In this document: one piece after another, positions 1-40,453 of the stretch | Position numbering within the stretch: the first letter of the stretch is position 1 | Layout of the letters: each line of letters begins with the position of its first letter | Assembly (NCBI GenBank): GCA_016930635.1 | Contig: JAFGGI010000061.1 | Location: 1-40,453, forward strand | Length of the DNA stretch: 40,453 bases | Reading direction: 5' to 3' | From: Sedimentisphaerales bacterium | GTDB taxonomy: Bacteria > Planctomycetota > Phycisphaerae > Sedimentisphaerales > UBA12454 | The notes under the pieces: generated by a model | Databases searched by the model: none | The model's input: the letters and a program-made list of their open reading frames with translations, nothing else | Told to the model about the DNA's origin: nothing | Translations under genes and position numbers: made by a program

Positions 1-2
1 AA

Positions 3-76
<74 letters not shown>

Positions 77-122
77 ATCAATTCATATATAACAATCTAC
101 CAAACTATCCTTATAAATTCAA

Positions 123-539
123 TTACAGCTTGGCACAAATTTTTTCAGCAAGTTCCCGGGCTTTGCCCTGAGGATATTCAAATGACGGCCAACGACCAAA
201 AACTCCATCTCCTGTTTTTCTCGGTATAATATGAAAATGTATATGCTCAACAAGTTGTCCTGCTGCTCTGCCATTATTGCAAAGAACATTATACCCGTCA
301 GCCTGCATTGCCTGGGAAACTGCTGCGGTAATCCTTGGCAAAACAGATACAACCGCAGAAAGCGTTTCAGAATTACATTTATCCATTTTTGTAAAGTGCT
401 CTTTTGTTATAACCAGTGTATGCCCCTCACTTATAGGACCGATATCAAGAAAGGCAAGTACTTTCTCATCCTCATAAATTTTAGTACAAGGTATCGTCCC
501 GGCAACAATTTTACAGAATATACAATCACTCTCGCTCAA
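123..539 (-). CDS. HIT-family nucleotide hydrolase/transferase
   Basis: The 138-aa protein has the histidine triad His-x-His-x-His at residues 99-103 (HIHFHII) and an N-terminal Cys6-x2-Cys9 pair, which with downstream histidines forms a zinc site in many Hint-type HIT proteins. Family members hydrolyse AMP-linked phosphoramidates or dinucleotide polyphosphates in the cytosol; the exact substrate cannot be read from sequence. The start is a TTG, with an AAGGG ribosome-binding sequence about 8 nt upstream; the nearby ATG is in another frame and stops at once. It follows rplQ by 28 nt, so it probably shares the alpha-operon transcript. Confidence 0.9.
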   Translation of the reverse strand: MSESDCIFCKIVAGTIPCTKIYEDEKVLAFLDIGPISEGHTLVITKEHFTKMDKCNSETLSAVVSVLPRITAAVSQAMQADGYNVLCNNGRAAGQLVEHIHFHIIPRKTGDGVFGRWPSFEYPQGKARELAEKICAKL

Positions 540-567
540 TCATCAGCCCTTCGATCTTAAAATGGAT

Positions 568-1062
568 TTACTCGCTTGCCTGTTCGGCTTCAGGCTTTTC
601 TGTTGTTTTCCTTTTAGAAGTTTTCTTCCTGCCGCCTTTTTTCGGAGCCTCTACCTGACTTTCCTGACCAACAAGCTGAAGCAAAACAAGCTGGCTGTTA
701 TCCCCAAGACGTCTCTTGGCAAGTTTTATAATCCTGGTATAACCGCCTGGCCTGTCAAGATAACGTGGCGCTATTTCGCTGAATAACTTGGAAATAACAG
801 TGCCTTTTTTCTTTATTTTACCGTCAACCTCTTCAACAATATCTCTATTACCCAGAATAGCAATCGCTCTGCGTCTGGCTGCTAAATCACCTTTTTTAGC
901 AAGAGTAATAAGCTTCTCAGCAAAGCCTCTTACGTGTTTTGCCTTGGGCATAGTAGTACTTATAGTCTCGTGCTCAAATAGAGAAGCAGCAAGATTTCTT
1001 CTCATAGCTACTCTGTGAGCGCTTGTCCTGTTAAGTTGTCCGCCTGCAATTCTGTGACGCAT
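568..1062 (-). CDS. rplQ: 50S ribosomal protein L17
   Basis: The N-terminus matches the L17 signature (MRHRIAGGQLNRTSAHR), followed by the conserved RNLAASLFEHETI segment. At 164 aa it is longer than the usual 115-130 aa because of a Lys/Glu-rich C-terminal tail from about residue 135, probably disordered. L17 sits near the peptide exit tunnel of the large subunit. It starts 25 nt after rpoA, the usual alpha-operon order. Confidence 0.97.
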   Translation of the reverse strand: MRHRIAGGQLNRTSAHRVAMRRNLAASLFEHETISTTMPKAKHVRGFAEKLITLAKKGDLAARRRAIAILGNRDIVEEVDGKIKKKGTVISKLFSEIAPRYLDRPGGYTRIIKLAKRRLGDNSQLVLLQLVGQESQVEAPKKGGRKKTSKRKTTEKPEAEQASE

Positions 1063-1087
1063 ATCTGTTTACACCTTAAAAAATATT

Positions 1088-2089
1088 TTAATCAACATCA
1101 GTCATCCCAAGCGAAAGTCCCAGGTCCGCAAGTTTCCTGTTTATTTCGCGCAGAGATGTCTTTCCAAAACTTCTCAGCTTCAATAGTTGGGCTTCAGTCA
1201 TCTTTGCTAACTGTCCTACAGTTTCAATGTGACTTGCCTCAAGACAATTGCCTGCTCTAACACTAAGCTCAAGATCCTGAATAGGCATTTTAAGCTTTTC
1301 AGCAAGCTGCTCATCAACCTGTGATTCTTCTTCAGATTCTTCCGGCTCAGATTCTTCTATCGTTGCATCTCCAATTTCAAAATACTGAACGAATGGATTT
1401 ACATGTTTTCTAAGAATCTTCCCTGCTTCAACCAAAGCTATTTCCGGGTCAATTGAACCATCTGTCCATATCTCAAGAATAAGTCTGTCATAATTAGTTT
1501 TCTGACCTACACGTGTATCTTCTGTTTTATAACGAACACGAACCACCGGCGAATATATCGCATCAATCTCTATTTTCCCCAGTTCCTGTTCGAATCTATC
1601 TGCCTGCGCCAATCTTTCCAAAGCAGGTGAATAGCCTCTTCCTGTTTCAACAGTCATTTCCACAGAAAATTCTGCTTTTCGAGTCAGTGTTGCAATCACA
1701 TGATCTTTATTTATAATCTCTACGGTAGGGTCGCACTGAATCTGTCCTGCCGTAACAATTCCTGCTTCTTTTGCCGAAACCGTAATAACTTTCGGCTCTG
1801 CAGTCGTTTTTCTGATAATCAGGTTTTTAATATTAAGAATAATCTCCGTCATGTCCTCCTGAATTCCGGGCAACGTAGTGAATTCATGATCTGCACCGGC
1901 AATTTTTACGCTCGTCACAGCAGCACCTTCCAGAGAAGAAAGCAGTACACGCCTTAAACTGTTTCCGACAGTCGTACCAAAACCATGTTCAAAAGGTTCA
2001 ACTCTAAACAGACCGTATCTGTCGGTTGAAACCTGTTTGTCCAGTTCAACACGAGTAGGAAGTTCCAGCCCTCTCCAGGTAATTCTCAT
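1088..2089 (-). CDS. rpoA: RNA polymerase alpha subunit
   Basis: The chosen start gives 333 aa beginning MRITWRGLELP. An AAGGAGG Shine-Dalgarno sits 6 nt upstream of the ATG at 2089, so a longer in-frame reading from a TTG at 2113 is rejected. The N-terminal domain (about 1-235) carries the dimerisation segment GTTVGNSLRRVLLSS. A Glu/Ser-rich linker follows, and the C-terminal domain has the SVRAGNCL motif that contacts UP-element DNA in well-studied bacteria. Alpha nucleates assembly of the core enzyme with the beta and beta-prime subunits encoded upstream. The 137-bp leader before it can form two nested stems. Confidence 0.98.
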   Translation of the reverse strand: MRITWRGLELPTRVELDKQVSTDRYGLFRVEPFEHGFGTTVGNSLRRVLLSSLEGAAVTSVKIAGADHEFTTLPGIQEDMTEIILNIKNLIIRKTTAEPKVITVSAKEAGIVTAGQIQCDPTVEIINKDHVIATLTRKAEFSVEMTVETGRGYSPALERLAQADRFEQELGKIEIDAIYSPVVRVRYKTEDTRVGQKTNYDRLILEIWTDGSIDPEIALVEAGKILRKHVNPFVQYFEIGDATIEESEPEESEEESQVDEQLAEKLKMPIQDLELSVRAGNCLEASHIETVGQLAKMTEAQLLKLRSFGKTSLREINRKLADLGLSLGMTDVD

Positions 2090-2107
2090 TTTCGGCCTCC
2101 TTATTAT

Positions 2108-2172
2108 GGGCAATTGTTCTCAGTAATTTCATCAGGGGCCTGCCTTTCAAAATTACTATCTGTTAATTGCCC
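2108..2172 (-). promoter_or_regulatory. Nested stem structure in the rpsD-rpoA leader
   Basis: On the minus strand GGGCAATT (2172-2165) pairs perfectly with AATTGCCC (2115-2108). Inside it AGTAATTT (2157-2150) pairs with AAATTACT (2129-2122). The 3' arm of the outer stem ends about 8 nt before the rpoA Shine-Dalgarno, so the fold could affect rpoA translation. Alpha operons are autoregulated by S4 in Escherichia coli, but through a different site before rpsM. Any link to S4 here is inference. Confidence 0.45.
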
Positions 2173-2226
2173 GGTTAATATACCATCACAAACCGCTTAA
2201 ACGCGATTACAAACGCAAAATAAATA

Positions 2227-2859
2227 CTATCTCGAACAGAATTCTATAACAAGCTGCTCTTCAACAGGGAATTGCACATCTTCTCTTGTAGGAAGTGCAA
2301 CGACCGTTGCTGAAGGAGTCTTAGGGTCGAGCTGCAACCATCCCTGAGTAGAAAAATTCGGATTAACTTCAAGCTGCGACTTGACTCTTTTCTTGCTCTT
2401 TTCTGAAGATTTAAGAGTTATCTGATCACCTATATTTACAGTGAAATCCGGAATGTTGACTTTCTTTTTGTTGATACAAATATGACCATGAGCAACCAGT
2501 TGCCTTGCAGCTTTTCTGGAAGGAGCAAAATTAAGTTTGTAAATTACATTATCCAGCCTTCTTTCCAGCAGACTAAGCAGAACCTCTCCGGTATTTCCTT
2601 TTATTTTCTCAGCCTTTTGAAAATATCGTATAAACTGCTTTTCAGCCAGTCCATAGTACCGTTTTACTTTCTGCTTTTCACGCAGCCGTACTCCGTAATC
2701 ACTGCCTCTTCTACGTCTCCAGCCATGCATGCCCGGCGCAAGACTTTTCTGCCGTTTTTCAACCGGACATTTGCTGGTCTCACAACGGATCCCTTTCAGC
2801 ATTAACTTCATGCCTTCACGTCTGCACAGTTTACATGATGAATTAAGATAACGTCCCAT
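2227..2859 (-). CDS. rpsD: 30S ribosomal protein S4
   Basis: The 210-aa protein starts MGRYL and carries a zinc-type N-terminus with Cys9, Cys12, Cys26 and Cys31. The S4 RNA-binding domain follows (RRLDNVIYKLNFAPSRKAAR and VAHGHICINKKKVNIPDF). S4 is a primary 16S rRNA binder that nucleates assembly of the 30S body. It follows rpsK by 30 nt, and a 137-bp gap separates it from rpoA. Confidence 0.98.
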   Translation of the reverse strand: MGRYLNSSCKLCRREGMKLMLKGIRCETSKCPVEKRQKSLAPGMHGWRRRRGSDYGVRLREKQKVKRYYGLAEKQFIRYFQKAEKIKGNTGEVLLSLLERRLDNVIYKLNFAPSRKAARQLVAHGHICINKKKVNIPDFTVNIGDQITLKSSEKSKKRVKSQLEVNPNFSTQGWLQLDPKTPSATVVALPTREDVQFPVEEQLVIEFCSR

Positions 2860-2889
2860 ATTTCTAATTGCTCCAAATATTCTCTAAAA

Positions 2890-3261
2890 TTATACCCTTC
2901 TTCTTTTGGGCGGACGGCAGCCATTATGCGGAATAGGTGTAACATCTTCGATAGAAGAAATTCTCAAGCCCGCTGACTGCATCGCTGATATCGCCGATTC
3001 CCTTCCGGAACCAGGCCCTTTTACTCTTACTTCTACTTCCCGTACGCCCGAGCGCTTTGCAGCATTAGCGCACTTTTCTCCGGCTTTTTGAGCCGCAAAA
3101 GGAGTACTTTTTCTTGAACCCTTAAAACCGACAACACCTGCCGAAGCTCGACAAATCGTATCGCCATCAGTGTCGGTTATTGTAATCTGAGTATTATTAA
3201 AAGTGGCTTTGATATGAACAATAGCCTTTACAACATTTCTTCTTATTTTGCCTTTAGCCAT
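2890..3261 (-). CDS. rpsK: 30S ribosomal protein S11
   Basis: The 123-aa protein shows the S11 core ([18 protein letters not shown]) and ends in the conserved [11 protein letters not shown] tail. S11 helps form the 30S platform near the mRNA exit channel. It begins 20 nt after rpsM. The start codon fits the usual short basic N-terminus, although many orthologues are a few residues longer. Confidence 0.98.
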
Positions 3262-3281
3262 ATAAATAAAAACCTTAAATA

Positions 3282-3668
3282 TTATCCACGCATTTCTTTC
3301 ACGCCTTTTTTGCCGGCAACTGTTTTCTTCTTACCTTTTCTTGTACGAGCATTACTCTGGGTCTGCTGACCTCTGACAGGCAGTCCTTTGCGGTGCCGGA
3401 CGCCTCTATAGCAGCCGATATCCCTTAATCTTGCAATATGCTGAGAAACCTGCCTCCTAAGCTGGCCCTCAACAGCATAATCACGGTCAATTATCTGAGC
3501 GATTTTACTGACTTCATCTTCAGTAAGCTTGCCGGCATTCAAATCCAGTTCTATACCAGCTTCATTAAGAATCTTTGCAGCGGTAAACGCTCCAATACCG
3601 TGTATATAAGTAAGAGCAACACGAATTACTTTATTGTTAGGAATATCAACACCAACTATACGAGGCAT
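3282..3668 (-). CDS. rpsM: 30S ribosomal protein S13
   Basis: The 128-aa protein starts [13 protein letters not shown], the standard S13 opening, contains the YIHGIG helix-two-turn-helix segment, and ends with the basic [17 protein letters not shown] stretch that contacts 16S rRNA and the P-site tRNA. It lies in the 30S head and makes intersubunit bridges with L5. It follows rpmJ by 23 nt. Confidence 0.98.
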
Positions 3669-3691
3669 AATTCACCTTTCTATTTAAACTT

Positions 3692-3808
3692 TCAGCCCTG
3701 TCTCTGCTTATGGCGAGGATTCGTCGAGCAGATTACGCGCACAACACCCTTGCGGCGCACAACCTTGCAATTTTCGCATATTCTTTTTACCGAGCTTCTA
3801 ACTTTCAT
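3692..3808 (-). CDS. rpmJ: 50S ribosomal protein L36 (zinc form)
   Basis: This 38-aa gene reads [17 protein letters not shown] and ends in [10 protein letters not shown] then TGA. It has the three-cysteine, one-histidine zinc ribbon (Cys11, Cys14, Cys27, His33), so it is the C+ form rather than a zinc-independent paralogue. It lies in the conserved position between infA and rpsM, 16 nt after infA. L36 binds 23S rRNA at the base of the stalk region. Confidence 0.97.
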
Positions 3809-3824
3809 TACTTACCTCTAAATA

Positions 3825-4040
3825 TTAATTTCTTAAAACTATCCTTCCCTTACTCAAATCATAGGGCGACATTTCAACTGTTACTATGTCGCCGGCAAGA
3901 ATCCTTATAAAATGCATTCTCATCTTCCCGGAAACATGAGCTGTAATTATATGTCCATTTTCGAGTTCAACTCTGAACATAGCGTTAGGCAGAGTTTCAA
4001 GCACTTTACCTTCAACTTTTATCGCTTCTCTTTTAGACAT
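3825..4040 (-). CDS. infA: Translation initiation factor IF-1
   Basis: The 71-aa OB-fold protein has the typical IF-1 core ([20 protein letters not shown]), the [11 protein letters not shown] loop, and the ending [16 protein letters not shown]-1 occupies the ribosomal A site and works with IF-2 and IF-3 on the 30S initiation complex. It follows map by 16 nt, in the common adk-map-infA-rpmJ order. Confidence 0.98.
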
Positions 4041-4056
4041 AACTAAAAATACTTCT

Positions 4057-4836
4057 TTATTTTATTGTAAGCACTTCACAACCGTTTTCCGTAACAGCTA
4101 TAGTATGCTCAAAATGAGCTGACGGTTTTCTGTCCTTTGTCACAACCGTCCAGCCGTCATTCAGCGTAATCACCCGGCCTGTGCCCATATTAACCATCGG
4201 CTCAATTGCCAATACCATCCCGGTTTGCAGCAAAATATCATTTTTCAGCAGTTCGTCGCTGACAAAATTAGGGACCTTCGGGTCCTCATGCATCTGAGTA
4301 CCTATCCCGTGTCCTACAAAATCAGTAACAACTGAAAAACCTGCTGATTCGGCACATCTCTGCATCCTGCCCGCAACATCGCTCCATTTAACTCCGGCTC
4401 TGCTACGCTGTATCGCAATATCAAGCATCTCTTTTGTTACATCCAGCAATCGCTGCTTATCATCATCTATCTTACCGACTGCCAGCGTAACAGCAGCATC
4501 AGCACAATATCCGTTAAGCTTAACACCGAAATCCACGCTTAGAATATCACCTTCCTGTAGTCTTACGGTTTCAGAAGGTATTCCGTGTACAACCTGCTGA
4601 TTAAGCGACGCACATATCACGGCAGGAAAATCCTGGCCTTTGCCGGGATTTTTTACACCCTTAAAAAGTGCTATCGCGCCCATCTGCCTGGTTATATCTT
4701 CAGCCAATCGGTCCAGTTCAGCCGTGCTGACATCAGGAACTGCAGAATCTTTCAATTTTAAAAGAACCTCGGCAACAACTTTGCCGGCTTTCTTCATAAG
4801 TTCTATTTCTCTGCGACTTCGTAATGTAATCGCCAT
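4057..4836 (-). CDS. map: Methionine aminopeptidase, type I
   Basis: The 259-aa enzyme removes the initiator methionine from nascent proteins after deformylation. The five metal ligands of the pita-bread fold are present: Asp102, Asp113, His176, Glu212 and Glu243. His84 lies in the VHGIPS motif that positions substrate. It lacks the SH3-binding N-terminal zinc extension of eukaryotic type I enzymes and has the usual short bacterial length. It starts 5 nt after adk and should be co-expressed with the translation genes. Confidence 0.97.
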
Positions 4837-4841
4837 TTCAC

Positions 4842-5501
4842 TTATCCAGCCGCTGCAAGACTATCAAGTTTTGCAAATATTTCTGCTGTTATATCATCAA
4901 TCGGACCATCGGCATTAATATCTAATACCTTCTGGCCGCTTTTGCTATAATAACCAACCACAGCAGAGGTCTGCTGGTGATAAGTCACCAGTCTTTGTTT
5001 TACAACTTCCGGCTTATCATCTGGTCTTTGAACAAGCTCCTGTTTTGGACACTTATCACAAAAACCTTCTGCTTTTGGTTTCAGCGTATCAATATGATAA
5101 ACAGCACCGCATGCCGGACAGCTCCTTCTGCCGGTCATACGTCCTTCGACAACCGCATCATCAACAACAAGGTTTACGACGGCGTCGATTTTCTGACCTT
5201 TTCCTGTCAGTTCCTTGTCAAGCTCCTGGGCCTGTACAACAGTTCGGGGGAAACCGTCAAGCACACAGTTTCCGCCGGCAGAAGCTATTGCACCGGCCAT
5301 CATATCTATTATTACCCGGTCCGGCACAAGCTGACCACTGTCCATATATTCCTGTGCCTTTTTGCCCAGTTCCGTTCCCGCTGCCCTTTGACTTCTCAAA
5401 AGGTCACCGCTGGACAAATGAACCAGCTCATACTTTTCTATAATCCTTTTACACTGCGTTCCTTTTCCGGCTCCAGGCGGACCAAGTAATACTAATATCA
5501 T
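4842..5501 (-). CDS. adk: Adenylate kinase with zinc-binding lid
   Basis: The 219-aa protein interconverts ATP plus AMP and two ADP. The P-loop is GPPGAGKGT at residues 7-15, and the AMP-binding DGFPRT is at 82-87. The long-form lid contains Cys128, Cys131, Cys148 and Cys151, a zinc ribbon as in Gram-positive enzymes. Its ATG overlaps the secY stop by 4 nt, so the two are translationally coupled. secY-adk-map is a standard spc-operon tail. Confidence 0.97.
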   Translation of the reverse strand: MILVLLGPPGAGKGTQCKRIIEKYELVHLSSGDLLRSQRAAGTELGKKAQEYMDSGQLVPDRVIIDMMAGAIASAGGNCVLDGFPRTVVQAQELDKELTGKGQKIDAVVNLVVDDAVVEGRMTGRRSCPACGAVYHIDTLKPKAEGFCDKCPKQELVQRPDDKPEVVKQRLVTYHQQTSAVVGYYSKSGQKVLDINADGPIDDITAEIFAKLDSLAAAG

Positions 5502-6862
5502 CCTCTTGCTCCCTTTATCCGCGATGAGCTGAAACCTTCATAGTTACGCATTATCAAATTGGATTCTATTCTCTGTACAACATCCAGTGAAACACTAACT
5601 ACGATCAGCAGTCCTGTACCGCCGAAAAACGATGCTACCTGCCAGTCTATATCCAGTCCCGGCATTTGAGCAATAACCGTAGGAACAACCGCTATAACTG
5701 CCAGAAAAGCAGCGCCATAAAAAGTGATCCTGGCCATAACGGTTTCAAGATATTCAGCTGTTCTATGTCCAGGCCTCAGACCCGGTATAAAGCTTCCTGT
5801 GTTTCTGAGATTCTTAGCCATTTCCTTCGGCTGAAACTGAACTGTCGTCCAGAAATAAGCAAATAAAATGATCATTATGATGTATATTAAATTATAAGTG
5901 TAAGCACCCGGCTGCATTGCCATATAAATATTTCCAAGGACAGCTGAATTGCCGAATTTTTCTATGCTTAATAATTGGCCAAAAACAATCGGCGGAAACT
6001 GCATAAGGCTGGAAGCAAAGATAATCGGCATAACACCGCCGTGATTTATTCTCAGGGGTAGATAATGCCTCTGTCCGCCATACATCCGCATGCCCCGCAT
6101 TTGTTTTGCCTGCTGGATAGGTATTCTCCTTTGTCCCTGCGTTATAAGAATTGCTCCAGCTACAACAAATACAAAGGCTACTATCAGAAACAGTATCTTT
6201 GCAGGTCCATAAGTACCACCGGCTGTTCCGGCACCCACTGTAAACGAGGTGTTTTTCCAAACACCGTAAACAGTAGCCGGCATTCTTGCAATGATACCTG
6301 CCATAATCAAAAGACTTATACCATTGCCGATTCCATACTCATCTATCTGCTCACCAAGCCACATCAAAAATATAGTACCTGCCGTCATTCCAATGACACC
6401 CATAATAACAGCGGTCTTCTCAAGACCCGGATAACTATAAGGTGTTATCATTTTCATAAACATCATTGACTGTACTAAACATATCGGCACCGTAAGGTAC
6501 CGCGTGTATTCCTGTATTTTCTTATAACCTGTCTGTCCCTCCTCTTTCAGCTTTTTAAGGGCAGGCATCACCTCACCAAGCAGCATCAATATAATAGAAG
6601 ATGTAATATAGGGCATAATGCCAAGACCAAATAAACTGCTTTGGCCCATATTGCCGCCGCTAAGCATCTGCAGATGTTCCATCGCTCTGCCGACAGGACT
6701 GCTCTGGTCACGCTGCTGAGCAGCTCCAATCATTCGCTGCTGGTCTATGGCCGGCAGCGGTATATGAAACCCGATCCTGTAAATAATCAAAAGTGCTATG
6801 GTAAAAAGCACCTTGTTACGCAGGTCAGGAATCTTGAAAATATTTATAGCCGCATTAAACAT
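5498..6862 (-). CDS. secY: Preprotein translocase subunit SecY
   Basis: The 454-aa membrane protein begins with a short cytoplasmic helix followed by TM1 (about residues 17-36). Ten hydrophobic segments can be traced. Conserved segments include GLGIMPYITSSII in TM2 and RINHGGVMPIIFASS. SecY forms the channel for Sec-dependent secretion, with SecE encoded upstream in this same cluster. It follows rplO by 17 nt and overlaps adk by 4 nt. The secreted PEP-CTERM proteins of this window would be expected to use this channel. Confidence 0.98.
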   Translation of the reverse strand: MFNAAINIFKIPDLRNKVLFTIALLIIYRIGFHIPLPAIDQQRMIGAAQQRDQSSPVGRAMEHLQMLSGGNMGQSSLFGLGIMPYITSSIILMLLGEVMPALKKLKEEGQTGYKKIQEYTRYLTVPICLVQSMMFMKMITPYSYPGLEKTAVIMGVIGMTAGTIFLMWLGEQIDEYGIGNGISLLIMAGIIARMPATVYGVWKNTSFTVGAGTAGGTYGPAKILFLIVAFVFVVAGAILITQGQRRIPIQQAKQMRGMRMYGGQRHYLPLRINHGGVMPIIFASSLMQFPPIVFGQLLSIEKFGNSAVLGNIYMAMQPGAYTYNLIYIIMIILFAYFWTTVQFQPKEMAKNLRNTGSFIPGLRPGHRTAEYLETVMARITFYGAAFLAVIAVVPTVIAQMPGLDIDWQVASFFGGTGLLIVVSVSLDVVQRIESNLIMRNYEGFSSSRIKGARG

Positions 6863-6879
6863 TTATTCTCCCTATCAAT

Positions 6880-7323
6880 TTATGCAACCACCTTCGCAAC
6901 ACCGCCACAACTCAATATCTTATCCTGTGCGGTTTTGCTGAATTTATGAACACTTATATTAAGCTTCTTCGTCAGCTCTCCATCGCCGAGAATCTTAACT
7001 CTGCTCGTTACACTATCAACAAGTCCTGCACCAAATAGACTTGCAACATCAACATTAGAACCATCTTCAAATCTATCAAGCTGGGAGACATTTATTATCT
7101 CATATCTGCGAGAAAACTTATAATTGCTGAAACCTCGCTTCGGCAACCTGCGAAACAGCGGCATTTGTCCGCCTTCATACCCTAATTTGCCACCGGCACC
7201 AGCTCTGCTCAGACTGCCTTTGTGTCCCTTGCCGCAAGTCTTACCATGGCTGCCAGAACCCTTGCCAAGTCTTTTCCTTCGCTTGTTCGCACCTGCTATT
7301 TTAGTTATTTCATGACTCAACAT
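6880..7323 (-). CDS. rplO: 50S ribosomal protein L15
   Basis: The chosen ATG at 7323 gives 147 aa starting MLSHEITKIAGANKRRKRLG. A GGTGAT sequence complementary to the 16S tail lies about 6 nt upstream, and L15 proteins normally begin at this point, so a GTG start 15 nt earlier is less likely. The Gly/Lys-rich N-terminal extension penetrates 23S rRNA. It follows rpsE after 8 nt, with no rpmD (L30) gene between them. Confidence 0.97.
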   Translation of the reverse strand: MLSHEITKIAGANKRRKRLGKGSGSHGKTCGKGHKGSLSRAGAGGKLGYEGGQMPLFRRLPKRGFSNYKFSRRYEIINVSQLDRFEDGSNVDVASLFGAGLVDSVTSRVKILGDGELTKKLNISVHKFSKTAQDKILSCGGVAKVVA

Positions 7324-7331
7324 TGATTTTA

Positions 7332-7850
7332 TCACCACCTTTTTACTGCTTCTATTTCCACTCCGCGAAGTTCCGCTATCGCTTCGGAATTGCGAAGCCT
7401 TAATAAACCATCCATTGTCGCTTTTACAACATTTTTCGTTGTCGTACTTCCATAAACCTTAGTCAATACATCATGAACGCCTGCCAGTTCCAGTACAGCT
7501 CTCGCGCCTGAGCCGGCGATAACACCAGTACCGGGACTTGCCGGTACCAAAGCTATTTTAGTAGCACCAAATCTGCCTGTGATCTGATGCGGTATTGTCT
7601 GACCCTGAAGCGATATCTTCTTAAGGCTTTTCTTGGCATCTTTAATAGCTTTATCAACTGCCATAGGCACTTCTTTTGCCTTGCCGTAACCAACTCCGAC
7701 AGTCCCAGATCGGTCGCCAACAGCAACCATAGCACTGAAGCTGAACCGCCTGCCGCCTTTAACCACCTTTGCGCAACGGAAAACCTTAACTACCGTTTCT
7801 TCAAGAGGACCGCTCTCTTGTGCAACAGTTCTTCTCAACTCTTGAGCCAA
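7332..7850 (-). CDS. rpsE: 30S ribosomal protein S5
   Basis: The 172-aa protein has the double-stranded-RNA-binding-like N-terminal domain ([29 protein letters not shown]) and the C-terminal domain with [20 protein letters not shown]5 influences decoding accuracy and translocation. The order rplR-rpsE-rplO is usual, except that rpmD is missing after it. It starts 50 nt after rplR. Confidence 0.98.
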
Positions 7851-7900
7851 TTCATAATCTCCAAAATTCGGCTACCATATATATTAATTAAACCAACCTG

Positions 7901-8266
7901 CTAAAATACCAAACCAGCTTCCCTTGCCGACTCAGCAAGTGCCTTGATCCGTCCATGGTATTTAAATCTGTTTCTATCAAATTTTACGACTTTAATACCA
8001 ACTTGAGTTGCCTGCTTGGCAATCTCACTGCCGACAACTTTAGCTGCGTCAATACCACCTGTTTTATTCAGACCATCACGCAGTATTTTGCTTCTCGTGT
8101 TTGCCGAAGCAAGAGTAACACCTGCAATATCATCAATTATCTGTGCATATATATGTCTATTCGAACGAAAAACACTCAGACGAGGTCTGTCCGGCGTACC
8201 TAAAACTCTTTTACGTGATCGGTACTTTCTTCTAAGTCTTGCTTTTTTTATCCTGTCAATCTGCAT
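7901..8266 (-). CDS. rplR: 50S ribosomal protein L18
   Basis: The 121-aa protein shows the L18 signature [19 protein letters not shown] and ends with [21 protein letters not shown]18 binds 5S rRNA with L5 in the central protuberance. It sits 33 nt downstream of rplF. Confidence 0.98.
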
Positions 8267-8299
8267 GAGAGAATCTCAACAAAATTACAATTTCTAATA

Positions 8300-8881
8300 T
8301 TATCCCGCAGCACCAGCCAGAGCCTTGCCGACCTTCCTGCGAACGTGCTCATCGGCAAATCGAATACCCTTTCCCTGATAAGGCTCAGGAGGTCTGATTT
8401 TCCTTACATCAGTAGCAAACTGCCCAATTTCCTGCTTGTTATACCCGGTCAGGGTAAACTTCGCCGGTATATCATTACCTTTTGTCGCCGGCACATCTAT
8501 CTGAACCTTGACGCTCTTAGGAATTGGCATCTTGGCAGGATGACTGAAACCAACATTCACAACCAGGTTGCCGCCTTCTTCTTTTACACTGTAACCGGTA
8601 CCATAAATTTCGAGTTTTTTCTCAAACCCTTTGCTGACACCGACCACCATATTATTAATCAGCGCCCTTGTAGTTCCGTGCATCGCCCTTTCGATTCGGC
8701 TTTGGTCCGATTGTTTTTCAACAATAACAGTTTTGCCGGACTCGTCCAGCTTGACATTTATTTTAGGATGGCATTCCATCTCTAAAGTGCCTTTAGGACC
8801 GGTCACCTTGACCTTCTTGCCGGAAATATCGACTTTTACGCCGGCAGGTATCTCAACTGGTTTTTTTCCTATTCTACTCAT
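8300..8881 (-). CDS. rplF: 50S ribosomal protein L6
   Basis: The 193-aa protein starts MSRIGKKPVEIP and has the two tandem L6 domains, the second ending with the conserved RPPEPYQGKGIRF segment. It is about 10-15 residues longer than usual, partly through an extended C-terminus (VRRKVGKALAGAAG). L6 lies near the sarcin-ricin loop. Its ATG abuts the rpsH stop (TAAATG), so translation is probably coupled. Confidence 0.98.
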   Translation of the reverse strand: MSRIGKKPVEIPAGVKVDISGKKVKVTGPKGTLEMECHPKINVKLDESGKTVIVEKQSDQSRIERAMHGTTRALINNMVVGVSKGFEKKLEIYGTGYSVKEEGGNLVVNVGFSHPAKMPIPKSVKVQIDVPATKGNDIPAKFTLTGYNKQEIGQFATDVRKIRPPEPYQGKGIRFADEHVRRKVGKALAGAAG

Positions 8882-9280
8882 TTAGCTCACCGTACAAATT
8901 ACTTCGCCGCCGATATTCTTTTCTCGGCACTGTTTATCTGTCATTACACCTTTGCTGGTAGATACAACCGCTATTCCCATTCCGTTCATAACATAAGGAA
9001 GAGTTTTAACCGAACTATAAACCCGTCTTCCATTCTTGCTTATCTTTTTGATATCTGTTATTGCCGGCATACCTTCATCGGTGTATTTAAGCTTTATCCT
9101 GATTATTCCCTGCCCTGTTGCATCATCGATCTTGTCAAAATCATTGATATAGCCTTCCGTCTTCAGTACTTCTGCTATGCCATGGCACACCTTGGAAGCT
9201 TTAATCGAAACGTCTTCCCGGCCGGCATGTTCGGCATTCCGTATTCTTGTAAGCATGTCCGCTATCGGATCACTGTGCAT
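8882..9280 (-). CDS. rpsH: 30S ribosomal protein S8
   Basis: The 132-aa protein begins MHSDPIADMLTRIRNA and has the conserved C-terminal VVSTSKGVMTDKQCREKNIGGEVIC RNA-binding region. S8 is a primary 16S rRNA binder and in Escherichia coli is the spc-operon translational repressor. It follows rpsN by 37 nt and abuts rplF. Confidence 0.98.
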   Translation of the reverse strand: MHSDPIADMLTRIRNAEHAGREDVSIKASKVCHGIAEVLKTEGYINDFDKIDDATGQGIIRIKLKYTDEGMPAITDIKKISKNGRRVYSSVKTLPYVMNGMGIAVVSTSKGVMTDKQCREKNIGGEVICTVS

Positions 9281-9317
9281 CTGTTTTATCCTGTAAAAAA
9301 TAATTCAAACTATTTTA

Positions 9318-9503
9318 TTACCAGCTTGCCTTTTTCATTCCCGGTATTTTGCCTTCATTAGCAAGCTTTCTCAGGCATAATCGGCAAATCTTAAATTTTC
9401 TGTATACCGCCCGGCTTCTGCCGCAGAGCTCACATCGAGTATAAGTCCTTGTCTTAAATTTAGGTTTCTTTCTGCTTTTATTTACGAGAGCTTTTGTTGT
9501 CAT
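9318..9503 (-). CDS. rpsN: 30S ribosomal protein S14, zinc (type Z)
   Basis: At 61 aa this is the short zinc-binding form, with Cys24-x2-Cys27 and Cys40-x2-Cys43 and the end [11 protein letters not shown]14 lies in the 30S head next to S3 and S10. Its ATG overlaps the last base of the rplE stop (TAATG), so it is translationally coupled to L5. Confidence 0.98.
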
Positions 9504-10045
9504 TAATTCTCCCTGAACGGCATGCCGAACAATCTCAGCAGTTCTCTTGCCTCATCGTCCGTATTGGCCGTCGTAACAAAGGTTATATTCATACCCTGCG
9601 GAGACTCCACTTTTGCAGGATCTATTTCAGGAAACACTGTCTGTTCACTCATACCAATCGAGTAATTTCCCTGCCTGTCAAAACTGTTAGGAGACAAGCC
9701 TCTAAAGTCTTTGACTCTCGGTATTGCCAGATTGATCAGCCTGTCCATAAATTCATACATTCTCAGTCCTCTAAGGGTAACCTTAAGTCCTGTCTGGTCT
9801 CCCTGTCTGACTTTGAAGTTAGAAACGCTCTTCTTGGCCCTGCAGACAAGCGGCTTTTGCCCGACGATCATCGTCAGATCCTGCTGAGCCTGTTCCAAAA
9901 ACTTCTTATCCACAAGAGCCTTGCCGACACCCATAGATACAACTACCTTCTGCACCTTAGGCACCGCCATTGTACTTGTATATTGGTACTTCTCCTGCAG
10001 AGCAGGAACTATCTTCGATTTATATAGGTCTTTTAACCTTGCCAT
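9503..10045 (-). CDS. rplE: 50S ribosomal protein L5
   Basis: The 180-aa protein has the L5 core ([16 protein letters not shown]), the VTLRG segment and the C-terminal [22 protein letters not shown] motif. L5 binds 5S rRNA and forms bridge B1b with S13. It starts 3 nt after rplX and overlaps rpsN by 1 nt. Confidence 0.98.
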
Positions 10046-10048
10046 GTC

Positions 10049-10381
10049 TTACTTAGCCTTTTTAACAACTCCTATTTCAGTCCCGTCAATACTGAGCCGT
10101 TTTTTCTCACCTTTCTTGCCTTCTGCAAACTTCACTCTTGTACCTTTTGACGTCTTCGGGTTTACCGGCAGAATATTACTCATATGTATAGGCTGCTCGA
10201 TTTGCACCCTGCCGCCCTGAGGATATTTCCGGCTCGGCCTTACATGCCTGTAACGCCTGTTCACTCCCTCGACAACAGCCCTGTTTTTGGAAATGATAAT
10301 ACGCATTACCTTGCCAACCGTTCCCTTGTGTTCGCCGGTAACAACTTCTACCATATCACCTTTTTTAATATGTCTCGCCAT
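10049..10381 (-). CDS. rplX: 50S ribosomal protein L24
   Basis: The 110-aa protein opens MARHIKKGDMVEVVTGEHKGTVGKV, a KOW motif, followed by VEGVNRRYRHVRPS, typical of L24. L24 is an early 23S rRNA assembly protein near the tunnel exit. It follows rplN by 30 nt and precedes rplE by 3 nt. Confidence 0.98.
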   Translation of the reverse strand: MARHIKKGDMVEVVTGEHKGTVGKVMRIIISKNRAVVEGVNRRYRHVRPSRKYPQGGRVQIEQPIHMSNILPVNPKTSKGTRVKFAEGKKGEKKRLSIDGTEIGVVKKAK

Positions 10382-10411
10382 AATTATTCTCGCCTTATAA
10401 CCGCAGCAAAC

Positions 10412-10801
10412 TCAGACAACCTCGCTTGCCAAAGAGATAATCTTCATAAAATTCTTCTCTCTCAGCTCTCTTGCAACCGCTCCAAAAACTCTCGTGCCGA
10501 TCGGATTACCTTCACCGTCAATCAACACCGCAGCATTACTGTCAAATTTGACATAGCTGCCGTCAGTCCTTCTGGTAGCTTTTTTGGTTCTTATTATCAC
10601 GCATTTGTGAACTTTTTTCCTGTCAAGCTGGCAACTCGGTAAAACTTTCTTTAACGCTACACATACAATGTCGCCTATTGAAGCGCTTGGACGTGTGCAT
10701 TTGCCCTTTTTTGAAACATTTCTGCCCAGGACCTTAATACATTGAGCCCGTTTAACGCCCGAGTTATCGGCAATGTCCAACATTGTTTCCTGCTGAATCA
10801 A
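10412..10801 (-). CDS. rplN: 50S ribosomal protein L14
   Basis: The sequence begins MIQQETMLDIADNSGVKRAQCIKVLG, the L14 signature, and ends with FMKIISLASEVV. It is 129 aa rather than the usual 122, through an insertion near residues 72-85 (RTKKATRRTDGSYVKFD). L14 forms intersubunit bridges. It is 11 nt downstream of rpsQ. Confidence 0.98.
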   Translation of the reverse strand: MIQQETMLDIADNSGVKRAQCIKVLGRNVSKKGKCTRPSASIGDIVCVALKKVLPSCQLDRKKVHKCVIIRTKKATRRTDGSYVKFDSNAAVLIDGEGNPIGTRVFGAVARELREKNFMKIISLASEVV

Positions 10802-10812
10802 AGTTTCACCCT

Positions 10813-11091
10813 TTACAATAAATCTTTATCTACTTTTTGAACGATTCTAAGCAAACGCCAGCTCTTGGTCTTGCTCATCGGCCTGCACTCGGAAATCTCG
10901 ACAATATCCCCGACTTCAGCCTGATTTTTCTCATCATGAACACCGAGTTTAGTACGTTTGCTGATATACTTTCCATAAACAGGATGTTTGACCCTGTAAT
11001 CAAGAACAACTCTTATACTTTTATCGCCGCTTCGACTGACAACTCTGCCGGAAACGGTTTTTCTTTCTTTTCTTTGCTCTGTATTTTTCAT
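10813..11091 (-). CDS. rpsQ: 30S ribosomal protein S17
   Basis: The 92-aa OB-fold protein has the S17 motifs GRVVSRSGDKSIRV, HPVYGKYISKRTK and GDIVEISECRPMSKTKSWRL. S17 is a primary 16S rRNA binder. Its ATG overlaps the rpmC stop by 4 nt (ATGA), which points to translational coupling. Confidence 0.98.
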   Translation of the reverse strand: MKNTEQRKERKTVSGRVVSRSGDKSIRVVLDYRVKHPVYGKYISKRTKLGVHDEKNQAEVGDIVEISECRPMSKTKSWRLLRIVQKVDKDLL

Positions 11092-11291
11092 TTATTCTGC
11101 GCCTTTAACTGGCTTTCCCTGATAATGGTCTTGAGCCTTGCGATATCACGTTTTATATTTCTAACCAGATGGTTATTTTCAAGTTTTTCCGTAACAGCTT
11201 TTGTTCTTAGATCAAACAGTTCCTTTTCAAGATCTTCAAGATCTTTCTGCCATTCATCCGGTCTCATTTCTCGTATTTTTGACGCCTTCAT
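11088..11291 (-). CDS. rpmC: 50S ribosomal protein L29
   Basis: The 67-aa helical-hairpin protein starts MKASKIREM and has the L29 pattern ELFDLRTKAVTEKLENNHLVRNIKRDIARLKTI. L29 lies at the tunnel exit, next to the docking site of SRP and trigger factor. It is 9 nt after rplP and overlaps rpsQ by 4 nt. Confidence 0.97.
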   Translation of the reverse strand: MKASKIREMRPDEWQKDLEDLEKELFDLRTKAVTEKLENNHLVRNIKRDIARLKTIIRESQLKAQNK

Positions 11292-11300
11292 TAATCCACC

Positions 11301-11723
11301 TTATCCTATAGTATGCCTTCTCGAAACAAATCTGCATTTGACGGGCATCTTATGAGCCACTCTTGCCAGTGCTCTTTTTGCAACATTTTCAGCAACCCCG
11401 CCGATCTCGAACATTACTGTCCCCGGCCTTACACAGGCAACCCACTGCTCAACTTCAGCCTTTCCTTTACCCATTCTTGTCTCAAGAGGCTTCTTTGTTA
11501 TAGACTTATGAGGGAAAATTCTTATATATACCCTGCCGACTCTTTCAAGAAAGTGACTGGCGGCAACTCTGCCCGCTTCAATTTGTCTTCCCGTCACCCA
11601 TTTTGTTTCCAGAGACTGCAATCCGAATTCGCCAAAAGCAACATAGTTAGTCCTTGTTGCATTGCCGCGCATCTTGCCTCTCTGGCTTTTTCGATATTTA
11701 ACTCTTTTCGGCATAAGTGCCAT
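11301..11723 (-). CDS. rplP: 50S ribosomal protein L16
   Basis: The 140-aa protein has the L16 opening [17 protein letters not shown], here preceded by MAL, and the [27 protein letters not shown] segment near the A-site tRNA. The ATG at 11723 has an AGGTGA sequence about 9 nt upstream. The second methionine, three codons in, is an alternative start. It follows rpsC by 29 nt. Confidence 0.97.
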
Positions 11724-11752
11724 AATTGTGCCTCACCTATACTTATAATTCC

Positions 11753-12562
11753 TTATTCTTTCTGCTCTGCCGCAGGCGGCGTATCTGTTGTCTCGCCGCT
11801 TTTGCTTTCTGCCTCAGGTGCCGGTTTTGCTGGTGCCTCGGCAGGTTTGGCAGAAGCTTTTTTCATTGTCCTTGTAGCTCTCGGTCTGCGAACCAGCTTC
11901 TTGCCGGCCGATTCTTCTTTCTCCTGGCCATACTTACCCTTATAGATCCAGACCTTAATACCGACAGTTCCATACGTCGTTACCGCAGCTACTATCGCAT
12001 AATCAACATCTGCATCAATAGTATGCAGCGGAATACTGCCCTGCATCTGAATTTCTTTCCTTGCCATCTCAGCGCCGCCGAGTCTTCCGGAACAGACAAT
12101 CTTAACTCCCTTTGCACCGGCCTGCATAGCCAGCTCGCATTGCTGTTTCATAACCTTACGAAACGCAATACGCTTTTTCATCTGTTCTGCAATGGCTTCG
12201 CCGACAAGTCTTGCGTCAAGTGCAGGTTCCTTTATCTCGATAACGTTTACCGCAACTTCTTTGCCGATAAGCTGCTCAAGATCCTGTCTTAACTTATCAA
12301 CCTCTGCTCCACGCGGGCCGATTACAATACCAGGCCTGGCGGTATGCAGCGTAACTTTTACTTCATTTCTCGTTCTGGCAACTTCAACCTTTGAAACAGC
12401 GGCAAAAGGCGGCTGTTTATTAAATTTAGTATCTACATAATTCCGTATTCGCTGGTCCTCAACCAACATTTGTCCGTAATTTGCCTTCGGTGCAAACCAC
12501 GTGCTCCGCCACGGCAATCTTATGCCGGTCCTAAAACCTATTGGCTGAACCTTCTGACCCAT
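11753..12562 (-). CDS. rpsC: 30S ribosomal protein S3
   Basis: Starts MGQKVQPIGFRTGI, with the KH domain (TLHTARPGIVIGPRGAEVDKL) and the C-terminal S3 domain (KGVKIVCSGRLGGAEMAR). At 269 aa it exceeds the usual 210-235 aa because of an Ala/Pro/Glu-rich tail from about residue 237, probably flexible. S3 guards mRNA entry with S4 and S5. It lies 36 nt after rplV. Confidence 0.98.
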   Translation of the reverse strand: MGQKVQPIGFRTGIRLPWRSTWFAPKANYGQMLVEDQRIRNYVDTKFNKQPPFAAVSKVEVARTRNEVKVTLHTARPGIVIGPRGAEVDKLRQDLEQLIGKEVAVNVIEIKEPALDARLVGEAIAEQMKKRIAFRKVMKQQCELAMQAGAKGVKIVCSGRLGGAEMARKEIQMQGSIPLHTIDADVDYAIVAAVTTYGTVGIKVWIYKGKYGQEKEESAGKKLVRRPRATRTMKKASAKPAEAPAKPAPEAESKSGETTDTPPAAEQKE

Positions 12563-12598
12563 ACAAAATCCTTAAACTTTATATTCAATTAAAATTAT

Positions 12599-13147
12599 TT
12601 ATATTTCAGTCACAGTAATGTGTATGTGACTTCCCATTTTCCTGATCGAATGAGCCCTTCCCCTGTCCTTGGGAATCCATCTTTTCGTACCTACTCTAAT
12701 GCCGGCACAATCAACACGAGCCTGACAGATGTAAAGATTTTCAACATCTGCGGCATCTTCATCAGCATTAGCAACAGCACTTTTAATCGCCTTTTGTACC
12801 ATATCGGCTGCTCTCTTCCCGGTAAACCTGAGCATATCAAGCGACTCCTGGACATCTCTGCCGGCAACCAGTTGTGTAACCAACCTTGCCTTGGTCGGTG
12901 ATATCGGAGCGTATTTAATAGTACTCCTCCACTGGGATATATTAATCGCATCTACTCCGAGTGCCGAAGCCAATGACTCAATATCTCTGCCTCTCGGCAC
13001 AGGTTTAATAAGCCCTTTGCGCCAGTTCTTTATTGCCTTTGCCGCCTGCTTTTCATCAAACCCCGGCCGTGTTATAGCCGCTGCCAGCTCGGCAACATTC
13101 TTACCCTGTTTTTTAATCAGATTGTCAAGTTTGTTTGCGCTTAACAT
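12599..13147 (-). CDS. rplV: L22 with N-terminal HTH-like extension
   Basis: Residues from about 75 onward are a normal L22: IKYAPISPTKARLVTQLVAG, MVQKAIKSAVANA, and the tunnel-lining beta-hairpin ending GRAHSIRKMGSHIHITV. About 72 extra residues precede it, making 182 aa instead of about 110-120. The extension (KNVAELAAAI, KAIKNWRKGL, DIESLASALGVDAINISQW) resembles the Cro/XRE helix-turn-helix pattern of LA-x-x-I, N-W-x-x-G and LA-x-x-LGV. The start is one base after the rpsS stop. No alternative ATG lies at the usual L22 start, and I saw no plausible ribosome-binding site there, so the extension is probably translated. Whether it binds DNA or RNA or serves ribosome structure is unknown. Confidence 0.93.
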   Translation of the reverse strand: MLSANKLDNLIKKQGKNVAELAAAITRPGFDEKQAAKAIKNWRKGLIKPVPRGRDIESLASALGVDAINISQWRSTIKYAPISPTKARLVTQLVAGRDVQESLDMLRFTGKRAADMVQKAIKSAVANADEDAADVENLYICQARVDCAGIRVGTKRWIPKDRGRAHSIRKMGSHIHITVTEI

Positions 13148-13148
13148 C

Positions 13149-13427
13149 TTACTTTCCCGGTTCTACCTTTCTTCCAGAATGTCCCTTAAAGATACGGGTC
13201 ATTGAAAATTCACCAAGTTTATGTCCTACCATTTCTTCCGTAACAAAAACCTTATTGAAGATCTTTCCATTATGCACAAGGAAAGTATATCCAACAAACT
13301 CCGGAACAATAGTACTGCGCCTGGACCATGTTTTAATAGGGTCTTTAGTGCCCATCTGACTCTGTCTTACCACCTTCTGCAAAAGCTTGGCATCAACAAA
13401 AGGTCCTTTTTTTAGCGATCTCGACAT
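13149..13427 (-). CDS. rpsS: 30S ribosomal protein S19
   Basis: The 92-aa protein starts [15 protein letters not shown] and has the conserved [22 protein letters not shown] and [11 protein letters not shown] segments. S19 is in the 30S head and binds with S13. It follows rplB by 40 nt and precedes rplV by one base. Confidence 0.98.
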
Positions 13428-13467
13428 TGCTACCTCAAATCACCTTGATTCAGTTATAAACCAGCTA

Positions 13468-14304
13468 TTATTTCTTTCTGCCTTTTCGTCTTCTTATAAT
13501 CCGCTTACTGCTGAGCTTTCTCGGATTCCTTGTTTTTCCGCCTTTTGCCAGTACACCGGTTGGGGAACAAGGATGCCTTCCGCCGTTAGCTCTGCCTTCA
13601 CCGCCTCCCATCGGATGTGCTACAGGATTCATAGCTTTTCCGCGAACGTGCGGCCGGATACCCATATGTCTTTTTCTGCCGGCCTTTCCAATTTTAATAT
13701 TCTGATATTCTGGATTACTCAAAGATCCGATTGTCGCCCTGCACTCAGAACGGAGCATTCTCATTTCACCGCTCGGCAGAATAACCGTTGCCCAGTTACC
13801 TTCCCTGGCCATAAGCTTTGCAGAAAGACCTGCGCCTCGAACAAGCTTACCGCCCTGGCCGGCAGTCATTTCAATATTATGAATTTCCATTCCAACAGGT
13901 ATAGACGACAGCGGCATCGCATTGCCTACCTGCGGCTCAAGATCCGTACCACTTTGTATCTTCTGGCCAACCGTCAGACCCTGCGGAGCAAGAATATATC
14001 GCTTTTCATCATCGTCATAGCGCACAAGAGAAATAAAACAGTTCCTGTTAGGATCATATTCTATCGTCTCTACAGTCGCAGCTACGCCGTCTTTATTCCT
14101 TTTGAAATCGATTATTCTATAGATCTTTCTTGCGCCGCCGCCGCGGAATCTGCAGGTGGTTTTGCCATGGTTGTTTCTTCCGCCGCTTTTCTTTATTCTC
14201 ACACACAAAGACTTCTGCGGCTTATCCGTCGTCAGTTCCGAATAATCGTTCACTGATGCATTTCGACGTCCGTTTGTCGTTGGTCTATAAATTCTTATGC
14301 CCAT
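13468..14304 (-). CDS. rplB: 50S ribosomal protein L2
   Basis: The 278-aa protein has the OB and SH3-like domains and the C-terminal HPMGGGEGRANGGRHP loop, which carries the conserved histidine near the peptidyl-transferase centre. L2 is needed for subunit association and tRNA binding. It lies 18 nt after rplW, the usual S10-operon order. Confidence 0.98.
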   Translation of the reverse strand: MGIRIYRPTTNGRRNASVNDYSELTTDKPQKSLCVRIKKSGGRNNHGKTTCRFRGGGARKIYRIIDFKRNKDGVAATVETIEYDPNRNCFISLVRYDDDEKRYILAPQGLTVGQKIQSGTDLEPQVGNAMPLSSIPVGMEIHNIEMTAGQGGKLVRGAGLSAKLMAREGNWATVILPSGEMRMLRSECRATIGSLSNPEYQNIKIGKAGRKRHMGIRPHVRGKAMNPVAHPMGGGEGRANGGRHPCSPTGVLAKGGKTRNPRKLSSKRIIRRRKGRKK

Positions 14305-14322
14305 AATTCCTTAACCCGTCAT

Positions 14323-14601
14323 TTAGAACAAATCAATATGATATTGTTCGTCAAGTACAACAACCGCTTTTTTCCATTCAGGCGTCCTGCCCATAAATCT
14401 GCCCCGCCGACGCGGCTTGCCGCGACGATTAGCAGTCCGGACATTTGTCACCTTGACACTATAGAGCCTTTCAACAGCACCTTTTATCTGATGCTTGTTG
14501 GCTTTTCTGTTCACCTGAAACGAGTACGAATTTTTATTGTTCGCAAAATGCGTACTCTGCTCTGTTATCAGCGGTCTTATAACTATTTCATGATCATCCA
14601 T
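14323..14601 (-). CDS. rplW: 50S ribosomal protein L23
   Basis: The 92-aa protein has the L23 pattern IRPLITEQSTHFANNKNSYSF and VERLYSVKVTNVRTANRRGKPRR. It forms part of the exit-tunnel platform contacted by trigger factor and SRP. It starts 20 nt after rplD and 18 nt before rplB. Confidence 0.98.
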   Translation of the reverse strand: MDDHEIVIRPLITEQSTHFANNKNSYSFQVNRKANKHQIKGAVERLYSVKVTNVRTANRRGKPRRRGRFMGRTPEWKKAVVVLDEQYHIDLF

Positions 14602-14621
14602 TTTACTATCCGTAAACAGGC

Positions 14622-15254
14622 TTAATTGCCTTCTTTATTCTTTTCTATTACCGCAAGAAATGCGTCCTTGGTAAAGAGCATTTTCTGCCTGTTGCATATA
14701 TCACCGGCATTAAGATCAGCCGCCCTGATTACCGCTACTTTCGGAATATTTCTTGCCGACTTATAGATATTCTGGTCGGATTCATTGACAGCAACCAGAC
14801 AGCTTCTGTCAATCTTAAGATTTCCAAGTATCCGGACAAAATCTTTTGTTTTAGGCTGCTCAAAATTCAACCGGTCGACAACTACAACATTTCCCGTCTG
14901 AAGTTTAGCCAATATAGCCGAGTCCGTCGCGAGTCGGCGCTGCTTCTTCGGCATATCTTTTCCAAAATCTCTCACCACTTTTGCAAAAGCAACACCGCCG
15001 CCTCTTCGAACATGCTGTCTTATCGTACCCATACGGGCGTTACCTGTGCCTTTTTGACGATATATCTTTTTCGTCGAACCTTCAATCATGCCCCTGCTCT
15101 TTGTGGTAGCTGTCCCCATACGCTTATTCGCATGGTACATCACTATAGCCTGCTTAAGCAAAGCATGTCTTACATGACCGCCTAAAGTTGCTTCATCAAC
15201 ATTAAGGCTCTCAACTTCTTTACCGTCTTCATTATGTACAGCAACAGTAATCAT
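14622..15254 (-). CDS. rplD: 50S ribosomal protein L4
   Basis: The 210-aa protein contains the tunnel-reaching loop segment (TTKSRGMIEGSTKKIYRQKGTGNAR) and the globular domain (VVVDRLNFEQPKTKDF, NIPKVAVIRAADLN). In Escherichia coli L4 also represses the S10 operon; whether that holds here is unknown. It begins 5 nt after rplC. Confidence 0.98.
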   Translation of the reverse strand: MITVAVHNEDGKEVESLNVDEATLGGHVRHALLKQAIVMYHANKRMGTATTKSRGMIEGSTKKIYRQKGTGNARMGTIRQHVRRGGGVAFAKVVRDFGKDMPKKQRRLATDSAILAKLQTGNVVVVDRLNFEQPKTKDFVRILGNLKIDRSCLVAVNESDQNIYKSARNIPKVAVIRAADLNAGDICNRQKMLFTKDAFLAVIEKNKEGN

Positions 15255-15259
15255 AAATT

Positions 15260-15898
15260 TTATACCTTGCTTTCCTTAACCATCACATATCCGCCTGCCG
15301 GACCCGGAACAGAACCTTTTACTATAAGCAGATTCTTTTCAGCATCAATGCTGACCAGGGCATGATTTTTACTCGTAACTCTGACATTGCCCATGTGCCC
15401 TGACATCCTTTTTCCTTTTTTGACGTTTCCGCCATGACCTCTGTCACTTGCATGACTGCCGATCGAACCACCTGCACGATGTTTCCTTTCTGTGCCATGA
15501 CTTCCTGGAAATCCGCCAAAACCGTGTCTTTTCATTACGCCGGCATAGCCTTTCCCCTTGCTCGTCCCGACAACATCAACATGCTTTGCCTCGGCGAGAA
15601 CCTCTACGGTAACCTTGTCACCCTGCTTATATTCTCCAGGGGAACCTTCAAAGCGAAATTCCCTTACAAATTTCTTTGGAACATCATTGGCTTTGCTGGC
15701 ATGACCAATTTGAGACTTGATTTGGCGGGATTTCTTCACATTGTCAATTCCCATCTGAACTGCTTCATATCCATCTGTCTCTGTAGTCTTGACCTGCATA
15801 ACCGTACAGGGACCTGCCTGTATAACTGTCACAGGCACTATCCTGCCGTCATTGTCATAAACCTGAGTCATCCCGATTTTTTTGCCAAGAATCATCAT
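15260..15898 (-). CDS. rplC: 50S ribosomal protein L3
   Basis: The chosen ATG at 15898 yields 212 aa beginning MMILGKKIGMTQVYD, the normal L3 start. A longer frame opening with TTG at 15928 lacks family support. A purine-rich GGGAAAG lies upstream, though it is a weak Shine-Dalgarno. The core includes KGKGYAGVMKRHGFGG and the MSGHMGN segment. L3 reaches the peptidyl-transferase centre. It follows rpsJ by 74 nt, across a terminator-like hairpin. Confidence 0.97.
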   Translation of the reverse strand: MMILGKKIGMTQVYDNDGRIVPVTVIQAGPCTVMQVKTTETDGYEAVQMGIDNVKKSRQIKSQIGHASKANDVPKKFVREFRFEGSPGEYKQGDKVTVEVLAEAKHVDVVGTSKGKGYAGVMKRHGFGGFPGSHGTERKHRAGGSIGSHASDRGHGGNVKKGKRMSGHMGNVRVTSKNHALVSIDAEKNLLIVKGSVPGPAGGYVMVKESKV

Positions 15899-15930
15899 TT
15901 TTTTAAAACTTTCCCGTTCAAAAACCAAAA

Positions 15931-15963
15931 ATAAAAACGTAAAGCTTATTTTGCTTTACGTTT
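15931..15963 (-). terminator. Terminator-like hairpin between rpsJ and rplC
   Basis: On the minus strand AAACGTAAAGC pairs perfectly over 11 bp with GCTTTACGTTT across a 7-nt loop (AAAATAA), followed by TTTTTATTTTT. That is the form of an intrinsic terminator, only 10 nt after the rpsJ stop. Since rplC and the whole S10 operon follow, it would act as an attenuator or partial terminator rather than a full stop (inference). Confidence 0.6.
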
Positions 15964-15972
15964 CTTTCATTA

Positions 15973-16287
15973 CTATGCTTTTATCTTCACGAACACACCT
16001 GCTGGAACCACGAGCCTGTTAAGCGCTTCAACTGTTCTGGCATTCGCCTCGTAGATATCAATCAAACGCTTATGTGTGCGCATCTCAAACTGTTCTCTGC
16101 TCTTCTTGTCAACATGCGGACTGCGAAGAACTGTATATCTTTCGATCCGTGTAGGCAGCGGAATAGGTCCGCTGACCTTAGCATTGGTTCTTCTGGCCTG
16201 CTCAACTATTTCCTTGGCAGAAGTATCCAGCGCGCGTGGATCATATGCCTCCATTCTGATACGAATTCTTTCTGTTTCTACTGCCAT
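15973..16287 (-). CDS. rpsJ: 30S ribosomal protein S10
   Basis: The 104-aa protein shows the S10 hallmarks [55 protein letters not shown], and the end GVFVKIKA. S10 also serves as NusE, binding NusB and NusG in antitermination; NusG is encoded in this same cluster. A 385-bp gap before it suggests its own promoter or leader. Confidence 0.98.
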
Positions 16288-16672
16288 ATCCGCTCTCTTA
16301 AAAACTATTTAAGAAAAATTTTAATATTTCATTCACTCTGCAAAAACACCTTTGCCCTCTTCCTGACATTTTTGCAAAGGCGAAAACGTAAAAAGATAAT
16401 CTTTTTAGTACAAATAATCAACAATAATAATGCTTAAAAAAAGCCTTTTTTATACAAAAACCGCCTTTTCAGCATTTAAACACAAAACAAGACAAACTAT
16501 ATCGCTTGTCCCACTTGCGATTAAACGTCCGCAAGGCTATATTGCCGCAGTAGTCCTGCTACAGATATGTTATCAGCCCAACTCGGAACGCCCCTTTTCC
16601 CTGCTCTGGCAAGTACTTAGAGGCTCGCTACGGCTTAGGAAACGAAATTTATACCAGATATATTAAGACTGG
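16288..16672 (-). other. Intergenic region fusA-rpsJ (385 bp)
   Basis: No credible gene is present. On the minus strand there are short hairpins: CTTGCG/CGCAAG (6 bp, 10-nt loop, about 16516-16537) and an A/T-rich palindrome AAAAAAGGCTTTTTT near 16433-16450 that could be a weak fusA terminator. A weak promoter-like pair (TTGTAC, 17 bp, TACGTT) lies near 16384-16412. The length and structure fit an S10-operon leader with its own promoter, but this is inference. Confidence 0.4.
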
Positions 16673-18754
16673 TCAATAGCCAGATAGAATTTTTTCAGAA
16701 ATTTGTTCAGGAACTCTTTCATATGTGCTCGGCTCCATGACAAAATTACCCCTGCCGCTGGTAACCCCCCTCAATTCACTGGAATATCCGAACATTTCAG
16801 CCAAAGGCACCTTGGCATCAATAACTCTCATATTGCCGTGTACCCACGTATCTGTGATCATGCCTCTTTTACCTATAATATTACCCTGAACAGCCCCATA
16901 ATCAGCCTGTGGCACCACAACTTCGAGCTTCATAACAGGCTCAAGCAGTACCGGGCCTGCCTCTTTTAACACATTCTGGATAGCTAAAATAGCTGCCTGC
17001 TCAAATGCTATTTCAGAAGAATCGACCTGGTGATACGAGCCGTCAATCAACGTAACTTTAGCTCCAACAACAGGATATCCCGCCAACTCTCCGCTGGCCA
17101 GAGCCTCTTTCACCCCGCTTTGGACTGCTGGTATGTATTCTCTTGGGATATTACCGCCAATAATCTTGCTCTCAAATGCCACCTCTTTTGCATAATGTCC
17201 CGTCTCGTCCAGCAGCGGCTCGATAGTAATAACAACATGGCCATATTGACCTCGCCCGCCGGTTTGACGGATAAATTTGCCCTCGGCCTGGGAAACCTGT
17301 GTTATTGCCTCTCGATATGCAACCTTTGGCTTACCTATTCTAACATTAACCTTCATATCCCTGACGATCCTGTGCTGAAGCACCTCCAAGTGCAGTTCAC
17401 CCATACCGCTGATAATAGTCTGTCCCGTTTCAACATCGAGCTTGCACTTGAAAGTCGGGTCCTCTTTCCTCAAAACAGTCAGGGCCTGAGCCAGCTTTTC
17501 CTTGTCAACAGCACTGAAAGGCTCGATTGACATACTGATAACCGTCTCCGGGAATGTTATACTTTCGAGGATCACAGGATTTTTTGTATCGCATATGGTA
17601 TCACCGGTGTAAGTATCTTTCAGTCCGATACAGGCAATAATGTCGCCGGCCTTTACAGAATCAACAATTTCTCTACTGCCGGCATGCATTCTGAAAAGCC
17701 TTGTAATATTTTCTTTGCTATTCTTGTTAGCATTAAGAATCCTCGTGCCGCTTTTTAGGGTTCCCTGGTATATCCGCAGAAAATAAAGATCGCCGTGCTT
17801 GTCATTCATTATCTTAAAAGCAAGGGCAACCAAGCTTTTTTTGGGGTCACACTTTACTGTTATAAGCTTTTTGGCATCTGTCGGCAGGTGTCCTTCGATA
17901 TCAGGCTTTTCATATGGAGAAGGCAAATACCTGCCAACGCCGTCCAGTAACCTCTGTACACCAATATACTTAAGAGCCGAGCCGCAGAAAACCGGATGTA
18001 TCTTACCGGCCAGCGTTCCTATCCTGACAGCTTTATGTATCAATCCTTCATCTATAGGCTCATCATGAACATACTGCTCCATCAGCTCTTCATCGAATTC
18101 TGCCAAAGCCTCGAGCATATCATGCCGCCATTTTCCAACTTCATCGGCCATACTCTCAGGAATATCTTTTTCCTCAAAACTGGCGCCAAGCTTTTCAGCC
18201 TTATAGTAAACAGCTTTTAAGCCTACCAGGTCGATAATACCTTTAAATCCATTATCAGCACCGATAGGAATCTGCAGACAAACAGGATTTGCAAGGAGTT
18301 TGTCTCTGATAGAATTAACCGACATTTCAAAATCTGCCCCGGTTTTGTCCATTTTGTTGACAAAGCAAAGGCAGGGCAGTTTATATTTTTGCCCCTGTCT
18401 CCAGACGGTTTCGCTCTGTGCCTGGACACCTTCGGAGGCATCGAAAACAGCAACTGCAGAATCAAGCACTCTTAATGAACGCTCAACTTCCGCGGTAAAA
18501 TCGACATGGCCTGGGGTATCGATAAGATTAAGTGTCCAATCCTTCCACTGGCAGCTCGTAGCCGCACTTGTTATGGTAATCCCTCTTTCCTGCTCCTCAG
18601 CCAGATAGTCCATAACTGCTGTGCCTTCATGCACTTCGCCCATTTTGTAGGTTTTGCCGGTATAATAGAGAATCCTCTCTGTGACGGTGGTCTTGCCGGC
18701 GTCAATATGGGCCATTATCCCGATATTTCGAACTTTTTCAATTGATCTGGGCAT
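16673..18754 (-). CDS. fusA: Translation elongation factor G
   Basis: The 693-aa GTPase has G1 AHIDAGKTT (15-23), a canonical switch I ending [16 protein letters not shown]3 DTPGHVDF, G4 NKMD, and the domain III-V landmarks [15 protein letters not shown] and [11 protein letters not shown] drives translocation and, with RRF, ribosome recycling. Planctomycetes often encode several EF-G paralogues, and the sequence alone does not say which role this copy has. It is separated from rpsG by a strong terminator and an inverted repeat, so it probably has its own promoter. The ribosome-binding site upstream of the ATG is poor. Confidence 0.97.
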
Positions 18755-18778
18755 AAGTTTAGTACAGGTCTTGGTATC

Positions 18779-18868
18779 GGTATCGGTAAGGTTTCATTTT
18801 CAGCAAGATTGTTGTAAAAAAACAAAGCACGAAAAACCAATAACGATTACCGCAACGTTACCGATACC
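18779..18868 (-). promoter_or_regulatory. Inverted repeat and putative promoter before fusA
   Basis: An 11-bp perfect inverted repeat (GGTATCGGTAA at 18779-18789, TTACCGATACC at 18858-18868) brackets 68 nt. The fusA-proximal arm is extended by a second TATCGG copy. Inside the loop the minus strand has a possible sigma-70 promoter, TTGGTT (18840-18835), a 17-bp spacer, and TACAAC (18816-18811). The repeat could be an operator or an RNA stem in read-through transcripts. Confidence 0.35.
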
Positions 18869-18919
18869 TATATCTATAACAATTTAACTTTTTCTTCTTT
18901 ACGATTATTTTTTAGCATA

Positions 18920-18965
18920 TAAAAATGCCCCCGTTCTTGCTTTCGCAAGAAAGCACGGGGGCATT
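18920..18965 (-). terminator. Intrinsic terminator after rpsG
   Basis: The minus strand forms ATGCCCCCG/CGGGGGCAT (9 bp), an asymmetric bulge, then TTCTTGC/GCAAGAA (7 bp) capped by a GAAA tetraloop, followed directly by TTTTTATAT. This is the strongest terminator-like hairpin in the window. It should end or attenuate the rpsL-rpsG transcript before fusA. Confidence 0.8.
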
Positions 18966-18979
18966 ATTTTTCAACAATA

Positions 18980-19453
18980 TTACCAGGCGAAGTGTGCGAA
19001 CGCCTTGTTTGCTTCTGCCATTCTATGGATATTTTCGCGGGTAGTCATAGCACCGCCCTGCTTGTTGTACGCATCAAGAAGCTCGGCGGCCAATCTCTGA
19101 GACATTGATTTGCCTTTTTTACTTCTTGCCGAGGCAAGTATCCACCTGAAAGCCAGTGACTGCTGTCTTCTTGGATTAACAGGCATCGGCACCTGATAGC
19201 TTGCACCGCCAACTCTCTTGGAACGAACCTCTATCTGCGGTTTTACGTTATTAACAGCAGTATTAAAAATCTCAAGCGGCTCGGCATCCTTTACTTTCTG
19301 AGCAAGTATATCCAGGGCGTCATAGAAAATTCTCTGAGTAACGCTTTTCTTGCCCTGCCACATCATAGTATTGATGAATTTCTGAGCCAATTTGCTGTTC
19401 AGCTTAGGGTCCGGCTTTAACTGTTTTGCCGAAGCTGTAAACTTTTTTGCCAT
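18980..19453 (-). CDS. rpsG: 30S ribosomal protein S7
   Basis: The 157-aa protein has the S7 helical core ([24 protein letters not shown]), the [25 protein letters not shown] beta-arm, and the end [10 protein letters not shown]7 nucleates the 30S head and in Escherichia coli represses the str operon. It follows rpsL by 91 nt, and a strong terminator follows its stop. Confidence 0.98.
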
Positions 19454-19544
19454 CTGTTACCTTTCGTCTTTCGTTTATGGGTTGCCAGGCTCGTCTCGTT
19501 TATCGTCATACATCTAACGTAAACCTATACGAGCTGCGACCGTT

Positions 19545-19910
19545 TTACGTTTTCTTTGCACCGTATTTGCTTCGTCCGCGTTTTCTGTTAGCAACGCCAT
19601 CGCTGTCCAGAACACCCCGGACGACATGATATCGAACACCCGGCAGGTCCCTGACTCTGCCGCCCCTGATAAGAACAGTACTGTGTTCCTGCAGATTGTG
19701 GTCAATACCAGGAATATATGCAGTAACTTCCTTACCATTTGTCAGCCTGACACGGGCGATTTTACGCAACGCCGAGTTAGGCTTTTTAGGTGTTTGAGTT
19801 CTAACTATCAGGCAGACACCCCGTTTCTGCGGACAACCTGTAATATCCGAGATACGCTTCTTACCTTTCCTGCCTCTGCCTTTCTTTACTAACTGATTTA
19901 TTGTCGGCAT
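19545..19910 (-). CDS. rpsL: 30S ribosomal protein S12
   Basis: The 121-aa protein starts [12 protein letters not shown] and contains the [11 protein letters not shown] loop (residues 40-50), where streptomycin-resistance changes occur in other bacteria. [11 protein letters not shown] carries Asp88, the usual methylthiolation site. Both positions look wild type. S12 lies at the decoding centre. It follows rpoC by 39 nt, joining the rif and str blocks. Confidence 0.98.
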
Positions 19911-19949
19911 CTTTACTCCGAAAAAACTTAACCATTTATTAAAATATCA

Positions 19950-22900
19950 TTATAAGCCCAATGCTGCTCTTGTTGCGGCATCTGCTTCTTCTTCAGCTTC
20001 GTGAGATTCCTTAAGTTCAGCAAGCTCCTTAGGTAACGGTGCTTTGGCAAGATGCTTGACACCCATTTCCAGATGCGGCCTGAAAGCCGTACCGGCGGGA
20101 ATCAGATGTCCAAGTATAACGTTTTCCTTCAAACCAAGCAGTTCATCTACTTTACCAGTTAATGACGCTTCAGTCAATACCTTGGTTGTTTCCTGGAAAC
20201 TGGCCGCAGAAATGAAGCTTTCCGACCGCAAAGACGCCTTTGTGATACCCATTAGCAGTGTTTTTGCCGTTGCAGGCCGTGGTTTCTTGCCTTTTACTAT
20301 TTCGCCGCCAAGCTTTTCTACTTTTTCGTTAGCCTCTGAAATCTGTGCTTTAGTGTAAACCTCTCCTACAACAAGGTCTGTATCACCTGCATTTGAAATC
20401 TTCAGGCTTTGTGCAAGCTCTTCATTTGCTTTTTTGAAAGCATACTTCGATACAATATCCCCGGGCAGAAAACCGCTGTCGCCGATCGATTCTATCTCGA
20501 CCTTCTGTGTCATCTGCGCAAGAATAATCTCGATATGCTTATCATTGATAGTCACATTTTGTGAACGATAGACATTCTGTACTTCAGCCAGCAGATACCT
20601 CTGCAGCGACTCTTCACCTTTAATCCTGAGAATATCATGCGGAACAAGAGGACCGTCCGTCAGCGATTCTCCAGCTTCAACATGGTCGCCTGTATGCACG
20701 TTAAGGTGCCTGTCACGCGGGACGTGATGTTCTTTTTCCATCTTCTCACTGCGGATAATAATGGTCATCTTGCCGCGTCTCTTATCACTTTTAAGTTCGA
20801 CCTTGCCGCTGATCTCTGCCATTGCTGCCGGCTCCTTAGGTTTTCGAGCCTCGAAAATCTCTGTTACACGAGGCAAACCACCGGTAATATCCTGCGTGCC
20901 GCCTGCACCTCTGGGCTGACGTGCCAAAAGTTCTCCAGCCTGTATCTTCTGACCTTCAGTTACTTCAATCCTTGCCTTGGCAGGCAGATAGTGTACATCA
21001 AGGATTTTACCTGCCTCATCTTCGATAATAACCTGAGGATGCTTATCACCTTTATGTTCAATAACAACCGGTCTTCCTTTCTGACCTTTTCGTTCTTCCT
21101 CTATATGCATTGTCTCACCTTCGATGATATCAACGAAACGGATAATGCCGGCGACCTCTGCCAGGATAGGCACTCTGTGCGGGTCCCACTGGAACAGCGG
21201 AGTCTTTGCCTCTACCTGCTGGCCGTCTTCTACAAGTATTAAAGCTCCATACGGCACCTTAAACTTGTCATACTCTCTTTGCTTATCATCAACTATAGCC
21301 ATCTCGCCGCTTCTTTTAAGAGCAACAAGCTGTACTTTACCATCTTCCTGTTTTACAGGTACAACGTTTATGTCCCTGTACTGAACAAAACCGTCTCTTG
21401 GGGCTCTCTGGCCGCTTTCAAGTATTTCACGCGAAGCAATACCGCCGGTATGGAAAGTACGCATTGTAAGCTGAGTTCCCGGCTCTCCAATTGACTGAGC
21501 TGCAATAATTCCAACTGCCAGGCCCTCTTCGACAACCTTGCCTGTGCTCAGGTCCCAGCCATAGCATTTAGCACAAATTCCTAAAGGACTGTCACAGGTA
21601 AGCGGGCTTCTTATGCGTATAGACTCAAGCCCGAGCGCCTCGATTTTATCTGCTGCTTCAGATGTAATAACTTCATTTTCATGTACAATCATTTCATCTG
21701 TTATCGGATTCCTGATATTGTCCCTTGCAGTCCTTCCAATTATCAGTTCTCTCAAAGGTATATCGATCTGCTCACCTTTATAAAGCGTGCTTTTGGTAAT
21801 ACCCTGAAGCGTGCCGCAGTCAATTTCATTAATGATGACATTCTGAGCAACATCCGCAAGTTTTCTTGTCAGATAACCCGAATCAGCAGTTTTCAAAGCA
21901 GTATCAGCAAGACCCTTTCGTGCACCGTGAGTGGAGCTGAAATACTCCAGCACGTTAAGGCCTTCCCGGAAATTTGATTTAATCGGCGTCTCAATGATTT
22001 CGCCGCTCGGCTTTGCCATAAGAGCTCGCATACCGGCAAGCTGCTGAATCTGGTCAACACTTCCTCTCGCACCTGAATCACTCATAAGATAAATTGGATT
22101 GAGATAAGGTATTCCATCTCTCACATCGTTTTTAAGTCCCTGCATCATAGCCTGGGTAACAGCAACACGTGCATGAGTCCAGGCATCGATAATCTGATTG
22201 TACCGTTCGCCCTCAGTTAAAACACCGTCATTATAATTTGTTTCAATATTATCAACTATATTCTGGGTTCGATCGATAATAGACTGTTTCTCAGAAGGTA
22301 TTTTCAAATCGCTAACACCGAAACTTAATCCTGCAAGTGTAGCGTATTTAAATCCAAGATCTTTTATATCATCCAGCAGCCCAAGACTCGTTCTGCCGTC
22401 TGATAAAGTAAAACAGTCACTGATAACATTCTTGAGCATTTTCTGCGTCATAACGCAATTATAAAACGGCATTTCGTCAGACAGTATTTCATTAAAGATA
22501 CATCTCCCTGCCGTTGTTTCTATTACGCCGGTATGCTCCTGCGTTCCCTCATCAGTAACGACTTTTTTGTCTTTCGGCAGTTTCACCTTCACCTTCGCAT
22601 AAACACCAATCTTGCCCATTTCATAGGCTGTTATAGCTTCAGCCGCATCTCTGAACATCATACCTTTGCCCTCTGCTTCCGGGCGGTCAGCGGTAAGATA
22701 GTAATTTCCAAGTACTATGTCCTGTGAAGGACCGACAATCGGCGTACCATTGGCAGGTGAAAAAATACTGTTCGTCGATAGTATCAGAGTATGTGCCTCT
22801 ACCTGTGACTCGATCGACAGCGGCAGATGTACCGCCATCTGGTCGCCGTCAAAGTCAGCATTAAATCCTTTGCAAACCAGCGGATGAAGCATAATAGCAT

Positions 22901-24218
22901 TTCCTTCAACCAATACGGGCTCAAAAGACTGAATGCCCATTCTGTGCAGAGTAGGTGCACGATTCAGCATCACAGGATGCTGATGAATAACTTTTTCGAG
23001 AATATCCCAGACCTGCTCTTCTCTTCTTTCGAGCATCTTTTTGGCGCTTTTGATAGTATCAGCCAGGCCGCGTTCTTTCAGTTCGCGTATGATGAAGGGC
23101 TGGAAAAGCTCAAGAGCGATCTTTTTAGGCAAACCGCACTGATGTAATTTAAGATGCGGGCCGACAACGATAACTGAACGTGCTGAGTAATCGACACGTT
23201 TGCCGAGCAGATTTTCTCTGAACCTGCCCTGTTTACCTTTAATCATATCTGTAAGACTCTTCAAAGGCCGATTATTACTGCCAAGTACCGGCCTTCTGCA
23301 TCGGCCGTTATCAAAGAGCGCATCGACCGCCTGCTGAAGCATTCTCTTTTCGTTACGGATAATAACCTCCGGAGCATTTAAGTCCATCAGCTTCTTAAGT
23401 CTGTTATTACGATTAATAATTCTTCGGTACAAATCATTCAAATCGCTTGTCGCAAAATTACCGCTTTCGAGCATAACCAGAGGCCGCAAGTCAGGCGGAA
23501 TAACAGGCACTACATCAAGTACCATCCATTCCGGCTTGTTCGGACTTGCTTTTACCGCATTAACTATTTTAAGCCTTTTTGTCAGGTCTTTTATTTTTTG
23601 CTTACTGCTGGTCTTGCTTAGCCCGGCTTTCAGTTCACCGGCTAAAAGTTCCATGTCGAGGTCAATCAGCAAATCTCTAATGGCTTCGGCGCCCATACTT
23701 GCCTTAAATGAATTTCCATATTTGGAAACAGCATCACGATATTCCTCTTCATTAAGAAGCTGCTTTTTCTTCAGCGGGCTCTGTCCGGGATCTGTGACCA
23801 CATAATCCTGGAAATAAATGATTTTTTCCAAATCGACGGTTTTCATCGCAAGGAACGAACCAAGCCTTGAAGGCATAGCTTTAAAGAACCATATATGTAC
23901 CGCGGGTGCGGCAAGATTGATATGGCCCATTCGTTTTCTCCGGACCCTGCTGTGCGTTACTTTTACACCGCAACGATCGCAGATAATGCCTTTGAATTTG
24001 GTTCCCTTGTATTTTCCGCAGGAACATTCCCAATCACGTTCGGGGCCGAATATACGTTCACAGAAGAGTCCATCCTTCTCCGGCCTGTAAGTACGATAGT
24101 TAATCGTCTCAGGTTTTCTAACCTCTCCGAACGACCAGCTTCTAATATCATTCGGACTGGCAAGACCTATCTTTACCGAACCGTAATCATTTATCTTGTC
24201 ATAAATACTTTCATTCAT
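19950..24218 (-). CDS. rpoC: RNA polymerase beta-prime subunit
   Basis: The 1422-aa subunit carries the N-terminal zinc ribbon (Cys65, Cys67, Cys80, Cys83) and the catalytic [12 protein letters not shown] motif with Asp455, Asp457 and Asp459 chelating the active-site magnesium. The second zinc site includes the cysteine of EIDCGTLQG and the cluster [12 protein letters not shown]. The trigger-loop region ([16 protein letters not shown]) is intact. Length is close to the Escherichia coli protein. It starts 51 nt after rpoB and ends 39 nt before rpsL. Confidence 0.99.
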
Positions 24219-24269
24219 TTAAGCCTACTCCTGATTTTCACATTTTTAAGGCTTTTATTTCTGCCGGAA

Positions 24270-27200
24270 CTATAGACTTTTTGCACCTATACGTTTCTTT
24301 TCAAGCTGGATATTGAGTCCAAGTCCCCGAATTTCACTGCACAATACATCAAAAGAAATCGGCGTGCCCGCCTCAAGCGTATTTTTACCCTTGACCATTG
24401 ACTCATAGATTTTCGTTCTGCCTTCTATATCGTCGCTCTTGACGGTAAGCAGTTCCTGCAGCGTATAAGCTGCACCGTAAGCTTCAAGAGCCCAAACTTC
24501 CATCTCGCCAAATCTCTGTCCGCCGGTCCTTGCTTTTCCACCCAGCGGCTGCTGAGTAATAAGACTGTAAGGACCTGTAGAACGTGCGTGAATCTTATCG
24601 TCAACCAGGTGATGAAGTTTCATCATATATATGTAACCTATAGTAACATGCTGCTCGAAAGGCAAACCTGTCCTGCCGTCATACAGCGTTGACTTCATAT
24701 CCTTGTTTATCTGAGCAAATATCTCATCGGCCGGCGGAGCTGTCTTGTTCTGCCGCAGCTGCTGGTCACGATTGACTACATATTCATTAGATTCATTCAG
24801 CAACTGCCGGATCTCTTGCTCAGTTGTACCTGCAAAAACAGGTGTAACCGCATCAAAACCAAGCACCCTGGCTGCCCAGCCAAGATGGGTTTCAAGTATC
24901 TGGCCAACGTTCATTCTGCTCGGCACACCAAGAGGATTAAGGCATATATCTATAGGTGTTCCATCTGCGAGATAAGGCATATCCTCAACCGGCATAATCC
25001 TTGCGATAACACCTTTATTTCCGTGACGCCCCGCCATCTTGTCGCCAATAGACAACGTTCTCTTGGTGGCAACATATATCTTGACCATCTCAAGAACACC
25101 GCTCGGAAGCTCATCACCATGCTTCATTCTTTCAAGTTTAAGCTTAGCTTCTTCTGCGATCTCCGTTATCTTCGGCATGTATTTATCTATAACACCACTA
25201 ACATCCTCACGAAGAGCAGCGGGTTTCACCCAGGTAATATCAAAGTTTTCTATTTGTTCCGAAATAACTTCCGGATCGTCACTTGCACCGACTTTCTGTT
25301 TGGTTGACGGGTCAACTATATTGACCTCATATTTACCACCTATCTCATCTATCATCTGTTTGAATACGACATTCTGCCGCTGTTTCATCTCGGATGCATA
25401 AGCTTTAATCTTCTGCTTATATGCCTTTTTCTGCTCTTCGCTGCCCGCACCTTTCCTGGTAAACCGGCTTGTCTTTATGACAACACCGTTATAACCGCTG
25501 GGCAGTTCAAGTGAATCGTTCTTAACATCCTCGCCGGCTCGGCCAAAGATCGCATGCAGGAGTTTTTCCTCCGGCGTAAGCTCCGTTTTGCTCTTGGGCG
25601 ATATCTTTCCAACAAGAATATCACCAGCATCAACACGTGTACCTTCCCGTACTATCCCGCTTTCATCAAGATTCCTCAGAGCCTTTTCGCCTACATTAGG
25701 TATGTCACGGGTAAATTCTTCTCTGCCGAGTTTGGTTTCACGCACCTCAATACTGAACTCGTCTATATGAACGCTTGTGAAAGTATCATCCCTTACAAGT
25801 TTTTCACTTATAAGGATAGCATCCTCAAAATTAAATCCGTCAAAAGGTATGAATGCAGCAAGTACATTTTTGCCGAGCGCCAGTTTGCCGTCCTTTGTCC
25901 CGCCGCCGTCTGCAATAATCTCGTTCTTTTTGACTTTTTGACCAACAGAAACTACCGGTACCTGATTGAGACATGTCCTCTCGTTAAGACCGACAAATTT
26001 CTCAATATCATAAATATCCGTATCGTCTATCACGATATTTTTTGCATCAACAGCCGTTATAGTGCCGGAACTTCTCGCGCGAACAACCATACTTGAATTT
26101 TTCGCAACATGCTCTTCCATTCCGGTCATCACCAGAGGCGGTTCTGTTCTTAAAAGCGGCACAGCCTGACGCATCATGTTCGAACCCATCAAGGCTCTAT
26201 TAGCATCATCATGTTCAAGGAAAGGAATCAGTGCAGCAGAGACACCAATAATCTGCTTGCTGGAAATGTCAACATAACCTACTTCTTTGCTGTCAATCTG
26301 AGATAATTCACCCTGTTCTCTGGCCAGTACAATACCTTCCTGCAGTTTATCTCCATCGGGCCTTATCGTACTTGGCGGAGCAAAAGTAGCCTCCATTTCT
26401 TCATCCGCTCTGAGATATGCAATCTCTCCGGTAAGCCTGCCTTTCTCAACCTTTCGATAAGGCGTCAGTAAAAAGCCGTGCTCGTCGATCTTCGAAAAGA
26501 TAGCAAGCGATGCTATCAAGCCGATATTTGTGCCTTCAGGTGTCTCGATAGGACATATTCTGCCGTAATGACTGATATGAACATCTCGAACCTCAAAGCC
26601 GGCTCTTTTCCTGTTAAGCCCGCCCGGCCCAAGTGCTGACAGCCTGCGCTCGTGAGTAAGCTGACTAAGCGAATTTGTCTGGTCAACAACCTGGCTCAGC
26701 TCACCTCGGCCAAAGAAGTAATCAATACTGCTTGACACACTCTTGGAGTTAATAAGGTCGGCAATCCGAACGATCTGCTGAGGATCTTTCATACTCATAC
26801 GTTCCTGAACGGTTCGACGGAGCTTAAGAAGTCCCTTCCTGATCTCATCTGCAGCAAGCTCATCTATCGTTCGCAGCCTTCTGTTGCCAAGATGGTCAAT
26901 ATCATCAACAACACCCTGATTGTTTCTCAGCCCGACTATATATCGCATCGTACTGAGAAAATCTTCAGGCTTTAACGTCATCTCTTTTTCGTCTATTTCC
27001 TGTTTGAATTTCCTGTTCAGTCTGAATCTTCCGACCTTACCAAGACGATACCTGTCGCAATCGAAAAACTTCTCGCCGAAAAGTGTTTTTGCCTTTTCAA
27101 CATTCGGAGGATTGCCCGGCCGCAGCCTTGCGTATAATTTCAGCAAAGCCTCTTCATGACTCTGGCAGTTATCCTCCGCAAGTGTATTCAGAATGAGCGG

Positions 27201-28025
27201 ATCAATTACTTTTACTATAACTTCAAGTTTCTTGACCGAGCTCTTCTGTATCTGTCCAACTCTGTCGCCTATCTGTGTGCCTGCCTCTACAATAATCTCA
27301 CCGGACTCCGTATCGACTACAGGCCCGACAGCCCACATTAAAGGATCGAGTTTACTGACAGAAATATTCTTTGTTTCATAAAACAGCCTTATAATACCTT
27401 CGGTTGTGCCGTATTCTTCCCCCATCGCACGCAGGAACATCGTAGCCGGAATTTTACTGGACTGGTCTATCCTGACAACGAGGACATCTTTCTTGGTAAC
27501 CGAGATTTCTATCCAGCTTCCTCTTTCAGGTATGATTCTTCCGCCATGCAGAACTCTGTCACCTTCTTTGCTCTCTATAAGAAAATCAACACCCGGCGAA
27601 CGGTGCAGCTGGTTAACAATAACACGTTCGGCACCGTTGATAATAAATTCACCTCCGCCGATCATAACAGGCATTTCACCCAGATAGACCGCCTGCTCAG
27701 AGATATCATCTGCGTTATCCCGCTGCAGTCTACAGGATATCTTCATAGGATAACCATAAGTAAGCCTCAGCTCCCTGCACTCGTTCGGAGAATATCTGGG
27801 TTTGTCGAATTCGTATCCGATATACTCAAGGCGCATAGTCTTATCATAACTCTCGATAGGAAATACCTCCCTAAAGAGTGCCTCGATACCTGCATTTTTT
27901 CTTTTTTGCGTTGGAATTTCTGCCTGTAAGAATCTGTCGTAGCTATTCAGCTGAACTTCGATAAGATCCGGGATGTCCATCGCATCAGCGATCTTCCCGA
28001 AATCCCTTACGGTTCTTGTGCCCAT
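24270..28025 (-). CDS. rpoB: RNA polymerase beta subunit
   Basis: The ATG at 28025 is preceded by GGGAG at a 6-nt distance and gives 1251 aa; a GTG one codon earlier is less likely. It has the beta fork and rifampicin pocket (about residues 440-465, 26634-26708), [21 protein letters not shown], and the C-terminal [25 protein letters not shown] clamp anchor. Within the pocket the Escherichia coli positions Asp516, His526 and Ser531 are kept, while Phe514 is Val and Gln510 is Glu. A terminator-like hairpin separates it from rplL. Confidence 0.99.
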
Positions 28026-28134
28026 CACACACTCCCTGAAAAATGTGTTAAATTATTCAGCTCGATTGTCAGCACCTAAAAATCATTAATGCTTATAAAT
28101 GCTAAACCTATTTTTCCCGCCGAGGCGGATACAA

Positions 28135-28157
28135 ATGCCCGGTGTTTTGCCGGGCAT
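28135..28157 (-). terminator. Attenuator-like hairpin between rplL and rpoB
   Basis: ATGCCCGG pairs with CCGGGCAT (8 bp) over a 7-nt loop, starting 15 nt after the rplL stop. It is followed by TTTGTAT, a weak U-tract, and by a second small hairpin, CCGCC/GGCGG (28119-28130). A partial terminator at this point is well known in Escherichia coli, where it sets the ratio of L7/L12 to polymerase. The position here suggests the same role. Confidence 0.55.
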
Positions 28158-28172
28158 TCTGAATTTCTGCGA

Positions 28173-28589
28173 TTATTTTATTTCAGCAACAGCACCTGCT
28201 GATTCAAGCTGCTTTTTGATGGTTTCCGCTTCGTCTTTGCTGAGACCTTCCTTTACAGGTTTTGGAACGCCATCGACCAGGTCTTTTGCTTCTTTCAGGC
28301 CCAGAGATGTAATTGCTCTTACTTCCTTGATAACCTGTATTTTCTTGTCGCCGACTTCTTTAAGGATAACATCAAAGCTGGTTTTCTCTTCTGCTGCGTC
28401 ACCGCCGCCGCCGGCTGCAGGACCTGCTACCATAACTGCCCCGCCGGATGCAGGTTCAATACCATGAATTTCCTTAAGGTAATCACCAAGCTCTTTAGCC
28501 TGCATAAGTGTCAACTTTACGATATCATCGCCCAGCTTCTTAATGTCTGCGCTGAACTCTTTCGTTGCTTCTTGTGTTTCATCTGCCAT
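28173..28589 (-). CDS. rplL: 50S ribosomal protein L7/L12
   Basis: The true start is the ATG at 28589, with AGGAG 8 nt upstream, giving 138 aa. The reading frame is open for 72 more codons upstream but overlaps the end of rplJ and shows no family similarity there. The N-terminal dimerisation domain is followed by an Ala/Gly hinge ([14 protein letters not shown]) and the C-terminal domain with [27 protein letters not shown], which recruits EF-Tu and EF-G. It lies 106 nt after rplJ. Confidence 0.97.
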
Positions 28590-28695
28590 CTTATATACTC
28601 CTGTAAACAATTGCTTCGCGGCAGCCAAAACTACGCCGTTCTGTTTAACCCCTGTCGGGGACACCCGCAAAACACATATTAATTTTTCTGCCTGT

Positions 28696-29226
28696 TTATG
28701 CTGCTTCCTTTTCTTGGCCCTCTGCAATCGTCTTAAGACACCCGGCAATAATACCTCCAGGCGCCGCGATCGCACCAGCCAGCCGTCGTGCCGGTGAATT
28801 TGCAAGCATAACTATATCGCCCAGCAATTCGACTCGACTCTTCATATTAACAAGGTTAGCCGCTGCAGCTTCATCAAGAGCTGCTCCATCAGTATAAGCA
28901 CCTCTGAATTTTATTTTGACCTTTCCATCAGTAGCCGCCTTGAATTCCTTCGCAACATCAACAACGCTGTCGCTGCCGTAAACAACGGTGCAGGGACCCG
29001 CTGTAAACAAATCAACTGCCGGTGCCATATCCAGCTCTTTAAGAGCCTGACGCATCGCAGCGTTCTTGACCATCATAATCTTTATGCCTTTTTGGCCAAG
29101 CTCGCCGCGCAGCAGATTATTTTCTATGCCGCCGACTCCGGTCATATCAACAATGATAAATTCATTAACATCTGTAAATTTGCCCTGAAGCTCCTTTACA
29201 AGCATCTCTTTTATGTACTTACTCAT
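28696..29226 (-). CDS. rplJ: 50S ribosomal protein L10
   Basis: The 176-aa protein has the L10 fold: N-terminal RNA-binding domain ([36 protein letters not shown]) and a C-terminal helix ([24 protein letters not shown]) that carries the L7/L12 dimers. It follows rplA by 24 nt, leaving little room for the long L10 leader known in Escherichia coli. Confidence 0.97.
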
Positions 29227-29250
29227 ATCTTCACCTGTATAAATTACTGG

Positions 29251-29937
29251 TTAAAATTCTGATATATCTACCTGAACGCCCGGACTCATAGTTGCAGACA
29301 GTGCTATCTTCCTGATATATGTTCCCTTGGCTGCCGCAGGCTTCATCTTCTTTATCAGCGATACAAAAGCCCGAATGTTATCAATGAGCTTATCTTCTTC
29401 GAAACTATGCCTGCCTACAACTGCATGTATATTTCCGCCGGAATCATTTTTAAATTCCACTTTGCCTGCAGCGAATTCCCTGACCGCGGTTATAACATCC
29501 TGAGTAACTGTTCCATTCTTGGGTGAAGGCATCTTGCCCTGCGGCCCGAGCACTTTTCCAAGTCTTCCAACCTTGCCCATAACCTTTGGCGATGCAATCG
29601 CTACATCGAAGTCCATCCAGCCGCCGGTAATTTTAGTAACCAGCTCATCGCATCCTGCCTCTACTGCACCGGCCTGCTTTGCAGCATCAATGTCAGAGTC
29701 TTCACAAAATGCAACTACCTTCTTACTCTTGCCAATACCATGCGGCAGCGACACAGAACCACGAACAAGCTGGTCAGACTGCTTTGGGTCTATTCCAAGT
29801 AAAACAACACAATCGATACTCTGGTCGAACTTGACCGGCGATAAAGATTTTATGGTCTTTACCGCTTCGGCCAGAGCTATCGGGGCCTTTGGCAAATCCT
29901 TTGCCGAAGCTAAATATCTCTTGCCTCTCTTTCTCAT
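29251..29937 (-). CDS. rplA: 50S ribosomal protein L1
   Basis: The 228-aa protein has the L1 landmarks [46 protein letters not shown] and [21 protein letters not shown]1 builds the mobile stalk at the tRNA exit site and often represses its own operon. It is 180 nt downstream of rplK, across a gap with hairpin repeats. Confidence 0.98.
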
Positions 29938-30117
29938 AACTTTACTCCGCGAAATTTTCCCGCCTCAAGCGGTATACATTAATAAATTTTCGCTCCCACT
30001 CTCGCCCGCCATAGCCCTGGCGAAGGCGGGTTTCAGCCGTGGTAAGCCCTGTAAGCTTCTTCCGCCAAAGGCGGAATCCACAATTTTTAGTTTTTAGTTT
30101 TAAACTTTTAGTTTAAG
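29938..30117 (-). repeat. rplK-rplA spacer with post-stop repeat (copy A)
   Basis: Copy A, at 30060-30115, combines a 17-base hairpin (TTCCGCC/GGCGGAA, plus strand) with an A/T-rich tract of TTTTTAG-like heptamers. It ends 2 nt from the rplK stop. A close second copy occupies 30610-30666 after nusG. Two more GC hairpins (CCCGCC/GGCGGG near 30005-30030, and CCGCC..GCGG near 29961) fill the rest of the spacer. Confidence 0.6.
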
Positions 30118-30543
30118 TTATCCTTCTACCTCAATACCCATACTTCTTGCAGTGCCTTCAATAATCTTACAGGCCTGTGCAAGATCAAATGCATTAAGGT
30201 CTTCCATCTTCCTCTGTGCTATTTTTTCTATCTGTGCTTTGGTTACCTTGCCAACTTTTTCCTTGTTCGGCACTCCGCTGCCCTTTGCCAATTGTGCTTC
30301 CTGCTTCAACAACACCGCAGCCGGCGGACTCTTCACGATAAAATCAAAAGTCCTGTCCGCATATACCGTTATTTCAACAGGTACCGTAGTACCATTCAAA
30401 TCCGCTGTCCTTGCATTGAACTGCTGAACGAACTGGCCGATATTAACGCCATGCTGTCCCAGCGCAGGTCCTATCGGCGGAGCCGGCGTCGCCTGTCCTC
30501 CTGGCGCCTGAAGTTTTATCTTTCCTGTTATTTGCTTTGCCAT
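30118..30543 (-). CDS. rplK: 50S ribosomal protein L11
   Basis: The 141-aa protein begins [35 protein letters not shown], the diagnostic L11 start with its proline-rich hinge, and ends with a C-terminal rRNA-binding domain ([17 protein letters not shown]). It forms the thiostrepton-sensitive GTPase centre with L10. It follows nusG by 126 nt. Confidence 0.98.
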
Positions 30544-30609
30544 CTTTTTGCCTTTTTACACAACTCGATATTTTATGCCCGTAAAGACAATCAAAAATTT
30601 AAACAAGCC

Positions 30610-30666
30610 ATCCGCCGTTAGGTGGATTCCACAATTTTTATTTTTAAGTTTTAAATTTTTAGTTTA
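30610..30666 (-). repeat. Post-stop repeat (copy B) after nusG
   Basis: This is an imperfect second copy of the element at 30060-30115: a GC hairpin (ATCCGCC/GGTGGAT) joined to an A/T-rich tract that shares TTCCACAATTTTTA-like and TTTTTAGTTTA-like blocks. It ends 3 nt from the nusG stop, the same position copy A has relative to rplK. Confidence 0.65.
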
Positions 30667-30669
30667 CTT

Positions 30670-31218
30670 TTATACTTTTTCAATCTGCCAGTATTCTATA
30701 TCAAGCGGAGTACTTCTTCCGAAAATAGTAACAATAACCCTGACCACTCCGCGCTCAGAATCTATCGAATCAACAATACCTTCAAAGTTTTCGAAAGCAC
30801 CTTCCCTGATCTTAACAACATCACCTTTTGTAAAATCTACTTTGATGTTCGCCGCTGCCTGCTCGGTAGCTTTTTCCACCTCGCTGAGCATCTTGGCAAC
30901 ATCCGTATCACTCATAGGAACCGGCAGGCCTTCTGTCCCGACAAAATCGCCGACTCCGACTGTTTCCTTTATAAGGAACCAGGCTTTTTCATCTATTTTT
31001 CCATCTGCATCCGGCTCAATCTCCATAAAAACATAGCCCGGATACAGTTTACGCCTAAGTACGCGCTGCTTACCCGCACGGATACGCTTGACCTGTTCGA
31101 CAGGAACAATAACCCTGCCGATAATACCTTCCAGGCTTTCGAGCGTAACCTTTTTCGCAAGGGTTTCCCTAACCTGTTCCTCCCTATTGGAGGCTACTCT
31201 TAAAACATACCACCGCAT
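30670..31218 (-). CDS. nusG: Transcription termination/antitermination factor NusG
   Basis: The 182-aa protein has an N-terminal NGN domain (RWYVLRVASNREEQVRETL, KLYPGYVFMEIE, GVGDFVGT) and a C-terminal KOW domain (FTKGDVVKIREGAFENFEGIVDSI, FGRSTPLDIEYWQIEKV). NusG binds RNA polymerase and links it to Rho or to the ribosome through S10, also encoded in this cluster. It follows secE by 61 nt, the usual pairing. Confidence 0.98.
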   Translation of the reverse strand: MRWYVLRVASNREEQVRETLAKKVTLESLEGIIGRVIVPVEQVKRIRAGKQRVLRRKLYPGYVFMEIEPDADGKIDEKAWFLIKETVGVGDFVGTEGLPVPMSDTDVAKMLSEVEKATEQAAANIKVDFTKGDVVKIREGAFENFEGIVDSIDSERGVVRVIVTIFGRSTPLDIEYWQIEKV

Positions 31219-31279
31219 AAAAATTTACTCATCCAGATAGTTTAAAAATACCCTCCTGCTCAGGGAGATTTAACAGCAT

Positions 31280-31681
31280 TTATATCCCTATAACGTCTGA
31301 GAAAAACAGATTAAAGCAGAGGTCCGCCACACCAAGCATTACCGCAGTTATAATTACCACTACGATAACAACAAAGGTGGATATCGCTATCTCGCGTTTT
31401 GAACTGAAACTCACCTTCTTCAGCTCGCCTTCGGCAGCGATCATAAAATCCGCTACTGTATGTCTGTTAACAAGCCAGTAGAGAAAAAGTACAACTGCCA
31501 GGAACACGGCCAACGGCGTAACGACACTTATCCACAGCCCTGTCGTCTCTGTAACATTTATAGTTGCCTGAAGTTTCTGGTAAAGCTTCCAGCAACCGAT
31601 TGCTGTAATTACCGCTATTGCCGCCGCACTATAAAGCCGGGTATTTTTGCCCTGGCCCCATTTGTATTTTTCAACCAGCAT
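31280..31681 (-). CDS. secE: Preprotein translocase subunit SecE
   Basis: The 133-aa membrane protein has three hydrophobic segments (about 17-36, 48-69, 98-124). The conserved SecE motif FMIAAEGELKKVSFSSKREI comes before the last one, as in proteobacterial three-helix SecE rather than the short one-helix form. It clamps SecY. The position between tRNA-Trp and nusG is classical. Confidence 0.96.
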   Translation of the reverse strand: MLVEKYKWGQGKNTRLYSAAAIAVITAIGCWKLYQKLQATINVTETTGLWISVVTPLAVFLAVVLFLYWLVNRHTVADFMIAAEGELKKVSFSSKREIAISTFVVIVVVIITAVMLGVADLCFNLFFSDVIGI

Positions 31682-31729
31682 TTAATGCCTCAAAAATTCA
31701 AGACTCAAAATTAATAACTCCACAAACAG

Positions 31730-31802
31730 CAGGCCAGGGAGGGATCGAACCCCCAACCTTCGGTTTTGGAGACCGACGCTCTGCCAGTTGAGCTACTGGC
31801 CT
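31730..31802 (-). tRNA. tRNA-Trp (CCA)
   Basis: The minus strand gives a complete 73-nt cloverleaf with acceptor AGGCCAG/CTGGCCT, anticodon CCA and discriminator G73, which is typical for bacterial tRNA-Trp. CCA is not encoded. It sits between rpmG and secE, a common place for this tRNA. Confidence 0.97.
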
Positions 31803-31854
31803 GTTTTGAAATTATCACCATCGTCCCTTTTTTTCAGGTTTAGTATAAAAGTGA

Positions 31855-32022
31855 CTATTTCCGTCTTATCTTGTGAACCGTATGTTTTCGCTCGTGTTTG
31901 CAGAACTTCTTAAGTTCGATCTTCGGCGTTCCCTGGGAAACATTGACTTCGGTACGGTAGTTTCTCTGACCGCACTCTTTACATTCAAGCCAAACATTTT
32001 CTCTTTTCTTAGCCTTGGCCAT
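31855..32022 (-). CDS. rpmG: 50S ribosomal protein L33
   Basis: This 55-aa gene translates as MAKAKKRENVWLECKECGQR through to KHTVHKIRRK, then TAG. Cys14 and Cys17 form the first zinc knuckle. The second knuckle is Cys41-Lys-His43-Glu, where zinc-type L33 usually has Cys-x2-Cys, so the fourth ligand is either His43 or lost. It lies between tuf and tRNA-Trp, 73 nt after tuf, the conserved tuf-rpmG-trnW-secE order. Confidence 0.95.
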   Translation of the reverse strand: MAKAKKRENVWLECKECGQRNYRTEVNVSQGTPKIELKKFCKHERKHTVHKIRRK

Positions 32023-32095
32023 TTTGCCTCTGCATAAAAATTAATTAAACAGCCTGCTGACTGAAATCAGCATAGCTGCTTCAATTTTAGTTCAG

Positions 32096-33322
32096 TTATT
32101 TTAAAACCTTGGTTACGACACCGGCACCAACAGTTCTGCCGCCTTCACGAATCGCAAATCTCAAACCTTCTTCCATCGCGATAGGTGAAATAATCTCAAC
32201 TTCCATTCCGATGTTGTCGCCCGGCATACACATCTCAGCAGCTTTCCCTTCACGACTCTTAATTGCCAGTACGCCGCCAGTTACATCAGTTGTTCTGAAA
32301 TAGAACTGCGGTTTGTAACCGGCAAAGAATGGGGAGTGACGTCCGCCTTCGTCTTTGGTAAGTACATATACCTCTGCTTCGAATTTGGTATGAGGTGTGA
32401 TCGAACCGGGAGCAGCAATAACCTGGCCTCGCTCCAGCTCTTTCTTTTCAACGCCTCTCAGCAGTGCACCGATGTTATCGCCGGCCTGTCCTTCATCAAG
32501 AAGCTTATTAAACATCTCGACGCCGGTAACTACAGACTTGCGTGTCTCTTTGTTAAGACCGATGATCTCAATCTCATCGCCGACATGAACTACACCACGC
32601 TCGATCCTTCCGGTACCGACGGTACCGCGGCCCTTAATACTGAACACATCTTCGATCGGCATCAGGAAAGGCTTGTCTGTCTCACGCTCCGGTATCGGAA
32701 TGTACTCATCCATAGCAGTAAGCAGCTCGACGATCGGCTTGCAGGCCTCATCATCAGCCGATGTTGCGTTCATCGCTGTAACGGCTGAGCCGCGAATAAT
32801 AGGTGTGTCATCGCCGGGGAATTCGTACTTGGTCAGCAGTTCCCTGATTTCCATCTCTACCAGGTCGATAAGCTCCGGGTCGTCAACAAGGTCAACCTTG
32901 TTAAGGAAAACGACGATTTTCGGCACATTTACCTGCCTTGCCAGCAGAATATGCTCTCTTGTCTGCGGCATCGGGCCGTCATATGCACTTACAACAAGAA
33001 TAGCTCCGTCCATCTGAGCAGCACCTGTAATCATGTTCTTCACATAGTCAGCATGGCCCGGGCAGTCAACATGAGCATAATGGCGGTTCTCTGTGAGATA
33101 CTCAACGTGTGCGGTTGAAATTGTCAAAATCTTTGTCGGGTCCCGGCGTCCCTGTGATTCAGAAGCCTTGGCGATATCGTCATAGCTTTTGAACTTACAA
33201 AGACCCTTGAGTTCCATAACCTTCGTCATTGCCGCGGTCAGGGTTGTCTTGCCGTGGTCGACGTGTCCAATTGTACCAACATTAACATGCGGTTTCGTTC
33301 TTTCGAATACTTCCTTAGCCAT
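32096..33322 (-). CDS. tuf: Elongation factor Tu (variant switch I)
   Basis: The 408-aa GTPase delivers aminoacyl-tRNA. It has G1 GHVDHGKT (19-26), G3 DCPGH (86-90, with the catalytic His90), G4 NKVD (141-144), and intact domains 2 and 3. Switch I departs from the canonical EEKARGITINTSHVEY: here residues 54-75 read through [17 protein letters not shown], about three residues longer, with Arg-Gly replaced by Lys64-Ile65, while the magnesium-binding Thr67 is kept. A GGAGG ribosome-binding site lies 10 nt upstream. It follows tRNA-Thr and is placed far from fusA. Confidence 0.98.
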
Positions 33323-33455
33323 ATTATACTAACCTCCAACTCGTTATTAGATGTTTCTTAAATTCCTTTTATATTTCTATCTTTAATAATCCGACGATTA
33401 TCGGTTTCTAACTGACAACTAACCCGACGCTGTAAGTTTTTAAAAATTCAAACCA

Positions 33456-33528
<73 letters not shown>

Positions 33529-33968
33529 ATTTTTTCAACTACTGCAAATTAGAGACACATCCCATTGGGCCGAATTTTTTTAAACTCCGCCTTACAGAAA
33601 CTATTAAATCACTCATTGCAGTACTGAAAAGCTCAAGTTTCGTGCCCCTTTATCCAAAAATGCAAAGGGACTCCCTGCAAAGATTTTGCTAAAATCGAAT
33701 TTGTAAGTATATGCAACCCATCCTGAATTGCAATTGTTAAAAGAAAAAAATTATTTTTTTTCTAAAAAATTTTGAAAATTTTGTCTGTTTTAACAAGACT
33801 TGGCGACTCCACTTCTACTTTTCCTTAATGTCCGATAATACAGACTATATCAGTCCAAATAATCCAAAACCTTATTAATTAGGACAGTAACACTCTTTTA
33901 ATTTGGCCTGTTATGAAAATTGTTTGTAACTGGGTGGTGGTATGGATTTCCGACTAAGTGATTTTAAA
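33529..33968 (-). other. Intergenic region upstream of tRNA-Thr/tuf (440 bp)
   Basis: No gene is visible. The region is A/T-rich around 33735-33785, with long runs of A and T, and includes a small hairpin AGGGA/TCCCT near 33666-33676. The A/T tract lies just upstream of the promoter-like pair described separately, so it could act as an UP-element for a strong ribosomal-type promoter (inference). Confidence 0.5.
33706..33733 (-). promoter_or_regulatory. Candidate promoter for the tRNA-Thr/tuf transcript
   Basis: On the minus strand TTGCAA (33733-33728) and TATACT (33711-33706) are separated by 16 bp, matching the sigma-70 consensus at 4/6 and 5/6. A long A/T tract precedes it. It points toward tRNA-Thr, about 180 bp downstream, and would drive the first part of the translation supercluster. 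Confidence 0.45.
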
Positions 33969-34041
33969 TGGGCCCAGAAGGATTCGAACCTTCGACCAAT
34001 GGATTATGAGTCCACTGCTCTAACCGCTGAGCTACGGGCCC
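33969..34041 (-). tRNA. tRNA with CAT anticodon, likely Ile2
   Basis: The minus strand forms a complete cloverleaf with acceptor GGGCCCG/TGGGCCC, anticodon CAT and A73. The body (CTCAGCGGTTAGAGCAG, GACTCATAATC, TTGGTCG) resembles Escherichia coli tRNA-Ile2, whose CAU anticodon is changed to lysidine to read AUA, more than elongator tRNA-Met. It is not an initiator, because base pair 1-72 is a normal G-C. Met remains possible. Confidence 0.85.
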
Positions 34042-34110
34042 CGGGTAAGCAGTAACTTTACATTCTGCCCAGCGATATTTCAAGAGGTTTATTACTCAAT
34101 ACTATAGCTA

Positions 34111-34149
34111 TAAAAAAATTACGGCCTCAGGAGCTCGAGGCCGTAATTT
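34111..34149 (-). terminator. Intrinsic terminator after the first PEP-CTERM gene
   Basis: AATTACGGCCTC pairs perfectly with GAGGCCGTAATT (12 bp) around an 8-nt loop. On the minus strand the stem is followed by a run of seven T (overlapping its last AATT). It lies about 31 nt after the stop of the gene at 34180-35130 and separates it from the tRNA. Confidence 0.85.
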
Positions 34150-34179
34150 AAGAGGTTAACTAATCACTATTAGCGATTT

Positions 34180-35130
34180 TTATTTTTTCTTCCTTACAAT
34201 AAAAACACCCAAACTGAGTAACGCTAATGTAGCTGGTTCTGGTATGAGCAACATAATGTCATTACCATCGCCGCCTGTGTAAGTTAACTGATAAACACTG
34301 CTTCCAACAGGAACGTAAGCGCCTTCCACGCCTGCGACGCCATTGACTGTGTCGAACATACCGCGAACAAGCTCGCCGCTGGTATTTTCGATGAGCAGCA
34401 GAGGAGCTACCGGATCTGCGCCTGTTGCCGTAACAATAAGCTGGGCAAGTGCGGCTTCCTCGTTCATGGAATCAACTATGGTTTCTGTTACATGAATTGG
34501 ACTTACGGTGCCATCGGCAGCAAGTTCAAATTCAATTGTACCAGTACCTGTGTTGCCCGAACTGCTCGAGCTGTCGTTAGCTATATACATCATGTTGCCT
34601 TGCGTTATAGTTGCTGCGCTGCCGACTACTTTAAGTGTTCCTATGGAACCATCTGCACTGGAACAGCCTACATAAATTCTGCCGCCACTACCGGTTAAAG
34701 CACCGCCGCTGATGGTATAAGTTCCATCGCCGCCGAGCTTGTAGCCGATCTGAAGTTTTCCTTCATTTGTAAGCGTTCCTCCTGTTTGAGTCAGGTAGCC
34801 AATATCTGTTCCGCTGCCTGACATACCAGCATCACCAATATGCATTTCTCTGCCTGTCTGGAGAGATGCGCCCTCAGTGATCAACAGTGTGCAATCACGT
34901 GCGGTATCTATTTTGGTGAGGTTGTAAGCGCCGACGTCGGTATTAACCGTAACGGTATAACCATCGCCATTGCCGATTTTGATTTCGTCGCCATCATCAA
35001 GTGGAACATAACCCTTGTCCCACAATGTTGGCTCAGCCCAATTTCCTGATCCTGTAGGGTAAATTGATGCCGATGTGGTGCTGACCAGAACGCCGGCCAG
35101 CAAAAGAATGGTAAATAATTTTAACTTCAT
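34180..35130 (-). CDS. Secreted PEP-CTERM protein, beta-repeat type
   Basis: The ATG at 35130 gives 316 aa. An AAGGAG sequence about 10 nt upstream and the GAAAGGAGCGAGAAG leader shared with the gene at 37606 support it over a start seven codons earlier. A signal peptide covers residues 1 to about 22. The body has a GNWAEPTLWDKGYVP motif and Gly/Thr-rich strands (QTGGTLTNEGKLQIG, TISGGALTGSG) typical of planctomycete beta-helix-like surface proteins, ending GGDGNDIMLL. The C-terminus is a PEP-CTERM signal: IPEPATLALLSLGVFIVRKKK. Such tails are cut by an exosortase, which is not in this window. The specific function is unknown. Confidence 0.9.
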   Translation of the reverse strand: MKLKLFTILLLAGVLVSTTSASIYPTGSGNWAEPTLWDKGYVPLDDGDEIKIGNGDGYTVTVNTDVGAYNLTKIDTARDCTLLITEGASLQTGREMHIGDAGMSGSGTDIGYLTQTGGTLTNEGKLQIGYKLGGDGTYTISGGALTGSGGRIYVGCSSADGSIGTLKVVGSAATITQGNMMYIANDSSSSSGNTGTGTIEFELAADGTVSPIHVTETIVDSMNEEAALAQLIVTATGADPVAPLLLIENTSGELVRGMFDTVNGVAGVEGAYVPVGSSVYQLTYTGGDGNDIMLLIPEPATLALLSLGVFIVRKKK

Positions 35131-35315
35131 CTTCTTCTCGCTCCTTTCCATGTGTCATCTTCTTCCAATAATTAGGCCCAATTATATGTAGAGCAGTAAA
35201 TCAAAATATCCAGACATACAGTCTGACTATCTGCTGTTCGGATACCTTGCATTTACTGATTTGGCCTTCTAGTTTTACCCATTTTCCCATAAACACAGGG
35301 AAGTTGGCAAGTCTA

Positions 35316-35357
35316 TTAAGCGCAAAAACATCACCAAAAACACTATTTTGCGCAAAA
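35316..35357 (-). promoter_or_regulatory. Paired palindromes upstream of PEP-CTERM gene 1
   Basis: The 12-bp perfect palindrome TTTTGCGCAAAA (35346-35357) and the related TTAAGCGCAAAA (35316-35327) lie 30 bp apart start-to-start, with GGCAAG at 35306-35311. The same three blocks, with identical spacing, precede the other PEP-CTERM unit. They lie about 190-230 bp upstream of the ATG at 35130. Likely an operator for a dimeric regulator. Confidence 0.55.
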
Positions 35358-35377
35358 AGCCCTTAAAAATATACTTT

Positions 35378-35395
35378 CCGCCTTTAAAAAAGCGG
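35378..35395 (-). terminator. Weak terminator candidate after PEP-CTERM gene 2
   Basis: CCGCTTTT pairs with AAAGGCGG (8 bp including a T-G wobble) over a 2-nt loop on the minus strand, a few bases after the stop of the gene at 35399. The following sequence is AAAGTATATTTTT, so the U-tract is displaced. It may end the two-gene PEP-CTERM transcript. Confidence 0.35.
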
Positions 35396-35398
35396 TTT

Positions 35399-36490
35399 TT
35401 ATCTCTTTCTTTTTATAATAAAAGCGCCAAGACCAAGCAGAGCCAGCGTCGCAGGTTCGGGTGTATACAATGCAATGTCATTACCTCCGAGGCTCATAGT
35501 ATCAGCATTATACCGATAAGTCAGCATACGCCAAGTACCATTGCTAAGGTAAACCCGAACACCTTCATAAGCAAAGCCGTCGTTGAAGGTGTCAAATTGA
35601 CCATGAACCGGGTCTGTGCCCCGATTGTCAACAAGAACAATGTCTCCCCAAGGGTCATCAAGAGCTTCTGTCAGCCAAACTACCAAATGAGTTGAACTCG
35701 GTTCATAAGTATGAACATCGACATAGTCATCAACTATAATTGGACTGACACCATCAGCCGTCATCTCAAACACTAAAGTACCGTCAGCAACCCTGGACAG
35801 GTCTGTCTTGCCGGCACGGCCGCCCATCTCCAGTGCGCCCATATGTACGACTGGAGCTGTGCCTGTAACTCTCATCGTTCCAACGCCGCCGCGGTCACCG
35901 ATTCTAAGATGGCCTCCTGCAGTAGCTTCGGGGTGAAGATATGTCATAGTCCCGCCTGAGATATGATAGAGACCTTCACAATCTGAGCCGCTGCCGCCGT
36001 CTGAAATCGTCAATCCCGCCGGGTCTTTGTAATCATCTCTTACACCATTTTCAAAGGCCATAAGTCCGCCTGTCTGAATAACAGCGCTTGTTGTACCTTC
36101 GTTAGCCTGGCTGCCCTCACCAACACGGAGCCAACCGATACCCTGAAGAGTACCGCCGGGAATGATGTTTACTGTAGCTCCGCCGAAAAACCTTACTCTG
36201 TTCGAATACCAGCAAGTGAATGTCTGGTCATCATCAACATAAACTATAGGCTTTGGCAGACCTGCTGCACCATACACCTGGATTTCCTGGTCGCCATCTG
36301 CAGGCTGTAACTGAGGAATATTTCCAGCTGGTCCAGGTTCAGTGCTGTTTGAAGCCACCCAGTTGCTGACGTCAGACCAACTGCCGATGAGCGGAGCCCT
36401 GGCAGAATCAGTATCCCAGTAATACACAGCAAATGCGCTGTTTGCCGCAAAAGCTAAAACCAAAACAACGATTAAACTTCTTAACTTCAT
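35399..36490 (-). CDS. Secreted PEP-CTERM protein, tandem paralogue B
   Basis: The 363-aa protein has a signal peptide (residues 1 to about 21, ending NSAFA), then YYWDTDSARAPLIGSWSDVSNWV, a planctomycete-type W-S-D-x-x-N-W motif. Gly-rich repeats (IQTGGLMAFENG, YHISGGTMTYLHPEATAGGHLRIGDRGGVGTMRVTG) follow. It ends TPEPATLALLGLGAFIIKRKR, a PEP-CTERM sorting signal. AAGGAG lies 8 nt before the ATG. It is 24 nt after its paralogue, so the two form one transcript. The middle (about residues 93-250) is almost identical to the paralogue, while the region before the tail differs. Function unknown; probably an exported surface protein. Confidence 0.9.
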   Translation of the reverse strand: MKLRSLIVVLVLAFAANSAFAVYYWDTDSARAPLIGSWSDVSNWVASNSTEPGPAGNIPQLQPADGDQEIQVYGAAGLPKPIVYVDDDQTFTCWYSNRVRFFGGATVNIIPGGTLQGIGWLRVGEGSQANEGTTSAVIQTGGLMAFENGVRDDYKDPAGLTISDGGSGSDCEGLYHISGGTMTYLHPEATAGGHLRIGDRGGVGTMRVTGTAPVVHMGALEMGGRAGKTDLSRVADGTLVFEMTADGVSPIIVDDYVDVHTYEPSSTHLVVWLTEALDDPWGDIVLVDNRGTDPVHGQFDTFNDGFAYEGVRVYLSNGTWRMLTYRYNADTMSLGGNDIALYTPEPATLALLGLGAFIIKRKR

Positions 36491-36514
36491 CTTCTTTCTC
36501 CTTTCAAGGTTTAT

Positions 36515-37606
36515 TTATTCTAAATCAAGCTCGATTTTTTTTCTCATAATCAAAGCTCCAAGACTGAGCAGAGCAAGCGTCCCAGGTTCGGGCACAAATC
36601 CAATATCATTACCATCACCAGCATGGTAACTCAGCTGCACTATAACACCGTTGCCAATATCAGCATAAGCACCTTCATAAGCATAACCGCCGTTGAAAGT
36701 ATCAAAGTAACCAACAACAGGGTCTGTACCCCGATTATCAACAAGGATAATATTATCAGAAGGACCATTAAGACATTCGGTCAGGTTAACTACGAGGTGA
36801 GTTGTACTCGGCTCATATGTGTGAACATTAACATAATCATCAATTATGATTGGACTGACACCATCAGCCTTAATGTCAAACATCAAAGTACCGTCAGCAA
36901 CCCTGGACAGGTCTGTCTTGCCGGCACGGCCGCCAATTTCCAGTGCACCCATATGGACGACTGGAGCTGTGCCTGTGACTCTCATCGTTCCAACGCCGCC
37001 GCGGTCACCGATTCTAAGATGGCCTCCTGCAGTAGCTTCGGGATGAAGATATGTCATAGTCCCGCCAGAGATATGATAGAGACCTTCACAGTCTGAGCCG
37101 CTGCCGCCGTCTGAAATTGTCAATCCTGCGGGGTCTTTGTATTCATCTCTTATGCCATTTTCAAAGGCCATAAGTCCCCCTGTCTGAATAACAGCGCTTG
37201 TTGTGCCTTCATTAGCCTGGCTGCCTTCACCAACACGGAGCCAACCGATACCGGCAAGAGTACCGCCTGGAATGATATTTACTGTAGCTCCGCCGAAAAA
37301 TCTTACTCTATTGGAATACCAAACGCTGAAAGTAACATCACTGTCAACATTAACTATAGGCTTTGGCAGACCTGCTGCACCATACACCTGGATTTCCTGA
37401 TCGCCATCAGCAGGCTGAACCTGTGGAGCATTTCCAGGTAGTGGAGGCATGGTGCTGTTTGTAGCTACCCAATTGCTGGCATTAGACCAACTGCCGATAA
37501 GCGGTGCCCTGGAAGAATCAGGATCCCAGTAATACACAGCAAATGCACTGTTAGTAATAATAGTAATTACAATGACAGTAATGAGAAATGCTAACCCCTT
37601 CTTCAT
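36515..37606 (-). CDS. Secreted PEP-CTERM protein, tandem paralogue A
   Basis: The 363-aa protein has a signal peptide (MKKGLAFLITVIVITIITNSAFA) followed by the same architecture as the next gene. It ends VPEPGTLALLSLGALIMRKK and then six more residues, IELDLE, after the basic cluster, which is unusual because PEP-CTERM tails normally end at the basic residues. The Shine-Dalgarno is AAGGAG, 8 nt before the ATG. It is the first gene of the two-gene unit controlled by the paired palindromes at 37714-37755. Confidence 0.9.
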   Translation of the reverse strand: MKKGLAFLITVIVITIITNSAFAVYYWDPDSSRAPLIGSWSNASNWVATNSTMPPLPGNAPQVQPADGDQEIQVYGAAGLPKPIVNVDSDVTFSVWYSNRVRFFGGATVNIIPGGTLAGIGWLRVGEGSQANEGTTSAVIQTGGLMAFENGIRDEYKDPAGLTISDGGSGSDCEGLYHISGGTMTYLHPEATAGGHLRIGDRGGVGTMRVTGTAPVVHMGALEIGGRAGKTDLSRVADGTLMFDIKADGVSPIIIDDYVNVHTYEPSTTHLVVNLTECLNGPSDNIILVDNRGTDPVVGYFDTFNGGYAYEGAYADIGNGVIVQLSYHAGDGNDIGFVPEPGTLALLSLGALIMRKKIELDLE

Positions 37607-37713
37607 CTTCTCGCTCCTTTCGAAAACCCATCTTCTTCCAGTTTAAACCCTCATACAGCTGCATCGCCCCTATCTATTTATTCTCCCACAAAAAGTTAAA
37701 ATCGGCAAGGTTG

Positions 37714-37755
37714 TTAAGCGCAAAAGCCTATAAAAAAGCATTGTTTTGCGCAAAA
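37714..37755 (-). promoter_or_regulatory. Paired palindromes upstream of the two-gene PEP-CTERM unit
   Basis: TTAAGCGCAAAA (37714-37725) and the perfect palindrome TTTTGCGCAAAA (37744-37755) are 30 bp apart start-to-start, with GGCAAG at 37704-37709. The layout is identical to that at 35306-35357, while the flanking bases differ. They lie about 110-150 bp upstream of the ATG at 37606. Confidence 0.55.
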
Positions 37756-37804
37756 AACAGCAATTAAAACACATTTTTTGAGGGAAATGGGGTTTTTTAA
37801 TAAT

Positions 37805-37836
37805 AAAGACCGCTCCATCACTGTCGCGGCTCTGTT
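37805..37836. repeat. REP-like repeat, copy 1
   Basis: A 32-bp sequence with a CCGC/GCGG stem (ACCGCTCCATCACTGTCGCG at its core) differs by one base from 38808-38839. The two copies are in the same orientation and flank the gene at 38223-38771. They look like members of a dispersed palindromic repeat family. Confidence 0.7.
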
Positions 37837-37868
37837 GCGTTGTGGAAACACATATCATTTGTTGGAAA

Positions 37869-37891
37869 CCCCGCCATTGGAAATGGCGGGG
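37869..37891. repeat. Palindromic hairpin
   Basis: CCCCGCCATT pairs perfectly with AATGGCGGGG (10 bp) around a GGA loop. No T-run follows on either strand, so it is more likely an extragenic palindrome than a terminator. Confidence 0.6.
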
Positions 37892-38113
37892 CTAACCAAA
37901 TTAATATACCTGGTAATATCACATTCGTAACGTACCGTTTAACAACAAACTTCCATCAACATATCCAATTAAACTCACAGCAACTCTGTTCGCAAATGAC
38001 CTGCTGCAAGTTCCGAAAAAACCTGCAAAACTTTTGTAGTAAACCAGTGCGGAAGCAAACAAAAAAAATTCTTACATTTTTCTAACTTTTTCAACAAAAT
38101 CATTCATAAAAAC

Positions 38114-38142
38114 TTTACCGCACAACCGATACCAATTATATT
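38114..38142 (+). promoter_or_regulatory. Candidate promoter of the amidase-like gene
   Basis: TTTACC and TATATT with a 17-bp spacer match the sigma-70 consensus at 4/6 and 5/6 and point toward the gene at 38223. The predicted leader of about 75 nt contains a CGAC/GTCG stem around TTCGGCCGAA; no known riboswitch was recognised. Confidence 0.4.
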
Positions 38143-38222
38143 ACACGGAAGTACTCAACTCGGGCGACGCATTTCGGCCGAAGTCGGATGGATTCAAGAG
38201 TATTTTTTAACGGATTGCAAAC

Positions 38223-38771
38223 ATGACTAATCAGCCAAGAGCAGCTAAAATCTTTATCAGCCTGGTGGTAGCTATGACCTTAGGGGCTGCTGTCTTGATG
38301 GCTCTCGATCATCAGTCAATTTCAGCGGGGGTCTTCAGCCTGGCAAGCTATTCATCACTTGGTCCGATTTCAGATGTAATTGCAACCAAAGAAGTAACAG
38401 CTCGCGAGAGGTGGGATAAAATAGAGGTCTTCTACAGTAACAGTCGCGGAGGAAACATCAAGCAGCTGGCCAGTCTCAACGGCCTGACAAGTGAAGAAGA
38501 CGTTAATTTTCATTTTCTCGTATGCAATCACCTTGGCGCCATTGACGGCCAGATACAGCCGACAACAAAATGGTTAAATCAATGGTCCGCACTGCCCGGC
38601 GGGGTATGGTATGGCAGCAGTACAACTATAAGGATATGTGTCATCAGTGAAGGAAAGAGCCCCGCCTCGGATTACCAGGTCAACAGGACAGAAGAACTCG
38701 TCCAGGCACTTAGCAGAAAATTCAACATCACTCAGAAAAACATCGAATACCCAAAAGACTGGCAGCTATAA
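38223..38771 (+). CDS. Membrane-anchored, degenerate amidase/PGRP-like protein
   Basis: The 182-aa protein has one N-terminal hydrophobic segment (about residues 10-28), a signal peptide or anchor. Residues 63-180 follow the outline of the N-acetylmuramoyl-L-alanine amidase/PGRP fold: WDKIEVFYSNSRGGN where active members have W-x-x-I-V-I-H-H-S, NFHFLVCNHLGAIDGQI where they have G-Y-H-F-V-I-G-N-x-x-x-x-x-D-G-x-I, and STTIRICVISEG where they have N-x-x-S-I-G-I-C. The zinc histidine of the first motif appears to be Phe or Tyr, and no later zinc histidine is evident. It may bind peptidoglycan without cleaving it. The family call is moderate; the start has a weak ribosome-binding site. Confidence 0.65.
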   Translation: MTNQPRAAKIFISLVVAMTLGAAVLMALDHQSISAGVFSLASYSSLGPISDVIATKEVTARERWDKIEVFYSNSRGGNIKQLASLNGLTSEEDVNFHFLVCNHLGAIDGQIQPTTKWLNQWSALPGGVWYGSSTTIRICVISEGKSPASDYQVNRTEELVQALSRKFNITQKNIEYPKDWQL

Positions 38772-38807
38772 GATTAATTCAAATTCTAAACCACTTCCCG
38801 TAAGTTG

Positions 38808-38839
38808 AAAGACCGCTCCATTACTGTCGCGGCTCTGTT
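38808..38839. repeat. REP-like repeat, copy 2
   Basis: Second copy of the 32-bp repeat at 37805-37836, same orientation, one mismatch (T for C). It begins 37 nt after the stop of the amidase-like gene. Confidence 0.7.
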
Positions 38840-38915
38840 TCTATTTTTTAATCCTCCCTATGGGACACCTTACGGCGGAAACAATATCTAATAGTTAAAA
38901 TCCAAATTTCCAAAA

Positions 38916-38944
38916 CGTCATTGCGAGCACCGCGAAGCAATCTT
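38916..38944. repeat. Dispersed palindrome of the CGTCATTGCGAG type
   Basis: CGTCATTGCGAG, a variable middle and CGCGAAGCAATCTT form an ATTGC/GCAAT stem. Similar sequences recur as dispersed extragenic repeats in many unrelated bacteria (from memory, not checked). Confidence 0.55.
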
Positions 38945-38953
38945 CATTATACC

Positions 38954-38981
38954 GATAACTGATAACTGACTACTGATAACT
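38954..38981. repeat. Tandem heptamer repeat (GATAACT)
   Basis: Four consecutive heptamers: GATAACT, GATAACT, GACTACT, GATAACT. It lies in the 230-bp gap 38772-39001, which otherwise holds the two repeats above and no gene. Confidence 0.75.
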
Positions 38982-39001
38982 AATTAATTAAACATTCAAA
39001 A

Positions 39002-40453
39002 TTAATTATATATGCCTATCTCGAGCCAGTAATCCATTAATATCGCCAAATCATCTATATCAACGTCGCCGTCAAAATCCAGGTCCGCCCAGTCGCAGTA
39101 ATAATTGTATATTCCACAATCCTCCCGCAGCCAGAATTGTGCAAAGACTGAAAAGTCCCTGAAGTCATTCCTGCCGTCAGTATAGATATCCGCAGGTGAT
39201 ATCTGCCAGGTCAAAATCGGATACTCATCTATCTGTATAAACCAGTCCGCATCGTCGCCGTCTGTATATGAAAAATCCCATCCCGCATCTACATATGTTG
39301 CCATCTCCTGCATCTCGGCCGTGGTTAAACCTGTCCCACCTGTACTTGTTGCTTGCCCCGAAGTTTCCATATCCCAGAAAGATGCCACAGCATAACCTGA
39401 ACCTGTCAGTCCGCCGACATGACTGTTTCCGCTGACCGCACCCGTACTATAACAGTTTGTTACATGCCCCCAACTACCGTCTCCTATCAGCCCGCCGACG
39501 TAATCGTTCCCGCTAACTGCACCGGTAGAATAACTGTCGACAATATCACTATAAGCCATATCTCCTACCAAACCACCAACCCCGTTCGCATCATTTCCAT
39601 TGACGTCGCCTGTGGCGTAACATTTAGAGATATATCCATAAAGACCTCCTACCAGGCCGCCACCGTCTCCATTGACCACACCTGTAGCGTAGCAATTAAT
39701 GATATAGCCGTCGCCATATCCTATTAGTCCGCCAACCCCAGAGGCTCCGCTAACGGTACCTGTAGCATAACAATCTGTTATGTTGCCGCCATATCCTATT
39801 AGTCCGCCGACCCCAGAGGCTCCGCTAACTGTGGCCTTGCTGTAACAGTTGGCTACACCGCTCCGAGTATATCCTATCATCCCGCCAGCATAGTAGACTG
39901 TCCCCTTGACCACCCCAGAGCTGTAACAATTTGTTATACTGCCTCCGTAATTTTCTCCCGCCAGAGAGCCGACATAATTTTTTCCGGTTATATTTGCATC
40001 TCTGATGTCAAGATTTTTTATCTGACAGCCTGCTATTGTACGACCAAAAAGACCAACATAATCATTCCCATTTGCATCTATAATCAGATTTGATATCACA
40101 TAGCCATTACCGTCAAAAGTACCCCTGAAGCAATCCCCCTGAAAACCTATGTTCACATCATTTACATCCGGCGCAATAACAGCTTTATCAAAAGTGTAAC
40201 CGGCCAAGTCAATATCATTTACAAGTATGAAACATTTGTCGTAATCGTTGGTATCTGCGGCCAGTTGGAGCAGATCATTTACATCTGCGATTTGGTATGG
40301 GTCATTCGGCTCACCTGTCCCGCCGGAATACTTTTGAGACGACCGTAAAGCAAGATTATGATAACCACCTGCAGCTATGGCCACAAAATCATTGCCCCCA
40401 GGAGGCGTCGCTTGACCATAATGTGGAAATCCTGTTAGGCCTACAGTCCCTGC
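39002..40453 (-). CDS. Secreted RCC1/GLUG/dockerin protein (5' end outside window)
   Basis: The frame is open to the window edge; an internal GTG at 40384 is not the start, since in-frame residues upstream (HYGQATPPGGNDFVAIAAGG, then YHNLALRS) complete an RCC1-like repeat. After a linker (YSGGTGEPNDPYQIADVNDL) come about eight GLUG-type repeats of about 26 residues (for example YVGGLIGDG, NCYSTGAVSGN). Then follows GLTTAEMQEMATYVDAGWDF, common after GLUG arrays. The C-terminus is a type I dockerin-like region with a calcium-loop pattern DLDFDGDVDIDDLAILMDYW preceded by a degenerate half (YTDGRNDFRDFSVFAQFWL). Likely extracellular; the cohesin partner is not in the window. Confidence 0.88.
   Translation of the reverse strand, partial: AGTVGLTGFPHYGQATPPGGNDFVAIAAGGYHNLALRSSQKYSGGTGEPNDPYQIADVNDLLQLAADTNDYDKCFILVNDIDLAGYTFDKAVIAPDVNDVNIGFQGDCFRGTFDGNGYVISNLIIDANGNDYVGLFGRTIAGCQIKNLDIRDANITGKNYVGSLAGENYGGSITNCYSSGVVKGTVYYAGGMIGYTRSGVANCYSKATVSGASGVGGLIGYGGNITDCYATGTVSGASGVGGLIGYGDGYIINCYATGVVNGDGGGLVGGLYGYISKCYATGDVNGNDANGVGGLVGDMAYSDIVDSYSTGAVSGNDYVGGLIGDGSWGHVTNCYSTGAVSGNSHVGGLTGSGYAVASFWDMETSGQATSTGGTGLTTAEMQEMATYVDAGWDFSYTDGDDADWFIQIDEYPILTWQISPADIYTDGRNDFRDFSVFAQFWLREDCGIYNYYCDWADLDFDGDVDIDDLAILMDYWLEIGIYN

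Follow-up and report, generated by a model that had tools for sequence, protein, structure and literature searches.

A predicted Cro/C1-type domain fused to ribosomal protein L22 in Sedimentisphaerales and a second planctomycete lineage

The L22 gene and its surroundings

The window, by which we mean the whole stretch of 40,453 nucleotides that was analysed, derives from a Sedimentisphaerales bacterium (contig JAFGGI010000061.1). It contains a single copy of the L22 gene, flanked by rpsS and rpsC within the S10 operon (Table 1). The open reading frame (12599-13147, reverse strand) begins with an ATG codon and encodes a single protein of 182 amino acids, in which a domain assigned to the Cro/C1 (XRE) type, residues 1-70, precedes a complete L22, residues 71-182. 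The preliminary description of this DNA had placed about 72 residues ahead of a normal L22, with a start one base from the rpsS stop and no ATG at the usual L22 start, and it was correct in these respects, with the small correction that the domain proper comprises approximately residues 1-70. The rpsS stop codon and the L22 ATG are separated by exactly 1 nt and, in the window gene, no ATG was found where the extra domain gives way to the core of L22. Start-like codons in this neighbourhood are limited to a GTG and a TTG, positioned 25 and 16 codons before the core; both fall within the extra domain, away from the usual L22 start.

The assignment of the L22 part is straightforward. It scores 89.7 bits against PF00237 (E = 1.6e-25, curated cut-off 28) and 92.7 bits against TIGR01044 (E = 1.4e-26, cut-off 73.65), above the cut-off in both cases. 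When the predicted structure is compared with solved L22 chains from bacteria, its residues 71-182 align with their residues 1-110, with Z values of about 18 and rmsd values mostly of 1.1-1.3.

Two other features of the window were noted. There is no rpmD (uL30) between rpsE and rplO (6880-7850, reverse strand); Ribosomal_L30 was found in none of 24 planctomycete genomes tested, compared with 13 of 14 control genomes. At 34180-37606 (reverse strand) three exported PEP-CTERM-like proteins are encoded one after another. Two of these, each of 363 aa, are nearly duplicates, and the trio adjoins a cluster of tRNA, tuf, nusG and ribosomal protein genes on the same strand.

Table 1. Positions in the window of the fused L22 gene and of associated features.
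Feature	Position	Strand	Basis or remark
Extra domain at the L22 N-terminus, Cro/C1 (XRE) fold predicted, residues 1-72	12932..13147	-	profiles, homologues, predicted fold
Complete L22 (uL22) core and stop codon	12599..12931	-	PF00237, TIGR01044, Z ~18 to solved L22
rpsS (S19)	13149..13427	-	stop codon 1 nt upstream of L22 start
Codons of K40 and N41-W42, helix 3	13022..13030	-	K/R at 40 in 56/62; N41-W42 invariant
Three-residue insertion in L22 tunnel hairpin, ~residues 150-154	12686..12700	-	AGxRxGTKR vs GP---xKR
RNA with covarying stems ahead of rpsJ, candidate leader of the S10 operon	16557..16644	-	covariation; associated with the operon, outside the fusion

Predicted fold of the extra domain

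Taken alone, the window sequence produces weak profile matches, to Pfam P22_Cro (E = 0.028) and NCBIfam carph-isopro (E = 0.0029), and falls below every Pfam gathering cut-off for HTH families. Its homologues match HTH_31, HTH_3, HTH_26 and HTH_19 at E-values of 3e-5 to 4.6e-6 and phage (PHROG) regulator families down to 4.7e-8. In the PDB, the family profile has matches to TniQ and to a Cro protein of phage type, at E-values of 0.001-0.02.

An AlphaFold2 model of the full protein, built on 81 sequences, has a pLDDT of 92.8 and a pTM of 0.83. Five helices are predicted in the domain, at residues 4-14, 18-25, 32-43, 53-63 and 67-70. The short last helix continues into the first strand of L22, and the model has no linker between the two. 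Modelled by itself, the domain forms the same helices with moderate confidence (pLDDT 79). This isolated model matches CylR2 with a Z of 9.7 over 64 residues (rmsd 1.6), and further structural matches are to C.Csp231I (Z = 9.6), P22 c2 (9.0), SinR (8.6) and 434 Cro (8.4). The HTH-like regions of phosphonate oxygenases also occur among the matches, and Foldseek E-values for the isolated domain reach down only to 0.03. Residues 1-70 are thus predicted to be a compact five-helix Cro/C1 (XRE) fold. The preliminary description had noted the Cro/XRE likeness and had named the failure of structure prediction to give a compact HTH fold as grounds for abandoning it; the prediction gave such a fold, and the likeness, weak in the profiles of the window sequence, is carried by the homologues and the model.

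Conservation and the pattern of retained residues

The full-length protein is encoded in frame and without stops in 56 of 59 relatives from the same family and order, at 47-71% identity. All 62 proteins compared share M1, N41 and W42 in the extension, and L7, A22, G29, A38, P49 and A60 are nearly invariant. In close pairs, the pN/pS of the domain is about 0.45, against 0.19 for the L22 core, which indicates that the extension is under purifying selection, with a constraint roughly two- to threefold below that on the core. A chance extension of the open frame is ruled out by the conservation, by the selection and by the pattern of presence and absence, and an assembly artefact by the recurrence of the fusion in dozens of genomes from independent studies. 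The observation of an HTH-L22 fusion is confirmed as real and lies well beyond chance.

A Shine-Dalgarno-like stretch lies upstream of the extension start in 49 of the 62 members. N-terminal processing of ribosomal proteins occurs in organelles and in some bacteria, and together with the GTG and TTG codons inside the domain this lends something to the idea that cleavage after translation, or an internal start, leaves plain L22 in mature ribosomes. We regard that outcome as very improbable: 38 of the 62 members have no start codon in the interval from eight codons before to five codons after the start of the L22 core, the model shows no linker where helix 5 passes into the L22 strand and the domain is under purifying selection.

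The residues with which Cro/C1 proteins read DNA are poorly represented. The canonical glutamine at the start of helix 2 (position 18) is present in one of the 62 members; valine occurs in 30, and the position is mostly V/L/I. In helix 3, positions 36-37, which were aligned by eye with Q28/Q29 of the 434 repressor, are variable and often hydrophobic (A/V/L/I or S/A/R/T). The alignment places about seven more residues in the turn between helices 2 and 3 than in canonical Cro/C1 proteins. The 62 sequences lack the combination of a short turn with conserved polar residues that contact DNA or phosphate where helices 2 and 3 begin. Basic residues are kept at position 40 (K/R in 56 of 62) and mostly at positions 44 and 48, and the median net charge of the domain is +4.5.

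These details bear on a role in DNA binding, either as a sequence-specific autoregulator at the operon promoter or as a non-specific tether of ribosomes to the nucleoid. We consider both quite improbable. In addition to the loss of the helix 2 glutamine, the variable base-reading positions and the longer turn, there is the matter of oligomeric state: ribosomes contain L22 as a monomer, and DNA binding by Cro/C1 proteins usually involves dimers. From the sequence pattern, a DNA-binding autoregulator of the S10 operon would appear the less likely of the two roles put forward in the preliminary description, the other being a place on the ribosome surface. The XRE fold and the net positive charge nevertheless agree with DNA binding, and there is a precedent in B. 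subtilis, where bL17 and uL24 bind DNA or the nucleoid (PMC10931766).

Distribution and origin

The domain was detected in 26 of 120 genomes of the class (E <= 8.1e-20), always at the L22 gene. Two further weak matches in the class sample (E 0.003-0.006) lie elsewhere, in other frames. No comparable match was found outside the class in the phylum sample, the best being at 8.7e-5 in a 912-aa frame, and no second copy of the domain was found in its own genome. The carriers are all of the sampled families of Sedimentisphaerales and two families of the same class, f10 and f25; other families of the class have plain L22. The distance from the rpsS stop to the L22 core reflects this division, being 223-390 nt in carriers and 5-131 nt in non-carriers. 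The domain can serve as a marker for Sedimentisphaerales.

In a tree of twelve other ribosomal proteins the carriers form two separate groups, with backbone nodes that are weakly supported. The Sedimentisphaerales and f10/f25 versions of the domain are homologous (profile-profile E = 7.7e-25), and the point of fusion and the long helix 2-3 turn are common to both clades. This distribution could reflect an ancestral fusion with subsequent loss in several families, or equally a spread of the domain through transfer or recombination.

The L22 core of Sedimentisphaerales is set apart from that of f10 and f25 by an insertion in the tunnel hairpin that is specific to the order. It adjoins the position of M82-K83-R84 of E. 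coli L22, deletion of which confers erythromycin resistance, and it may alter the tunnel constriction.

A candidate leader RNA upstream of rpsJ

In the order, the interval between fusA and rpsJ (286-645 nt) contains a promoter-like sequence followed by a conserved RNA. The promoter-like sequence was judged by eye and is absent from the output of the consensus scan. The RNA consists of stem 1 (CAGCC/GGCUG), then GNAGCGAGC, stem 2 and then GCG...GAGUUGG. Thirteen pairs are formed in 87.5% of cells, and in ten of these pairs both partners vary. The score for covariation, 0.335, was obtained from an alignment not fitted to the structure; it exceeds those of all 500 shuffles and of all slid controls, in a shuffle test that relatedness can inflate. 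It is on this covariation that the two-stem structure is proposed; RNAalifold with default settings recovers only stem 2 from the unrefined alignment, and folding of single leader sequences (those of the window and of L108) gave results no better than shuffles. No Rfam family matched the leader at its gathering score, and matches below it were at chance level.

A covariance model of the leader, R1, finds the element in 17 of the 18 sampled genomes of the order, and the 18th (G015) was added by direct search. It was not found in other families, the domain-bearing f10 and f25 included, apart from one match (G075) that is a false positive, the sequence not being a ribosomal protein locus. The occurrence of the leader is not tied to that of the domain, HTH-L22 being present without it in f10 and f25.

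The leader invites the suggestion that free HTH-L22 binds this RNA and shuts down the S10 operon, with the HTH as an added RNA-binding module. In keeping with this, a covarying leader precedes rpsJ in almost every genome of the order, and the S10 operon includes the L22 gene. The likelihood seems low to us. The two carrier families f10 and f25, which may have a different target, were not found to have the leader, and against 23S loci the leader model gave only chance-level matches, so that nothing points to L22 as the ligand. Moreover, S10 leaders are classically bound by uL4, which controls S10 operons (PMC10931766), and uL4 is encoded in the same operon here. Of the autoregulation put forward in the preliminary description, the DNA-reading version is weakened by the residues that are not conserved and by the longer turn, and any version by a leader that does not follow the domain; what persists is of low probability and would be based on RNA more than on DNA.

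Proposed role on the ribosome

L22 is an obligatory protein of the 50S subunit. Given this, its single gene per genome and the lack of an alternative start where L22 usually begins, the domain should be present on all 50S subunits. The domain would then lie on the solvent side, beside the exit of the tunnel, L22 being one of the four proteins around it (PMC5071890). The location on the ribosome surface suggested in the preliminary description is consistent with this, and is supported by the conservation, by the fold predicted and by where L22 is known to lie.

The most likely partner of the domain is 23S rRNA or a protein next to it, and such binding would stabilize assembly or shape the exit platform. 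Its canonical DNA-reading residues appear largely lost, with the invariant N-W pair and conserved basic residues retained. Because the DNA-reading positions are lost and N41-W42, K/R40 and the basic positions 44 and 48 are kept, the pattern fits binding to a fixed partner, such as rRNA or a protein nearby, more readily than recognition of a shared operator.

On balance we lean towards a clade-specific ribosomal domain that is covalently built in near the tunnel exit, where it may bind rRNA or a neighbouring protein. The full-length conservation in the order and in f10 and f25, and the fact that the domain is seen only fused to L22, argue for a built-in role. Against this, the HTH is mostly a DNA-binding fold, and the members could read operators that have diverged. 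More tentative, though worth stating, is the possibility that a repressor-type domain sits permanently in every 50S subunit of two planctomycete lineages, as a new rRNA-binding module or as a coupler of the ribosome to the nucleoid or to mRNA. If true, this would be, to our knowledge, the first Cro/C1 domain integral to a ribosomal protein.

When the 23S rRNA of eight carriers was compared with that of six non-carriers, no indel tracked the domain, so that the comparison points to no rRNA partner. The region corresponding to E. coli 541-560 was considered and rejected, being shorter in most carriers and longer in the carrier G033. Separately, two large insertions were observed in 23S rRNA, of about 289 nt near E. 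coli 1861-1880 in G014 (L182) and of about 453 nt near 1161-1180 in G125 (L194), which are possible intervening sequences.

The position of L22 also suggests a docking platform, on which the domain would recruit or position, beside the exit, a factor that acts on nascent chains, in quality control or in hibernation. Its place among the four proteins around the exit (PMC5071890) is suitable, and the HTH of EDF1 is part of a ribosome quality-control factor (PMC7486125). We think this unlikely, as no partner was identified and trigger factor is equally present with and without the domain. A replacement of trigger factor is ruled out, Trigger_N being found in 22 of 22 genomes, carriers and non-carriers alike.

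Comparison with known systems

Extensions of ribosomal proteins are common, and most of those described are tails without a known domain. Structured examples, one of them on L22, have been resolved in the M. pneumoniae ribosome (PMC9534751). In this L22, in the chloroplast uL22c and in the plant mitochondrial uL22m, a complete L22 at the tunnel exit likewise bears a lineage-specific addition (PMC9534751, PMC5071890). The descriptions of these additions speak of mostly disordered, extended or short helical segments, and in no case of an HTH. The NCBIfam family NF008917, 'L22/unknown domain fusion protein', also joins L22 to an extra domain, but there the partner is C-terminal; it matches the window protein over the L22 part only (residues 79-179, model positions 9-108 of 311), with 47 bits against a cut-off of 526. 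We found no published description of an HTH-L22 fusion in the open-access literature. The new part is that an extension, a known kind of addition to a ribosomal protein, is made of a complete Cro/C1 domain. A whole domain recognizable as regulatory is here built stably into a ribosomal protein that is conserved universally, both across one order and in another lineage. For gene callers, the fusion is a caution not to trim L22 to the usual start.

With the Cro/C1 (XRE) regulators CylR2, P22 c2, 434 Cro and C.Csp231I the domain shares the predicted five-helix fold and the W-x-x-G and LA-x-ALGV motifs. It differs from them in the longer turn between helices 2 and 3, in the DNA-reading residues that are not kept and in the fusion to L22.

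The closest parallel in function may be EDF1/Mbf1 and the archaeal MBF1, which also have a Cro/C1-type HTH. In EDF1/Mbf1 it is held between h16 and h33 of 18S rRNA (PMC7486125); theirs binds the ribosome, and for HTH-L22 we propose the same by analogy. These proteins are separate factors of the small subunit with an additional MBF1 or zinc-ribbon domain, are not a covalent part of a ribosomal protein and are not known from bacteria, whereas HTH-L22 is covalent and bacterial. The fusion would provide a clean case of the recruitment of a repressor fold to ribosomes, as in EDF1/Mbf1.
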